From: Cytophagales bacterium Ga0077538
Lineage (GTDB): Bacteria; Bacteroidota; Bacteroidia; Cytophagales; Cyclobacteriaceae
Reading direction: 5' to 3'
Assembly: GCA_001464155.1 (NCBI GenBank)
Contig: LNEN01000219.1
Location: 1 to 53,879 of the forward strand
DNA length: 53,879 nt
Made by a program: the position numbers and the translations under genes
Part shown: positions 1 through 53,879 of the stretch, piece by piece
Numbering within the stretch: the first letter of the stretch is position 1
Layout of the letters: each line of letters opens with the position of its first letter
The notes under the pieces: model-generated
Database searches by the model: none
What the model was told of the DNA's origin: nothing
Seen by the model: the letters and a program-made list of their open reading frames with translations, nothing else

Positions 1-417
1 ATAAAACTCCACTTAAAAACCTTTGGCCTTGGCATACTTGACTGCAGCCACACCTTGCTCCAATACTTGTTCGCGGGTACTGCGAAACTTGTGAAGAATA
101 TGAACATCCGATGAACCAATACCAGTATGAATACGACCGCGTTTCGCGTAGCGCAAGGCTTCTGCTGCTACATCAATGTCTTCTTCTTTGGCGCGCGTGA
201 GTCCGCAGACGGTTACATCACGCACCGCACGAGAAATGCCAATGACGGATAGAAAATCTCCTGGGCTTGAAATCGGGAAGCCCGCTTCAATCACATCGAC
301 TCCCAACAACTCTAACTCACGAGCAATGGTAATTTTCTCTTCGGTCGATAATTGGCAACCGGGTACTTGTTCGCCATCGCGAAGGGTGGTATCGAATATT
401 TCTACTTTTTGATTCAT
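1..417 (-). pseudogene. leuA: 2-isopropylmalate synthase, 5' part only, interrupted by an in-frame stop
   Basis: LeuA condenses 2-oxoisovalerate with acetyl-CoA, the first committed step of leucine synthesis. The visible part is the N-terminal half of the HMGL-type TIM barrel: '[13 protein letters not shown]' near residue 8, '[12 protein letters not shown]' near 44 and '[14 protein letters not shown]' near 93. The frame stops with TAA at 13-15 after 134 residues, although the family has about 390-510. Bases 1-12 beyond the stop still read V-E-F-Y in the same frame, which fits the conserved 'VEFYAEDAGR' segment. So a single codon is a stop and there is no frameshift. The rest of the gene lies outside the window. 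It is the last visible gene of the leuCDBA order, 21 bases after leuB. The cause could be a real nonsense mutation or a base error. Confidence 0.85.
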
Positions 418-438
418 GGTGTCGTTGTTAGTTATCCG

Positions 439-1536
439 TTATTCGTTGATGGGTACATTGACCATTGATAATTCTTTTATCACACAATCACCCATGGCCT
501 GCGTGTTGAGTATGTTTTCCTTTTTTGTGGAGGCATCTGCAATATCTACTGTGCGATAGCCATTCTTCAATACAGCCGAAACAGCATCGATGATAGTTTG
601 TGATTCTTCTTTCAGATTAAACGAGATGTCGAGCAGCAAGGCCGTTGAAAGAATGGAGGCGAGCGGATTGGCAATTCCTTTTCCGGTAATGTCATGGGCA
701 CTTCCGTGAATGGGTTCGTATAAACCTACCGTATCACCAATGGAGGCTGAAGCCAGCATTCCCATAGAGCCTGCAATTTGTGAGGCTTCATCGGTAAGGA
801 TATCTCCAAATAAATTTCCGGTAAGCACTACATCGAAGCTGCGTGGGTTTTGAATCAACTTCATGGCAGCACTGTCTACAAATTGATGCTCGATAGTTAC
901 ATCCGGATATTCTTTGGCGACTTGTTGCACCACCTCGCGCCATAAGCGAGAACTCTCCAATACATTGGCCTTGTCAACAGAAGTAACTTTTTTGCTGCGT
1001 GTTAATGCAGCCTTGAATGCTTTGTGCGCAATGCGTTCAATTTCGTAGCGATGATAGATCATCAAGTCGTAGGCGGTGTTGCCTTCGTCTTTTCTTCCCT
1101 TCTCTCCGAAGTACACATCACCCGTCAGTTCGCGAAAGAAAAGAATGTCGGCACCTTTTAATATTTCTGGCTTGATGCTGGAAGCGTGCAAGAGTTCGTC
1201 AAATAATTTGATGGGTCGCAGGTTTGCGTACAAGCCCAACTCCTTGCGCATTTTTAACAAGCCCTGTTCCGGTCTTACTTTTAATGTTGGATCGTTATCG
1301 TATTTTGGATGGCCTACGGCACCAAACAAAATGGCATTAGTACTCTTTAGAGCAATCAACGTTTCATCCGGTAGAGGATTACCCGTTGCTTCAATCGCAT
1401 CATGGCCAATCAGCGCTTCTTCAAATTCGAAGGTGTGATCAAACAATTCAGCTATTTTAGCCAGCACGCGTTTTCCTTCGGTAGTTACTTCTTTGCCGAT
1501 GCCGTCTCCAGGGAGTATGGTTATTTTTCTTTTCAT
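439..1536 (-). CDS. leuB: 3-isopropylmalate dehydrogenase
   Basis: LeuB oxidatively decarboxylates 3-isopropylmalate to 2-oxoisocaproate with NAD, in the cytoplasm. The 365-residue product has the normal family length. It opens with 'ILPGDGIGKEV', and carries 'RPEQGLLKMRKELGLYANLRP' as the substrate loop, 'RELTGDVYFGEKG', 'SVDKANVLESSRLWRE' (conserved Lys) and 'GNLFGDILTDEASQIAGS' with metal-binding aspartates. 'EPIHGSAHDI' near the C-terminus is the NAD-specific pocket of the family. It sits between leuD and leuA on the same strand. The 74-base gap to leuD contains an inverted repeat built from AGCT(A/G)CGAG words. No defect is visible. Confidence 0.97.
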   Translation of the reverse strand: MKRKITILPGDGIGKEVTTEGKRVLAKIAELFDHTFEFEEALIGHDAIEATGNPLPDETLIALKSTNAILFGAVGHPKYDNDPTLKVRPEQGLLKMRKELGLYANLRPIKLFDELLHASSIKPEILKGADILFFRELTGDVYFGEKGRKDEGNTAYDLMIYHRYEIERIAHKAFKAALTRSKKVTSVDKANVLESSRLWREVVQQVAKEYPDVTIEHQFVDSAAMKLIQNPRSFDVVLTGNLFGDILTDEASQIAGSMGMLASASIGDTVGLYEPIHGSAHDITGKGIANPLASILSTALLLDISFNLKEESQTIIDAVSAVLKNGYRTVDIADASTKKENILNTQAMGDCVIKELSMVNVPINE

Positions 1537-1539
1537 TTT

Positions 1540-1608
1540 TTTAGAGCTGCGAGCTTCTAGCTGTGAGCTCCGAGTTGGCTCGTGACTCGTAGCTAGAAAC
1601 TCGAAGCT
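1540..1608. repeat. intergenic inverted repeat of AGCT(A/G)CGAG words
   Basis: Between leuB and leuD. The arms 'AGCTGCGAGCTTCTAGCT' and 'AGCTAGAAACTCGAAGCT' are complementary except for three positions, and further GAGCT, CTCGTGACTCG words lie in the loop. The same vocabulary recurs near 45822-45892. It is non-coding and could form a long imperfect hairpin in the leu mRNA. Its function is unknown. Confidence 0.6.
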
Positions 1609-1610
1609 TT

Positions 1611-2192
1611 TTAATGTGTTAAGTCAAACTCTTTTATTTCTGCTCTCAAATCCAGCAAGTAATCAATATCATCATACCCATTTATCATGCAGGTCTTTTT
1701 GTATGGATTGATGTCAAAATGTTCTTGTTGATTGCCAAGCTGTACGAACTGTTTTTCTAAATCAACTACTAAAGAAGTTGTCGAATCTTTTTCAATCTGT
1801 TGAATAGTGGTTTGCAAAAAGGCATCACTTACCTGAATAGGCAGTAGTGCATTGTTTAAGGCATTGTTTTTAAAAATATCCGCGAAAAAACTAGAGATGA
1901 TTACACGAAAACCATAATCGTACAAAGCCCAGGCGGCATGCTCGCGACTGCTTCCACAACCAAAGTTTTTTCCGGCCACTAAAATTTTTCCAGAGAAGCG
2001 TGTATCGTTTAAAGCAAAATCACTTTTGGGATTTCCCGCAACATCGTAGCGCCAATCGCGAAATAGATTGTCACCAAAACCCTCGCGCGTGGTAGCTTTT
2101 AAAAAGCGCGCTGGAATAATCTGGTCCGTATCGATGTTTTCAATCGGCAAGGGTATTGCGGTGGATGTTAGTGTTATAAATTTTTCCTTCAT
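1611..2192 (-). CDS. leuD: 3-isopropylmalate dehydratase small subunit
   Basis: LeuD is the swivel domain of isopropylmalate isomerase and pairs with LeuC to convert 2- to 3-isopropylmalate. The product is 193 residues, close to the usual 195-200. '[14 protein letters not shown]' near residue 20 and '[17 protein letters not shown]' near 74 are the signature substrate-binding motifs of the family. '[18 protein letters not shown]' follows. It is placed 70 bases downstream of leuC, with a spacer containing short TAACGAATAAC-type words seen upstream of other genes of this cluster. Length and motifs are normal. Confidence 0.97.
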
Positions 2193-2262
2193 GCTATTTT
2201 GTTATCTGTTAGTAGTTATTCGTTAGCGGTAAGAGCGTTAACTGATAGCGATTAACCATTAA

Positions 2263-3669
2263 CTAAAGTAGTTCTCGTACATCTGTCACTTTGCCTGTTA
2301 TCGCTGCGGCTGCTGCACTCAAGGGACTTGCCAAAAAGGTTCTGGATTTCGGTCCTTGTCTGCCTTCAAAATTTCTGTTGGAAGTACTGATGCAATATTT
2401 TCCAGCAGGCACTTTATCTTCGTTCATACCGAGGCATGCCGAGCAACCCGGACTGCGCAACTCAAAACCAGCAGCTTCAAATATTTTGTCGAGACCTTCT
2501 TTACGCGCTTGCTCCTCCACTTGTTTGGAGCCGGGGACTACCCATACCTCCACATTGGCGGCTTTCTTTTTCCCCTTTACCATGTCAGCCACCAAGCGCA
2601 AGTCTTCCATGCGTGCATTCGTACAACTTCCGATGAATACATAATCGATGGCTTTGCCCAACAAAGAAGAGCCCGCATCGAGCCCCATGTACTCCAATGA
2701 TTTAGTGAAGGAGGCGTGTTCACTGATTTCCTTTAACTCCAATGTTGTAGGAATGCGATCTGTCACTTTTATGCCCATGCCAGGATTGGTTCCGTAAGTG
2801 ATCATAGGTGCGATGTCAGCTGCATCAAATTTGATAACGAGATCGTAGGCTGAATCGTGATCAGTTTTTAGATTCTTCCATTGCTCAACCAGCGCATCAA
2901 AAGCTTCCCCTTGTGGTGCAAATTTTCTGCCTTTGATGTAGTTAAACGTTGTTTCATCGGGTGCAATCAATCCGCCTCGTGCACCCATTTCTATGCTCAT
3001 GTTGCAAATGGTCATGCGTGCCTCCATCGAAAGTCTTTCGATGGCACTGCCGGCATACTCTACAAAGTAGCCTGTCGCACCACTGGCCGATAGTTTTGAT
3101 ATGATATAGAGAATGATGTCTTTAGCCACAACGCCTTTACCAAGGGCACCATTGATTTCAATCTTCATGGTTTTTGGTTTGTATTGCAACACACATTGTG
3201 TAGCGAGCACCTGTTCCACTTCACTGGTGCCAATGCCAAAGGCAATATTGCCGAAGGCTCCGTGTGTCGAAGTATGACTATCGCCACAAACGATGGTCAT
3301 GCCAGGAAGTGTTAATCCTAACTCGGGACCGATAATGTGTACTATGCCTTGAAAGGCGTGACCTAAATCGTATAGGTCAACGCCAAATTCTGTACAGTTT
3401 TTTCTCAGCGTTTCTACTTGGTGACGAGACAAAGCTTCTTTGATGGGCAGGTGCTGGTCTTTTGTAGGCACATTGTGATCAGCTGTAGCGGTTGTTCGTT
3501 GTGTGTTAAAAACACGGATACCACGTTTGCGCAAACCATCAAAGGCTTGTGGACTGGTAACTTCGTGAATGAAATGGCGATCAATAAAAAGTGCATCCGG
3601 ATGTCCGTCCTGTCGCTTCACTACATGCGCATCCCAGATTTTTTCAAAAAGTGTTTTCGCTTTTGTCAT
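2263..3669 (-). CDS. leuC: 3-isopropylmalate dehydratase large subunit
   Basis: LeuC is the aconitase-type iron-sulfur subunit of isopropylmalate isomerase. I place the start at '[17 protein letters not shown]' (3669), giving 468 residues. The ORF track begins 18 codons earlier, but that extension runs towards the terminator hairpin and is not family-like. Motifs are '[19 protein letters not shown]', '[12 protein letters not shown]' (first cluster Cys) and '[14 protein letters not shown]' (the other two cluster cysteines). It heads the leu genes. An intrinsic terminator ends about 30 bases upstream of the ATG, the same geometry as the ilvE attenuator, so leucine-dependent attenuation is likely. 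Confidence 0.97.
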
Positions 3670-3699
3670 TGAACGATTGTTAGTTCGTTTAGCTCGCCA

Positions 3700-3739
3700 T
3701 AAAAACAAACCGCCCCGACACATTGCTGCATCAGGGCGG
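3700..3739 (-). terminator. intrinsic terminator, probable leu attenuator
   Basis: On the minus strand the arms CCGCCCTGATGCA and TGTGTCGGGGCGG pair over 13 positions, including G-U pairs, around a GCAA tetraloop. They are followed by TTTGTTTTTA. It lies about 110 bases after thrC and about 30 bases before the leuC ATG. The placement next to leuC favours an attenuator over a plain thr terminator, though it could serve as both. Confidence 0.75.
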
Positions 3740-3784
3740 AAGTTTCATCGAGTAGAATTTTACTACGCTAATATGAAGTAACAT
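3731..3784 (-). CDS. possible leu leader peptide, 17 residues
   Basis: A short frame beginning Met-Leu-Leu-His-Ile ('[17 protein letters not shown]') ends with a TGA inside the left arm of the terminator in front of leuC. That position is what attenuation needs, since a ribosome finishing the peptide would cover the stem. The leucine content is modest (TTA, CTT, CTT), so the case rests on position and on the analogy with the ilv leader. An overlapping alternative 'MQKCYFILA' exists. Confidence 0.3.
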
Positions 3785-3850
3785 TTCTGCATCGTCAACA
3801 AAAACCTAAAAAAGTTTTGCCTCACGAGTGTTTGGTAGTGTCACGTTGCA

Positions 3851-5146
3851 CTAACTATTCAGTACGATTTTTTTGAAGGATCCATAATTGGAAGAGCAGG
3901 AAATGCTTTTTTTCTCTCTTGATAAAAAGCGCTGCAACGAATCAGGAATAGTAACGGGTTGTAGAATGACCGGCTCCACCACTTCCAGAAATTTGGAGGG
4001 ATGCGCTGTTTCTAAAAAAACACCTGTATACTCCGAATTATTTTTGAGAAATGCCTTAAGGCCTAAATATCCAACAGCACCATGTGGATCTAATACATAG
4101 TTGCTATGCTTCATCACGTCCTGCATTACTTTTTTTGTTTCATCATCGCTAAAGGAAAAGCCACTGATACTTTCTCTCATTCGTTCCCAATCATTACTAA
4201 AGAGATCCAACATACGAGAAAAATTACTGGGGTTGCCTACATCCATGGCATTGCTGATAGTAGAAAAGGAAGCATGAGGTGTGAAGACTCCTTTATTTAA
4301 ATAGGTGCACACGCTATCGTTCTTATTAGTGGAGGCCACAAAATGATGAATGGGTAATCCCATTCGTTGAGCGATGAGGCCCGCGGTGAGGTTTCCAAAA
4401 TTTCCACTGGGTACTGAAAACACCACACGTTCTTTATTTATGAGTCGCGACCACGCATAGAAATAATAAAACATCTGTGGAAGAAGTCGTGCAATATTGA
4501 TGGAGTTCGCAGAAGTCAGGAAGAATTGCTTATTGAGGTCAGCATCTTGAAAAGCTGTTTTCACCAAATGTTGACAATCATCAAAGGTGCCATCGACTTC
4601 AATGGCGGTAATGTTGTTACCAAGTGTGGTGAATTGTTTTTCTTGCAGCGCACTAACCTTACCGGAAGGATATAGGATGATCACGCGTACATTAGGAACA
4701 TTATAAAAACCATTGGCTACAGCACTGCCCGTATCACCGGAAGTAGCCACGAGCACCGTCACCTCTTTCTTTTGCTCTTTTGCAAAATGCTGCAGGAGTT
4801 GTGCCATAAAACGAGCGCCAAAATCCTTGAAGGCGAGCGTGGGACCATGAAAGAGCTCCAGTGCAAAAACATTCTCTTCTATTTTTACTAAGGGAGCATC
4901 GAAGGTGATGGTCTGGGCAATTATTTTTTCAAGCTGATCTTCTCCAATTACATTTTCTACATAAGGCTTGACAACCGCGAAAGCTATTTCAGCAAATGGT
5001 AAGGTCTGAGCTCGTTTAAAAAACTCCGGAGGCAGCGTAGGAATTTGTTCAGGCATGTACAAACCACCGTTCGGAGCAAGACTGTGTACAACTGCCTCGC
5101 GCAGACTGACCAAATGCTTCTTATCTTTTGTATTATAAAATTTCAT
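3851..5146 (-). CDS. thrC: threonine synthase
   Basis: ThrC is a PLP enzyme converting O-phosphohomoserine to threonine. I start it at 'MKFYNTKDKKHLVSL' (5146), giving 431 residues, the typical Bacteroidota length. The ORF-track start 15 bases earlier would overlap thrB. The PLP lysine is in 'GPTLAFKDFGARFMAQLL' near residue 105, the glycine-rich phosphate loop is 'VATSGDTGSAVANGFY', and 'SVPSGNFGNLTAGLIAQRMGLP' follows. It begins 4 bases after the thrB stop, so the two are almost certainly translated from one mRNA. Confidence 0.97.
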   Translation of the reverse strand: MKFYNTKDKKHLVSLREAVVHSLAPNGGLYMPEQIPTLPPEFFKRAQTLPFAEIAFAVVKPYVENVIGEDQLEKIIAQTITFDAPLVKIEENVFALELFHGPTLAFKDFGARFMAQLLQHFAKEQKKEVTVLVATSGDTGSAVANGFYNVPNVRVIILYPSGKVSALQEKQFTTLGNNITAIEVDGTFDDCQHLVKTAFQDADLNKQFFLTSANSINIARLLPQMFYYFYAWSRLINKERVVFSVPSGNFGNLTAGLIAQRMGLPIHHFVASTNKNDSVCTYLNKGVFTPHASFSTISNAMDVGNPSNFSRMLDLFSNDWERMRESISGFSFSDDETKKVMQDVMKHSNYVLDPHGAVGYLGLKAFLKNNSEYTGVFLETAHPSKFLEVVEPVILQPVTIPDSLQRFLSREKKSISCSSNYGSFKKIVLNS

Positions 5147-5150
5147 GCGC

Positions 5151-6086
5151 TTACGATCCAATTATTTTTGCACCCAATGTATTGACGGATGAGATGAAGA
5201 CATCAGAGGCTAAGTGTATAGCCGCGAATTCTTTTTCCATGGCAACGCTTACTTTTCGAGCTGTTGAAATTCCCTGGCATAGAGCAAAGAGTGTAGGACC
5301 AGAACCAGAGATTCCGCATCCCAGTGCTCCAGCTTCGAGGGCAGCACTTTTTACCTGATAGAAATTTGGTATAAGTGGAGCGCGCATAGGTTCTGCCACA
5401 ACATCTGTCAACGAGCGACCAATTAACTCATAATCACTCTTCATCATCCCGGCCACAAGCGCTGCCGTGTTGGCCCATTGAGTGATGCCATCTTTTAATG
5501 AGATGCTTGGTTTTAAAACCTGTCTTGCATCGCGTGTTTTTATTTCAATGTGCGGGTGGACCAGTACACAAACCAGCTCCTTTGGTGTAGGAATGCTAAT
5601 CACATCCAGCGGATCATTTTGACGAACTAAAATCAAGCCACCCAATAAGCTCGGGGCGGCATTATCAGCATGAGCGGCACCACAGGCAATGCGTTCCGCC
5701 TCCATCACAAAGGGCAACAAGTCTTTTCGCTGAAGAGGTTCGTTCATTAGTTTGTTTACCGCCACAACTGCCGCCACAGCACTGGCTGCACTCGAACCAA
5801 GCCCACTGCCCAGGGGCAAGTTTTTGTGCAGCACAAGATCTATGCCTTGCGAACTATGGATGTGCTTTAGAAATTCCAACACCGCTACGCCCGCAGTATT
5901 TTTATCAGCTTCACGAGGAAGCAAACCCTTATCGCCTAAAATATTGTTGACAACCACCCGGTTGCTGTTATTAAAGGAAGCTTCTACAACATCTCCTGGA
6001 TTATCCACCGCAAGCCCCAGTACATCAAAGCCACAAGAAACATTCCCGATGGAAGCGGGAGCAAAGGCTTTTATAGTTTTACTCAT
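5151..6086 (-). CDS. thrB: homoserine kinase
   Basis: ThrB phosphorylates homoserine with ATP. It is a GHMP-family kinase of 311 residues when started at 'MSKTIKAFAPASIGN' (6086). The ORF track runs 38 codons further upstream, through a repeat hairpin and a non-conserved stretch, so that extension is rejected. The ATP loop is 'LPLGSGLGSSAASAVAAVVA' near residue 85, and the C-terminal GHMP motif is 'GALGCGISGSGPTLFALC'. It lies between thrA and thrC on one strand, 76 bases after thrA. Confidence 0.97.
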   Translation of the reverse strand: MSKTIKAFAPASIGNVSCGFDVLGLAVDNPGDVVEASFNNSNRVVVNNILGDKGLLPREADKNTAGVAVLEFLKHIHSSQGIDLVLHKNLPLGSGLGSSAASAVAAVVAVNKLMNEPLQRKDLLPFVMEAERIACGAAHADNAAPSLLGGLILVRQNDPLDVISIPTPKELVCVLVHPHIEIKTRDARQVLKPSISLKDGITQWANTAALVAGMMKSDYELIGRSLTDVVAEPMRAPLIPNFYQVKSAALEAGALGCGISGSGPTLFALCQGISTARKVSVAMEKEFAAIHLASDVFISSVNTLGAKIIGS

Positions 6087-6120
6087 GATTAAATCATTAA
6101 TTGTAATCTGTTGGTTTGAT

Positions 6121-6156
6121 CCTGTCGAAACCGTCTTCGACAGGCTCAGACTGACA
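6121..6156. repeat. hairpin repeat CCTGTCGAA...TTCGACAGGCTCAG
   Basis: A perfect 9-base inverted repeat, CCTGTCGAA and TTCGACAGG with a six-base loop, is followed by CTCAGACTGACA. It lies between thrA and thrB. From memory, 'TTCGACAGGCTCAG' words are common dispersed intergenic elements in many bacterial genomes. There is no downstream T-tract in the transcribed direction, so it does not look like a terminator. Confidence 0.65.
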
Positions 6157-6162
6157 ACAAAC

Positions 6163-8559
6163 TTAATTCGAATAATTACCAATTCGAATAACATCTGCAA
6201 ATACTCCTGCAGCGGTAACCTCTGCTCCTGCTCCTGGACCCCGTACCACTAAAGGTCTTTCTCTGTATCGCTCTGTGGTAATGAGTATAATGTTATCACT
6301 AAAGGCTTTGTTGTTTTCAACGATAGCCTTGTAACGCAATTTTTCATTTTTCGAGGTAGCGGTTTGCAAAAGCGAATCAAAATACTGATCGTGTTGTTGA
6401 AGTTGTGTGAAAAACTCATCGATTGATTGAGCAGATTGACAATCTTCAGGCACAAGATTCTGTACGCTAATATCAGACAATTCTAAAGAAGCTCCTGTTT
6501 CCCGAGCGAGGATTAGAATTTTGCGAGCTACATCCATTCCACTTAAATCATCGCGGGGGTCGGGTTCGGTATAACCTTTTTCTTTGGCCTCTTTCACAAT
6601 AGTGCTAAAGGCCTTCTCTCCGTTAAATGAACTGAAAATAAAATTCAGCGTTCCACTGAGCACACCTTCAATCTTAAGAATCCGGTCTCCACTTAACAGG
6701 AGATCATTAAGGGTGTTGATAATAGGAAGTCCCGCCCCCACATTCGTTTCATATAAAAATTTAGCACCACTCTTTTTAGCAAGTGATTTCAATTGTACGT
6801 ACTGTTCGTGCGAGGCTGAGTTTGCTTTTTTATTAGGAGTAACTACTGATATGCTGGCAGCTAAGGCCTGTTCATAGAGTTTTGTAACTTCTTCACTGGA
6901 GGTACAATCTATGAGGATGCTATTGGGCATGTTTAACTGTATCAAAGTATCGACATAAGAAGTCAATTCCATTGACTGTGAGGATTGAGACAGAGCTGCT
7001 TTCCATTGAGACAGATCAATACCATCCATTTGGAAAAACATTTTTTTGCTATTGGCAAGTCCAATAAGTCGAACGTCTAAATGATGATCAGTGAGTAATT
7101 TTTTTGCTTGTTGTTGAATTTGTTGAAGGAGGGTTCCTCCCACCAGACCAGTGCCAATCAAAAACAAATTGATGGTTTTAGTATCGGAAAGAAAGAAGGC
7201 ATCGTGCAGTACATTAACAGCTTTCGCGATATCAGCCTGACGCACCACTGCCGAGATGTTGCGTTCAGAAGACCCCTGTGCAATGGCGATTACATTAATG
7301 CCATTTTTGCCAAGAGCATTGAACATTCGTCCACTGCTGCCTGGGTGATGTTGCATACTATCACCCACAATGGCCAGAATGGAAAGATCTGTTTCGACAG
7401 AAACCTCATCAATCAGTGCCTCTCTTATTTCATGACTAAACTCTTTTTCCAGCAATTTTTTGGCAAGTTTGGCGACTCCACTTTCTACTGCAATGCAAAT
7501 CGAATGTTCGGAGGACGCCTGGCTGATCAGAATGACATTTATTTTCTCACTTGCTAATGATGAAAACAAACGCATGGAAACACCCACCACTCCGACCAGG
7601 CCGCTTCCTTGTACATTGAGCAGACTGATGTTATTCATGGAGGAAATACCTTTGATCAATTTTCCATTAGTATAAGAGGCGGAAATCTTGGTGCCTCGTA
7701 CCTCTGGATTAAATGTGTTTTTTATCCAGATGGGGATTTGATGTTCCATGGCAGGCTTCATCGTAGCAGGGAAAATCACTTTGGCACCAAAGTGTGAGAG
7801 CTCCATGGCTTCTTCATAACTGAGCTCTGGAACTGGGAAGGCTTTCTTAACTAAACGAGGATCCGCAGTCATCATCCCATCCACATCTGTCCAGATTTCT
7901 AGTGAACTCGCCTGCAAAGCGCCTGCGAAAATGGCAGCTGTATAATCGGAACCGCTACGTCCGAGCGTTGTAGTTTCACCACCTTCTGTTGAGCCTATAA
8001 AACCCGTGATAATTTGAGTGGAAGTGTGGTGTTTAAAATGTTGTTGTATGAGACGATTGGTGATTTCGAAATCCACTTTTGCATAACCAAAATGAGTGTC
8101 GGTACGAATGACATCGCGAGCATCCAGAAATTCAACGTCAAGACCCTCTGCTTTAAAGGCCTCACTAATGATGTAAGCTGATAAACGTTCACCAAAACTC
8201 ATGATGTAATCAAGTGTTCGTGTAGTTCGCTCCTTCACCAGGCAAACACCCTGTAAAACATTTTCTAATTCGTTAAATTGAATTTTTACTTGTGCGAGTA
8301 CACCACTTTGTGTATTGACAGGAAGTAAGCTTCGTACAGTTTCCAGATGCCTTGCTTCCAGTGCTGTTAGAATTTTTTTGAATTCATTATCTCCAGCAAG
8401 GGCCAGCGAGCTTAAGTGTATCAGCTGATCAGTAACACCACCAAAGGCAGAAAAGACAAGCGAGACATCACCACTCAAAGATGGTTTGACAATTTCAATG
8501 ATTGATTTTATACGTTCAGCGGAGGCGGATGAGGAGCCTCCGAATTTTATGACTTTCAT
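6163..8559 (-). CDS. thrA: bifunctional aspartate kinase / homoserine dehydrogenase I
   Basis: ThrA catalyses the first and third steps of the aspartate pathway to threonine. The 798-residue product is a full-length fusion. The aspartokinase domain opens with 'VIKFGGSSSASAERI' and contains 'TTTLGRSGSDYTAA' near residue 208. Two ACT regulatory repeats lie at about 310-455, including 'VQGSGLVGVVGVSMRLFSSL' and 'HHPGSSGRMFNALGKNGINV'. The homoserine dehydrogenase domain begins with the Rossmann motif 'LFLIGTGLVGG' near residue 470 and has 'DPRDDLSGMDVARKILILAR' near 695. The ACT repeats imply feedback inhibition, probably by threonine. A Thr/Ile-rich reading frame and a strong hairpin lie just upstream. 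Confidence 0.97.
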   Translation of the reverse strand: MKVIKFGGSSSASAERIKSIIEIVKPSLSGDVSLVFSAFGGVTDQLIHLSSLALAGDNEFKKILTALEARHLETVRSLLPVNTQSGVLAQVKIQFNELENVLQGVCLVKERTTRTLDYIMSFGERLSAYIISEAFKAEGLDVEFLDARDVIRTDTHFGYAKVDFEITNRLIQQHFKHHTSTQIITGFIGSTEGGETTTLGRSGSDYTAAIFAGALQASSLEIWTDVDGMMTADPRLVKKAFPVPELSYEEAMELSHFGAKVIFPATMKPAMEHQIPIWIKNTFNPEVRGTKISASYTNGKLIKGISSMNNISLLNVQGSGLVGVVGVSMRLFSSLASEKINVILISQASSEHSICIAVESGVAKLAKKLLEKEFSHEIREALIDEVSVETDLSILAIVGDSMQHHPGSSGRMFNALGKNGINVIAIAQGSSERNISAVVRQADIAKAVNVLHDAFFLSDTKTINLFLIGTGLVGGTLLQQIQQQAKKLLTDHHLDVRLIGLANSKKMFFQMDGIDLSQWKAALSQSSQSMELTSYVDTLIQLNMPNSILIDCTSSEEVTKLYEQALAASISVVTPNKKANSASHEQYVQLKSLAKKSGAKFLYETNVGAGLPIINTLNDLLLSGDRILKIEGVLSGTLNFIFSSFNGEKAFSTIVKEAKEKGYTEPDPRDDLSGMDVARKILILARETGASLELSDISVQNLVPEDCQSAQSIDEFFTQLQQHDQYFDSLLQTATSKNEKLRYKAIVENNKAFSDNIILITTERYRERPLVVRGPGAGAEVTAAGVFADVIRIGNYSN

Positions 8560-8573
8560 ACATGCTTTGGTTG

Positions 8574-8593
8574 CAGTCTACCCATGTAGACTG
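8574..8593 (-). promoter_or_regulatory. hairpin just upstream of the thrA start
   Basis: CAGTCTAC and GTAGACTG form a perfect 8-base stem with a 4-base loop, 14 bases before the thrA ATG. No T-tract follows. It may affect ribosome access to thrA or be part of a leader structure. The structure is clear in sequence, the function is inferred. Confidence 0.45.
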
Positions 8594-8656
8594 AAGTATT
8601 GAATGTTTTAGTTAGATTCTTTTGGAGATCACGTACCTCCTGGAGGGCGGTGAGGA

Positions 8657-8704
8657 TTAGAGTTTCTGAACGGGGATTCCCGTAATGGTTGTGGACGTGA
8701 TCAA
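8657..8704 (-). CDS. possible thr leader peptide with TTG start
   Basis: The frame 'LITSTTITGIPVQKL' ends 97 bases upstream of thrA. Seven of nine consecutive residues are Thr or Ile, the composition expected of a thr operon leader (E. coli ThrL is also Thr/Ile-rich). There is no ATG. The nearest usable start is a TTG at 8704, with no clear ribosome binding site. GATCACGT at the first codons is perfectly complementary to ACGTGATC at 8627-8634, allowing alternative mRNA folding. No T-tract terminator follows, so the mechanism is unclear. Confidence 0.35.
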   Translation of the reverse strand: MITSTTITGIPVQKL

Positions 8705-8734
8705 GGAGTGATGGGTAAAAGGGCTATTTCGTAG

Positions 8735-8824
8735 CGCGCTTACGAAGTAAGCAAGCGGAGAAATCCCCTGGATATATAAAGGTCGAGGAGGCTTCTCACT
8801 TCGCTTTGCTTCGTTCGAAGTGAG
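8735..8824. repeat. intergenic hairpin repeats between ilvA and thrA
   Basis: Two stem-loops can be read. CTCACTTCG and CGAAGTGAG (9 bases, 8795-8824) lie directly after the ilvA stop, and GCTTAC/GTAAGC lies near 8739-8753. The intervening 'GGGGATTTCTCCGCTTGC' resembles dispersed intergenic repeat words I associate with Bacteroidota. The first hairpin has no T-tract but could protect the ilvA 3' end. Confidence 0.45.
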
Positions 8825-8825
8825 G

Positions 8826-10076
8826 TTAGATAAGATACTCAAAAAGGTTTTCATGTTGATTGACAACGGTATAGTTCAATTCGTAATGATCCATTCGTCC
8901 AATAAGCAAGGCAAAATCTTCACGAGATTTTACTTCAATGCCTATAAGGGCCGGACCGGTCTCTTTATTGTGTTTCTGAATGAACTCAAAGCGAACAATG
9001 TCATCCGATGGACCTAAAATATGATTCACAAATTCTTTTAAAGCACCTGGCCGTTGGGCAAAGCGAACAATGAAGTAATGTTTTAGACCTTCGTACAACA
9101 AGGATCGTTCTTTAATCTCCTGCATTCGGTCGATGTCATTATTACCACCACTCACTACACAAACAACCTTCTTACCCTTAATCTGATTGGCATATTGATC
9201 TAAGGCAGCGATGGAGAGTGCTCCTGCTGGTTCAGCTACAATGGCATCTTCATTATACAACTGAAGAATGGTGGAGCTTACTTTGCCCTCGGGCACTAAG
9301 AGCATATCACTCAACATTTCTTTACAAAAGCTGAAAGTGATATCGCCCACCTTTTTTACCGAAGCGCCATCTACAAATCGTTGTATTTTTTCAAGAATAA
9401 CAGGCTTGCCCGCTTGTAAGGCTGCCTGCATGGAGGGTGCTCCACTAGGTTCGGCTCCTATAATGTGGGTATGCGGTGAAAAGGTTTTAAAATAATGTCC
9501 AACACCCGCACATAAACCCCCGCCACCCACAGGAACAAAGACATAATCAATGTTGCTCTGCTCCTCCAATATCTCTTTAGCAACTGTCCCCTGTCCTTCA
9601 ATTATTTTTAAGTGATCGAAGGGAGGAATAAAGACGGATTCTTTTTCTATGCAAAACTTAAGTGCATGAGCCTGACACTCATCAAAAGTGTCACCAATCA
9701 ACACTACTTCAACATGAGTGCCACCAAACATTTTTACCTGATTGATTTTTTGTTTGGGCGTGATGGCGGGCATGTAAATAACGCCCTGAATGTTCAGCGC
9801 TTTGCATGAATACGCAACACCTTGTGCGTGGTTACCGGCACTCGCACAAACAACCCCTTGCTTTCGCTCTTCTGCTGTCAAACTCTGAATCAGATTGTAA
9901 GCACCTCGTATTTTGTACGAGCGCACCACTTGAAGATCCTCCCGCTTTAAGTACACGTCAGCATTAAACTTTTCGGAAAGTTTGCGATGATACTGCAAAG
10001 GAGTTTTGAGGACTACCTTTTGTAGGAGTTCGTGTGCTTTATTTACATCTATGATATGCTGATTAAGGGTTATCAT
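8826..10076 (-). CDS. ilvA: threonine ammonia-lyase (biosynthetic threonine dehydratase)
   Basis: IlvA deaminates threonine to 2-oxobutyrate, the entry into isoleucine synthesis. Started at 'MITLNQHIIDVNKAHELL' (10076) it has 416 residues, matching the short biosynthetic form with one C-terminal ACT-like regulatory domain. The ORF-track start 33 bases upstream falls in a repeat-like spacer. The PLP lysine is in 'VVRSYKIRGAYNLIQ' near residue 50, the phosphate-binding loop is 'VGGGGLCAGVGHYF' near 180, and the ACT-like part begins near 'HYFIVRFAQRPGALKEFV' at about 325. It lies after ilvC and before thrA, linking the threonine and isoleucine genes. Confidence 0.96.
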   Translation of the reverse strand: MITLNQHIIDVNKAHELLQKVVLKTPLQYHRKLSEKFNADVYLKREDLQVVRSYKIRGAYNLIQSLTAEERKQGVVCASAGNHAQGVAYSCKALNIQGVIYMPAITPKQKINQVKMFGGTHVEVVLIGDTFDECQAHALKFCIEKESVFIPPFDHLKIIEGQGTVAKEILEEQSNIDYVFVPVGGGGLCAGVGHYFKTFSPHTHIIGAEPSGAPSMQAALQAGKPVILEKIQRFVDGASVKKVGDITFSFCKEMLSDMLLVPEGKVSSTILQLYNEDAIVAEPAGALSIAALDQYANQIKGKKVVCVVSGGNNDIDRMQEIKERSLLYEGLKHYFIVRFAQRPGALKEFVNHILGPSDDIVRFEFIQKHNKETGPALIGIEVKSREDFALLIGRMDHYELNYTVVNQHENLFEYLI

Positions 10077-10082
10077 TCTAGT

Positions 10083-10136
10083 TGATGATTGACAAGGGAT
10101 AATTGACAATTGTCAACTGTCCATTGTTAATTAGTT
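10083..10136. repeat. AT-rich spacer repeat with GACAATTGTC palindrome
   Basis: The gap between ilvC and ilvA is made of similar words: ATTGACAAG, ATTGACAATTGTCAACTG and TCCATTGTTAATTAG. GACAATTGTC is a perfect palindrome. It has no coding or terminator character. Spacers of this style occur elsewhere in the cluster. Confidence 0.4.
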
Positions 10137-11204
10137 TTAGTTTATCATCGATGCCTCTACTTGTTGTTTCTCTGGTCGTAAGGCACGTACTGCAGCTCCT
10201 GCTTGCCACAATTCACTCTCGCGGAGTTCTTTTAACTCTTCTGCTAATTTTTCGCGATAGTCGGGTTTACTGCAGGTCTCAATGGTACGTTGAGCCTCTT
10301 TACCCGTGGCTACACTTTCGTAGAGTTCTTTAAATACTGGAAGTGTGGCAGCTTTAAATTTCTTTTTCCAGTCCAATGCTCCTCGTTGTGCTGTGGTGGA
10401 ACAGTTGGCATACATCCAATCCATACCATTTTCGGCAACAAGCGGCATTAAACTCTGTGTAAGTTCTTCAACCGTTTCATTGAAGGCTTCGGAAGGTGAG
10501 TGACCTTTAGAGCGAAGCACCTCATACTGTGCTTCAAAAATTCCGGCAATGGCACCCATTAAGGTTCCACGCTCACCGGATAGATCTGAATACACTTCTT
10601 TTTTGAAATCCGTTTCGAAGAGATAGCCGGATCCAACACCAATACCTAGCGCGATTGCTTTCTCTTTTGCTTTGCCAGTAGCATCTTGAAAAATTGCGTA
10701 GCTGGAATTAATTCCTTTGCCTTGTAAAAATAATCTGCGAACAGAAGTTCCAGAGCCTTTGGGAGCGGCCAGCACCACATCCACATCGGCTGGTGGAATT
10801 ATTCCCGTTTGTTCTTTAAATGTGATGCCAAAACCATGGGAGAAGTATAGGGTTTTCCCTTTTGTAAGAAATGGTTTAATCGTTGGCCACGCTGCAATTT
10901 GTCCCGCATCGGAAAGCAGGAATTGAATGATGGTTCCACGACTGGCAGCCTCTTCTATATCAAACAAAGTTTCTCCTGGGATCCATCCGTGTTCTACTGC
11001 TTTGTTGTAGGTCTTGCATTTACGTTGACCAATGATCACGTTGAAACCATTATCGCGAAGGTTTAATGCTTGTGCGGGCCCCTGTACACCATAGCCGATG
11101 ATGGCAATGGTTTCGCTACGTAAAACATCCAATGCTTTATCCATCGGAAATTCTTCGCGGGTTACTACTTCTTCTACGGTTCCACCAAAATTGATTTTTG
11201 CCAT
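10137..11204 (-). CDS. ilvC: ketol-acid reductoisomerase
   Basis: IlvC isomerises and reduces acetolactate or acetohydroxybutyrate to the dihydroxy acid, shared by valine, leucine and isoleucine synthesis. The 355-residue protein has the cofactor motif 'AIIGYGVQGPAQALNLRDNG' near residue 33, 'YFSHGFGITF' near 120, 'VLAAPKGSGTSVRR' and the metal-binding 'SDLSGERGTLMGAIAGIFEAQYE'. 'NETVEELTQSLMPLVAENGMDWMYANCS' marks the knotted C-terminal domain, with a longer tail as in other Bacteroidota KARIs. The cofactor loop after beta-2 reads 'GQRKCKTYNKA'. It follows ilvN by 42 bases. Confidence 0.97.
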   Translation of the reverse strand: MAKINFGGTVEEVVTREEFPMDKALDVLRSETIAIIGYGVQGPAQALNLRDNGFNVIIGQRKCKTYNKAVEHGWIPGETLFDIEEAASRGTIIQFLLSDAGQIAAWPTIKPFLTKGKTLYFSHGFGITFKEQTGIIPPADVDVVLAAPKGSGTSVRRLFLQGKGINSSYAIFQDATGKAKEKAIALGIGVGSGYLFETDFKKEVYSDLSGERGTLMGAIAGIFEAQYEVLRSKGHSPSEAFNETVEELTQSLMPLVAENGMDWMYANCSTTAQRGALDWKKKFKAATLPVFKELYESVATGKEAQRTIETCSKPDYREKLAEELKELRESELWQAGAAVRALRPEKQQVEASMIN

Positions 11205-11246
11205 GGTTTTAATTGTTAGTTATCGGTTATGAGTTAATTGTATGGT

Positions 11247-11561
11247 TTAAAAGGATGATGTAACTACTTTGTTGTGCGCTAAAGAGTGAGTGAAGAGTGA
11301 TTCAAGATGTAGTGTGTCTGCTTCGTAATAAATCGCACTTTCCACTTCAATCAGCTTTTCTAATTGTTGTTTTACTTTTTCGATCATCTCAGGCGTTGTG
11401 TGTAACAGCATAGTGGCACCACCCTTTCTAAAATTTTCTTCGTTTTCGTGCGCAATCAGTTTTTTAATGCGTACTCGTCTGCGGTTAAGCACATTGATCA
11501 TGCGGTTGAGTACGGAGAAATTATTGTCCGCCAATACTTCGATGATGAAATCTGTTCTCAT
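11247..11561 (-). CDS. ilvN: acetolactate synthase small (regulatory) subunit, short form
   Basis: This is the regulatory partner of IlvB and mediates valine feedback. The 104-residue product is essentially one ACT domain ('FIIEVLADNNFSVLNRMINVLNRRRVRIKKL') with a short tail. Many small subunits are about 160-180 residues, so this is the compact form, comparable in size to E. coli IlvM/IlvN. Its stop codon overlaps the ilvB start-strand neighbour: the ilvN ATG overlaps the ilvB stop by four bases (ATGA), so translation is coupled to ilvB. The sequence outside the ACT core is divergent. Confidence 0.88.
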   Translation of the reverse strand: MRTDFIIEVLADNNFSVLNRMINVLNRRRVRIKKLIAHENEENFRKGGATMLLHTTPEMIEKVKQQLEKLIEVESAIYYEADTLHLESLFTHSLAHNKVVTSSF

Positions 11562-13315
11562 AGTCTTTGTGAGGGTTCTAATAATATTTCTGCTACTCCA
11601 GCACCCGTAGGCACCATAGGAAAAACATTTTCTTCTTTCTCCACCACCACTTCAAGAAGATAGGGTCCTTGGTGCGCCAACATCTCCCGAACAGCGTTTC
11701 GCAGTTCATGTCGTTCTGTTATCTTTTTAGCAGGTATGTTGTATGCCTCCGTTAAGGCTACAAAATTGGGGTTCTTCATTTCTGTGAAAGAGTAGCGCTT
11801 ATCAAAAAACAATTGTTGCCATTGACGTACCATACCCAGAAAGTTGTTATTCAACAGAACAATTTTTACCGGGATGTTGTATTGCATGATGGTGCCGAGC
11901 TCCTGTACGGTCATTTGAAAGCCACCATCGCCAATTACTGCAATTACTTCTTTATTCTTTTCTCCCAACTTGGCCCCCATGGCAGCAGGCAAGGCAAAGC
12001 CCATTGTACCGGCACCTCCAGAAGTAATATTGGTGCGCGGATTTTTAAACTTGAAATACCGTGAAGCTACCATCTGATGTTGACCCACATCTGTTACGAG
12101 TATGGCTTCACCTTTTGTTTGTTCAGTGAGTTCATTCACCACTTCGCCCATTAGTAATTCTTTGCCGAGTGGATGAAAAGCAAACTGAACCACTTTTTCA
12201 TGTTCCTTTCGGGCCGCCTCATGAAATAAATTAATCCATTCACTATGGGAGTTCTTCTTTACAAGCGGCACTAAAGCAGATAAGGCATCTTTCGCATCGG
12301 CATGTATAGGCACTTCTGCTTTTACAATTTTGTTGAGCTCCGCTTTATCAATGTCAATATGAATGATGCGAGCCTGTTTGGCATACTTACTTACATTTCC
12401 AGTTACGCGATCATCGAAGCGCATGCCGACTGCTATGAGCACATCACACTCATTGGTTAATACATTGGGGCCATAGTTTCCATGCATACCCAAATAACCA
12501 ACATACAGAGGATGCGAAGTGGGGATGCAGGAAAGTCCTAACAAGGTGGAGGCAACAGGAATGCCTGTTTTTTCTATAAACTGCTTTAGTTCTTCTGAAG
12601 CATTACCCAACAATATTCCTTGTCCTGCTAATACATAGGGCCGCTTCGCTTGATTGATCAGCGCTGCTGCTTCTTGGATTTGACTATGATCGAGTGTTGG
12701 TTTGGGAGAATAGGTGCGAACCTGAGCACAAGGCTTGTACTCAAAATCATCGATCATTTCAAATTGAGCATTCTTGGTAATGTCAATTAACACAGGTCCG
12801 GGTCTTCCGCTTCGCGCGATGTAAAATGCCTTGGCAACCTGCTCCGCAATAGAACCTGCTTCTGTAATTTGAACATTCCATTTTGTTACGGGCAAGGTTG
12901 TGTTGATCACATCCATTTCTTGAAAGGCATCTGTGCCCAGCAAATGTTCTCCTACTTGCCCTGTAATACACACAACAGGAGTCGAGTCGATTGCGGCATC
13001 GCCTAAACCTGTAACCAGATTTGCGGCACCGGGTCCAGAAGTGGCAATAGCCACTCCCACTTTTCCCGTAGCCCGTGCATAGCCTTGTGCTGCATGAATA
13101 GCTCCTTGTTCATGCCGCACTAAAATGTGATTCAGTTTATCGGCATACGAATACAAGGCATCGTATACAGGCATAATGGCCCCGCCTGGATATCCGAAAA
13201 GCACATCAACACCTTCAGCCACCAAACATTGCAACAAGGCTTCTGAACCTGAGATTTGTTTCACTGGCCTTAATGCATTCAGTTGGTCTTCAATCTTCGT
13301 CAGTAACGCATCCAT
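11558..13315 (-). CDS. ilvB: acetolactate synthase large (catalytic) subunit
   Basis: IlvB is the ThDP-dependent catalytic subunit that condenses pyruvate with pyruvate or 2-oxobutyrate. At 585 residues it is full length. '[20 protein letters not shown]'-type N-terminal sequence, the catalytic Glu in '[20 protein letters not shown]' and '[14 protein letters not shown]' define the PYR domain. The ThDP/Mg motif is '[20 protein letters not shown]' followed by '[15 protein letters not shown]'. Its start overlaps the end of ilvD by 26 bases, and its stop overlaps ilvN by four, so ilvD-ilvB-ilvN are translationally coupled. Confidence 0.97.
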
Positions 13316-14975
13316 CGGCCGCTGTTTTTACTTGTTGAGCATATTTTTTTAAAACACCTTGGGTGGCGCGCAAGGCGGGTTGTTTCCAGTGTGCTTTTCT
13401 TTTGTCGATCACAATGGCGTCTACCAGTAAATTCATTTCATGTTTTAGAATATCGATTTCAATGATGTCCTCATCCTCCACAAGTGCCAGCAAGCCACCG
13501 TCAAATGCTTCAGGAGTGACGTGACCAATCACAAAGCCATGAGAGCCTCCGGAAAATCTTCCATCGGTAATAAGCGCGACTGACTTTCCTAAACCGGAGC
13601 CCATAATCAAGCTCGTGGGCTTCAACATCTCCGGCATGCCGGGTGCTCCTCGTGGACCGACATAGCGTATCACTACAACATCTCCTTCTTTTATTTTTCC
13701 GGATTTGATTCCATCTACTAATTCAAACTCTCCATTGAACACACGGGCTGTACCCTTAAAGCGCTCGCCTTCTTTACCGGTAATTTTTGCCACCGAACCT
13801 TTAGGGGCCAGGTTACCATAGAGTATTTGTAAATGCCCGGTTGTCTTGATTGGATTTTCTACGGAACGGATAATGTCCTGACTTTCGAAATTGATGGAAG
13901 GAATATCCTTGAGGTTTTCTGCTACTGTTTTTCCGGTAACGGTTAAGCATTCCCCGTGAAGAAATCCTTTTTCCAACAAATACTTCATCACTAAGGGTGT
14001 GCCTCCGATTTTATGAAGGTCCTCCATTAAATATTTTCCGCTTGGTTTTAAATCGGCCAACAAGGGTGTCTTGTCTGAGATGTGTTGAAAATCTTCTTGT
14101 GTAATAGCCACCCCAACAGTTTTGGCCATCGCGATTAAATGCAAGACTGCATTGGTCGAACCACCCAATACGGTGATGATGGTTATAGCGTTCTCAAAAG
14201 CCTGTCGCGTCATGATGTCGCGCGGCTTGATATCTTTCTCCAGTAAATGGACTATTGCTTTTCCGGCAGTGATACATTCAGCGGATTTATCTTTGCTTAA
14301 GGCAGGATTGGAAGAAGAATAAGGTAGTGACATACCAAGTGCTTCAATAGCAGAAGCCATGGTGTTGGCGGTATACATACCACCACAAGCACCGGCACCC
14401 GGACAAGAATTTTGGATGATGCCTTTAAAATCTTCCTCCGAAAGTTTGTTGGCGAGTTTTTCTCCCAATGCTTCGAAAGAGGAAACAATGTTGAGCGCTT
14501 TTCCTTTCCAATGCCCACCGGCAATGGTGCCACCATATACCATAATGGCAGGGCGATTTAATCGACCCATGGCCATTACCGAGCCGGGCATATTTTTATC
14601 GCAACCGACCACCGCAATCAAGGCATCATAGTACTGAGCACCACAGACGGTCTCAATGGAATCTGCAATTACTTCGCGACTTACCAACGAGTAACGCATG
14701 CCTTCTGTGCCATTGCTAATACCATCACTCACACCGATCGTGTGAAAGATCAGACCCACAAGTTCATTACCCCATACGGCTGACTTCACCTCTTGAGCAA
14801 GAGCATTTAGGTGCATGTTGCACGTGTTACCATCAAAACCCGTACTCACAATCCCGACCTGAGCCTTAGTAAGATCGTGTTCAGTGAGACCGATCCCATA
14901 CAACATCGCTTGTGATGCAGGCAATGAAGGGTCTTGTGTAATGGTGCGACTATATTTATTTAAAGCGGTATTCAC
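13290..14975 (-). CDS. ilvD: dihydroxy-acid dehydratase
   Basis: IlvD dehydrates dihydroxy acids to the 2-oxo acids of valine and isoleucine using an iron-sulfur cluster. The 561-residue sequence has the three conserved cysteine motifs '[10 protein letters not shown]' near residue 52, '[11 protein letters not shown]' near 125 and '[17 protein letters not shown]' near 197, plus '[14 protein letters not shown]' and '[19 protein letters not shown]' at the C-terminal active site. It follows ilvE by 64 bases. Length and motifs are normal. Confidence 0.97.
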
Positions 14976-15039
14976 TTTTTGAGTGTTTCTAGAATATTTC
15001 TTCTTTGTAATCTTGATACTTACGTCTCACTACTTAAGT

Positions 15040-15927
15040 CTAAATCAACACATGACTAAAACTTTTCTCCAATACTAAATTTTTATAAGCCTCCTGAATA
15101 ATCGGTCCGTGTGTATTCTTCCAACTTTTTGCAAACGGTTTTCCTTCAATAGATTCGATGCCCACTACTTCTGCGGCCGTTCCGCAATAAAAAGCACCAT
15201 CCGCTTCGGCTAATTCTTCTGGCTTTATTTTCTTTTCGAATACGGGAATATCCAGCTCTTTGCAGATTTGTAAAACCGTATGCCGTGTGATGCCTGGAAG
15301 AATGTGACCTAATGAAGGAGTGAAGAGCACACCGTCTTTTTCCAAGAAGAAATTAGCACCAGGCCCTTCGGCTACATTGCCTTCCATATCCAGCATCAAT
15401 GCTTCATCAAAACCACGCTGCTTGGCTTCACTGGTGGCCAGAATGGAGTTTACATAATGCCCGCTTACTTTGGCTTCAATGCGAATCGATTTTGGGTTGG
15501 GACGTTGATAGGATGAGATGCATAAACGCAAATTTTGATCTCCTAAATATTTTCCCCACTCCCAAGCACAAATCATGAGGTAAACTTCTTTGGGAGAAGT
15601 GAGCGACATGTTGGGGGAACAATAGACCAAAGGACGGATGTACGCATCACTAAAATTATTTTTGCGCAATACCTGATAGCTGATTTGCTCTAGTTCTTCT
15701 ACACTGTAATGAAAGGGGATGCCAACTAATGCACAACTTCTTTTAAGACGCTCATAGTGTTCTTCAGCTTTGAAAATCTTAACGCCATTAACGGTTTGGT
15801 AGGCACGAATACCTTCAAACACTCCGTAGCCATAGTGAAGGGACTGTGCGTATAAATCGGTGGAAGCCTCTTTTGCTTTTACATAGCTTCCGTTGTGAAA
15901 GATGATGGTGTCGTTGGTGTAGTACAT
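15040..15927 (-). CDS. ilvE: branched-chain amino acid aminotransferase
   Basis: IlvE transfers amino groups between glutamate and the branched-chain 2-oxo acids, the last step for Val, Ile and Leu. The 295-residue class IV aminotransferase shows 'HYGYGVFEGIRAYQTVNG' near residue 32, the PLP lysine in 'IEAKVSGHYVNSILAT' near 155, 'DMEGNVAEGPGANFFLEKDG' and 'LPGITRHTVLQICKEL'. It is the first structural gene of the ilv group and begins 34 bases after the attenuator terminator, so its expression should depend on read-through. Confidence 0.97.
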   Translation of the reverse strand: MYYTNDTIIFHNGSYVKAKEASTDLYAQSLHYGYGVFEGIRAYQTVNGVKIFKAEEHYERLKRSCALVGIPFHYSVEELEQISYQVLRKNNFSDAYIRPLVYCSPNMSLTSPKEVYLMICAWEWGKYLGDQNLRLCISSYQRPNPKSIRIEAKVSGHYVNSILATSEAKQRGFDEALMLDMEGNVAEGPGANFFLEKDGVLFTPSLGHILPGITRHTVLQICKELDIPVFEKKIKPEELAEADGAFYCGTAAEVVGIESIEGKPFAKSWKNTHGPIIQEAYKNLVLEKSFSHVLI

Positions 15928-15960
15928 TTTTAAACAATCGTTAGTTTGTGTTGGTATGTA

Positions 15961-15998
15961 TAAAATGAAACCGTCCCGCTTGTGGGCGGGACGGCTTC
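15961..15998 (-). terminator. ilv attenuator terminator
   Basis: On the minus strand CCGTCCCGC and GCGGGACGG form a perfect 9-base GC-rich stem with a CCACAA loop, extended by GAAG/TTTC and followed by TTTCATTTTA. It lies between the ilv leader peptide stop and the ilvE start. GGGCGG at the end of the leader reading frame (16029-16034) can pair with CCGCCC in the left arm (15984-15989), giving a plausible antiterminator. Confidence 0.88.
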
Positions 15999-16024
15999 AG
16001 TATAATGTCTATTTATAATGTCGC

Positions 16025-16135
16025 TTATCCGCCCGTTGGGGTTAGAATAATAATGACTAGCACAATCACAATACGCGTTTCAACCGTTAGAACGGCTGTG
16101 CGCAAAAAGTTTGTTATTGTAGAAAATGTGCTCAT
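16025..16135 (-). CDS. ilv operon leader peptide, 36 residues
   Basis: This ATG-started frame is too short for the ORF track. It encodes 36 residues. Positions 22-31 read 'IVIVLVIIIL', ten consecutive branched-chain residues; overall there are 6 Ile, 5 Val, 4 Leu and 8 Thr. It ends '...TPTGG' 27 bases upstream of a GC-rich terminator, which itself stops 34 bases before ilvE. This is the classic arrangement of an amino-acid attenuator (compare the Ile/Val/Leu-rich leaders of enterobacterial ilv operons). Stalling of the ribosome in the run when Ile, Val or Leu tRNAs are uncharged should favour the antiterminator. The peptide is regulatory and probably has no function of its own. Confidence 0.88.
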   Translation of the reverse strand: MSTFSTITNFLRTAVLTVETRIVIVLVIIILTPTGG

Positions 16136-16203
16136 GTTATTTTGTTGCTGATGCAATTGTGATAAAATAATTTCGAGAATTCAACCTTTCGTGAAATTAT
16201 TTT

Positions 16204-16359
16204 TCAATAAATCAGACTGAACGATTGTTCGTTAAGAAGAAAAGCTTGATATAAAAGCAGTACACGAAGCATCGTACTCGGCCTGCAGAACAGTTCTAGA
16301 ATGATGACTGGATACAATAGATAATAGAGTATAATTTTCTTTGTTGTAGCTGTGCTCAT
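16204..16359 (-). CDS. uncertain 51-residue ORF upstream of the ilv leader
   Basis: A second short minus-strand frame starts with the same nine bases as the ilv leader (ATGAGCACA) and encodes 'MSTATTKKIILYYLLYPVII' and a further 31 residues rich in Leu, Ile and Tyr. It stops about 70 bases before the leader start. It could be a decayed copy of the leader, an upstream sensing peptide, or chance. The rest of the 587-base gap (15928-16514) holds only the ilv attenuator and leader, a GAAC-GATT-GTTC hairpin near 16220, and presumably promoters for both directions, none matching the consensus well. Confidence 0.25.
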   Translation of the reverse strand: MSTATTKKIILYYLLYPVIILELFCRPSTMLRVLLLYQAFLLNEQSFSLIY

Positions 16360-16514
16360 TTTTATAAATGTGATTCTACCCTTAAGAAGCCTGTTGCGTT
16401 AGCGGATAGTAATAATCATCAACAACTACTTATCCATCATTTGCAGGGTGTGAGCCAGGCTCTTCCCATCATTATCTGTTCAATAAAATACCTACATTTC
16501 GAAAACACTCACTC

Positions 16515-17057
16515 ATGAAAAACATCATACTCTCCTTGTTGCTTACAATACTCACGCAAATGACAGGCATTGCTCAAACGGAGTTTGTTTGTCTTCCCTG
16601 CGGCTACTCCTGCGATCAAGCAGTTCATAAAGGGCCGGGCGTGTGCTCTTCCTGCAATATGAAATTGGTGGAAAAATCAACCGTCACCTTTAAGAATATT
16701 GGAGTGGAGGAATTTTGTAAGCGTATCGCAACAAATGCAGAAGTGATTATTTTGGATGTGAGAACACCAGAAGAATTTTCGGGTAGTGAAAGGGAAGTAC
16801 CTTCCTTTGGACATTTTAAGAATGCGATTAATATTAATGTGAACGAACTGGAGAGTCGGTTGAAGGAGTTAGAGAAGTTCAAAAACAAAGAGGTGTTGGT
16901 GTATTGCAGTCACAGTCACCGCAGTCCAAGAGCGAGTTATCTCCTCAACACAAAGGGCTTTACCAATGTTAAAAATTTGTCAGGTGGAGTTTCAACCTTT
17001 GCAAATAATAAGGATACAGGCTATTTAAAAAGCACATTTGTTTTTCACGAAAAGTGA
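16515..17057 (+). CDS. exported rhodanese-like protein with Cys-rich N-terminal segment
   Basis: A signal peptide ('MKNIILSLLLTILTQMTGIAQ') leads into a short cysteine segment, 'VCLPCGYSCDQ...CSSCNMKLV', similar to the heavy-metal-binding-like motifs found in Bacteroidota periplasmic proteins. A rhodanese domain follows at about residues 60-170, with 'VIILDVRTPEEFSGS' and the active-site loop 'VYCSHSHRSPRASYLL', where the catalytic Cys is present. A periplasmic sulfurtransferase or redox role is plausible, but the substrate is unknown. It is followed 28 bases later by an MFS gene, so the two may form an operon. It diverges from the ilv operon. Confidence 0.8.
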   Translation: MKNIILSLLLTILTQMTGIAQTEFVCLPCGYSCDQAVHKGPGVCSSCNMKLVEKSTVTFKNIGVEEFCKRIATNAEVIILDVRTPEEFSGSEREVPSFGHFKNAININVNELESRLKELEKFKNKEVLVYCSHSHRSPRASYLLNTKGFTNVKNLSGGVSTFANNKDTGYLKSTFVFHEK

Positions 17058-17085
17058 TTGTTAGAAACCGTGTTTACAAGATAGG

Positions 17086-18261
17086 ATGAGGTATGTTTTG
17101 CCAAGTATAGTCTTCTCTCAATTCCTATGCACCTCGCTCTGGTTTGTAGGCAATTCTATTGCGGATGACATCGCTCTTGAGCTTCAGGCTTCTTCCAGCT
17201 TTCTCACACATCAGACCAGTAGTATACAACTCGGCTTTATTTTGGGAACATTTTGCCTTGCGCTTTTCACGATAGCAGACCGGTATTCTCCATCAAAGGT
17301 ATTCTTAGTAAGTGCTCTGGTAGCAGGCTTATTTAATCTAGGCATTAGTCTGCCGGGCATTAATACCAACATGGTCTTAGTGCTTCGACTTTTCACCGGA
17401 TTTTTTCTGGCAGGTATTTATCCGGTTGGCATGAAAATAGCTTCCGATTACTATCAGGGAGGATTGGGAAAATCACTTGGTCTGTTAGTTGGAGCTCTTG
17501 TACTCGGCACGGCACTTCCACATTTATTAAAAGAGTTAACACTGGATTTTTCCTGGCGTTATGTAATCTATACCACCACAGCATTCTCTTTTGTTGGAGG
17601 AGTAGTAATATCAATCGTTCCTGATGGACCCTATCGAAGAGCCAGTCAGAAGATTAACCTCGCTGGTTTTCTTTTTGCCTTTCGACAAAAGGCTTTTAGA
17701 AATGCTGCCTTTGGTTATTTCGGACACATGTGGGAGCTGTATACTTTTTGGGCTTTTGTTCCCATCATGCTCACGGCCTACAATGCACAGTTCGAGGAGG
17801 CACAATTGTCAGTGCCTTTATTTTCTTTTTTGATTATTGGTGCAGGAGGCATTGCCTGTGCCTTGAGTGGATTTATTGCAGAGTATAGAGGCGTAAAACA
17901 AGTAGCAGCGGGAGCGCTCCTTTTGTCATGTCTGTGCTGTCTGGTATCTCCCTTCTTTTTGTTCTTTTCAAGCGCAATTGTATTTGTAAGCTTTCTGTTT
18001 TTTTGGAGCCTTGTGGTAATCGCTGACTCACCGATGTTCTCAACCCTGGTAGCAAGCTATGCACCAGAGCAAAGCCGAGGAACGGCTCTTACGATCGTAA
18101 CATGTATTGGTTTTGCTATCACGATCGTGAGTATTCAGTTTATTTCTAGTTTATCAAAGACTATTGATGCAAGAATTGTTTACATGTTTCTGGCCATTGG
18201 ACCCTTTTTGGGTTTATGCGCTTTAGTCGGTCCCTTTTATAAGAGTAGCAGAAAACCCTAA
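17086..18261 (+). CDS. major facilitator superfamily transporter
   Basis: The 391-residue protein is almost wholly hydrophobic, with about 12 predicted membrane helices, e.g. 'YVLPSIVFSQFLCTSLWFVG', 'LGFILGTFCLALFTIADRYS' and 'ALLLSCLCCLVSPFFLFFSS'. 'DRYSPSKVF' after helix 2 corresponds to the MFS loop 2-3 motif. A substrate cannot be assigned from sequence. It resembles the YNFM/CynX-like branch only in general layout. It lies 28 bases after the rhodanese gene and may export or import a sulfur compound, but that is a guess from context. Confidence 0.8.
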   Translation: MRYVLPSIVFSQFLCTSLWFVGNSIADDIALELQASSSFLTHQTSSIQLGFILGTFCLALFTIADRYSPSKVFLVSALVAGLFNLGISLPGINTNMVLVLRLFTGFFLAGIYPVGMKIASDYYQGGLGKSLGLLVGALVLGTALPHLLKELTLDFSWRYVIYTTTAFSFVGGVVISIVPDGPYRRASQKINLAGFLFAFRQKAFRNAAFGYFGHMWELYTFWAFVPIMLTAYNAQFEEAQLSVPLFSFLIIGAGGIACALSGFIAEYRGVKQVAAGALLLSCLCCLVSPFFLFFSSAIVFVSFLFFWSLVVIADSPMFSTLVASYAPEQSRGTALTIVTCIGFAITIVSIQFISSLSKTIDARIVYMFLAIGPFLGLCALVGPFYKSSRKP

Positions 18262-18324
18262 ACAAAAAAATCTAGATTGAGTCGCTGAAACCTTACAGCA
18301 CTCTATTCGTTAGATCTGGAGTCT

Positions 18325-18621
18325 ATGAAAACATTAGCGTCATTACTACTATGTTTAGTGCTTTTCTCGTGTCAAAGCGATGATATAGCAACCGCAGGAG
18401 AAAAGAATGCAGCAAAAGTTTCCGAACAGATTGCTCTTTATAAAGTGGAGAGAATGATTGTGACGGAGCTGAGAGGCACTGTTGATGTGCCTAAGTATGA
18501 TGGCAACCTTTTTAAAATTGAAGGGCAATTTGTAAAGGTTGGCGGTATTGATTACTGGAACTTAGAATACCTGAGGTCATTTGAATTTCCAGATTCAAAA
18601 ACAATTATTTTAAGATTTTGA
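18325..18621 (+). CDS. small lipoprotein of unknown function
   Basis: The 98-residue product has a lipoprotein signal peptide ending in the lipobox 'LVLFSC' (Cys at 16). The mature part is small and mixed alpha/beta, with 'VDVPKYDGNLFKIEGQFVKVGG'. I do not recognise a family. It sits 63 bases after the MFS gene and 2 bases before the next exported protein, with which it is probably co-transcribed. Confidence 0.65.
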   Translation: MKTLASLLLCLVLFSCQSDDIATAGEKNAAKVSEQIALYKVERMIVTELRGTVDVPKYDGNLFKIEGQFVKVGGIDYWNLEYLRSFEFPDSKTIILRF

Positions 18622-18623
18622 AA

Positions 18624-19439
18624 ATGAAGAGGATCAAATTAGTATCTATTGTTTTGGCTTCGCTACTTCTGCCGCCTAATGCAAGTTTTGCGCAGAACAT
18701 GAAACTTGCTTTGGAAGGGGAGGAATGGGCAGGAGTTGTGGAACACCCTGTGAAAGGTCGCCAGGGAATTTTGATAAAGCAGAAACTTTCTTTTGGAGAG
18801 TTTCATACGCTTGTCGTAGACAGGTCCTGGACAAAAGGATCTTCCTTTTCAGTGGGTCTTTCACAAGGACTACCAACGGATGCAGATTACAAAAGAATCG
18901 TAACCAGTGAAAAGATTAAGAAAAAGCAAACACTATACTTCGCCTTGGCCGACAGTCTTGGTAATGAAGCGAGAGCGTACTGCATGACTGATTTTAAATC
19001 AAAGGATTTTATGTTAGGGGATAATCCCGTCAGCATCATTAATATTTTTGGAGACATTTTGGGAGTAGGTGATGAGAGCTCGAGTTTTTTCTATGCAAGA
19101 ATTTATGATGCACAGAATTCCCAGGCCTGGGAGTTGATGCTTGATAACCAAGAGGCACAAGCCAAGCCTAAAACGTATGTAGGATATTTATCAAAGAATA
19201 AGGAAGAATATTATACGATCGCGCCACTTTCAAAAGTGATAAGCAAGAAGGGCAAGAAGGGAGTGATGCCTTTTGGATCAGCGGGATTCGAAGTACGCAA
19301 CAAAGAAGGAAAAGCCTTAGCAGCGGTTTCGCTTATTGACAATGGTGTTGTATACCTGACTGACTTGAGTCCAGAAGAAAGAGTTTTACTTTCAGGTGCT
19401 TTGGCGGCCCTTCTACTACAAGAACAAATTGGATCGTAG
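18624..19439 (+). CDS. exported protein of unknown function
   Basis: I start this at the ATG at 18624 (271 residues). The ORF track uses a TTG two codons earlier that overlaps the previous stop. A signal peptide ends at 'PNASFAQ'. The mature domain has no family I recognise. Notable are 'EEWAGVVEHPVKGRQGILIKQ', which resembles a surface beta-rich region, and the C-terminal hydrophobic 'VLLSGALAALLLQEQ'. A bidirectional terminator follows. Its function is unknown. The coupling with the small lipoprotein suggests a joint envelope role. Confidence 0.65.
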   Translation: MKRIKLVSIVLASLLLPPNASFAQNMKLALEGEEWAGVVEHPVKGRQGILIKQKLSFGEFHTLVVDRSWTKGSSFSVGLSQGLPTDADYKRIVTSEKIKKKQTLYFALADSLGNEARAYCMTDFKSKDFMLGDNPVSIINIFGDILGVGDESSSFFYARIYDAQNSQAWELMLDNQEAQAKPKTYVGYLSKNKEEYYTIAPLSKVISKKGKKGVMPFGSAGFEVRNKEGKALAAVSLIDNGVVYLTDLSPEERVLLSGALAALLLQEQIGS

Positions 19440-19468
19440 GAAGCAGTAACCCCTGATATTTTAAAAGC

Positions 19469-19498
19469 AAAAAACCTCAGCGAGCGCTGAGGTTTTTT
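19469..19498. terminator. bidirectional intrinsic terminator
   Basis: AAAAAACCTCAGC and GCTGAGGTTTTTT form a perfect 13-base stem with a GAGC loop. An A-run on one side and a T-run on the other make it work in both directions. It separates the plus-strand exported protein from the convergent rng. Confidence 0.92.
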
Positions 19499-19520
19499 TA
19501 TTCTATCAAAGTAAATTCCA

Positions 19521-21021
19521 CTAAGCTGTGAGCTGTATTTCTTCTCCTTCTTTGTTTAAGAATCTGTACTCGGTCATACCCATGGAGGTATCTTTCTCCA
19601 GATTCACCCAGCTCTTGTATTTAAAGAACCATTTCATCCGTTGAGAAATGAAGCCGTTAGTAAAGTAAGCATGCAAGTAAGGATGCAGCGCCAATACCAA
19701 ACCCTTTTCATTCTGTCTGCTTAACAGATCATCTAAGGTCTTTTCAATCTGATCAGAAACTAAAATGGAAGCCGTAATTTTTCCAGTACCATTACAAGTA
19801 GGGCAAAGTTCTTTCGTTACAATGTTCATCTGCGGACGAACACGCCGCCTTATCGTCCTTCATGGCATCTTTCATGGCCTGGTAGATCATTCGCTTATGA
19901 TCCGGATTACGCATATCGATAAAATCGATCACGACAATTCCTCCCATATCGCGTAAGCGTAACTGGCGGGCTATTTCTTTAGCCGCTTCTACGTTAACTG
20001 AAATGGCAGTGTTTTCCTGGCTGTCTTCTCTATTGCTCTTGTTTCCGCTGTTCACGTCAACAACATGCAAGGCCTCGGTGTGTTCTATAATTAAATAGCC
20101 ACCACCTTTTAAACTTACTGTGGTACCAAAAGCAGATTTGATTTGCTTCTCAACACCAAAGTTTTCGAAAATCTTAACTCTGCCATTGTAGTACTTAACA
20201 ATGCCTTCCAAATCAGGAGAGATGTTGCGTACATACGCTTTTACCTCGTCATACAATTTTTTATCGTCAACCTGAATGCTGTCGAACGATTCGTTGAGGA
20301 GGTCGCGCAGAATAGAAGAGGTCTTGTTCAACTCACCGATTAGTTTATCGGCTGTTTGGGCATCGGCTAGTTTCGCCATGCCTTCGTCCCAAGTCTTTAC
20401 AAGATTGCGCAAGTCTTTATCCAGTTCAGCCACTTCTACACCTTCTGCAACGGTGCGAATAATAACTCCAAAATTGGCTGGCTTAATAGACGTAATGAGT
20501 CGCTGAAGACGCTTGCGTTCTTCGCTGCTGGTAATTTTTTTAGATACGCTTACCGAATTACTAAACGGTACCATTACCAGGTATCGCCCGGCAAGGGATA
20601 ACTCGCACGAAAGTCGTGGCCCTTTTGTAGAGATGGGTTCTTTAACAATTTGAACAGGAATGACCTGACCCTTGGTAAGTTGCTGGCCTATTTTGCCATG
20701 CTTGTCAATGTCTTGTTCAAGTGTGAATTTCTCCAGCTTACCAAAAATCTTTTTGGTGCGCACCAGCTTCGTAAATTTTGCTAACGAGCCGAATTGTGGA
20801 CCAAGATCGAGGTAATGAAGAAAGGCGTCTTTGTCGTAGTTCAATTCAATGAACGCGGCATTCAACCCCTGCACTACTTTTTTTACAGTGCCCAGGTAAA
20901 TATCGCCAACTACAAATTTGCTACCCTCTTCTTCGTTGTGAAATTCAACAAGAGTTTTATCTCGTAGAAGGGCTATACGGCATCCGTCCTGAGTCGCGCT
21001 GATGATTAGCTCGTTGCTCAA
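19521..21021 (-). pseudogene. rng: ribonuclease G (RNase E/G family), frame broken by an internal deletion
   Basis: RNase E/G cleaves single-stranded RNA in rRNA maturation and mRNA decay. The first frame (19792-21021) has the S1 domain ('VGDIYLGTVKKVVQGLNAAFIEL' near residue 37) and both catalytic Asp motifs, 'HVVDVNSGNKSNRE' and 'GGIVVIDFIDMRNPDHKR'. After 'MKDDKA' the frame turns into 'ACSSADEHCNERTLPYL' and ends. Another frame then reads 'RVRPQMNIVTKELCPTCNGTG' and continues normally, with the zinc-link CPTC motif, to 19521. Some 18 conserved residues (the LSxFGL...TRQ segment) are missing at about 19845, so the lesion is a deletion of about 53 bases. The start codon appears to be TTG. 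It lies behind the bS22-like gene. A sequencing or assembly error is possible, as rng is usually important. Confidence 0.88.
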
Positions 21022-21094
21022 AACAAAAATGATTAAATGTTAAAAAATGGACTGTATAGCATGTAAGAATGTTCACTTCACCCCAAACGAGAAA

Positions 21095-21118
21095 GGTTAT
21101 CTAGCAAACCAGATAACC
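21095..21118 (-). promoter_or_regulatory. stem-loop in the leader between the bS22-like gene and rng
   Basis: GGTTATCT and AGATAACC form a perfect 8-base stem with an 8-base loop, followed on the minus strand by TTTCTCGTTT. It could be a weak terminator reducing rng expression. RNase E is known to autoregulate through its own 5' leader in E. coli, so an analogous role is possible but unproven. Confidence 0.45.
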
Positions 21119-21143
21119 TGTCTCCTTCAGAATGAAAGTATCA

Positions 21144-21233
21144 TTACTTCTTCTTGTGACGGTTCTTTCTCAAACGCTTCTTGCGCTTGTGAGTAGCCAT
21201 CTTATGCTTCTTTCTTTTCTTTCCGCTTGGCAT
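21144..21233 (-). CDS. bS22/mS38-like (AURKAIP1/COX24-type) tiny ribosomal protein
   Basis: This 29-residue frame is too short for the ORF track: 'MPSGKKRKKHKMATHKRKKR' then 'LRKNRHKKK'. Eighteen of 29 residues are Lys or Arg. The 'KRKKHKMATHKRKKRLRKNRHK' pattern is the AURKAIP1/COX24 domain, a small ribosomal subunit protein (mS38 in mitochondria, bS22 in some bacteria). It is widely encoded in Bacteroidota, and from memory often just upstream of rng, as here (rng starts 122 bases downstream on the same strand). It is expected to bind rRNA near the decoding region. The ATG start is clear. Confidence 0.85.
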   Translation of the reverse strand: MPSGKKRKKHKMATHKRKKRLRKNRHKKK

Positions 21234-21320
21234 AGAAATGAGTTGGTTAGCGCCTTCGAGTAAACACCTTAACGGGCTTGTCCCGCTATCCCCTTTCAGA
21301 GATCCCAGCACAAAGCCGGG

Positions 21321-21345
21321 AAAATGCTGCCTTCGTCAGCATTGT
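21321..21345 (-). terminator. hairpin after the TPR protein gene
   Basis: AATGCTG and CAGCATT form a 7-base stem followed on the minus strand by TTTTCCCGGC, ten bases after the TPR gene stop. A second hairpin, CCCGGC/GCTGGG, follows at about 21304-21320. The T-tract is short, so termination is likely but not certain. Confidence 0.55.
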
Positions 21346-21352
21346 TAAACAA

Positions 21353-22165
21353 TTATTTTAAATCCTTTAGGTAAGAATCTACAGTGGCTTGCACCGATGG
21401 ATCCTTATCCATATTTCTTATTTTCTCAAACTGTTCTTTGGCTTTCGCCTTATCACCAGTCTGCATATAAGCAACACCTAACAACAGCTGGCCTTGAATG
21501 TGATTGGGGTTTAGCGCAATCAGCTTATTCAGGCGTTCAATCGCGTTTTCATATTGGCCGGATTGAACCGACAACATGCCGAGATTGAACAAAGCTGTCT
21601 CATTTTTCGGGTCTGCCACCAAAACCTCTCTCAGCATCAAAATACCCTGCATAGGGTTTGATGAAGACACATAGGTGAGTGCCAGGTTGTTTTTTACCTC
21701 AAAATCGTTGGGGTTTTGAACCAAGACCTTGTTGTAAAATTCCTGCGCCTTAGAAGCCAAAACCTGCTGTTTTTTGACATCGAGGGCGAATGTAAAAGCC
21801 TGATAATAGTTATTACCAGTCTTTTTCCAGCTTTCAGTAGTATTAAAGAACGAAGCAGCCTCTTCGGAAAACCACGCAGCACTGTCAAAAACGCCAGAAA
21901 CTGCATACCAGCTTGCCAAAGAGTCGGCAAAGATAGCCTTTTTTTCTTTTTCAGCAGTTGTGCCGTACAAAGTCCGGAATTCTCCTATTTTCTGGAGCAG
22001 TTCTAACGGAGCTTCCATGTGGGGAGCATCTTCCTGTTTTACTTCAGTTTCGGGAGCACCACCTTGCATATCCTGCTCATTATCTACTACCGACTTGGGT
22101 AATTGAAACAAGAGCACGACCAAGAGGGCGCACACGATCACCAATATAATTCTGGTCTTTAGCAT
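21353..22165 (-). CDS. membrane-anchored tetratricopeptide repeat protein
   Basis: The 270-residue product has one N-terminal membrane helix ('IILVIVCALLVVLLFQLP') and an acidic linker. A TPR array follows at about 75-265, with repeats such as 'PNDFEVKNNLALTYVSSSNPMQGI', 'PKNETALFNLGMLSVQSGQYENAI' and 'PNHIQGQLLLGVAYMQTGDKAKA'. TPRs mediate protein-protein contacts, and the partner is unknown. It is transcribed from the HU side, 70 bases after the HU gene, and may share its promoter. Confidence 0.82.
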   Translation of the reverse strand: MLKTRIILVIVCALLVVLLFQLPKSVVDNEQDMQGGAPETEVKQEDAPHMEAPLELLQKIGEFRTLYGTTAEKEKKAIFADSLASWYAVSGVFDSAAWFSEEAASFFNTTESWKKTGNNYYQAFTFALDVKKQQVLASKAQEFYNKVLVQNPNDFEVKNNLALTYVSSSNPMQGILMLREVLVADPKNETALFNLGMLSVQSGQYENAIERLNKLIALNPNHIQGQLLLGVAYMQTGDKAKAKEQFEKIRNMDKDPSVQATVDSYLKDLK

Positions 22166-22235
22166 TAAATCTTAAAAATTGAGTTCTAGGGAGATGGGCC
22201 AATGGTTTAGTAAAGAAATTCCAAAGGCTGTCGAT

Positions 22236-22562
22236 TTAATCTACGTCTTGCTTTTCGGCCTTATCAGCCAGTAATTTCACCTTTTCGCTATTCTTGATCT
22301 TGTTAACGAAAATTTTAGCAGGCTTAAAAGCAGGGATGTAGTGTTCATCAATCACGATAGCCGTGTTGCGGGAGATGTTACGGGCGATCTTTTTCTTTCT
22401 TTTCTTATTAATAAAGCTTCCGAAACCGCGGATATAAATGTTTTGGCCAGCGGCCATGTTGTTTTTTACCACACTCAGGAAGGCTTCCACTGTAGCATTC
22501 ACATCTGCTTTGTCCACACCGGTTTTTTCTGCGATTTCGTTGATGATATCTGCTTTAGTCAC
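22236..22562 (-). CDS. HU/IHF family DNA-binding protein
   Basis: A 108-residue nucleoid protein. It shows 'MTKADIINEIAEKTGVDKADVNATVEAFLSVVK' (HU helical dimerisation part), 'GQNIYIRGFGSFINKKRKKKIARNISRNTAI' (start of the beta arm) and 'IPAFKPAKIFVNKIK'. A charged 15-residue C-terminal extension follows. It compacts and bends DNA as a dimer. In Bacteroidota this gene is often next to mutY, as here, transcribed divergently. A near-perfect Bacteroidota promoter lies 35 bases upstream. Confidence 0.93.
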   Translation of the reverse strand: MTKADIINEIAEKTGVDKADVNATVEAFLSVVKNNMAAGQNIYIRGFGSFINKKRKKKIARNISRNTAIVIDEHYIPAFKPAKIFVNKIKNSEKVKLLADKAEKQDVD

Positions 22563-22596
22563 GCTTGTAAAGGTTTAGTACTCAATAACAAAGGCC

Positions 22597-22627
22597 CAAA
22601 GTTAACCCTGCGGACTATAATCGCAAA
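22597..22627 (-). promoter_or_regulatory. sigma-ABfr-type promoter of the HU gene
   Basis: On the minus strand TTTG, a 19-base spacer and TAACTTTG match the Bacteroidota consensus TTTG-N19-TAnnTTTG exactly. Transcription would start roughly 30 bases before the HU ATG. This is the best promoter match in the window. Confidence 0.75.
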
Positions 22628-22698
22628 CTCCGAAGCGCTGATTATCAATTTTTTACCTAAAACCTTGTTCGGTCAACGTTTTGAAGCATATTGGCAGC

Positions 22699-23736
22699 AT
22701 GAGCTCCGTTTTGATAAAGGATTTTTCAAAAAAGATAATTGCCTGGTATGAGGAACATAAGCGAGAATTGCCTTGGCGTATGGCGAATGATCCCTATAAA
22801 GTATGGCTATCAGAAATTATTCTTCAACAGACCAGAGTGAGCCAGGGTCTGCCCTACTACAATCGCTTTGTTGAAAAATACTCGAGTGTTAGGCACTTGG
22901 CGACTGCTCCCGAACAAGAAGTGTTGCGTTTGTGGCAAGGACTTGGTTATTACAGCAGGGCGCGCAACCTTCACAAGTGCGCAAAGCAAGTGGTGGAGAA
23001 CCATGAGGGAAATTTTCCCAACTCCTTTGAAGGATTGAAAAAACTTCCGGGCATTGGCGATTATACAGCCGCGGCCATTGCTTCTTTTAGTTTTAAGGAA
23101 GTAGTGCCTGTAGTAGATGGCAATGTATATAGAGTGTTAGCCCGTGTTTTTGGAATAGATACGCCTATCAATAGTCCAAAAGCAAAAAGGGAATTTTTTG
23201 AATTGGCTCAACAGCTCATTTCGAAAGAGCAACCTGATATTTTTAATCAGGCCATTATGGAATTTGGTGCGCTGCATTGCACACCTCAAAACCCTGTATG
23301 TGATGAATGTCCCTTTGCAAAGCAATGTGTAGCCAAGGCAAAAAATTTACAAAAGCACTTACCGGTAAAAGAGAAGAAAATAAAAGTAAGGAAGCGCTAC
23401 TTTTATTACAGAGTGTACCAGCAAAAGAAAAAACTTGCCCTGCGCCTGCGCGAAGGCAAAGACATCTGGCACGGCTTATACGATTTCGATTTGATAGAAA
23501 GTGCAAAGCCGCTGAGTAAAGCAGGACTTGAGAAACAAGTAGGGCTTAAAAAGTTTGAGCTATCCGAAGAATACAAACACGTGTTGAGCCATCAGGTGAT
23601 TTACGCACGCTTTATTTTGTTAACATCAAAACCCAAGAACAAGGAACTACAATTTTTTTCGTTGAAAAAGATAGCAGAACTTCCAAAGCCAGTGCTGATC
23701 AGCAAGTTTCTGAAGGAGTATGAGTTTCTAAAATAG
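22699..23736 (+). CDS. mutY: A/G-specific adenine DNA glycosylase
   Basis: MutY removes adenine mispaired with 8-oxoguanine. I start at 'MSSVLIKDFSKKIIAWYEE' (22699, 345 residues); the ORF-track TTG six codons earlier is less likely. 'LPWRMANDPYKVWLSEIILQQTRV' is the family N-terminus, and 'LPGIGDYTAAAIASFSF' is the helix-hairpin-helix with the catalytic Asp region 'VVDGNVYRVLAR'. The [4Fe-4S] loop is C-x6-C-x2-C-x5-C in 'CTPQNPVCDECPFAKQC'. A NUDIX-like 8-oxoG recognition domain follows from about residue 230. It is divergent from HU and upstream of ssb. Confidence 0.96.
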   Translation: MSSVLIKDFSKKIIAWYEEHKRELPWRMANDPYKVWLSEIILQQTRVSQGLPYYNRFVEKYSSVRHLATAPEQEVLRLWQGLGYYSRARNLHKCAKQVVENHEGNFPNSFEGLKKLPGIGDYTAAAIASFSFKEVVPVVDGNVYRVLARVFGIDTPINSPKAKREFFELAQQLISKEQPDIFNQAIMEFGALHCTPQNPVCDECPFAKQCVAKAKNLQKHLPVKEKKIKVRKRYFYYRVYQQKKKLALRLREGKDIWHGLYDFDLIESAKPLSKAGLEKQVGLKKFELSEEYKHVLSHQVIYARFILLTSKPKNKELQFFSLKKIAELPKPVLISKFLKEYEFLK

Positions 23737-23852
23737 AGGAAAGGTGGTTATTAGCAGTTACTCAAGACAGGAATTGTCAACTGAGTATGCGATATTTGTT
23801 GTCATTAAGCCGGATGGCTAAGCAATAAAAGAGTAATTAAAATCAATATAAT

Positions 23853-24284
23853 ATGGCGGGCGTAAATAAAGTGATTCTCATAGGCCGTTTAGGCAAGGAA
23901 CCAGAAATTAAAAATTTCGACAATGGAGGCATGATTGCCAACTTCACGATGGCAACCTCTGAAACCTATAAAGACCGCACCACAGGGGAGAAGAAAGAGA
24001 TAACGGACTGGCATAACGTAGTAGCACGTATTCCGCAACAAGCAGACATTATTCAAAAGTATGTTCACAAGGGCGACATGCTGTATGTAGAAGGTAAACT
24101 GCGCACGCGCTCGTGGGAGAAAGACGGAAAGACGAATTACATCACCGAAGTGTTGGTTGATAACTTTACCATGCTTACACCTAAAGGCGGTAGTGGAGGA
24201 GGACAAACGGGTGGCTACGGAGCAGCACCTACCAATCAGGCAGCACCCATGATGGATGCTGGCAGTGATGATTTACCTTTCTGA
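23853..24284 (+). CDS. ssb: single-stranded DNA-binding protein
   Basis: SSB coats single-stranded DNA in replication and repair. The 143-residue product has the OB fold ('[17 protein letters not shown]', '[29 protein letters not shown]', '[19 protein letters not shown]'), a Gly-rich linker and the acidic tip 'DDLPF', which recruits partner proteins. It begins 116 bases after mutY and ends 2 bases before gldD. The mutY-ssb-gld order is known in gliding Bacteroidota. Confidence 0.96.
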
Positions 24285-24286
24285 AA

Positions 24287-24886
24287 ATGATAGTAAGTAG
24301 AACTTTTATAAAGGGCTTGGGATGTTGCATCCTCAGCCTTTTTTTGTTTTCATGCGAGCGCGATTTTTTACCAAAGCCACTGGGTTACAATCGAATTGAA
24401 CTGCCTGCTCAAGAGTACCAACCCTTGCCGGATTCTCTGCCCTATAGTTTTGAGTACTCGAAACACGCAACTCTTTTGAAGGACACCTCGTGGATTAGGG
24501 AGCGTTTCTGGATTGAGATTTATTATCCAACATTGAAGGCCGATGTACACATAACCTACAAAAAATTGAATGGTAAAGATCAACTGCTGAAAGAACTGCT
24601 AAATGATGCGTATGTACTTACGGCAAAGCATCAGATTAAAGCTTCGGCTATTGATGAAGTAATTACACGCACCCCCAAAGGACACACAGCCGTGATTGCC
24701 GAGTTGGAAGGAGAAGTTCCGAGTCAGTTTCAGTTCACCATTACCGATTCTACGGAGAATTTTTTGAGAGGAGCACTCTATTTCAACACAAAAGTGAATA
24801 ATGATTCTCTGGAACCAGCCATCGAGTTTATGAAGAAAGAAATCATGCACATGATTAACACTGCGGATTGGAAAACTAAAAACTAA
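24287..24886 (+). CDS. gldD: gliding motility lipoprotein GldD
   Basis: GldD is a lipoprotein required for gliding and for function of the Gld/T9SS machinery in Flavobacterium. The product has 199 residues, with a lipobox 'LFLFSC' (Cys at 23) and the family's typical opening '[31 protein letters not shown]'. '[18 protein letters not shown]' follows. It starts 2 bases after ssb. In F. johnsoniae gldE precedes gldD, but here no gldE lies between ssb and gldD. Presence of gldD suggests a gliding or T9SS-bearing organism but does not prove motility. Confidence 0.92.
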
Positions 24887-24889
24887 GAC

Positions 24890-25360
24890 ATGCATCAACA
24901 CCAGCAGCTCATCGAAACATTTTACTCGGCCTTTGCCAGAAAGGATTTTAAAACGATGGCGGAGTGTTATCACAACGAAGTAGAGTTTGAAGATCCCGCT
25001 TTTGGAAAACTAAAAGGAGCAGAAGCAGCGAAGATGTGGGAGATGTTGCTTACGCGTAGCAAAGATCTCTCGGTTGTCTTTTCAAATGTACAGGCAACGG
25101 AGCAGCAAGGTTCTGCCAATTGGGTTGCTACGTATACATTCTCACGGACAGGTAACAAGGTTGTTAATAACATTCAAGCAGCCTTTGATTTTAAGGACGG
25201 AAAAATTATAAAGCACACGGATCGTTTTGATCTCAGCAAGTGGTTTGTAAGTGCCTTTGGTTGGAAGGGTTATCTGTTTAGTGCCTTACCCTTTCTTAAA
25301 AACAAATTCAAGCAGCAAGCGAAACAGACCTTGACGAATTTTATTTCTAAATCAAGTTAA
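24890..25360 (+). CDS. SnoaL-like / NTF2-fold protein
   Basis: The 156-residue product has the NTF2-like opening 'LIETFYSAFARKDFKTMAECYHNEVEFEDPAFGKLKGAEAAKMW' and the pattern 'DGKIIKHTDRFDLSKWF' near residue 105, typical of SnoaL-like proteins of the Bacteroidota. These are small cone-shaped domains that act as enzymes or ligand binders. No catalytic role can be assigned. It lies 3 bases after gldD and directly before the class V aminotransferase, so it probably shares the mutY-ssb-gldD transcript. Confidence 0.82.
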   Translation: MHQHQQLIETFYSAFARKDFKTMAECYHNEVEFEDPAFGKLKGAEAAKMWEMLLTRSKDLSVVFSNVQATEQQGSANWVATYTFSRTGNKVVNNIQAAFDFKDGKIIKHTDRFDLSKWFVSAFGWKGYLFSALPFLKNKFKQQAKQTLTNFISKSS

Positions 25361-26472
25361 ATGTTAACGAACCGACAGAAAGATTTTTCTCTACCCAAGA
25401 GCATCACCTACTTGAATGGTGCTTACATGTCGCCCTTGTTGAAAAGTGTGGAAAAGGTAGGCGCAGAAGCGTTGCTTAAGACTCACAAAAACTTCGAGCC
25501 GAATTTGCCAAACTGATTAATTGTAAACAGAGTGATCGGATAGCCATCGTCCCTTCGGTTTCTTACGGCATGGCGAATGTTGTTAAAAACATTTCCATAG
25601 AAAAGACGCAGCATGTATTAGTGGCGGCCGAGCAATTCCCAAGTAATTATTATCCATGGCAGCGTTTGTGCGAAGAGAAAGGTGGAGAAGTAAAAATTAT
25701 TTCTCCTCCCCCAGCACGGGAAAATCGCGGTAAAATCTGGAATCAAAGAATACTAGAAAATATTACCAGGCAAACCAAAGTAGTGGCGCTGGGTAATGTG
25801 CACTGGGCCGATGGCACCTTGTTCCATTTATTGGCGATTCGCAAACGCACCAAAGAAGTAGGTGCTTTGTTGATTATTGACGGAACCCAAACGGTAGGCG
25901 CCTTGGCATTTGATGTACAAAAAATTCAACCCGATGCACTTATCTGTGCCGGATATAAATGGTTGTTAGGGCCGTATTCTCTTGGGCTTGCCTATTATGG
26001 TGAGGTTTTTGATGGAGGTAAACCTGTTGAAGAAAACTGGATCAACCGAAAGAACAGCGAGAATTTTGCAGGACTTGTTAACTACGAACCAAATTATCAT
26101 CCTGGAGCTTTGCGATATGAAGTAGGCGAGCACAGCAATTTTATTTTGGTACCTATGCTTCTGAAAGCCCTTGAGCAATTGAATAAATGGAAGCCTGAGA
26201 ACATTCAGGAATATTGTAAAGTCATTACAAAAAACACCATTGATGAATTAGTACAGCTGGGTTTTTGGATTGAAGACGAAGCGTACCGTGCTTCTCATCT
26301 ATTTGGCATTCGCTTGCCGTTGGAATTAGAGTTGAAGAAAGTAAAAGAGGATCTTCTGAAGAAGAAAATATATGTGTCCTATCGGGGTGATGCAATTCGC
26401 ATTTCTCCTAATGTGTACAATACAAAAGAGGATTTAAAAAAATTATCCACCACCCTCACCCGAAGCTTATGA
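25361..26472 (+). pseudogene. class V aminotransferase (cysteine desulfurase-like), frame broken by an internal deletion
   Basis: This is a PLP enzyme of the NifS/CsdA-like class V group. The N-terminal frame begins at 25361 with 'MLTNRQKDFSLPKSITYLNG', 'AYMSPLLKSVEK' and 'LLKTHKN', then hits a TGA. From about 25492 another frame reads 'LRAEFAKLINCKQSDRIAIV' and runs to 26472, with 'VVALGNVHWADGT', 'LLIIDGTQTVGALAFD' and the PLP lysine in 'LICAGYKWLLGPYSLG'. A segment of about 15-16 residues between 'HKN' and 'LRAEF' is missing, so roughly 45-50 bases are absent near 25490. The ORF track covers only 25570-26472. The class V substrate is not clear. Its stop overlaps the YCII gene start (ATGA). 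Confidence 0.82.
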
Positions 26473-27122
26473 AAAAGATACTAGCAGCAATCTGGATTTC
26501 AATAGCCAGTTTTCAGGCAGAGGCACAATCAGATCCATTGCTCTTTGTGTTTTTGAACAAGCGAACCGATCTACCGGCCTTGCCTAAGGAGGAGTCGGAT
26601 AAATTAATGGAAGGGCACATGGCTAACATTGGACGTTTGGCGAAGGAAGGAAAGTTAGTGGTGGCAGGACCTTTTGAAGGCGGTGGAGGAATTTTTGTGT
26701 TGAAAACAAACTCAGTCGAAGAGGCGAAGGGCTGGCTGGCAAACGATCCGGCAGTAAAAGCTGAACGCTGGCGTATGGAATATTTACCAATAACCTTTCG
26801 AACAGGAAAGGCATGCGTTGCAAAGGAACCTTATCAAATGGTATCGTATCATTTTATGCGCTATGGCTTGAACCTAACCAAGTTTAATGTGCAGCAAGCA
26901 GGCAATACACTTCAGAAGCACATGGTGTACATGAAGGAATTAAATCAAACCGGAAATGTAATTGCTGAAGCAAGCCTTGGTGAAGGAGAAGGAAGTTTTT
27001 TAATTATGAAGGGCGACCTCGACCAGCGTGTAGTCGAGGCAAGCCCTGCAGTACAAGAACAAGTATTCACCATTGAGGTAAAAAAATTGTGGGTAGCGAA
27101 GGGATCCTTCTGCGAACAATAG
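26469..27122 (+). CDS. exported protein with two YCII-like domains
   Basis: A signal peptide ('MKKILAAIWISIASFQAEAQ') precedes two tandem YCII-type (DABB-fold) halves. The first is 'FVFLNKRTDLPALPKEESDKLMEGHMANIGRLAKEGKLVVAGPFEGGGGIFVLKTNSVEEAKGWL' at about 25-95. The second, at about 125-210, is 'KHMVYMKELNQTGNVIAEASLGEGEGSFLIM'. YCII domains form small enzymes or binders, often with His/Asp pairs, and 'EGHMANIGRLAKEG' holds the usual His in the first copy. Its start overlaps the aminotransferase stop. Export of a YCII protein is typical for Bacteroidota, but the function is unknown. Confidence 0.75.
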   Translation: MKKILAAIWISIASFQAEAQSDPLLFVFLNKRTDLPALPKEESDKLMEGHMANIGRLAKEGKLVVAGPFEGGGGIFVLKTNSVEEAKGWLANDPAVKAERWRMEYLPITFRTGKACVAKEPYQMVSYHFMRYGLNLTKFNVQQAGNTLQKHMVYMKELNQTGNVIAEASLGEGEGSFLIMKGDLDQRVVEASPAVQEQVFTIEVKKLWVAKGSFCEQ

Positions 27123-27130
27123 GGTTCTTA

Positions 27131-28867
27131 CTAAGCCAACATTTTTTTATAAGCCGTTATGTCTGTGGCAAATTTAATAACCCGCAACGGGTTGCCATCC
27201 TTACTTTTTATAACCGCATAATTGCCGAGAATGAAAACGCTGCGACCTTCTTTTGTGAGTCGCTCAAATTCTCCAGAGCGAGCTTTGCCGTTTGCTAAAT
27301 CATTCCAGAATTGCTGATACTCGGTACTGTCTGCATGCTCCTTCTTTACGAAAATTCTGTGATGCTTATGCCGGATTTCAGAGAAGGTGTAACCCATTAA
27401 ATTGAGAAAAGTGCTGTTCGCTTTAATAATGCTTCCATCAAGATTGAATTCGATTGAAGCAATACCGCTTTGATCGAGTGCAAGCATTCTGCTTTCCATT
27501 TCAAAATTACTTCGCTCCATGTCCTCTTGTGTGGCCGAAAGCTCCTCCATGTTTTGTCGCATTTCTTCTTCCTGGGCACGCATTTCTTCCGCGCGTTGTT
27601 GAGACTCCTCCAAAAGAAGCTTCACACGTTCCGTGGTCTTAGCCGTAATAATAGCGGAGGCAACCGCTTCGCTGGCTTTCTTGAGAAACTCTAAATGTCC
27701 GGCATCATATTTTTCGAACGAGGCGAGCTCTAACACACCCGTTACTTCTTCGTTAGAAATAAGGGGGACTAAAATGATGCACGCAGGATTCGCCAAGCCA
27801 AGTCCCGAAGTAATTTTCACATAATCTTGCGGAACGTTCGTCATCATAATTACGTCCTTCTCTACGAAACACTGACCCACCAGCGACTCACCAATCTCAA
27901 TTCGCTTATTGATATATTTTTTGCGATCGTAGGCATAGCAGGCTGTCAGGTTGAGATACTCTTCACCATTTTGATCCTTTTCTAACAAGAACAAACTGCC
28001 TTGATTAGAGTTGGTGTATTTTACCACTTCCCGTATCAACTCGTTGGATAAATTCTCCGTATTGTCTGCATGTTTGCGCAAAATTTCGCCAATGGTGGCG
28101 GAGCCTTGCGTGATGTATTTCTCTTGGCGTTCACGCTCTGCTGACACTACTAAATTCTCACGCATTTTTAGTAAGGCTTTTCCTAATTCATCATTTTCGC
28201 TGGTAAGCGAATAATCAATAGAAAGATTTCCCTTACTGATTTCTTCAGCAAAACCGATATTGTTAGAGACGTTAGTCACCTGACTTTCGAGTGCTTTCAG
28301 CGTAACGGCCTCAACGGAGGTTTTCTTCGCCAGATTAAAGGCCCACATGCCGTTAATAAACATGATGATGGTAACAACGGTTGCGTGAATAATAAAGGTT
28401 TGCAGATCCATGTATTCCAACTGTGTGAAATAGATCTCCTTCATACCTGTGTATTGCAAGTAAGCAAAGGACCCATGGTGCAGAACAATGTAAACCAGCA
28501 ACGGTAATTGAAGCTTCCAGTTTTGATAGGTAATAAGGAGGGCGGAACCTACCAAAAACATAAAATGCATTTCGAACATACCATGCATTTGATAAATGTA
28601 TTGAGCAGAGAACACACCAAAAATTACGGACAATACATATTGATATAAATTATTTTTGGGCAATAAGATCTTGGTTGCATAATAGGCTACGAGAGACAGA
28701 CCCCCTGCTCCAAAGGCAAAGAGATACGTGTCATAGAAAAAACTCCATAAAAAACCCACGGCAAAATAAATCCAGAGCGCAATGTTCATAATGCGGTCGC
28801 CCCGCTTATTGATTTCAGAAAAAATGCTTTTGTCTGCAGACATAGAAATGTTTTGTTGTGAGCTCAT
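27131..28867 (-). CDS. membrane GAF-PAS sensor protein without an output domain
   Basis: The 578-residue protein starts with an N-terminal membrane block of five or six helices (about 25-195, e.g. 'IALWIYFAVGFLWSFFYDTYL' and 'TFIIHATVVTIIMFINGMWAF'). A HAMP-like linker ('SKGNLSIDYSLTSENDELGKALLKMRENL') comes next. A GAF domain at about 265-410 contains 'GESLVGQCFVEKDVIMMTNVPQDYVKI'. A Glu/Gln-rich coiled coil follows at 415-460, then a PAS domain at 465-578 ('SIIKANSTFLNLMGYTFSEI'). I find no histidine kinase, GGDEF, EAL or MCP signalling domain. It may signal through partners or be a truncated form. A thioredoxin-like gene ends 3 bases upstream, so the two form an operon. Confidence 0.8.
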   Translation of the reverse strand: MSSQQNISMSADKSIFSEINKRGDRIMNIALWIYFAVGFLWSFFYDTYLFAFGAGGLSLVAYYATKILLPKNNLYQYVLSVIFGVFSAQYIYQMHGMFEMHFMFLVGSALLITYQNWKLQLPLLVYIVLHHGSFAYLQYTGMKEIYFTQLEYMDLQTFIIHATVVTIIMFINGMWAFNLAKKTSVEAVTLKALESQVTNVSNNIGFAEEISKGNLSIDYSLTSENDELGKALLKMRENLVVSAERERQEKYITQGSATIGEILRKHADNTENLSNELIREVVKYTNSNQGSLFLLEKDQNGEEYLNLTACYAYDRKKYINKRIEIGESLVGQCFVEKDVIMMTNVPQDYVKITSGLGLANPACIILVPLISNEEVTGVLELASFEKYDAGHLEFLKKASEAVASAIITAKTTERVKLLLEESQQRAEEMRAQEEEMRQNMEELSATQEDMERSNFEMESRMLALDQSGIASIEFNLDGSIIKANSTFLNLMGYTFSEIRHKHHRIFVKKEHADSTEYQQFWNDLANGKARSGEFERLTKEGRSVFILGNYAVIKSKDGNPLRVIKFATDITAYKKMLA

Positions 28868-28870
28868 GTA

Positions 28871-29473
28871 TTAGAAATTTAGGTCTTGGTCAGAAGGTAG
28901 TTGGCAACCGTATGATTGCGTGGCAAAGACATTAAAGGTGGGAGGGGCTTCACCTTTTACAAGTGCTTGCAATGCCATCTCTGCATAATTGCTTTCTTTA
29001 AGTGTGCAGTAGCGGGTTTTATTATAATTTCCTCGGTAGAAAAGTTTTTGAGAAACATCCAGCACTACGGCCTGGGGTGTAGAGTATACTCCACAGGCAC
29101 TGGCTAACTGATCATCTATATCCTGAAGAATGGTTACACGATTGTCATCGATCATTTCAGTCGCTTGCTGTACATCCGCGTAGGCGGGGATGACAGCATA
29201 GATTTTAACCTTCTCATTAAATTGATTGGTAAGTGATTTAAAATGTTTCAGGTTAAAGCGAGAGCAGGGACAGTCAGGATTAAAAAAATGTAAGTAGAAG
29301 GCCTGATTTGCCGGAAATGAGGGGGGTAGAGAGATCTGTTGATTTATTGCAATGCTTGAGTAATCCGGAGGAAGGGGAGTGGGCAGTACATATTGAAGTT
29401 CCTGTTGCCAAAAAAGAAAACCCATACTGCCAAAGCAGCCAAGCAACACCCCCAATACAATAAGTTTTCTCAT
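28871..29473 (-). CDS. thioredoxin-fold membrane protein with CPC motif
   Basis: The 200-residue product has an N-terminal signal anchor ('KLIVLGVLLGCFGSMGFLFW') and a thioredoxin-like fold containing 'FYLHFFNPDCPCSRFNLKHF' near residue 68. CPC replaces the CxxC of TlpA. 'YSTPQAVVLDV' supplies the cis-Pro (T-P). It looks like the DUF6436 group. It probably works in the periplasm as a peroxiredoxin- or reductase-like protein. It is immediately upstream of the GAF-PAS sensor on the same strand, which suggests the sensor responds to redox or oxidant conditions, though that is inference. Confidence 0.72.
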   Translation of the reverse strand: MRKLIVLGVLLGCFGSMGFLFWQQELQYVLPTPLPPDYSSIAINQQISLPPSFPANQAFYLHFFNPDCPCSRFNLKHFKSLTNQFNEKVKIYAVIPAYADVQQATEMIDDNRVTILQDIDDQLASACGVYSTPQAVVLDVSQKLFYRGNYNKTRYCTLKESNYAEMALQALVKGEAPPTFNVFATQSYGCQLPSDQDLNF

Positions 29474-29621
29474 GAAATTTACTCTATATACGATCCTATT
29501 GGGGAGGTTGGATCTATAACACTCAACATACTGAAATGTTTTTCTGAAACCAAATCTTATTGATAACAGGAATTTTTGCTCATTATTTGGTAAGTTGAGT
29601 TACCAACCAAACCAAAGACCA

Positions 29622-30599
29622 ATGAAAACTGCACTGAAAGTCCTACTCGGACTTGTCCTGCTTTTCGCAGCTTTTGCACTCTACGTACACACAAGCTGGC
29701 ATGTAAATCTCAACGAAGAGTATCCCATCACAGAAGTTTCGATTGCGCCAGACTCTGCCATGTTAGCACACGGCAAATACTTGGCAGAGGGGCCTGCACA
29801 TTGTACGCACTGCCACTTGTCGATGGATCAATTAGAAACGGCCGAAGCAGGTAATGTAGTTATGAAGGGAGGCTTTGAATTTGGACTTCCTATCGGAAAG
29901 TGGCGCGCTCCTAATATTACTCCCGATCCGGAAACCGGCATTGGAAGATATACTGATGGAGAGCTGTATAGATTGATGCGACACAACATCTTACCCAGCG
30001 GTCGCGCCACCATCGATTTGATGCCATTCACCACCATGAGTGAGTATGATGTAAAAAGTATCCTTGCTTATTTAAGAATAATACCGCCAATTAAAAATGA
30101 GGTACCGATAACAGAACCCAATTTTTTAGGAAAGGCCTTGCTGCGATTTGTGATACGTCCTGTACCACCCAAAGCACCGATTGAAGAAAGAGTTGAAAAG
30201 GACAGTAGCATCGTGTATGGAAAATATTTGGCAGAGAGCGTAGCCAATTGTAGAGGCTGCCATACGAAACGCGATTTAAAAACCGGAGAATACATTGGAC
30301 CTTTTTATGCAGGCGGGCTTACCTTTGAACCGGCCATTGAAACAGGCATGTGGACTTTTAATACACCTAACCTTACCAGTGATCCAGCTACAGGCATTAT
30401 GGCGGATTGGACAGAAGCAACATTCATCAATCGCTTTAAAGTAGTAGGGCGCTTTCACAAAACATCTCCAATGCCCTGGGGCGCCTTTAAGCAAATGGAT
30501 GAAATAGACTTAAAAGCAATTTATCGCTTTTTGAAAAGCCTGCCTCCTGTAGAAAATAAAATTGAGCCTGTGGCAATAGCGCCAACTATAGCTGAATAG
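29622..30599 (+). CDS. membrane-anchored diheme cytochrome c
   Basis: I start at 'MKTALKVLLGLVLLFAAFALYVHTSW' (29622, 325 residues); the ORF track starts at a TTG nine codons earlier. The N-terminal helix anchors or exports the protein. Two c-type haem sites are visible: 'CTHCHLS' near residue 66 and 'CRGCHTK' near 218, each followed by a Met-containing segment ('MPFTTMSEYDVKSILAYLR' and 'MPWGAFKQMDEIDLKAIYRFLKSLPP'). It is an electron carrier of the cytochrome c family, periplasm-facing. The partner oxidase or dehydrogenase is not in the window. The last 14 bases overlap the 3' end of the convergent RNA ligase-like gene. Confidence 0.88.
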   Translation: MKTALKVLLGLVLLFAAFALYVHTSWHVNLNEEYPITEVSIAPDSAMLAHGKYLAEGPAHCTHCHLSMDQLETAEAGNVVMKGGFEFGLPIGKWRAPNITPDPETGIGRYTDGELYRLMRHNILPSGRATIDLMPFTTMSEYDVKSILAYLRIIPPIKNEVPITEPNFLGKALLRFVIRPVPPKAPIEERVEKDSSIVYGKYLAESVANCRGCHTKRDLKTGEYIGPFYAGGLTFEPAIETGMWTFNTPNLTSDPATGIMADWTEATFINRFKVVGRFHKTSPMPWGAFKQMDEIDLKAIYRFLKSLPPVENKIEPVAIAPTIAE

Positions 30600-31117
30600 G
30601 CTCTTTTAAATTACAAGTTGACAAAACTTTCCAGGCCGTGCCGTCATGTTTGAGCACGGCCATTTCTTTTACAGTAAAAGAATGATTGTATTTCTTTAAT
30701 TCAAACTCTTTCCAAGCTATGGGAAACTGATCCTTCTTTAGATCGCGAATTGGCATTGAACAACTGAAATTCTACTTTACAAAAGCGCTCCAATGTTTTT
30801 TGAAAAAGGAAAAGAGATTCGTTAGGCAGCACATCCATGTAAATGACTCGCGGAGGAAATGCCTTATAGTTTTGAAGATGCAAATCGAAAGTAGACTGCC
30901 CCGATGAAAATGTTTTCAGTTTTTCAAGCAAGATTTTTTCCTTTTTCTGCTTCCACAAAAAGGGCATGTGTAAGGTAATGTGCGGAGGAGAATTAAGAGA
31001 GGCCTTGCTGTTGTACTGTACTTTAAAATATTCTTTGAGTTGATGGGCCTCCGAGAAGATGGGTTCGGGAGGAATAATAGCCAGGAAATAACGCTGATAG
31101 TCGGTCTGGTTTTTCAT
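30586..31117 (-). pseudogene. 2'-5' RNA ligase-like (2H phosphoesterase) gene, frame broken by an internal deletion
   Basis: The N-terminal frame (30701-31117) encodes a 2H phosphoesterase with the first HxT motif in 'SPPHITLHMPF' near residue 45 and 'FPPRVIYMDVLPNE' near 88. After 'KVEFQLFNA' it diverges into 'NSRSKEGSVSHSLERV' and stops. The next frame reads 'MPIRDLKKDQFPIAWKEFEL' and 'KHDGTAWKVLSTCNLKEPIQ' down to a stop at 30586-30588, matching the C-terminal part of the family. The second HxT motif (HPHxTIA), expected just before 'RDLKK', is missing. About 45-50 bases are therefore lost near 30750. Its 3' end overlaps the cytochrome c gene. Such proteins hydrolyse cyclic phosphates on RNA ends, but this copy should be inactive unless the gap is artefactual. 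Confidence 0.8.
30634..30670 (+). terminator. intrinsic terminator of the cytochrome c gene, inside the opposite reading frame
   Basis: GGCCGTGC and GCACGGCC form a perfect 8-base stem with a 12-base loop, followed by ATTTCTTTT. It is 35 bases after the cytochrome stop, and the same bases code for 'MAVLKHDGTAWK' in the convergent RNA ligase-like gene. Convergent overlap of a terminator with coding sequence is unusual. Confidence 0.65.
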
Positions 31118-31125
31118 AATCCATC

Positions 31126-31185
31126 AGCGCCTCTTCGCACCTCTGCGGTTAGTCCTTTACCGCAGAGGCGCAGAGATACGCAAAG
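31126..31185. repeat. inverted repeat CTCTGCGGT...ACCGCAGAGGCGCAGAG
   Basis: CTCTGCGGT and ACCGCAGAG are perfect 9-base arms around TAGTCCTTT. The arms extend imperfectly to about 23 bases, with the outer words GCGCCTCTTCGCAC and GCGCAGAGATACGC. 'CGCAGAGGCGCAGAG' is, from memory, a common dispersed intergenic element. It lies just downstream of the DPP4-type gene and upstream of the RNA ligase-like gene. Confidence 0.65.
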
Positions 31186-31191
31186 TATGCT

Positions 31192-33351
31192 TTATAGATT
31201 TTCTACAACGTAGTTGAGCATTTGAGTGTATAAATGGTAACGTGTTTTACCACCTTGTATACCGTGATGTTTATCAGGATAATAAAATGAATCGAATTGT
31301 TTACCGGCATTGATCAAGGCCTCCTGCAACACTACTGAGTTTTGAAAGTGTACGTTGTCATCACCCGTACCATGAATCAATAAAAAGTTGCCTTGTAGTT
31401 TAGCGGCATGTGTTGAAGGAGAGTTGTCATCATAACCAGAAGCATTCTCTTCAGGGGTTTGTAAGTAACGCTCTGTATAAACAGTGTCGTAATAGCGCCA
31501 GTTGGTAACGGGGGCAACGGCTATACCCATTTTAAATACACCACCGCCATTGGTCATAGCCAATGATGACATATACCCACCATAACTCCAACCCCAAATG
31601 CCTAATCGGCTGGCATCCACATACGAAAGTGTTGATAGATACTTGGCTGCTGCAACATGGTCTTCCAATTCATACTTGCCAAGCTGCTTGTAGGTCAATT
31701 TTTTGAAGGCCTCCCCCCGGAAACCGGTCCCGCGCGTATCCACAATGGCAACGATATATCCCTTCTGCACTAACATCTGATGGAAATAGAAATGACCACC
31801 ACCCCAGGAGTTACTTACATTTTGTGAACCGGGCCCGCTGTACTGATAGATCAGCACCGGATACTTCTTAGTTGCATCAAAATCTTTTGGTTTCATGAAC
31901 AAACCATTTAGGGCCTGACCGTCTACAGTATTAAAAGTGAAAAACTCTTTGGAAGCGATGCCATATTCTGCAACTGTCTTTTGCAGGGCTTCATTTTTCT
32001 CCAATACTTTAATCAGTTTGTTTCCTTTGGTGGCAAAGAGACTTACGGTGGTGGGCTGAGTCGCACTGTTGTAATAGTTAATGTAAAACTGAAAGTCGTT
32101 GCTCATGTTTACCGTGTTGGCACCGGATTCGGGAGTTAGCTTCACTTTCTTTTTGCCATCAATGCTGATCGAATAAACCTGTCTCTCTAACGGAGAAACT
32201 TCGGCAGATTGATAGTAAACAGTTTTTGTTTTTTCATCCAGGCCTAAAAATCGGGTCACTTCCCAATTGCCGTTGGTAATCTGGCGTACCAATTTGCCTT
32301 CAACAGTGTAGAGGTAAATATGGTTGTAGCCACTCATTTCACTTACATAAATGAATTGCTTCTTGTCATCCAGATAGGTTAGATCATCATTGATATCTAT
32401 GTACGTTTTGCTGGTTTCGGTAAATACTGTGGTTAAAGTACCGGTCAGGGCATTCATGTGCAGAATCTCTAAGGTGTTTTGCAGGCGATTCATTCTGCGG
32501 ATAGAAAGTGTATTGGCATCCTTCGTCCACATTAGGCGAGGGATGTAGATGTCCTTGTTTGTTCCAAGGTCTGCTTTGATTTTTTGCTGTGAAGCAAGGT
32601 CGTAAAGGTAAATGTCAATTTCTGAGTTGACCTCTCCTGCTTTTGGGTATTTAAATTTATAGTCTTGTGGATATTTGGCACCCTGATTCCACTTCTGCAT
32701 GTTGTACTCTTTCACCTTCGACTCGTCAAAGCGATAATAGGCAAGTTTGTTGTTGTCTGGGGACCAGAAGAAAGCTGTTGTAAAACCAAATTCCTCCTCG
32801 TATACCCAGTCAGTACTACCGTTGATAATCTCATTGAACTTACCATCGTTGGTTACCTGTGTTTCCTTCATATCGGCAAGCGAAACGTAGAAGAGATTGT
32901 TGCTTCTCACGAAAGCAACTTTACTCCCATCTGGAGAAAAAGTGGCATAGGATTGCTTCCCATTTGAAGAAAGTTTTTTAACAGTCTTGCCAGTTAAGTC
33001 ATAAATGAAATAATCTGCGCGGAAAGACCAGCGATAGATCTGTTCAAAATCCGTACTGAGAAGTAATTGTTTCTCATCAGCACTAAAAGAATAGTCGTCA
33101 ATTTGAATGGCAGGAGACAGGGCATTTCCATCCACTAAGGTTTCTACTATTTCACCAGTAGTTACATTGTACTTCACCACTTTGTTGTTTTGAAGGGAGG
33201 AGTAAAACTTTCCATCCTTCATCCAGTTGATGCCGCTAACACTTTTTGCGGCAAAGGTGGGCTTGGTGGTGAAATCCTCCACCGTAATTGTTTTCTGAGC
33301 AAAGCCAGTAATCGAAATTAACAAGGCAGCCAACAGTATGAACTTCTTCAT
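31192..33351 (-). CDS. secreted dipeptidyl peptidase IV-type S9 peptidase
   Basis: I start at 'MKKFILLAALLISITGFAQK' (33351, 719 residues), which gives a clean signal peptide; the track start is 24 bases further upstream. A beta-propeller fills about 50-460, with 'GSTDWVYEEEFGFTTAFFWSP' containing the double-Glu motif that binds the substrate N-terminus in DPP IV. The alpha/beta-hydrolase domain has the catalytic Ser in 'IWGWSYGGYMSSLAM', Asp in 'IHGTGDDNVHFQN' and His in 'YPDKHHGIQGG'. It removes X-Pro or X-Ala dipeptides in the periplasm or outside the cell. It is an isolated gene between a repeat and the BLUF gene. Confidence 0.93.
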   Translation of the reverse strand: MKKFILLAALLISITGFAQKTITVEDFTTKPTFAAKSVSGINWMKDGKFYSSLQNNKVVKYNVTTGEIVETLVDGNALSPAIQIDDYSFSADEKQLLLSTDFEQIYRWSFRADYFIYDLTGKTVKKLSSNGKQSYATFSPDGSKVAFVRSNNLFYVSLADMKETQVTNDGKFNEIINGSTDWVYEEEFGFTTAFFWSPDNNKLAYYRFDESKVKEYNMQKWNQGAKYPQDYKFKYPKAGEVNSEIDIYLYDLASQQKIKADLGTNKDIYIPRLMWTKDANTLSIRRMNRLQNTLEILHMNALTGTLTTVFTETSKTYIDINDDLTYLDDKKQFIYVSEMSGYNHIYLYTVEGKLVRQITNGNWEVTRFLGLDEKTKTVYYQSAEVSPLERQVYSISIDGKKKVKLTPESGANTVNMSNDFQFYINYYNSATQPTTVSLFATKGNKLIKVLEKNEALQKTVAEYGIASKEFFTFNTVDGQALNGLFMKPKDFDATKKYPVLIYQYSGPGSQNVSNSWGGGHFYFHQMLVQKGYIVAIVDTRGTGFRGEAFKKLTYKQLGKYELEDHVAAAKYLSTLSYVDASRLGIWGWSYGGYMSSLAMTNGGGVFKMGIAVAPVTNWRYYDTVYTERYLQTPEENASGYDDNSPSTHAAKLQGNFLLIHGTGDDNVHFQNSVVLQEALINAGKQFDSFYYPDKHHGIQGGKTRYHLYTQMLNYVVENL

Positions 33352-33420
33352 GTCTATAAGTATTTGAGCGGGCAAGCTACTAAAGGATGTGAATTGGAAA
33401 AAGAAAATTTATGAGAGGGG

Positions 33421-33858
33421 TTATAGGTATTGCAGATGATCAGAATGATGCTTTTTGTAAAAGAGCTTGAGGAAAATGAGTGCGGGATGACTTGAATCAT
33501 CAATTCCGATCTGCGTAAAAAAGTGATCAATATTTTCAAAGCCACCAATGGAAACTAGATCCGATTCATCTAATGCTTTAAAGCCCATCGTCCAGGTTTC
33601 AAAATTGCGTTCCGGCAATCTCCCCTCCAGCAGCACATGAACATCTGTATGCAAAGGGTTTTTAACAATTTTCAAGTATAGTTCATGAACAGCATCTCGT
33701 TTGCCTTCTAAAACCTGAATGAATTTTCCCTGAGAATACAGCAACATTCCAGTAATACCCAGTGCGGGGTTGTTGCGATGGCTGCTTTGTAAAATAGCTG
33801 AAAGTTGCTGGTTCGAAATGGTTTGCGTAGCAGTGCTGCTGTAAACTAAATAGTACAT
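33421..33858 (-). CDS. BLUF-domain blue-light photoreceptor
   Basis: The 145-residue protein is a single BLUF domain with all residues of the flavin photocycle: Tyr6 in 'YYLVYSS', Asn30 in 'RNNPALGITGMLLY', Gln48 in 'KFIQVLEG', and Trp89/Met91 in 'FETWTMGF'. A short C-terminal helix ('PALIFLKLFYKKHH') may be the output surface. It binds FAD and switches on blue light. No effector domain is attached, so it must act on a partner. It begins 5 bases after the PrsW stop on the same strand, so it is very probably co-transcribed with that membrane protease. Confidence 0.92.
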   Translation of the reverse strand: MYYLVYSSTATQTISNQQLSAILQSSHRNNPALGITGMLLYSQGKFIQVLEGKRDAVHELYLKIVKNPLHTDVHVLLEGRLPERNFETWTMGFKALDESDLVSIGGFENIDHFFTQIGIDDSSHPALIFLKLFYKKHHSDHLQYL

Positions 33859-33863
33859 AGGGT

Positions 33864-34583
33864 TTAGACTAAAGGCGTTTGGGAAGGAGGAATATTCTCA
33901 TCTTTTGCAATGAAGGGGGAAATATCTTGGTGAAGCCTGATGGCTTTCCTGGACAACCATACACCCAGCACCAAAGACAAGATGGCACCCACCCAAACTC
34001 CCGGCACATAATTGATGAACCAGAAATAATCGTACGAACCGTGGAAAAGTGTTGCCACGAAAAGTGCAATAAAGCCATAATAAAACCCTCTCTGATGCGT
34101 GAACTTAGCCTTGCCTAGAAAGTATCCCATCAATACACCAAACGTAGCATGAGCCGGTACGGCTGTAAACATGCGTAAAATTCCGGTGGTAACTCCATAC
34201 TGAAAAGTGTAGAGCACATTTTCCAAGGTAGCAAAGCCCATGCTTACCATGAGGGCATATACAATGCCATCAAAAGGTTCATTGAAATTTTTATTCGGAT
34301 ACAGGACAAAGCGAACAAATAAAAACTTGCTGGACTCTTCCACCAAGGCAACCAGAAAGAAGGCGTTTAAAAATTGGTCACTGAAGCTACTCTCATCGAT
34401 CGTCACATTGGCGGTAAGTGGCCAGCTTACCAAAAGAGTTACCACTGTGCTGAGGGCGCCATATAAGAAGCTCATCAGCAAAAGCCCTATGGGTTCTCGT
34501 TCATGTTTATCCTTTAAATAGACGTAAATGCCAATGGCAATACCCGGTGCAAGTGCAAGCGAGAGTAGGCTCAGGAAGTTCAT
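33864..34583 (-). CDS. PrsW-family intramembrane metalloprotease
   Basis: The 239-residue membrane protein has about seven helices. The conserved family motifs are 'LVALVEESSKFLFVRF' (EExxK with the first two catalytic Glu), 'AVPAHATFGVLMGYFLGKA' (His) and 'FHGSYDYFWF' (second His), the proposed metal ligands of PrsW/CPBP-type proteases. In Bacillus PrsW cleaves an anti-sigma factor. The substrate here is unknown. The downstream BLUF gene suggests light might influence its action, but this is only inference from adjacency. Confidence 0.88.
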   Translation of the reverse strand: MNFLSLLSLALAPGIAIGIYVYLKDKHEREPIGLLLMSFLYGALSTVVTLLVSWPLTANVTIDESSFSDQFLNAFFLVALVEESSKFLFVRFVLYPNKNFNEPFDGIVYALMVSMGFATLENVLYTFQYGVTTGILRMFTAVPAHATFGVLMGYFLGKAKFTHQRGFYYGFIALFVATLFHGSYDYFWFINYVPGVWVGAILSLVLGVWLSRKAIRLHQDISPFIAKDENIPPSQTPLV

Positions 34584-34669
34584 AGTGAAATTTACAATTT
34601 TACTTTTATGATTTAAGAATCCAGGATATGAAAATCATAATTCCTGCTGGGTAAATCGTACCTTGCAGC

Positions 34670-35698
34670 ATGATCAATGAAGAGATACAGGAAGAATCAG
34701 ACGATATACTTTTTGAACACCAGCGTTTTGTGGTGGACCCTGGCCAGAGTTTGTTACGCATCGATAAATTTCTAAATGCAAAACTGCAAGGAGTGACCCG
34801 TTCCCGAATTCAGAACGGGATTGAAAACGGTTTTGTAAAAGTGAATGACCTTGTGGTGAAGTCGAATTACAAAGTACATCCGGGCGATGAAATTGTGCTC
34901 TCTTTTCCGGAGCCTCCCCGTGATACCGATGTAAAGCCAGAGAATATTCCGTTAAACATTGTGTATGAAGATGATTACTTGCTGATCATCAATAAAGACC
35001 CCGGTATGGTGGTGCACCCTGCTTATCAGAATTGGTCTGGAACTTTAGTAAATGCACTCATCTATCATTTTCAGCAATTGCCCACCATGCCCGGCAATGA
35101 TGGAAGACCAGGCCTTGTGCACCGAATCGATAAAGATACTTCCGGACTTTTAGTGATTGCCAAGGATGAGCATACCCTTACACATTTAGCTAAGCAGTTT
35201 TACGATCATAGCATTGAGCGAAAATATTGGGCAGTAGTATGGGGAGAGCCCGAACCGGCAGAAGGAACCATTAATGTAAATGTTGGGCGAAGTTTAAAGG
35301 ATAGACGAATTACAGCAGCCTTTCCGGATGGAGATTTTGGAAGAACCGCTATTACACATTATAAGACTTTGGAGACACTCCGCTATGTAACACTAATCGA
35401 GTGTCAATTAGAGACGGGGCGCACACATCAGATACGAGCCCACATGAAGCATATTGGGCATCCTCTTTTTAACGATAGTACGTATGGAGGTGATCAGGTT
35501 CTAAAAGGAACCGTGTTTACTAAGTACAAGCAGTTTGTAGACAATTGCTTTGAAATAATGCCAAGACAAGCATTACATGCGAAAACATTGGGCTTTGTGC
35601 ACCCCCACAGTAATAAATTTGTGCGTTTTGAGAGTGAGCTTCCAGAAGATTTCAAAAACCTGTTGGCTAAGTGGGAACACTATGTGAAGTACACGTAA
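34670..35698 (+). CDS. RluA/RluD-family 23S rRNA pseudouridine synthase
   Basis: The 342-residue product has an S4 RNA-binding domain at about 28-90 ('RIDKFLNAKLQGVTRSRIQNGIENGFVKVND'). The catalytic domain has the Asp motif 'GLVHRIDKDTSGLLVIAKD' near residue 145 and 'LIECQLETGRTHQIRAHMKHIGHPLFND' near 240. RluD-type enzymes modify helix 69 of 23S rRNA. I do not give a symbol because the specific sites cannot be read from sequence. It diverges from prsW with an 86-base gap. Confidence 0.95.
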   Translation: MINEEIQEESDDILFEHQRFVVDPGQSLLRIDKFLNAKLQGVTRSRIQNGIENGFVKVNDLVVKSNYKVHPGDEIVLSFPEPPRDTDVKPENIPLNIVYEDDYLLIINKDPGMVVHPAYQNWSGTLVNALIYHFQQLPTMPGNDGRPGLVHRIDKDTSGLLVIAKDEHTLTHLAKQFYDHSIERKYWAVVWGEPEPAEGTINVNVGRSLKDRRITAAFPDGDFGRTAITHYKTLETLRYVTLIECQLETGRTHQIRAHMKHIGHPLFNDSTYGGDQVLKGTVFTKYKQFVDNCFEIMPRQALHAKTLGFVHPHSNKFVRFESELPEDFKNLLAKWEHYVKYT

Positions 35699-35767
35699 AC
35701 CTTACATAGGTCTAGTAATTGGGCTTTAAAGAGGGTAACTTAAGGTATAAACCCTCTACTTCGCCCT

Positions 35768-37870
35768 ATGAAAAAATCCCTTCTCTTAATGACTATGCTG
35801 CTCATGGGCAGTATTCTTGTGTTTGCTCAGGAGGAGCAGACCAAACAAGACGATTACTACGAATTATCACTCGAAGAATTGATGAATATTCCCATCAATT
35901 CAGCATCCAAAAAGGACGAAACGCTTTTTGATGCTCCCCTGTCCAGTTACACCATTACAAAATCAGACATCGAAAAGTCTGGCGCTACCTCCATCATGGA
36001 TGCCTTGCGTTTGGCTCCGGGTGTAATTGTACGAGAGCAAACAAATGGTAATTACGATATCCACATTCGTGGATTTGACAATTTACTACAACACAGCGCA
36101 ACCTACAGTAAATCGAATCTATCAACCTTGGTGATGATCAATGATCGCCCCGTGTTTAACAATAATTTGGGAGGAACTTTTTGGGAAGCACTTGCCATCG
36201 ACTTAAATGATGTGGAGAGAATTGAAATAGTTCGAGGTCCCTCTGCTCCCCTGTTCGGTCCTAATGCTGTAACCGGTGTGATCAACATCATCACCAAAAA
36301 GATTGAAGACAAACCACAAGTAAGTGCTTCGGCACAATACGGAACGCCTAACACCTTGATCGGAAATGTTTTTGTAGGAAAGAAAATTGATGAAAAATTG
36401 TCCATTGCGGCCTCTGCAAATTACCAGAAGCGTGAGCGTTGGGAAGAAAGCTATTACAACCCGACCACCGATGCCTATGGCCCGGCTCTGGATCCTCTCG
36501 CCTACCCAGATCCTTCTATTTCGTTGGATAAGTATGGTGTGAATGCCTACGTAGGATACAAGGCAAATGAAAACATCTCTTTTGATTTGATGATGAGCAC
36601 ACAAGAGTCACAAGCGATCAGAGCTTTTATCGGTGACTTAGGAGCCTCTCCGCTCACAACAGTTACTTCACGGTCGCAGAGTGCCAATTTGAAAGCAAAC
36701 GTTTACGGTGCGACTATCCGTACATCCTTCATGGATGGCAAGGATAACCTCAGTGTTAATTCTCCACCTAATCAATACGATCAAAAGGTGTTTGACTTCA
36801 CAGCTGAATATGATATTAAACTTGGTGACAAGTTAAATGTTGTGCCTGGGATCAGCTATCAGGATGTAACCTTTGACGACAGCGAGTATACGATTGATGG
36901 TCCAGTGTTTCTTGGAGGGAAAGAAGTCAATATAAATACATCCAGTGCATTTGTGCGGGCTGACTATCGCCCCCTTGCGAAGTGGAGAATTATAGCAGCG
37001 GGAAGAGCGGATAAGTTCTCATCACCCGATGATACGTACTTTGCCTACGAGTTTGCTACAACCTATAAACTGAATGAAAAGAATCTTCTTCGTGCAGCGG
37101 TAACACGTTCTAACAGTGGCTCCTTTATTGGTAACAACTTTTTGAATCTGAACTTAGTAGTACCCAATGGTGCAGGCCCAGGCATTGATATCAATTATAT
37201 CCGCAGAGGAAATCAGGATGCGAAACTCTTTACTGTGGACATGGTAGAGTTGGGCTTCCGCAGCCAGCTTTCAAAAAATTTCCAATTAGATCTGGATATG
37301 TTCTCTCAAAAGGCATCGAATTTGAATGCCTTAATTTTTAAAGGACCTAATGGCACGTTCACAGGCTTTATGCCCAATGTAATTGAAGAATTTGATGCTA
37401 TTTCAACCACGGCATCGCAAGTGGGTGCAACAGTCTCCATCAACTATGTAGCAAGCGAAAACTTCCAGCTAAAGCCTTTTCTGACGTTCCAGAAAACAGA
37501 TATTGAAAATTCTTACTCAGCGTACAACTTGACAGCAACGGTTTCTGACAAAGAGCATAAAAATACACCGTCTGTGTACGGAGGCTATTACGCCAACTAC
37601 AAAGTGTCGGAGAAATTCAACATCAACTCATCGGGTTATTTCTTTGGAGCACAGCGTCAATACGATGCTACCGATCTGGATGATAATAGCGCAGGAGGAG
37701 ATATTAAGGGGAAGTTTATTCTTAACATTAAAGCCAATTATGCACTTACCCCACAATTCTCAGTATTTGTAAACGGAAGAAATATTTTGGGATCTGACTC
37801 ACAGGAGTTTTATGGTGCGGATAAAGTAGGAGCTTTGTTCTTGGGAGGACTTTCCTTTAATCTGAAATAA
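35768..37870 (+). CDS. TonB-dependent outer-membrane receptor
   Basis: The 700-residue protein has a signal peptide ('KKSLLLMTMLLMGSILVFA') and a plug domain at about 45-175 ('DETLFDAPLSSYTITKSDIEKSGATSIMDALRLAPGVIV' and 'NDVERIEIVRGPSAPLFGPNAVTGVINIITKK', a classic TonB plug). A 22-stranded barrel extends to the C-terminus, ending in 'GALFLGGLSFNLK'. There is no carboxypeptidase-like N-terminal domain and no SusD partner, so it is not a Sus pair. The ligand (siderophore, cobalamin or other) cannot be told. It is monocistronic and followed by a terminator. Confidence 0.93.
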   Translation: MKKSLLLMTMLLMGSILVFAQEEQTKQDDYYELSLEELMNIPINSASKKDETLFDAPLSSYTITKSDIEKSGATSIMDALRLAPGVIVREQTNGNYDIHIRGFDNLLQHSATYSKSNLSTLVMINDRPVFNNNLGGTFWEALAIDLNDVERIEIVRGPSAPLFGPNAVTGVINIITKKIEDKPQVSASAQYGTPNTLIGNVFVGKKIDEKLSIAASANYQKRERWEESYYNPTTDAYGPALDPLAYPDPSISLDKYGVNAYVGYKANENISFDLMMSTQESQAIRAFIGDLGASPLTTVTSRSQSANLKANVYGATIRTSFMDGKDNLSVNSPPNQYDQKVFDFTAEYDIKLGDKLNVVPGISYQDVTFDDSEYTIDGPVFLGGKEVNINTSSAFVRADYRPLAKWRIIAAGRADKFSSPDDTYFAYEFATTYKLNEKNLLRAAVTRSNSGSFIGNNFLNLNLVVPNGAGPGIDINYIRRGNQDAKLFTVDMVELGFRSQLSKNFQLDLDMFSQKASNLNALIFKGPNGTFTGFMPNVIEEFDAISTTASQVGATVSINYVASENFQLKPFLTFQKTDIENSYSAYNLTATVSDKEHKNTPSVYGGYYANYKVSEKFNINSSGYFFGAQRQYDATDLDDNSAGGDIKGKFILNIKANYALTPQFSVFVNGRNILGSDSQEFYGADKVGALFLGGLSFNLK

Positions 37871-37894
37871 AGATTTAATGCACTCGTTTTGAAG

Positions 37895-37923
37895 GCCACT
37901 CCATTGGAGTGGCTTTCTTTTTT
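37895..37923 (+). terminator. intrinsic terminator after the TonB receptor
   Basis: GCCACTCC and GGAGTGGC form a perfect 8-base stem with an ATT loop, followed by TTTCTTTTTT. It lies 25 bases after the receptor stop. Confidence 0.88.
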
Positions 37924-37925
37924 AG

Positions 37926-37964
37926 AATAAGTGTCCTACACTTCTAAGGTGTAGGACACTTATT
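37926..37964. repeat. long perfect palindrome between convergent genes
   Basis: AATAAGTGTCCTACAC and GTGTAGGACACTTATT are perfect 16-base complementary arms with a 7-base spacer. They lie three bases after the T-run of the preceding terminator and six bases before the radical SAM stop. I recall similar 'GTGTCC(T/A)ACAC' hairpins as dispersed elements in Cytophagales, but this is from memory. It may be a REP-like element or a second terminator. Confidence 0.7.
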
Positions 37965-37969
37965 CATTT

Positions 37970-39034
37970 TTAAAACAAGTTCAAGGTTCCTCCTTTTCTG
38001 AAAGCAGTCAGATTATAGGCTGGCATTTCCCTTCCGCTAAAATACTTCTTCCTCGAGTTTCTGAAGAGTTGATGAATCATATCGGCAAAGACTCCTTCAC
38101 CGCTCATGCGTCTGCCAAACTGAGAATCGTTTACGTTCCCTCCATGCATATCGCAGATTTGATTCCACACTTTATCAAAACGATCCGGAAAATTCTTTCG
38201 TAACCAATCTTCGAAAAGGATGCCTATGGAACCATTTAATCGTACGATCGTCATTCCGGCTGTACGCGCCCCATGGTCGGCAGCAGCTTTCAGAATGGTT
38301 GGTATTTCATCCTGATTTAATCCGGGAATAATGGGAGCATTCATAATACCTACTGGAATATTCGCTTTGGCAAGTTGCTCGACAACGCTTAGTCGCTTCA
38401 GACCACTGGCGGTGCGTGGCTCCATTACTCTTCGTAGGTCTTCGTTGAGTGTTGTGATGGAAATATAGATGTGCACGAGATTGTCCTTTGCCAGGTCTTG
38501 CAACAAATCCAAGTCGCGAAGCACCAAGCTGTTTTTCGTAATCATGCCGACAGGATGTCGGTACTGTGCAAAAATCTTTAACAACTTGCGCGTGATCTCC
38601 AATTTTCGTTCAACAGGTTGATAGCAATCGGTATTACCGGATAGACTAATAGGTGTTGCTTGCCAATCTGAATGCAACAAAAATTTTTCTAATAAGGCAG
38701 GCGCATTCTTCTTCACAATTATTTTGCTTTCAAAATCTAACCCTGCGCTAAAGCCCCAGTATTCATGCGTGTTTCGGGCATAACAATAAATACACCCATG
38801 TTCGCAGCCCTGATACGGATTGAGCGAATACATCATGCTTAAATCAGGGCTGGTCACTTTGTTCACCACCTTCTTGGCCTGCTCGTAAAAGAGTTGAGTA
38901 CTGGGCGCCACCAACATTTCTTCATCCAATCCTTCTACGTGTTCTGTTACGTATTGCTGCTTTAAAAAACGGTTGGCAGTTTTCAGCTGTGCACCGCGGC
39001 CTTTAAAATAGTCATCCTTATTCGCCTCTCTCAT
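37970..39034 (-). CDS. PA0069-type radical SAM protein (spore photoproduct lyase-like)
   Basis: I start at 'MREANKDDYFKGRGAQLK' (39034, 354 residues); the track start 57 bases earlier adds a non-conserved stretch. The [4Fe-4S]/SAM motif is CxxxCxxC in 'YQGCEHGCIYCYARNTHEYWG' near residue 75, with 'SLSGNTDCYQPVERKLEITR' near 130. This matches the PA0069 group related to SplB. These are often found near DNA repair genes, but the reaction is unknown. Here it is single and convergent with the TonB receptor. Confidence 0.88.
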   Translation of the reverse strand: MREANKDDYFKGRGAQLKTANRFLKQQYVTEHVEGLDEEMLVAPSTQLFYEQAKKVVNKVTSPDLSMMYSLNPYQGCEHGCIYCYARNTHEYWGFSAGLDFESKIIVKKNAPALLEKFLLHSDWQATPISLSGNTDCYQPVERKLEITRKLLKIFAQYRHPVGMITKNSLVLRDLDLLQDLAKDNLVHIYISITTLNEDLRRVMEPRTASGLKRLSVVEQLAKANIPVGIMNAPIIPGLNQDEIPTILKAAADHGARTAGMTIVRLNGSIGILFEDWLRKNFPDRFDKVWNQICDMHGGNVNDSQFGRRMSGEGVFADMIHQLFRNSRKKYFSGREMPAYNLTAFRKGGTLNLF

Positions 39035-39252
39035 GTTCCAAAGTAAGAAGGACAAAAGTCTTTTGAGCACATTAGACTGGAAGTGCGACACTAGATGTCA
39101 GATTATTTTGATCGGAGGTTAAGGTTTAGCATTTCTTCTGAAGGTATTCACCGACATCATTCCTGCATTTACCTACTTTACTACCCTGCTCGCCTATTGG
39201 CTATGGCCGAAAACAATGTTTCCGCGTTGATTTGAGTATAAATTCAAACATT

Positions 39253-39993
39253 ATGGAAACGTACGACAAGGGAGTGAAGCCTCTACCCACCGAAACACAA
39301 CCTGAAAGCAGAAATAATGGCCGTTTGTGGTCAGGACTTATCATCGTAGCCGTTGGTCTACTCTTTCTGGCAAGGGAACTCGATTTTGATTTGCCACATT
39401 GGATATTCAGTTGGAAAATGATTGTAGTCGGTATAGGTTTATACGTAGGGGCTAAACAATCCTTTAAACCCGGTGGCTGGATGATTGCTGTAGCCATTGG
39501 TACCATCTTTATTGCCGATGAATACATAGACGAAGTATACCTCAAGCCTTACATTATTCCTGCGGCTATCATTGCAGTCGGTCTGTACATCATCTTTAAA
39601 CCAAAATCTAAAGATAAGCAAGGCTGGAAGGGAGCTGTATATACGGAAACCAGTTCTGAATCTCAGTGGGAATCAGTTTCCATCTTCGGAGGAAATAAAA
39701 ATGTGATCTCTAAAGATTTCAAAGGTGGAGAAATGGTTACGATTTTTGGAGGCAGTGAATTGAATATGAGCCAGGCCGATATTAATGGAGTCGTGACGAT
39801 AGAAATTGTTCAAATTTTCGGAGGCACTAAATTGATTGTCCCCGCCAACTGGAAAATTCAAACTGCTGAGTTGGTTTCTGTTTTCGGTGGTATAGACGAT
39901 AAGCGTCCCTCTACCGCCTCTGCCGATGATACAAAAGTATTGAGACTTATTGGCACCTCGATTTTTGGGGGCATTGATATACGCAGTTACTAA
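39253..39993 (+). CDS. LiaF-like membrane protein
   Basis: I start at 'METYDKGVKPLPTETQPE' (39253, 246 residues). Four helices follow ('GLIIVAVGLLFLARELDF' with DUF5668-type sequence, then 'MIVVGIGLYVGAKQSFKPGGW' and so on). A C-terminal beta-helix domain has repeated IFGG words: 'SVSIFGGNKNVISKDFKGGEMVTIFGGSELN', 'VQIFGGTKLIV', 'VSVFGGIDDKR', 'SIFGGIDIRS'. That is the LiaF/DUF2154 cell-wall-stress module. In Bacillus LiaF inhibits the LiaRS pair. Here a LytS-type kinase and LytTR regulator follow two genes later, so a LiaF-like brake on them is plausible. Confidence 0.85.
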   Translation: METYDKGVKPLPTETQPESRNNGRLWSGLIIVAVGLLFLARELDFDLPHWIFSWKMIVVGIGLYVGAKQSFKPGGWMIAVAIGTIFIADEYIDEVYLKPYIIPAAIIAVGLYIIFKPKSKDKQGWKGAVYTETSSESQWESVSIFGGNKNVISKDFKGGEMVTIFGGSELNMSQADINGVVTIEIVQIFGGTKLIVPANWKIQTAELVSVFGGIDDKRPSTASADDTKVLRLIGTSIFGGIDIRSY

Positions 39994-40013
39994 TGTTTAT
40001 AAGCAGAACCACC

Positions 40014-40364
40014 ATGAATTGGTACATCGCTAAAATCGTATTCAGAATAAGCACTGAAGGGCGCGCGCACAAAGACCAATTTGACGAGCACTTGCGCTTG
40101 ATCGCTGCCGATTCTCAGGAAGAGGCCGTGTTGAAGGCGCGGGTGCTTGGCTTACAGGAAGAAGATTACTTCTTGAATGATAAGCAGCAGGCTGTAAAAT
40201 GGGAGTTTGTCAATGTATCCGATATTCAGGCGCTGCAAGAATTGAAAGATGGCATTGAGCTTTATTCGCAAATTCACGAACGAGAGCAAGGTGCGGAGTA
40301 TGTTCATTATGTACATTTACGAGCGGCATCTCTTCATAGTAAGCGCATGTCTGTAGAAGCATGA
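40014..40364 (+). CDS. DUF4288-family protein
   Basis: Started at 'MNWYIAKIVFRISTEGRAHKDQFDEHLRLIAAD' (40014), the product has 116 residues with the DUF4288 pattern, including 'SQEEAVLKARVLGLQEEDYF' and 'VKWEFVNVSDIQALQELKDGIELYSQ'. It is a small soluble protein of unknown function. The alternative start at 39993 overlaps the LiaF stop and is less family-like. Its stop overlaps the kinase start by four bases, so it is embedded in the operon and may modulate the two-component system. Confidence 0.78.
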   Translation: MNWYIAKIVFRISTEGRAHKDQFDEHLRLIAADSQEEAVLKARVLGLQEEDYFLNDKQQAVKWEFVNVSDIQALQELKDGIELYSQIHEREQGAEYVHYVHLRAASLHSKRMSVEA

Positions 40365-41395
40365 CAACATCCCTCTCTGGCAAAACGAAAATACTTCTCA
40401 TCTACCTGGCTTGGTGGCTCGTGTGGATCTTGGATCAGGCCTTGGTTCTTTCACAAACAGGCTTTGACTGGGAAACAGCGTTAACGGATGCAATGATCAC
40501 ACAAGTGATTGTAGCGGTTGCCGGATACGTAATCAACACCTCTATGCACTCCTATCAACCCAGCACAAGAAATTCTATTTATGTAGTGATCTGGAGCATA
40601 GCTTTGGCTGCTTTGTGTGTGGAGTTTCAACGAAGGGTGCTAATGCAGGTAATGAGTGATAATGCTACATACCTGAGCTTTCTGGAGAGCACGTTAATTG
40701 TGCGGGGCGCCTTTGCCTGGTTAATGATAACGTTGGTAGCAGTGCTCACTTGGTTTTGGGTGTATATAAACGACAAGCAAGACAGTGAAAAAAGAAAACA
40801 AGATGGGGAACGCCTGGCGCGGGAGGCCGAACTTTCCAACCTGCGCTTACAACTTCAACCCCATTTTTTATTCAACAGTCTTAATTCGATAAGTGCTTTA
40901 GTAGGTACAGAACCAGACAGAGCTCGTACCATGATTCACCAACTCTCCGATTTTTTGCGAGGGACTGTACGCAAGGAAACAACACTCGTGCCATTGGAAG
41001 AAGAGTTGGAGCATCTTCAACTTTATCTGGAAATTGAAAAAGTACGGTTTGGTCATCGTTTGCAAACCACCATAGAAAGCAGTGATGAGATTATGAAACA
41101 GAAAGTGCCTTCCCTTTTGCTTCAGCCCGTTGTTGAAAATGCTATCAAGTTTGGGTTGTATGATACGGTGGGTGAGGTGACAATTTCAATACGTGCAAAG
41201 CAAGAGGGAGATGCATTGATACTAGAAGTAAGAAATCCATTTGATCCTCAAACAGCACAACCCAGAAAGGGAACCGGTTTCGGTTTAAGCTCTGTTCAGC
41301 GAAGATTGTATTTACTTTACGCCCAAAATAATTTGGTGCAGACTCAACAACTAGATAACACATTTATAACCACTCTTAGAATTCCCCAGGTATGA
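40361..41395 (+). CDS. LytS-type sensor histidine kinase
   Basis: The 344-residue protein has four membrane helices at about 10-145 and the His_kinase (LytS) domain. The phosphoacceptor is His168 in 'LRLQLQPHFLFNSLNSISALV', and the ATP-binding part is 'PSLLLQPVVENAIKFGLYDTVG' with 'GTGFGLSSVQRRLYLLY'. There is no periplasmic sensing domain beyond short loops, which is typical of intramembrane-sensing kinases that work with LiaF-type proteins. Overlaps on both sides (ATGA with DUF4288 and with the regulator) show one operon. Confidence 0.92.
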   Translation: MTTSLSGKTKILLIYLAWWLVWILDQALVLSQTGFDWETALTDAMITQVIVAVAGYVINTSMHSYQPSTRNSIYVVIWSIALAALCVEFQRRVLMQVMSDNATYLSFLESTLIVRGAFAWLMITLVAVLTWFWVYINDKQDSEKRKQDGERLAREAELSNLRLQLQPHFLFNSLNSISALVGTEPDRARTMIHQLSDFLRGTVRKETTLVPLEEELEHLQLYLEIEKVRFGHRLQTTIESSDEIMKQKVPSLLLQPVVENAIKFGLYDTVGEVTISIRAKQEGDALILEVRNPFDPQTAQPRKGTGFGLSSVQRRLYLLYAQNNLVQTQQLDNTFITTLRIPQV

Positions 41396-42132
41396 TCAAA
41401 GCCCTGATTATTGATGATGAGCCCTTGGCCCGGAGCCTTGTAAAAGAATATTTAAAATCTTTTCAGGAAATACAAATCATGCAGGAGTGTGGTGATGGAT
41501 TTGAAGGTGTAAAAGCCATCGCGCAGCATCAACCGGATTTAATCTTTTTGGATATTCAAATGCCTAAGATTAATGGTTTCGAAATGCTAGAGCTGATTGA
41601 AAATCCTCCGGCAGTGATTTTTACAACGGCCTTCGATGAATTTGCGATGAAGGCTTTTGAAGCACATGCAGTGGATTATTTGTTAAAACCCTTTAGCAAA
41701 GAGCGTTTCGAAAAAGCTCTACAAAAATGGTTGGCATTGCGCACATCGCAGAAAATCAATCCTGCACAGGATTTTCTAGATAAAAGAACAAGTCAACCAG
41801 AAGAACATACACGCGTGGTGGTGAAGAAAGGAACCAACATTGTGATCATTCCTGTAAACCAAATTCACTACTTGGAAGCCTACGATGATTACGTGAAAAT
41901 TCATACCAAAGAAGGAATGCATTTGAAGAAAAAGACGATGAGCTACTTTGAATCAGTGTTGGATGCTTCACAATTTGTACGCGTTCATCGCTCGTACATG
42001 ATTAATCTTCAGGAATTAACACGCATTGAGCCGTTGGAGAAAGATAACCACATTGCCTTAATGAAAAGTGGCGTACAAATCCCACTCAGCCAAAGTGGTT
42101 TTTCGAAATTGAAGACTGTGTTGGGGATTTAG
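41392..42132 (+). CDS. LytTR-type response regulator
   Basis: The 246-residue regulator has a receiver domain at 1-125 with Asp8/Asp9, phosphoacceptor Asp54 ('LIFLDIQMPKINGFEML') and Lys in 'AVDYLLKPFSKERF'. The LytTR DNA-binding domain is at about 140-246 ('VNQIHYLEAYDDYVKIHTKEG' and 'FVRVHRSYMINLQELTRIEP'). LytTR proteins bind direct-repeat sites upstream of targets. No clear target repeat was found in this window. It is the partner of the preceding kinase (overlap of four bases). Confidence 0.94.
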   Translation: MIKALIIDDEPLARSLVKEYLKSFQEIQIMQECGDGFEGVKAIAQHQPDLIFLDIQMPKINGFEMLELIENPPAVIFTTAFDEFAMKAFEAHAVDYLLKPFSKERFEKALQKWLALRTSQKINPAQDFLDKRTSQPEEHTRVVVKKGTNIVIIPVNQIHYLEAYDDYVKIHTKEGMHLKKKTMSYFESVLDASQFVRVHRSYMINLQELTRIEPLEKDNHIALMKSGVQIPLSQSGFSKLKTVLGI

Positions 42133-42149
42133 AGAAATTTGAGAATGCT

Positions 42150-42551
42150 ATGATCAAACGAATAATTTCTGAACGCAACGCTGGCTTGGCGATGCTTGTA
42201 TTATTTTCTCTTATACTTGTCTTTCATCTCCTGGTGTTGTCAGGGATCGTTCCTTACGATATTTCCTGGGGAGGCAGACTGAAGAATAGGGAGGAAATGC
42301 TCGTATTCGAGTCTGTTTCTATTTTGCTAAACACTTTTATGATGATTGTGGTAGCGATCAGAAGTAAAATCTTGAGTATAGCCATAAATCGAAAGGTGAT
42401 TACAGGAATACTATGGGGAATGACAGTACTTTTTGCGGTAAACACCGTTGGCAATCTCTTTGCAGTCAATAGTTGGGAAACAATTATATTCACCCCTATT
42501 ACTCTGGTTCTTTCATTGTTCAGCTTACGGTTGACGTTCGCAAACAACTAA
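42150..42551 (+). CDS. small integral membrane protein
   Basis: The 133-residue protein has four hydrophobic segments: 'AGLAMLVLFSLILVFHLLVL', 'ESVSILLNTFMMIVVAIR', 'GILWGMTVLFAVNTVGNLFA' and 'IIFTPITLVLSLFSLRL'. No family is recognised. It follows the LytTR gene by 17 bases, so it is probably the fifth gene of the operon and may be its target or accessory. Confidence 0.7.
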   Translation: MIKRIISERNAGLAMLVLFSLILVFHLLVLSGIVPYDISWGGRLKNREEMLVFESVSILLNTFMMIVVAIRSKILSIAINRKVITGILWGMTVLFAVNTVGNLFAVNSWETIIFTPITLVLSLFSLRLTFANN

Positions 42552-42579
42552 TTTTAACCTCATAGAGATTGCCTGGGCT

Positions 42580-43098
42580 TCAATATGCCTTTTTATAAGG
42601 CTTATCAATGTTCGAACGCAATCTTAGCAAAACATCTGAATTCATTGAAACCGGACTTTTTACCAGCGAGTCAATATATAAATCTAACTTGTCCTGCTCC
42701 CCCTTTAGGAATGCTATAGTACCATGAACATAGTAGTTCCACGACCTGTTTAACTCATCCTGCGTGCCATCGAGCGGTCGCAGTGTTTTTATCATTTCAT
42801 GTATCGCTTTCTCATATTCATTGTTTGTGGCATACAACTGACCCAGGTGCCAAGTCAAGATTTCGTCCTTTGTCTTATTGATTGCCATATAATTAGTCAG
42901 CAGGTCAATCATCAAGGGAATGTTTTCCTTGTATTGTCTCCAGCCTTTTTGAGTTTGATCAAAGTCATACAAACTCATGGCCATTAATGAATCACGCTTT
43001 GCCTTACTTATAGTTTGTGCAGAGGTGTCAAAAGCTAGCAACACAACCAACGCTATAGCAATCAAGGCAGGAGAAAATCTGAAAGCGTAACGTTTCAT
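42580..43098 (-). CDS. exported helical repeat protein of unknown function
   Basis: The 172-residue product has a signal peptide ('FSPALIAIALVVLLAFDTSA') and a helical, TPR-like body ('IDLLTNYMAINKTKDEILTWHLGQLYATNNEYEKAIHEMIKTLRPLDG'). Pairs of such helices suggest two degenerate TPR units. There is no assigned role. It begins 5 bases after rpiB, so it is part of the tatC-rpiB transcript. It is convergent with the kinase operon. Confidence 0.68.
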   Translation of the reverse strand: MKRYAFRFSPALIAIALVVLLAFDTSAQTISKAKRDSLMAMSLYDFDQTQKGWRQYKENIPLMIDLLTNYMAINKTKDEILTWHLGQLYATNNEYEKAIHEMIKTLRPLDGTQDELNRSWNYYVHGTIAFLKGEQDKLDLYIDSLVKSPVSMNSDVLLRLRSNIDKPYKKAY

Positions 43099-43103
43099 GA
43101 TAA

Positions 43104-43538
43104 CTAACAGGAAATTTTTCCTACTCTGTTAGCGTGACGTCCACCTTCGAAAGGCGTATTCAAGAAAGTCTCGGTAATTTTTTTCGCTACTTCTTCGGAA
43201 ACAAAGCGTGCCGGAATGCAGACAACATTCGCATTGTTGTGTTGGCGTGCCAGCGAAGCAATCTCATCTGTCCAGCAGAGGGCTGCGCGAATGCCTTGAT
43301 GTTTGTTAGCGGTAATGGCCACACCATTCGCACTGCCGCAAAGGAGTATGCCCAAATCAAATTCATTCTTCTCCACCGCATTCGCTACAGGATGAGCAAA
43401 ATCCGGATAATCAACAGAATCCAAACTATGTGTACCAAAGTCCTTTACCGTGTAACCTGCAGCCGCTAACCAGGTCTTTAATTTTTCTTTGTATTCAAAA
43501 CCGGCATGGTCGCTTCCGATGGCAATGGTTGATTTCAT
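43104..43538 (-). CDS. rpiB: ribose 5-phosphate isomerase B
   Basis: RpiB interconverts ribose 5-phosphate and ribulose 5-phosphate. Started at 'MKSTIAIGSDHAGFEYKEKL' (43538) it has 144 residues. Motifs are 'IGSDHAGFEYK', the active-site Cys in 'GILLCGSANGVAITANKHQGIRAAL' and 'NNANVVCIPARFV'. Length is normal. It lies between tatC and the exported protein. Confidence 0.95.
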   Translation of the reverse strand: MKSTIAIGSDHAGFEYKEKLKTWLAAAGYTVKDFGTHSLDSVDYPDFAHPVANAVEKNEFDLGILLCGSANGVAITANKHQGIRAALCWTDEIASLARQHNNANVVCIPARFVSEEVAKKITETFLNTPFEGGRHANRVGKISC

Positions 43539-43557
43539 ATTCACAACGTAAAATTTC

Positions 43558-44394
43558 TTAGGTAGTAGAATTTTTCAGCTCTTCTTCTTGCTCTTCGCGC
43601 AACTTTTGTTTGTATACCCTGGACGAGATGAAAATACTAAATTCAAAGAGTAGGTAGAGCGGAATAGCAATGATGGTTTGACTAAAAGGATCCGGAGGCG
43701 TTACAATAGCAGCAACAATGAGGATGATTACAATAGAATGCTTTCTATAGGTTCGCAAAAATTGAGGCGTGATCAATCCAATCTTTGTTAAGAAGTAAAT
43801 GATTACCGGCAATTGAAAAAGCGCTCCACTTCCAAACACTAAGGAGACTACCGTAGAAACATACGAAGTGATGTCAAATTCATTTTGAATTACATCACTG
43901 ATGGAATAGGTGCTTAAAAAATACACCGTCATGGGCGTAACAATAAAGTATCCAAAAGAGATGCCTAGCAAAAACAAGAAGGAGATAATCGTCACCGCAC
44001 CACGCGATTTTTTCTGTTCGCGGTTATGCAAACCTGGACGAATGAATTTCCAAACCTCCCACACTAGATAAGGGAAACCAAGAATGAGTCCGATCACAAA
44101 CGAAGCCGTGAGCTGCATCATGAACTGCCCTGTCATCATACGACTTTGAACCTTGAACGGTATTACATCTACACAAAGCGCATCGCCCAGGTTAAGAGAA
44201 TTACCAAGATCACACACCCAGCGAAACGTGATGAAATCTGCACTGGCAGGAGCAAAAACAATGTTAGTGAAAATCCATTTGGCAAAAACGAAGGCCACGA
44301 TCATAATCACAATAATCACCGTTAATGCGCGCATGATGTGCCAGCGCAATTCTTCGAGGTGATCTAAAAAGGACATTTCTTTTTCGGAAACCAT
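43558..44394 (-). CDS. tatC: twin-arginine translocase subunit TatC
   Basis: TatC is the receptor and core channel of the Tat protein export system. The 278-residue protein has six helices and the signature 'MSFLDHLEELRWHIMRALTV' at the N-terminus, plus 'MMTGQFMMQLTASFVIGLILGFPYLVWEVWKFIRPGL' in the middle. A charged C-terminal tail follows. tatA and tatB are not in the window. Co-transcribed with rpiB, 19 bases apart. Confidence 0.96.
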   Translation of the reverse strand: MVSEKEMSFLDHLEELRWHIMRALTVIIVIMIVAFVFAKWIFTNIVFAPASADFITFRWVCDLGNSLNLGDALCVDVIPFKVQSRMMTGQFMMQLTASFVIGLILGFPYLVWEVWKFIRPGLHNREQKKSRGAVTIISFLFLLGISFGYFIVTPMTVYFLSTYSISDVIQNEFDITSYVSTVVSLVFGSGALFQLPVIIYFLTKIGLITPQFLRTYRKHSIVIILIVAAIVTPPDPFSQTIIAIPLYLLFEFSIFISSRVYKQKLREEQEEELKNSTT

Positions 44395-44399
44395 ATGCT

Positions 44400-44430
44400 A
44401 AAACAAGATGCCCCGAATGTTCGAGGCATC
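44400..44430 (-). terminator. intrinsic terminator after glyA
   Basis: On the minus strand GATGCCTCGAA and TTCGGGGCATC pair with one mismatch, then TTGTTTT follows. It lies about 58 bases after the glyA stop and just before the tatC ATG, so it separates glyA from tatC. The same hairpin is close enough to tatC to affect its translation. Confidence 0.7.
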
Positions 44431-44487
44431 CCTAATTTATTTGAATTTATAAGCTTACCCTTCAATCAGTAAAGAAGGCGGGAACTA

Positions 44488-45756
44488 TTAATACAACGGA
44501 AATTTCGTCATCAAACGGTTTACTTTTTTCTTCACCGCTTTCAAGTGTTTGTCATCTGTTGGCTTCTGCAAAGCCTCATCAATCAGTTCAACTACTTTTA
44601 CTACATCTTTCTCCATCATGCCACGTGTTGTAATGGCCGGTGTGCCAATGCGCATACCAGAAGTAACCATTGGTGATTGTGTATCGAAAGGCACCATGTT
44701 TTTGTTGATGGTGATGTCTGCTTTAATAAGGGACTCCTCAGCAATTTTACCAGTCAGGTTTTTGGAACGAAGGTCAATCAACATTAAATGATTGTCGGTG
44801 CCACCAGAAATAATTTTGTATCCACGTTCTACAAAGGCATCGGCCATCGCATTGGCGTTTTTCTTCACTTGCATGATGTACTCAAAGTACTCATCAGAAA
44901 GGGCTTCCTGAAAGGCAATAGCCTTGGCTGCAATCACATGTTCTAACGGACCACCTTGAGTACCTGGGAATACACCAGAGTCAAGCACTGATCCTAGTTT
45001 TCTGATTTCACCTTTAGGGGTTTTTAGTCCGAATGGATTGTCGATGTTCTTACCCACCATAATCAATCCACCACGAGGACCGCGCAAGGTCTTATGCGTT
45101 GTGGTAGTCACAATGTGGCAATGCTCCATGGGGTCGTTCAGCAAACCACGGGCAATCAAACCAGCGGGGTGGGAAATATCAGCTAACAGAACAGCCCCAA
45201 CACTGTTGGCAGCTTCACGTAATTTTTTATAATCCCAATCGCGGCTATAGGCGGAAGCACCACAGATAATCATCTTTGGTTTTTCACGCTGTGCGATTTC
45301 AATAACCTTATTAAAATCGATCAGACCCGTGCTTTGCTCTACTCCGTAAAAAGAGGGCTGATATAATTTTCCTGAAAAGTTTACGGGTGATCCGTGGGTA
45401 AGGTGCCCACCGTGGGAAAGGTCGAAACCTAAAATTTTATCTCCTGGCTTTAAGCAAGCAAGCATCACCGCTGCGTTTGCCTGCGCGCCCGAATGAGGCT
45501 GCACATTGGCCCACTCTGCTCCAAAAAGTTCTTTGGCGCGATCAATGGCCAATTGCTCGATTTCATCTACTACCTCGCATCCACCATAATAGCGCTTGCC
45601 GGGAAGGCCTTCTGCGTATTTGTTGGTGAGAACAGAACCTTGTGCCTTCATCACCTGAGGAGAGGTGAAATTTTCAGAGGCAATCAGTTCGATGCCGTGT
45701 TGCTGGCGATCGTTTTCCTTTTGGATGAGGTCGAAGATGATTTTATCGCGTTTCAT
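44488..45756 (-). CDS. glyA: serine hydroxymethyltransferase
   Basis: GlyA moves the C3 of serine to tetrahydrofolate, giving glycine and methylene-THF. The 422-residue PLP enzyme has '[19 protein letters not shown]', '[20 protein letters not shown]', '[16 protein letters not shown]' and the PLP Lys in '[15 protein letters not shown]' near residue 225. Length and motifs are normal. It is preceded by a good Bacteroidota promoter and followed by a terminator, so it is a single-gene unit. Confidence 0.98.
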
Positions 45757-45787
45757 AGCTGTATGGAAGGGCTGGATTTAGTGCGCC

Positions 45788-45818
45788 CAAAAATACAGTA
45801 GAACAGGGAGATGGCATA
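45788..45818 (-). promoter_or_regulatory. promoter of glyA
   Basis: On the minus strand TATG, a 19-base spacer and TATTTTTG match the Bacteroidota consensus TTTG-N19-TAnnTTTG at 11 of 12 defined or free positions, with the -7 element matching fully. The start would lie roughly 25-30 bases before the glyA ATG. No riboswitch fold is visible in the short leader. Confidence 0.6.
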
Positions 45819-45821
45819 ATT

Positions 45822-45892
45822 TAGCTACGAGCTTTTAGCCTTGAGCTACGAGTTTTTCACTTAAGTAACTCGCAGCTCATGGCTCGTAGCTA
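45822..45892. repeat. long imperfect inverted repeat of AGCTACGAG words
   Basis: TAGCTACGAGC and GCTCGTAGCTA are perfect outer arms of 11 bases. Inside them TGAGCTACGAGTT and AACTCGCAGCTCA pair with one mismatch. The centre is TTTCACTTAAG. The same words make up the element at 1540-1608. It lies between glyA and the LPP20-like gene, just upstream of the glyA promoter. Confidence 0.7.
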
Positions 45893-46432
45893 CTAATTGT
45901 CGTCCTCAGTCTTAGCCAACTCCTCATCAATGATCTTCTCAATCACCGCCCGTTGCCGCTCATCAATTTTCTGATCCACCCTGGCCTGTTTCTTCATGAA
46001 ACGAAGCATGGCATTCTTCTTAATTTCGTAGGCGATGAAAACCGTATACTCGTTCTTCTTTTTATCGTAATACTTCTTTTCATCCATCTTCCGAAGGTCA
46101 GCCATATCTGTATTCATGACTTGCCGAACCAAACTTTGAAACTTATCGGCCACATCAGCCGCATTTTCGTTTTCGGTCTGACCGAGGTATTGATCAGCTA
46201 CTTGTTTCATAGTGGTATTTACCTGCCCAGCCAACTGCGCTTTTGCATCAATATCAGCTTTGCCACGGGCAATATTGTCTGCAGAACTCTGTCCTTTACC
46301 AGAAGCGCGCCAAAAACGATTGTTAGATTCATACGCAGAACCTGTAAAAGGCTCTTTTACTTTTTTTCCAAAAATGGAGGCACATCCAGTTGCAAGGAAG
46401 GCCGCAAAAAGAAGGATTACGATTGATTTCAT
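45893..46432 (-). CDS. LPP20-like lipoprotein
   Basis: The 179-residue lipoprotein has the lipobox 'FLATGC' (Cys at 17) and then 'NRFWRASGKGQSSADNIARGKADIDAKAQLAGQVNTTMKQ'. The body has the 'GxGxSxDxxxA...A...A' pattern of LPP20 and related flagellar-independent lipoproteins. The long C-terminal helix is acidic. These proteins are envelope-associated but their role is not settled. It is separate from its neighbours. Confidence 0.75.
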   Translation of the reverse strand: MKSIVILLFAAFLATGCASIFGKKVKEPFTGSAYESNNRFWRASGKGQSSADNIARGKADIDAKAQLAGQVNTTMKQVADQYLGQTENENAADVADKFQSLVRQVMNTDMADLRKMDEKKYYDKKKNEYTVFIAYEIKKNAMLRFMKKQARVDQKIDERQRAVIEKIIDEELAKTEDDN

Positions 46433-46509
46433 AAAGGAAATTTAGTCAATACACTTTAAAAACCATGCCAGTTTGGTTGAGCAGTTATCCGTAAACTGAT
46501 AATGTGTAA

Positions 46510-47214
46510 CTAAATACGAATAATAACTTGCCAACGAAAGGCCCACATCCAGCGGATCGTATAATTTCCAATCCCGGCCTTTTCTAAAATTTCCAATAGC
46601 TCTTTTTTGCGAAATGCTCTGGCTACTGAGAGCGGAGCATCGTGTACAACCATAGGCGATTTGGAGAATAATTGGGTGAGCCATTTGATAGAGTAGTAGG
46701 CAAACCAATGCCGGTGGAGGTCATTGATGACAATGCCAACAGTCACTTGCTTTTTAAGCTGTTCAAAAAAGATCGCCAATTGTTCGGATGAGAAGTGATG
46801 AAAGAAAAGCGTGCTCACCACCACATCGAAATGTTGTTGCTTAAATTCTGGAGAGAAAATATTAATGCTTTGGTAGCGAATGTTGGGTTCTTGCGTATGA
46901 GTCTCTGCGTAGGTAATAATGTTTGGATTCGCATCAAAACCTGTTAATTGTAAGGAATACTTTTTCCGATCACCCCAATCCGCGATAAGCCGTAAAATAT
47001 CGCCACCACCACAACCCAGGTCTGCCACGGTAAAGGTTCTCTCCTTTCCTTCTCCATTCAGGAGTGTATCCAACCCATTCAGCGTAACATAATTTCCTCC
47101 CAACAAGGTGTTAATCGTTTCGAGTTCTTTCAGCGTTTGGCTGATGATGGGACCGGATGACTCCAAGTCATCCATGATTTCTTCTTCTGACGAGCGGTGC
47201 GATAAATCAACCAT
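46510..47214 (-). CDS. class I SAM-dependent methyltransferase of the type III PKS locus
   Basis: The 234-residue protein has the SAM motif 'FTVADLGCGGGDILRLIAD' near residue 61, motif II 'LTGFDANPNIITYAE' and 'FDVVVSTLFFHHFSSEQL'. It is fused in no way but overlaps the polyketide synthase stop by eight bases (ATGGTTGA), so translation is coupled. It probably methylates the polyketide-derived phenol or quinone. A target oxygen or carbon cannot be told. Confidence 0.88.
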   Translation of the reverse strand: MVDLSHRSSEEEIMDDLESSGPIISQTLKELETINTLLGGNYVTLNGLDTLLNGEGKERTFTVADLGCGGGDILRLIADWGDRKKYSLQLTGFDANPNIITYAETHTQEPNIRYQSINIFSPEFKQQHFDVVVSTLFFHHFSSEQLAIFFEQLKKQVTVGIVINDLHRHWFAYYSIKWLTQLFSKSPMVVHDAPLSVARAFRKKELLEILEKAGIGNYTIRWMWAFRWQVIIRI

Positions 47215-48310
47215 GATAGTGATAGGTAAATACTATACTCTCTAACGTAAGTCCCGGACCAAAGGCGAAACTTAAAATGCTTTCTTTGTCATTTTTCTTT
47301 CCAAGCCGGTCAAAAATTTCTTTTAATACGAACAAAACTGTTGGACTCGACATATTTCCATAATTTTTAAGCACGTGATAGGCCCACTCATTTTGTGCTT
47401 TTTGCAAACCAAGCTCCTGCTCAATGGCCTCTAAAATTTTTCTTCCTCCGGGGTGAATCGCCATGTGCTGAATCTCCGCAAGAGAGAGGTTTAGTTTTTT
47501 CAACAATGTGGCCGTGAGCTCCTTTATGCCGCTGCGGATGACATCGGGTACGTAGCTGGAAAGTTTCATTTCGAAACCAACATCGCCAATACTCCAGGCC
47601 ATGTCTTTGTTACCTTGGCGAGCAAGCTCACTATAATAAGTTGAAATGTGAAGGCGATTAGTGGAATGACTCGTTGCTTCTACGATAACGGCAGCAGAGC
47701 CATCGGCAAACAGCGCATTGGCCAGTAAATTATCTTCGGTGTTCTCTTTTTGAAAGTGAAGACTACAGAGTTCTGTACAGACAATTAATACTTTTACGTG
47801 TTCTCCTGTTTTACAAAAAGCATCTGCAGCTTTTAAGGCATTAAAGGCAGCATAGCATCCCATAAAGTTTATATTGGTTCGTTGCACGCTCAAGGGTAGC
47901 TGTAAAGAGTCAACCAAATCAATATCCAACCCGGGGGCATACATGCCCGTGCACGAAACGGTGATAACGTGAGTAATGTCTTTAGCAAGTAATGCGCTTT
48001 GACGAAGCGCTTTAGTGGCAGCTTCAGTACTGAGCAAGGGTGCGTACAATTGAAAGGCTTCGTTTCTTTTTTTAGTAGAAGGAAAGGGAGATAACGTGGA
48101 GGTGTTAGAATAAAAGGTGAAATTTTCAGAACGACCATAATCCTCCAACATGGAGTAACGCGTTTCAATGCCGCTCATTCTAAAAATTGCAGCAAGTTTT
48201 CGCGCATCCTCAGCGCCTAACTGCATACTGCGCAGCATGAAGGTTGCAATGGCCTCCTGTGAAAGTTTGTGAGGAGGGTTTGCTGTGGCAATGGCTGTGA
48301 TGAAACTCAT
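47207..48310 (-). CDS. type III polyketide synthase (chalcone/alkylresorcinol synthase-like)
   Basis: The 367-residue protein is a homodimeric ketosynthase-type enzyme. The catalytic triad is intact: Cys152 in 'NFMGCYAAFNAL', His286 in 'AIHPGGRKILEA' and Asn319 in 'NYGNMSSPTVLFVL'. 'VSCTGMYAPGLDIDLVDSL' precedes the active site. It extends an acyl-CoA starter with malonyl-CoA and cyclises to a resorcinol or pyrone. The starter cannot be read from sequence. It is divergent from the UbiA gene with a 45-base gap. Confidence 0.93.
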   Translation of the reverse strand: MSFITAIATANPPHKLSQEAIATFMLRSMQLGAEDARKLAAIFRMSGIETRYSMLEDYGRSENFTFYSNTSTLSPFPSTKKRNEAFQLYAPLLSTEAATKALRQSALLAKDITHVITVSCTGMYAPGLDIDLVDSLQLPLSVQRTNINFMGCYAAFNALKAADAFCKTGEHVKVLIVCTELCSLHFQKENTEDNLLANALFADGSAAVIVEATSHSTNRLHISTYYSELARQGNKDMAWSIGDVGFEMKLSSYVPDVIRSGIKELTATLLKKLNLSLAEIQHMAIHPGGRKILEAIEQELGLQKAQNEWAYHVLKNYGNMSSPTVLFVLKEIFDRLGKKNDKESILSFAFGPGLTLESIVFTYHYHG

Positions 48311-48318
48311 GGTGATGG

Positions 48319-48349
48319 TTTCTTTATAAGGTCAAATGTTCTAATTTAG
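48319..48349 (+). promoter_or_regulatory. possible promoter of the UbiA gene
   Basis: TTTC, a 19-base spacer and TAATTTAG approximate TTTG-N19-TAnnTTTG with two mismatches. The predicted start lies at or next to the ATG (48356), so the transcript would be leaderless or nearly so. Confidence 0.35.
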
Positions 48350-48355
48350 TCGAAT

Positions 48356-49246
48356 ATGCTTTCAAAGTCTTCGTGGTTGCATTTGCGCATACCCTTTTCA
48401 TACTTCTTGCTTCCTGTTTTTTTATTCTCTCTGAGTGTATCTCCTAACATCAGCGAGCAGCCTTTGTTATGGACTTTCCTGATCATTCACTTTTTATTGT
48501 ATCCGGCCAGCAATGGATTTAACAGCTATTTTGATAAAGATGAGAAAAGCATCGGGGGTTTAAAGAACCCTCCTCCTGTAAATAAAGGACTGTACTACCT
48601 CTCTTTAACGTTTGATGTTGCGGCCATTGTTTTAGCTAGTTGGAAAATATCGATCCCTTTTGCCATGATGTTGGTCGTGTATAGTGCTGTTTCTCGCGCG
48701 TACAGTCATCCCTTGATCCGCCTAAAAAAGTATGCAATTACAAGTTGGTTAGTTGCGGGCTTGTTGCAGGGAGCGTTTACATTTATCATGTGTTATATGG
48801 GGGTAAATAAATATGAGTTTATACAAACGTTAAAACCCTCTATTCTTATCCCTGCATTTTTAACAAGCTTGATGCTTTGGGGCAATTACCCGATGACGCA
48901 AGTCTACCAACACGAAGAGGATGCCAAGCGGGGAGATCAAACCTTAAGTATCAAACTCGGAATTAGAGGAACATTTTGGTTTGTGCTGCTCATGTTTATG
49001 GTAGCCAGTGCAGGCTTTGTGAGCTACTTTTCAACTGTTTTTGGGCTTCACTACGCAACAACATTTTTGTTGGCGCTTGCTCCCGTGGTTTTGTTTTTCT
49101 TGTACTGGTTTTACAGTGTTTACAAAGACGAAAGCAAAGCAAATTATACTAATACAATGTGGCTTAACTTTATTTCGGCCACCTGCCTCAATGGATTTTT
49201 TATCTATCTCTTTTTAAATTCTTCTCACATTTTGGATGCGCTCTAG
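48356..49246 (+). CDS. UbiA-family prenyltransferase
   Basis: The 296-residue membrane protein has eight or nine helices. The two aspartate-rich motifs are recognisable: 'NGFNSYFDKDEKSIGG' near residue 55 (N-x-x-x-D-x-D, a variant of NDxxD) and 'YQHEEDAKRGDQTLSIKLG' near 185 (DxxxD). It should bind a prenyl diphosphate through Mg and add the prenyl chain to an aromatic acceptor. Given the neighbours, the acceptor could be the type III PKS product. It is transcribed away from the PKS and convergent with the FAD gene. Confidence 0.88.
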   Translation: MLSKSSWLHLRIPFSYFLLPVFLFSLSVSPNISEQPLLWTFLIIHFLLYPASNGFNSYFDKDEKSIGGLKNPPPVNKGLYYLSLTFDVAAIVLASWKISIPFAMMLVVYSAVSRAYSHPLIRLKKYAITSWLVAGLLQGAFTFIMCYMGVNKYEFIQTLKPSILIPAFLTSLMLWGNYPMTQVYQHEEDAKRGDQTLSIKLGIRGTFWFVLLMFMVASAGFVSYFSTVFGLHYATTFLLALAPVVLFFLYWFYSVYKDESKANYTNTMWLNFISATCLNGFFIYLFLNSSHILDAL

Positions 49247-49277
49247 CAAACGATCAGCCTCCTGAGAGGTGCATATT

Positions 49278-50355
49278 TTAAAAAGGCTTGCCATGGGTGC
49301 TCTTCACAATGGTTTGAGCTATCGGTTTTGAATAAAGCGCTAGCCGAACCGCTACCTGAGAGGCAAGAGAACTTCCGAACAATCGTTGAACCTGCCGCCC
49401 GAACCACAAACGGCTCGCAAAATTTTTTCGCCACTCTCGGGCATAATCATGTTCCAGCTGAGCTCTGGTGTAAGAAGCATCACTACAAAATCGAATAAGT
49501 AGGAAGCTAACAATTTTGGAAGAATGAATAGCGATGGCCATACCATTGCCACACAAGGGAGTAATCATTCCTGCGGCATCACCTGTCATTAATACATGGT
49601 TGAAAACCGGCTCTTTTGTTTCAAAACTAATTTCATTAATAACCTCAGGTTTGTCAAAAAGAAAATCGCTGTGTTCAAAAACTTCTTTCAATAACGGATT
49701 TTTACAGAGCACCCTTTTTTCTAGTTCGGGAATGCTACCATGCTGACGAAGAACATCTCGATGAGTGAGGTAACAGACGTTTACAACATCCTTTTCTACG
49801 GCATTCACACCACAATAACCACCTTTGAAGTTATGAAGCGCTACTAAATCATTCGGAAAATCACTTCGCACATGGTACTTAACCCCTACATAGGGCGATC
49901 GCTTCTTCAAAAAACTTCTTTGTAAGGACACATCTGCTTTAGAGCGCTTTCCAAAACTACCAATCACAAGGTCAGCCGAAAGTGTTGAGCCGGAGGCATG
50001 AATGGTGAACTGCTCGTTCTCGAAAAAAATATCGCTTACTTCAGTATTGAGTAAAAACTGAACACCGCAATTTTTTGCTTTTTCGAAAAGAAAATGGTCG
50101 AACGCATAGCGACTAATGCCAAAGCCTCCCAAATCCAATGGAAGTACAGTCGATTTTCCTCCCACCGATGAAAGCTGAAAGCGATGGATGGTAGAAGGAG
50201 ATAGTGCTTCAGGAAAAAGTTGAAGGGAGTTTAAGAAGAAAAGGATAATTTTTTTTCTCGATAACAATACAGGGCAAACCAGCTTTTTGAAGCTGTATGG
50301 CACATAGAAGACCAGCTAAACCACCTCCGACAATGATAATCGACTTTGTTTTCAC
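49278..50355 (-). pseudogene. FAD-dependent oxidoreductase (geranylgeranyl reductase-like), frame broken by an internal deletion
   Basis: The start is GTG (50355) or TTG. The N-terminal frame reads 'VKTKSIIIVGGGLAGLLCAI' (FAD-binding GxGxxG), 'LPCIVIEKKNYPF', then leaves the family. From about 50235 another frame reads 'LNSLQLFPEALSPSTIHRFQ' and 'GGFGISRYAFDHFLFEKAKN' to the end, including 'VLMTGDAAGMITPLCGNGMAIAIHSSK'. About 15 residues (the HRVCGEY... segment expected after 'YPF') are missing at about 50235, so roughly 45-50 bases are absent and the frame shifts. The ORF track covers only 49278-50303. It may hydroxylate or reduce the prenylated polyketide. It would be inactive if the deletion is real. 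Confidence 0.82.
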
Positions 50356-50485
50356 CAAATAATATTCTTGTTGATAAGATGTGTAAAACTTTATTCGAAA
50401 GATAAGGTTACCAGCACATCCTTCTTGCCAATAATATTCGTTAAATTCCTATGGCTTTAATCATCTCTTATCAAATAGTTAGCTT

Positions 50486-50962
50486 ATGAATACCCTTGTT
50501 GAACCCGTGCTGAGGCAGGAGCAGCTAAATGTGCTTGTGGTGGGCAATAATCCCATCGAGTTAAGTTCGATGTTAAACAAAATTGGACATCTTCCTGGCC
50601 GCATTATTCATACAGAGACAGCCTTTGATGCCCGTAGCATTATTGATCGCTTGTTGCGCTTCCGTCCTAATTTTATCTTAATAGACGACAACATTGGCCA
50701 GCTGGAATTGAATCATACTGTGTATGTTCTGGCACGCAATCGAAAAACCAAGAACGTTCCCATTACCGTGTTGAAAAATTCTAACTATACGGAAGCCAGT
50801 GCGTCTCCTTCCGTGATGGATTATATTTTGAAGGGGACCCTGACAGCGGAAGCGTTGTATGCCAGTATTCGTAACAGCATAAAAGTCAGAAGAACGCAAG
50901 TCTATTTAATGAAGGCGTATAAAAAGCGAAAAGGACTTTTGTTGGGTCTAATGAACAAGTAG
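50486..50962 (+). CDS. stand-alone receiver-domain protein
   Basis: The 158-residue product is a single receiver-like domain ('LNVLVVGNNPIELSSMLNKIG', 'RPNFILIDDNIGQLELNHTV', 'SVMDYILKGTLTAEALYASIRN'). The phospho-Asp is in 'LIDDN' and the conserved Lys is in 'ILKG', but the acidic pair after beta-1 is replaced by 'GNNP', so Mg binding and phosphorylation may be weak. There is no output domain. The basic C-terminal tail ('MKAYKKRKGLLLG') may bind a partner. No kinase lies next to it. Confidence 0.72.
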   Translation: MNTLVEPVLRQEQLNVLVVGNNPIELSSMLNKIGHLPGRIIHTETAFDARSIIDRLLRFRPNFILIDDNIGQLELNHTVYVLARNRKTKNVPITVLKNSNYTEASASPSVMDYILKGTLTAEALYASIRNSIKVRRTQVYLMKAYKKRKGLLLGLMNK

Positions 50963-52195
50963 TTACAACGTGTTTTTCAACACCATTTTCACATTCAACA
51001 CGGCATTATTTCGCTTAATATTTATGTTAACTTTTTTTCCGGGTCTTTCATTGAGCAACCCGTTCAGTTGATTGAGGTTTACATCGGAAGCCTTCACTCC
51101 ATTTACGCTTAGTATCTGGTCCCCCACCTGTACACCCGCATTATCAGCCGTAGAAAATTTGCGAACATCCGTTACTTCAAATGAATTGAGCAGATTCCCC
51201 TTCGCACGCAGGGTTAGTCCACTTAGATTGTAATAAAATCCTTTCTTAAAATCACCATTTTTCTTTAAGTATAACTCTTCTCTGGAAAAATTATAGATCA
51301 CGGTAAAGCGACTCAATATTTCTCCTCCTAAAGTACCATTGCGAAAGGTTTGCCCAAGCTTCAGGGTATCCACGTAACTATTAGGATCCGGATAATTAAC
51401 CAATACATCTTCGAGCGTGTAGCTACCAAGACTAAGTTCTTTTAAACGTCCACTTTTACCTCTGATCTCCCCACCCAGCCCACGTCCTACAGTACAACTT
51501 ACTGCATTGGTGGGCACATCTAGTGTGGAATCCGAAGCAGGATCCAGTAACATACTATGACTAGCGCCTGAATCGACTAATAACTTCAATCGCTTCTTTT
51601 CTCCATTCGTCTGTTTGATGTCGGCCATGATATAAGGCTTGGTGTCTTCGATGCTAAGGGGTACGGTTTTATATTTTCTAGACAAGCGAAGCTTCTCAGG
51701 AATCATCAGGGTCATTATTTTTTCTTTGTAATTGACCTTTACGATAAAACGGCTGAACAACTCATAACCCAAAACGCCATGCACATCGGTGCCTAGGTAA
51801 TTGCGCAGTTCAAGGTAATCTTCCCCCAATACTAGTAAGGCATGTCCATGGCCATCCACACCCGGTAGTTGTAGGTCAACACCATTGGTTACGTATGCTT
51901 CAATAATGTTGATACCGCCCGGACCGGCTACTGAATATTTTCGTGAATAAGAAAGATTGAGGATATCAGTATAGGTTTTCTCTGTGAGAATGGCCGTTCG
52001 AACCCCCGTATCAACAATAAACTTTAACGGAAGCGCACCATTTAATAGCACGGGTACCACCACCAGATTGTTGTGAATTTCAATGGGTATATCAACACGT
52101 TTGCGACCATCGGACAAGGAAAAGCCGAGGGTTTGTGCCATGCCATTAAAAGCAATAAACAAGAGGATAAAAACAAAAAATAACCGTACAAACAT
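50963..52195 (-). CDS. exported retropepsin-like aspartyl protease with PDZ domain
   Basis: A signal peptide ('LFFVFILLFIAFNGMAQ') precedes two pepsin-like halves. The active-site motifs are 'LKFIVDTGVRTAILTEKT' near residue 57 and 'LKLLVDSGASHSMLLDPA' near 205. A PDZ domain covers about 320-405 ('TADNAGVQVGDQILSVNGVKASDVNLNQLNGLL'). This architecture is a common Bacteroidota secreted protein group. The substrate is unknown, and one DTG (DTGV) departs from the usual DTGA/S. It ends directly at the receiver gene, convergent. Confidence 0.85.
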   Translation of the reverse strand: MFVRLFFVFILLFIAFNGMAQTLGFSLSDGRKRVDIPIEIHNNLVVVPVLLNGALPLKFIVDTGVRTAILTEKTYTDILNLSYSRKYSVAGPGGINIIEAYVTNGVDLQLPGVDGHGHALLVLGEDYLELRNYLGTDVHGVLGYELFSRFIVKVNYKEKIMTLMIPEKLRLSRKYKTVPLSIEDTKPYIMADIKQTNGEKKRLKLLVDSGASHSMLLDPASDSTLDVPTNAVSCTVGRGLGGEIRGKSGRLKELSLGSYTLEDVLVNYPDPNSYVDTLKLGQTFRNGTLGGEILSRFTVIYNFSREELYLKKNGDFKKGFYYNLSGLTLRAKGNLLNSFEVTDVRKFSTADNAGVQVGDQILSVNGVKASDVNLNQLNGLLNERPGKKVNINIKRNNAVLNVKMVLKNTL

Positions 52196-52252
52196 GCTTA
52201 CAATACTTTATGTAAGATACGTGAAAAAGCGCGGTACTGCGCCTCACCCCGA

Positions 52253-52783
52253 TTACGGTATCATTGAGAAAACTTCTTCAGGGTGCTGCGCGATGGAGAG
52301 CTGCGCCAGATTTTCACTTCGTAAGAAGCCCTCCTCTACCATCAAACGCATTTGACCCAACAAGGGATTAAAAAAATTGTTAGTATTTAAGAGCATGACG
52401 GGTTGTGGTATCAACCCCAGCTGTTTCCAGGTTAGTATTTCGGCCACTTCTTCTAATGTGCCCCAGCCACCCGGTAAGGCTACAAAAGCCTGGGCAAGCT
52501 CTGCCATGCGCATTTTGCGTTGGTGCATGGTGCCTACAATTTCAAGTTGAGTAAGGCCTTTGTGCGCTACTTCGCGCTCAGCCAAAAAGGAAGGAATAAT
52601 GCCAATAACCTTACCGTGGTTTTCAAGCACGGCATCGGCCACTAGGCCCATTAAGCCTATGTTGCCACCGCCATACACAAGCGAGTGGCCATGTTCTGCC
52701 AGAAGTTTACCGAAGCGTTGTGCGGTACTTGCATAAACGGGATTCTGCCCTGCGGCAGATCCGCAAAAAACGCAAATGTTCAT
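52253..52783 (-). CDS. LOG-family protein (nucleoside 5'-monophosphate phosphoribohydrolase-like)
   Basis: The 176-residue Rossmann protein has 'LVYGGGNIGLMGLVADAVLE' near residue 36 and the LOG signature 'PGGWGTLEEVAEILTW' near 104. LOG enzymes release free base from nucleoside monophosphates; in bacteria they are often annotated as TIGR00730 family proteins. The start 'MNICVFCGSAAGQNP' is clear. It lies 24 bases after a 39-residue membrane peptide gene on the same strand. Confidence 0.92.
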   Translation of the reverse strand: MNICVFCGSAAGQNPVYASTAQRFGKLLAEHGHSLVYGGGNIGLMGLVADAVLENHGKVIGIIPSFLAEREVAHKGLTQLEIVGTMHQRKMRMAELAQAFVALPGGWGTLEEVAEILTWKQLGLIPQPVMLLNTNNFFNPLLGQMRLMVEEGFLRSENLAQLSIAQHPEEVFSMIP

Positions 52784-52807
52784 GAAGAGGCCCTGGTGGG
52801 AGGGATC

Positions 52808-52927
52808 TTAGAACTTATTGTCGTGGGTGTTATCGCTTACACCTTTATTGGGAAATACCCAGGGAGAAATGATAGCTAAAACAAAGAGAACGATTACTAC
52901 GTAGAAAGGTGTCCAGGATGCATCCAT
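52808..52927 (-). CDS. 39-residue single-pass membrane peptide
   Basis: This ATG-started frame is below the track cut-off. It reads 'MDASWTPFYVVIVLFVLAII' and 'SPWVFPNKGVSDNTHDNKF', one membrane helix and a polar tail. It ends 24 bases before the LOG start on the same strand, so they are likely co-transcribed. No homologue is known to me. The helix and ATG support a real small protein, but conservation has not been tested. Confidence 0.5.
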   Translation of the reverse strand: MDASWTPFYVVIVLFVLAIISPWVFPNKGVSDNTHDNKF

Positions 52928-53084
52928 GATTTTACCGTTTAGTGTGTAAAAATAAGCGCAATGGTAGAATAATTTGGAATAAAGGATTAAAAAAACTTTA
53001 ATGCGCCTTCATCATGGTGGCTGGACTGAATTAACGACTTATTTGGGCCTTATGAGAGACTATTGTAGAATCACGGAATAATAT

Positions 53085-53642
53085 ATGAGACGATTTTTGG
53101 TTTTTGCGGGTATTGGAGTGGTGGTAATCATAGTATTATTTGTGGGAATCGAGAAAATGCAGACTCGCTATCAAAAGTCTTTTAGTCCGGAGGAAGTGGT
53201 AGAATTAGAAGAGGGCGACCTTCATCTTCAAGTTTTCTACAACCGACCGTACAAAAAAGGACGCGAAATTTTTGGAAGCCTGGTGCCCTATGGAAAAGTA
53301 TGGCGCACGGGTGCAAACGAAGCCACCACTTTTGAGAGCAACAAAGATCTTTTGATTGAAGGCAAAGTACTAAAGGCAGGTAAGTATACCTTGTGGACAA
53401 TTCCTGAAAAGGAAATGTGGACTATCATTTTTAATAAAGAGCATGGACAATGGGGCGTGAATGCAGGGGGCGAGCCAAATCGCAACCCCGAGCAGGATGT
53501 GTTGAGTATACAAGCACAGGCAGTATGGCAGGAGAGAGAGTTTGAGCAGTTTACCATTGAGTTTGCCACCATGGATGACGAAGTGGAAATGGTCTTGCTG
53601 TGGGATAAGACCTTAGTGGCAGTTCCCATCCACGTAAAGTAG
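53085..53642 (+). CDS. DUF2911-family protein
   Basis: The 185-residue product has an N-terminal anchor ('RFLVFAGIGVVVIIVLFVGI') and the DUF2911 pattern 'FYNRPYKKGREIFGSLVPYGKVWRTGANEATTFESNKDLLIEGK', with 'AGKYTLWTIPEKEMWTIIFNKEHGQWG'. It is a beta-rich envelope protein common in Bacteroidota with no known activity. It is followed 50 bases later by the RidA gene, perhaps co-transcribed. Confidence 0.87.
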   Translation: MRRFLVFAGIGVVVIIVLFVGIEKMQTRYQKSFSPEEVVELEEGDLHLQVFYNRPYKKGREIFGSLVPYGKVWRTGANEATTFESNKDLLIEGKVLKAGKYTLWTIPEKEMWTIIFNKEHGQWGVNAGGEPNRNPEQDVLSIQAQAVWQEREFEQFTIEFATMDDEVEMVLLWDKTLVAVPIHVK

Positions 53643-53692
53643 CATTACTTTTTCTCAGCTCTGGAGTTGAACATAGAAATCATTTTACACCT

Positions 53693-53879
53693 ATGAAAAA
53701 AATATTCACCGAGGCAGCGCCTAAAGCTATTGGGCCCTACTCACAGGCTATACAAAGTGGAAATCTTATTTTTTGCTCAGGACAAACCCCTCTTAATCCT
53801 GTGACCATGCAATTGGAAGGGACCACCGTTTCAGAACAGACTACACTTGGTCTTACCAATCTGGAAACTATTTTGCGGT
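53693..53879 (+). CDS. RidA-family enamine/imine deaminase, partial at window edge
   Basis: The first 62 codons are visible. 'MKKIFTEAAPKAIGPYSQAI' and 'LIFCSGQTPLNP' are the RidA (YjgF/YER057c) N-terminal pattern, and the rest of the roughly 125-residue protein is outside the window. RidA hydrolyses the 2-aminoacrylate and enamine intermediates released by PLP enzymes such as IlvA. It is about 43 kb from ilvA in this window, so there is no linkage, only a shared metabolic theme. Confidence 0.9.
   Translation, partial: MKKIFTEAAPKAIGPYSQAIQSGNLIFCSGQTPLNPVTMQLEGTTVSEQTTLGLTNLETILR

Follow-up and report, generated by a model that had tools for sequence, protein, structure and literature searches.

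Four genes of the Bacteroidota, encoding a type III polyketide synthase (PKS), a methyltransferase (MT), a UbiA-fold membrane protein and an FAD oxidoreductase, are near-obligately inherited together, and the set probably, if with appreciable doubt, serves the biosynthesis of a prenylated, methylated and oxidised phenolic lipid or quinone. All four genes lie at positions 46510-50355 of the window, that is, the whole 53,879-nucleotide stretch of DNA that was analysed. An earlier note on this DNA had placed the four enzyme types in this interval, which proved right for the MT, the PKS and the UbiA-like protein, whereas the FAD gene is not intact and bears a 41-bp deletion.

Co-inheritance of the four genes

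The association was followed in a sample of 198 genomes from one Bacteroidota class, of which 36 have both the UbiA subfamily and the PKS clade, 2 have one of them alone and 160 have neither (Fisher p 3e-37; these co-occurrence counts, like those below, are only partly corrected for relatedness). Each of the two discordant genomes has one partner alone: the UbiA in one, where it is the weakest UbiA match, and the PKS in the other, which is a 72% complete genome. In 32 of the 36 genomes the two genes are separated by at most 2.5 kb, with a median gap of 18 bases. Likewise, the FAD family is present in 42 genomes, every one of them with a type III PKS (42/42, p 9e-39), as is the MT family in 43 (43/43), the MT/PKS overlap having been obtained by comparing the genome lists by reading. 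Chance proximity of the genes is rejected by these counts. The earlier note had described the UbiA as an addition to a known trio of enzymes and had named co-conservation across relatives as the point on which its reading could fail; both the tight tie of the UbiA to the PKS and the co-conservation of all four families are borne out.

Among the genomes listed, both states are found within at least six families, the UbiA-PKS pair going together, and 13 family members that have no PKS have no UbiA either. When UbiA presence is marked on the PKS tree, the label changes 3 times, as against 24 in shuffles, and therefore the UbiA-PKS link is old, with a few losses. Compared over 66 loci, the four proteins have distance matrices that correlate with one another at 0.74-0.81, values that may partly reflect shared species history. 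In 80 named loci, taken from other Bacteroidota with a few further records, the PKS is accompanied by MT genes in 60, FAD genes in 55 and UbiA genes in 50; no fifth comparably conserved gene was seen in these loci, the next family reaching 13 of the 80, and on this ground a cluster extended by ACP, KS or transport genes was rejected.

Compared across relatives, gene order differs by family. Most PKS genomes in the window genome's family keep the set, in the order MT< PKS< UbiA> FAD< (arrowheads mark the strand). A single-strand arrangement, UbiA>PKS>MT>FAD>, is seen in Chitinophagaceae, whereas in Sphingobacteriaceae the order is UbiA< PKS>, with MT and FAD following. Hymenobacteraceae have FAD> PKS> MT>, the UbiA being located elsewhere in the genome (15/15 cases checked).

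Locus layout and the interrupted FAD gene

In the window, the FAD gene converges on the UbiA-like gene, which is itself divergent from the PKS gene (Table 1). On the minus strand, the MT and PKS genes share 8 bases and are probably translationally coupled. The gap between PKS and UbiA is similarly short in genus mates, and a CCTAATTTAG block is found in loci L021 and L178; the consensus Bacteroidota promoter motif was not found in the 45-base gap of the window. The closest genus mate has the same flanks, from GlyA to a PDZ protease, for which reason a horizontally mobile element was rejected, and among plasmid records no relative of the window UbiA was found.

Table 1. Features of the PKS, MT, UbiA and FAD locus in the window
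Feature	Position	Strand	Evidence
Class I SAM methyltransferase, PRK06202-like	46510..47214	-	Pfam Methyltransf_25, NCBIfam NF004851
Type III polyketide synthase, Cys152-His286-Asn319	47207..48310	-	Pfam Chal_sti_synt_N/C
Intergenic region of 45 bases from which PKS and UbiA diverge	48311..48355	.	
UbiA-fold membrane prenyltransferase-like protein, variant motifs	48356..49246	+	Pfam UbiA, conserved columns, AlphaFold/Foldseek
FAD oxidoreductase, larger C-terminal fragment, out of frame with the gene's own start	49278..50303	-	Frames, alignment to relatives
FAD gene, N-terminal fragment with GxGxxG Rossmann motif, premature stop past the deletion	50209..50355	-	
Deletion junction, 41 bases missing compared with four genus mates	50236..50241	-	Nucleotide alignment

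The FAD gene is split over two frames. The first, starting from a GTG at 50355, reads VKTKSIIIVGGGLAGLLCAIQLQKAGLPCIVIEKKNYPF followed by LLKLPSTFS and a stop near 50209, and the first conserved part of the other frame (49278-50303) is FLNSLQLFPEAL. Relative to four species of the same genus, the 41-bp out-of-frame deletion removes the conserved segment HRVCGEYISNEV: in a nucleotide alignment of these four species and one more distant relative, the gap opens directly past YPF, where all relatives encode HRVCGEYISNEVxP. A search of the window genome returned the N-terminal fragment as a separate piece and found no second FAD copy. Owing to its incompleteness, the window FAD fragment scores only 19.5 against FAD_binding_3, below the cut-off of 22.

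An out-of-frame deletion that hits a conserved segment of a gene with no second copy raises the possibility, unlikely on the whole although deserving of serious attention, that the locus is decaying in the window genome, the FAD gene having been lost and the rest being liable to follow. Speaking against decay, the 341 FAD codons that remain form an open frame with 65% identity to a genus mate, and the MT, PKS and UbiA genes are intact, with 72-81% identity. Additionally, the window genome is a draft assembly of 323 contigs, so that an assembly error is possible at the deletion. Unless the deletion is such an error, this genome would lack the oxidised end product. Decay of the window locus can in any case go together with the biosynthetic reading that we favour, as the latter is about the intact set in relatives.

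Enzyme families and the proposed pathway

The PKS scores 95.8 bits against Chal_sti_synt_N and 87.5 against Chal_sti_synt_C (Pfam cut-off 27 each), its Cys-His-Asn triad is intact and invariant in 20 relatives, and its relatives in the PDB include Steely1, PKS18 and chalcone synthases. A Trp is reported to be conserved in resorcinol-forming type III PKSs (PMC5916927); placed by spacing, this marker position could correspond either to F246 or to W239 of the window PKS. The MT scores 51.7 bits against Pfam Methyltransf_25 (cut-off 27) and 143 bits against NCBIfam NF004851, under the cut-off of 243.

The FAD enzyme belongs to the superfamily of geranylgeranyl (GG) reductases, halogenases and aromatic hydroxylases. 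An intact relative (L071) scores 41.5 against FAD_binding_3 (cut-off 22), and the best model for it is TIGR02032, the GG reductase family, at 94 bits, under the cut-off of 158.8. In structure comparison, intact relatives model onto the flavin halogenases ChlB4 and PltA and onto 3-hydroxybenzoate 6-hydroxylase. The motif YxWxFP marks the GG reductase family and WxWxIP the halogenases. Assignment as a named GG reductase was rejected, the score being below cut-off and YxWxFP not being seen in a region that reads GYCGV; likewise, assignment as a halogenase was rejected, as there is no WxWxIP in this region. Beside a PKS and an MT, the natural guess is that the enzyme would hydroxylate or otherwise oxidise the ring.

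In the pathway that these families suggest, the type III PKS would use an acyl starter and malonyl-CoA to form a small aromatic or related ring, with a phenol such as an alkylresorcinol or resorcylate the most likely, which the MT would methylate and the FAD oxidoreductase would oxidise by hydroxylation. Addition of an isoprenoid chain by the UbiA-fold membrane enzyme would make the product a prenylated phenolic lipid or quinone that is soluble in membranes. We infer the chemistry of this pathway, the order of its steps and the prenylation.

The UbiA-like protein has the superfamily domain (Pfam UbiA 71.4 bits, cut-off 34.2), and a UbiA fold is predicted for it with an AlphaFold pLDDT of 94. 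The top Foldseek match and closest structure to this model is 4tq4 (prob 1.00, TM 0.65), the A. fulgidus UbiA (AfUbiA) bound to DMAPP. The motifs of the protein, R11, N56-x3-D60-x-D62, Y116-S117 and Q182-x2-Q185-x3-D189, depart from the canonical ones in two places. Of motif 1, NDxxDxxxD, N56-x3-D60 is kept, the third Asp is absent and D62 is invariant instead; in place of the DxxxD of motif 2, all linked relatives aligned have Q185-x3-D189, Gln185 replacing the first Asp and Gln182 being a second invariant Gln. The Mg/diphosphate-binding or active residues of AfUbiA are R22, N68, D72, D202, Y139 and S140 (PMC4106721), and by alignment and spacing their counterparts R11, N56, D60, D189, Y116 and S117 are conserved. 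Function was abolished, or nearly so, in E. coli MenA when the residues equivalent to D198 and D202 were changed (PMC4106721). With the window protein, none of the NCBIfam prenyltransferase models (MenA, BchG, DGGGP synthase and others) reached its cut-off, the best being BchG with 33.5 bits vs 212. These points speak against the favoured pathway, as does the presence of reductases and halogenases in the superfamily of the FAD enzyme.

All linked relatives that were aligned have Q-x3-D for D-x3-D and lack the third Asp of motif 1, which would fit a different scheme, in which the set yields an alkylpyrone or a plain phenolic lipid that the UbiA-like protein leaves unprenylated, catalysing another isoprenoid reaction (e.g., cyclisation) or acting on another substrate. 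One flavobacterial family has UbiA relatives with the same motif but no linkage to the PKS, which argues in the same direction, as does the occurrence of the PKS, MT and FAD trio elsewhere without a UbiA. However, the remaining Mg and diphosphate residues are conserved and co-inheritance with the PKS is nearly perfect. Moreover, BchG, a chlorophyll synthase, also aligns without an Asp at the motif 2 spacing, yet is a member of a prenyltransferase family; therefore, the Gln change leaves prenyl transfer possible. Taken together, a non-prenylating role is doubtful.

Another scheme would make the set a PKS-headed counterpart of the ubiquinone route, in which the PKS supplies a small aromatic, the UbiA attaches a long prenyl chain, and hydroxylation and methylation follow to yield a redox-active lipoquinone. 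Beside a UbiA, an MT that weakly resembles UbiG and UbiE and an FAD enzyme that weakly resembles UbiH-type hydroxylases are consistent with such a route, as are the patchy but wide distribution of the set and the action of type III PKS quinones in mycobacterial electron transport (PMC5916927). However, the similarities to UbiG, UbiE and UbiH are at the superfamily level and score under the curated thresholds, long acyl starters are used by several of the other bacterial type III PKSs in the literature, and the window genome has further UbiA homologues that presumably serve menaquinone and haem O synthesis. A ubiquinone-like route is quite improbable. As for the favoured synthesis of a prenylated phenolic lipid or quinone, its most far-reaching form would define a new class of prenylated polyketide quinones, with a ring derived from a type III PKS and not from chorismate, prenylation by a Gln-motif UbiA variant, and a role as accessory lipoquinone across environmental Bacteroidota; we consider this extension rather unlikely.

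A widespread trio and its probable Bacteroidota addition

Within the sampled class, nine genomes carry a more distant type III PKS, and of these none has the UbiA (0/9), eight have the FAD family (8/9) and several have the MT family. Outside the phylum, the PKS, MT and FAD trio occurs without a UbiA on Psychrobacter, Deinococcus and Paludisphaera records, the Deinococcus FAD enzyme being a weak match to the window FAD family, as well as in Legionella gratiana; in Novosphingobium the trio is found together with ACP and KS genes. Since the trio is found without UbiA outside the phylum, the UbiA is best seen as a Bacteroidota addition, and the trio looks like a widespread core.

Several known systems resemble this core. 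The srsABC genes of Streptomyces griseus make phenolic lipid quinones, and a UbiA is not known from that system. The srsABC genes (see the citations in PMC5916927) and the window set are alike in having a type III PKS, a methyltransferase and an FAD enzyme; this composition is co-inherited in the set, with the FAD gene broken in the window. In the three-gene pks10 operon of Mycobacterium smegmatis, alkylresorcinols made by the PKS are O-methylated and oxidised to quinones, a composition like that of the trio, although the phylum is another and no UbiA is mentioned (PMC5916927). Similarly, the compact hidABC hierridin clusters of cyanobacteria comprise a methyltransferase, an oxidoreductase and a type III PKS, and the Raphidiopsis cluster also has a prenyltransferase (PMC8086630), a single exception among hid clusters, whereas almost every PKS-clade genome here has the UbiA. 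The likeness to srsABC proposed by the earlier note thus holds for the functional composition of the trio, which matches that of the srs, hid and pks10 pathways.

A UbiA-family gene adjoins a type III PKS gene elsewhere too. In the losA region of Micromonospora endolithica, responsible for the loseolamycins, genes for a UbiA-family prenyltransferase and a methyltransferase adjoin the PKS, with an acyl-CoA dehydrogenase in place of the FAD enzyme of the window set (PMC7587189). The losA products that were solved, obtained with a strong promoter before losA, are unprenylated alkylresorcinols (PMC7587189); therefore, adjacency alone is no proof of prenylation. The alkylpyrone cluster BGC0001831 is, like the window set, a widely conserved PKS cluster: it is widely conserved in the Myxococcota and contains a type III PKS, and it differs in that a UbiA is unmentioned in the paper (PMC12766979). 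For the Bacteroidota, the open-access literature, to which this search was confined, yielded no paper on a type III PKS with the UbiA set and none assigning it a product, in agreement with the earlier note, which knew of no characterised one.

About one fifth of the sampled class genomes carry the pathway, and the set represents a case in which one more enzyme has joined a trio that also occurs in other phyla. Since co-inheritance is nearly perfect, whether the PKS and the UbiA share a product is directly testable, and the UbiA clade that the set defines has an uncommon metal motif and an acceptor substrate that can be predicted.

Variant motifs of the linked UbiA

In the clade of the UbiA-fold protein encoded beside the type III PKS gene, Gln182 and Gln185, both invariant, replace Asp residues of the second Asp-rich motif of canonical UbiA-type polyprenyltransferases, and D62 stands in for the third Asp of the first. 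A closely similar motif occurs in UbiA genes not linked to the PKS in one flavobacterial family (loci L181 and L182). Additionally, the UbiA gene of a few draft genomes (G307, G321, G362 and G394) contains in-frame TAA stops, which could reflect either decay or sequencing errors.

Related sets in other genomes

Psychrobacter, Deinococcus radiodurans, Paludisphaera and Legionella gratiana have a set of type III PKS, methyltransferase and FAD enzyme genes that lacks UbiA; in Novosphingobium this trio is accompanied by ACP and KS genes (records L195, L196, L197, L198 and L111). The class also has another type III PKS, more distantly related (L164 in genome G165; G083, G087, G115, G142, G200 and G233), which is partnered by FAD and methyltransferase relatives, never by UbiA. 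Bacteroidota-type four-gene sets also appear on records whose titles name Rickettsiales, Candidatus Anammoxibacter and Sericytochromatia (L092, L101 and L141), which are likely misbinned contigs or transfers.

The FAD gene and the flanks

Compared with four genus mates, a 41-bp out-of-frame deletion splits the FAD oxidoreductase gene into two pieces, representing either a pseudogene or an assembly error.

Coordinates of the discussed genes and flanks
Feature	Position	Placement
GlyA	44488-45756	flank
Lipoprotein-like ORF, 179 aa	45893-46432	flank
UbiA	48356-49246	locus
FAD oxidoreductase pieces	50209-50355; 49278-50303	locus
Response-regulator-like ORF	50486-50962	flank
Aspartyl protease with PDZ domain	50963-52195	flank

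All four flanking genes hold the same positions around the locus in close relatives; thus, its chromosomal neighbourhood is stable.
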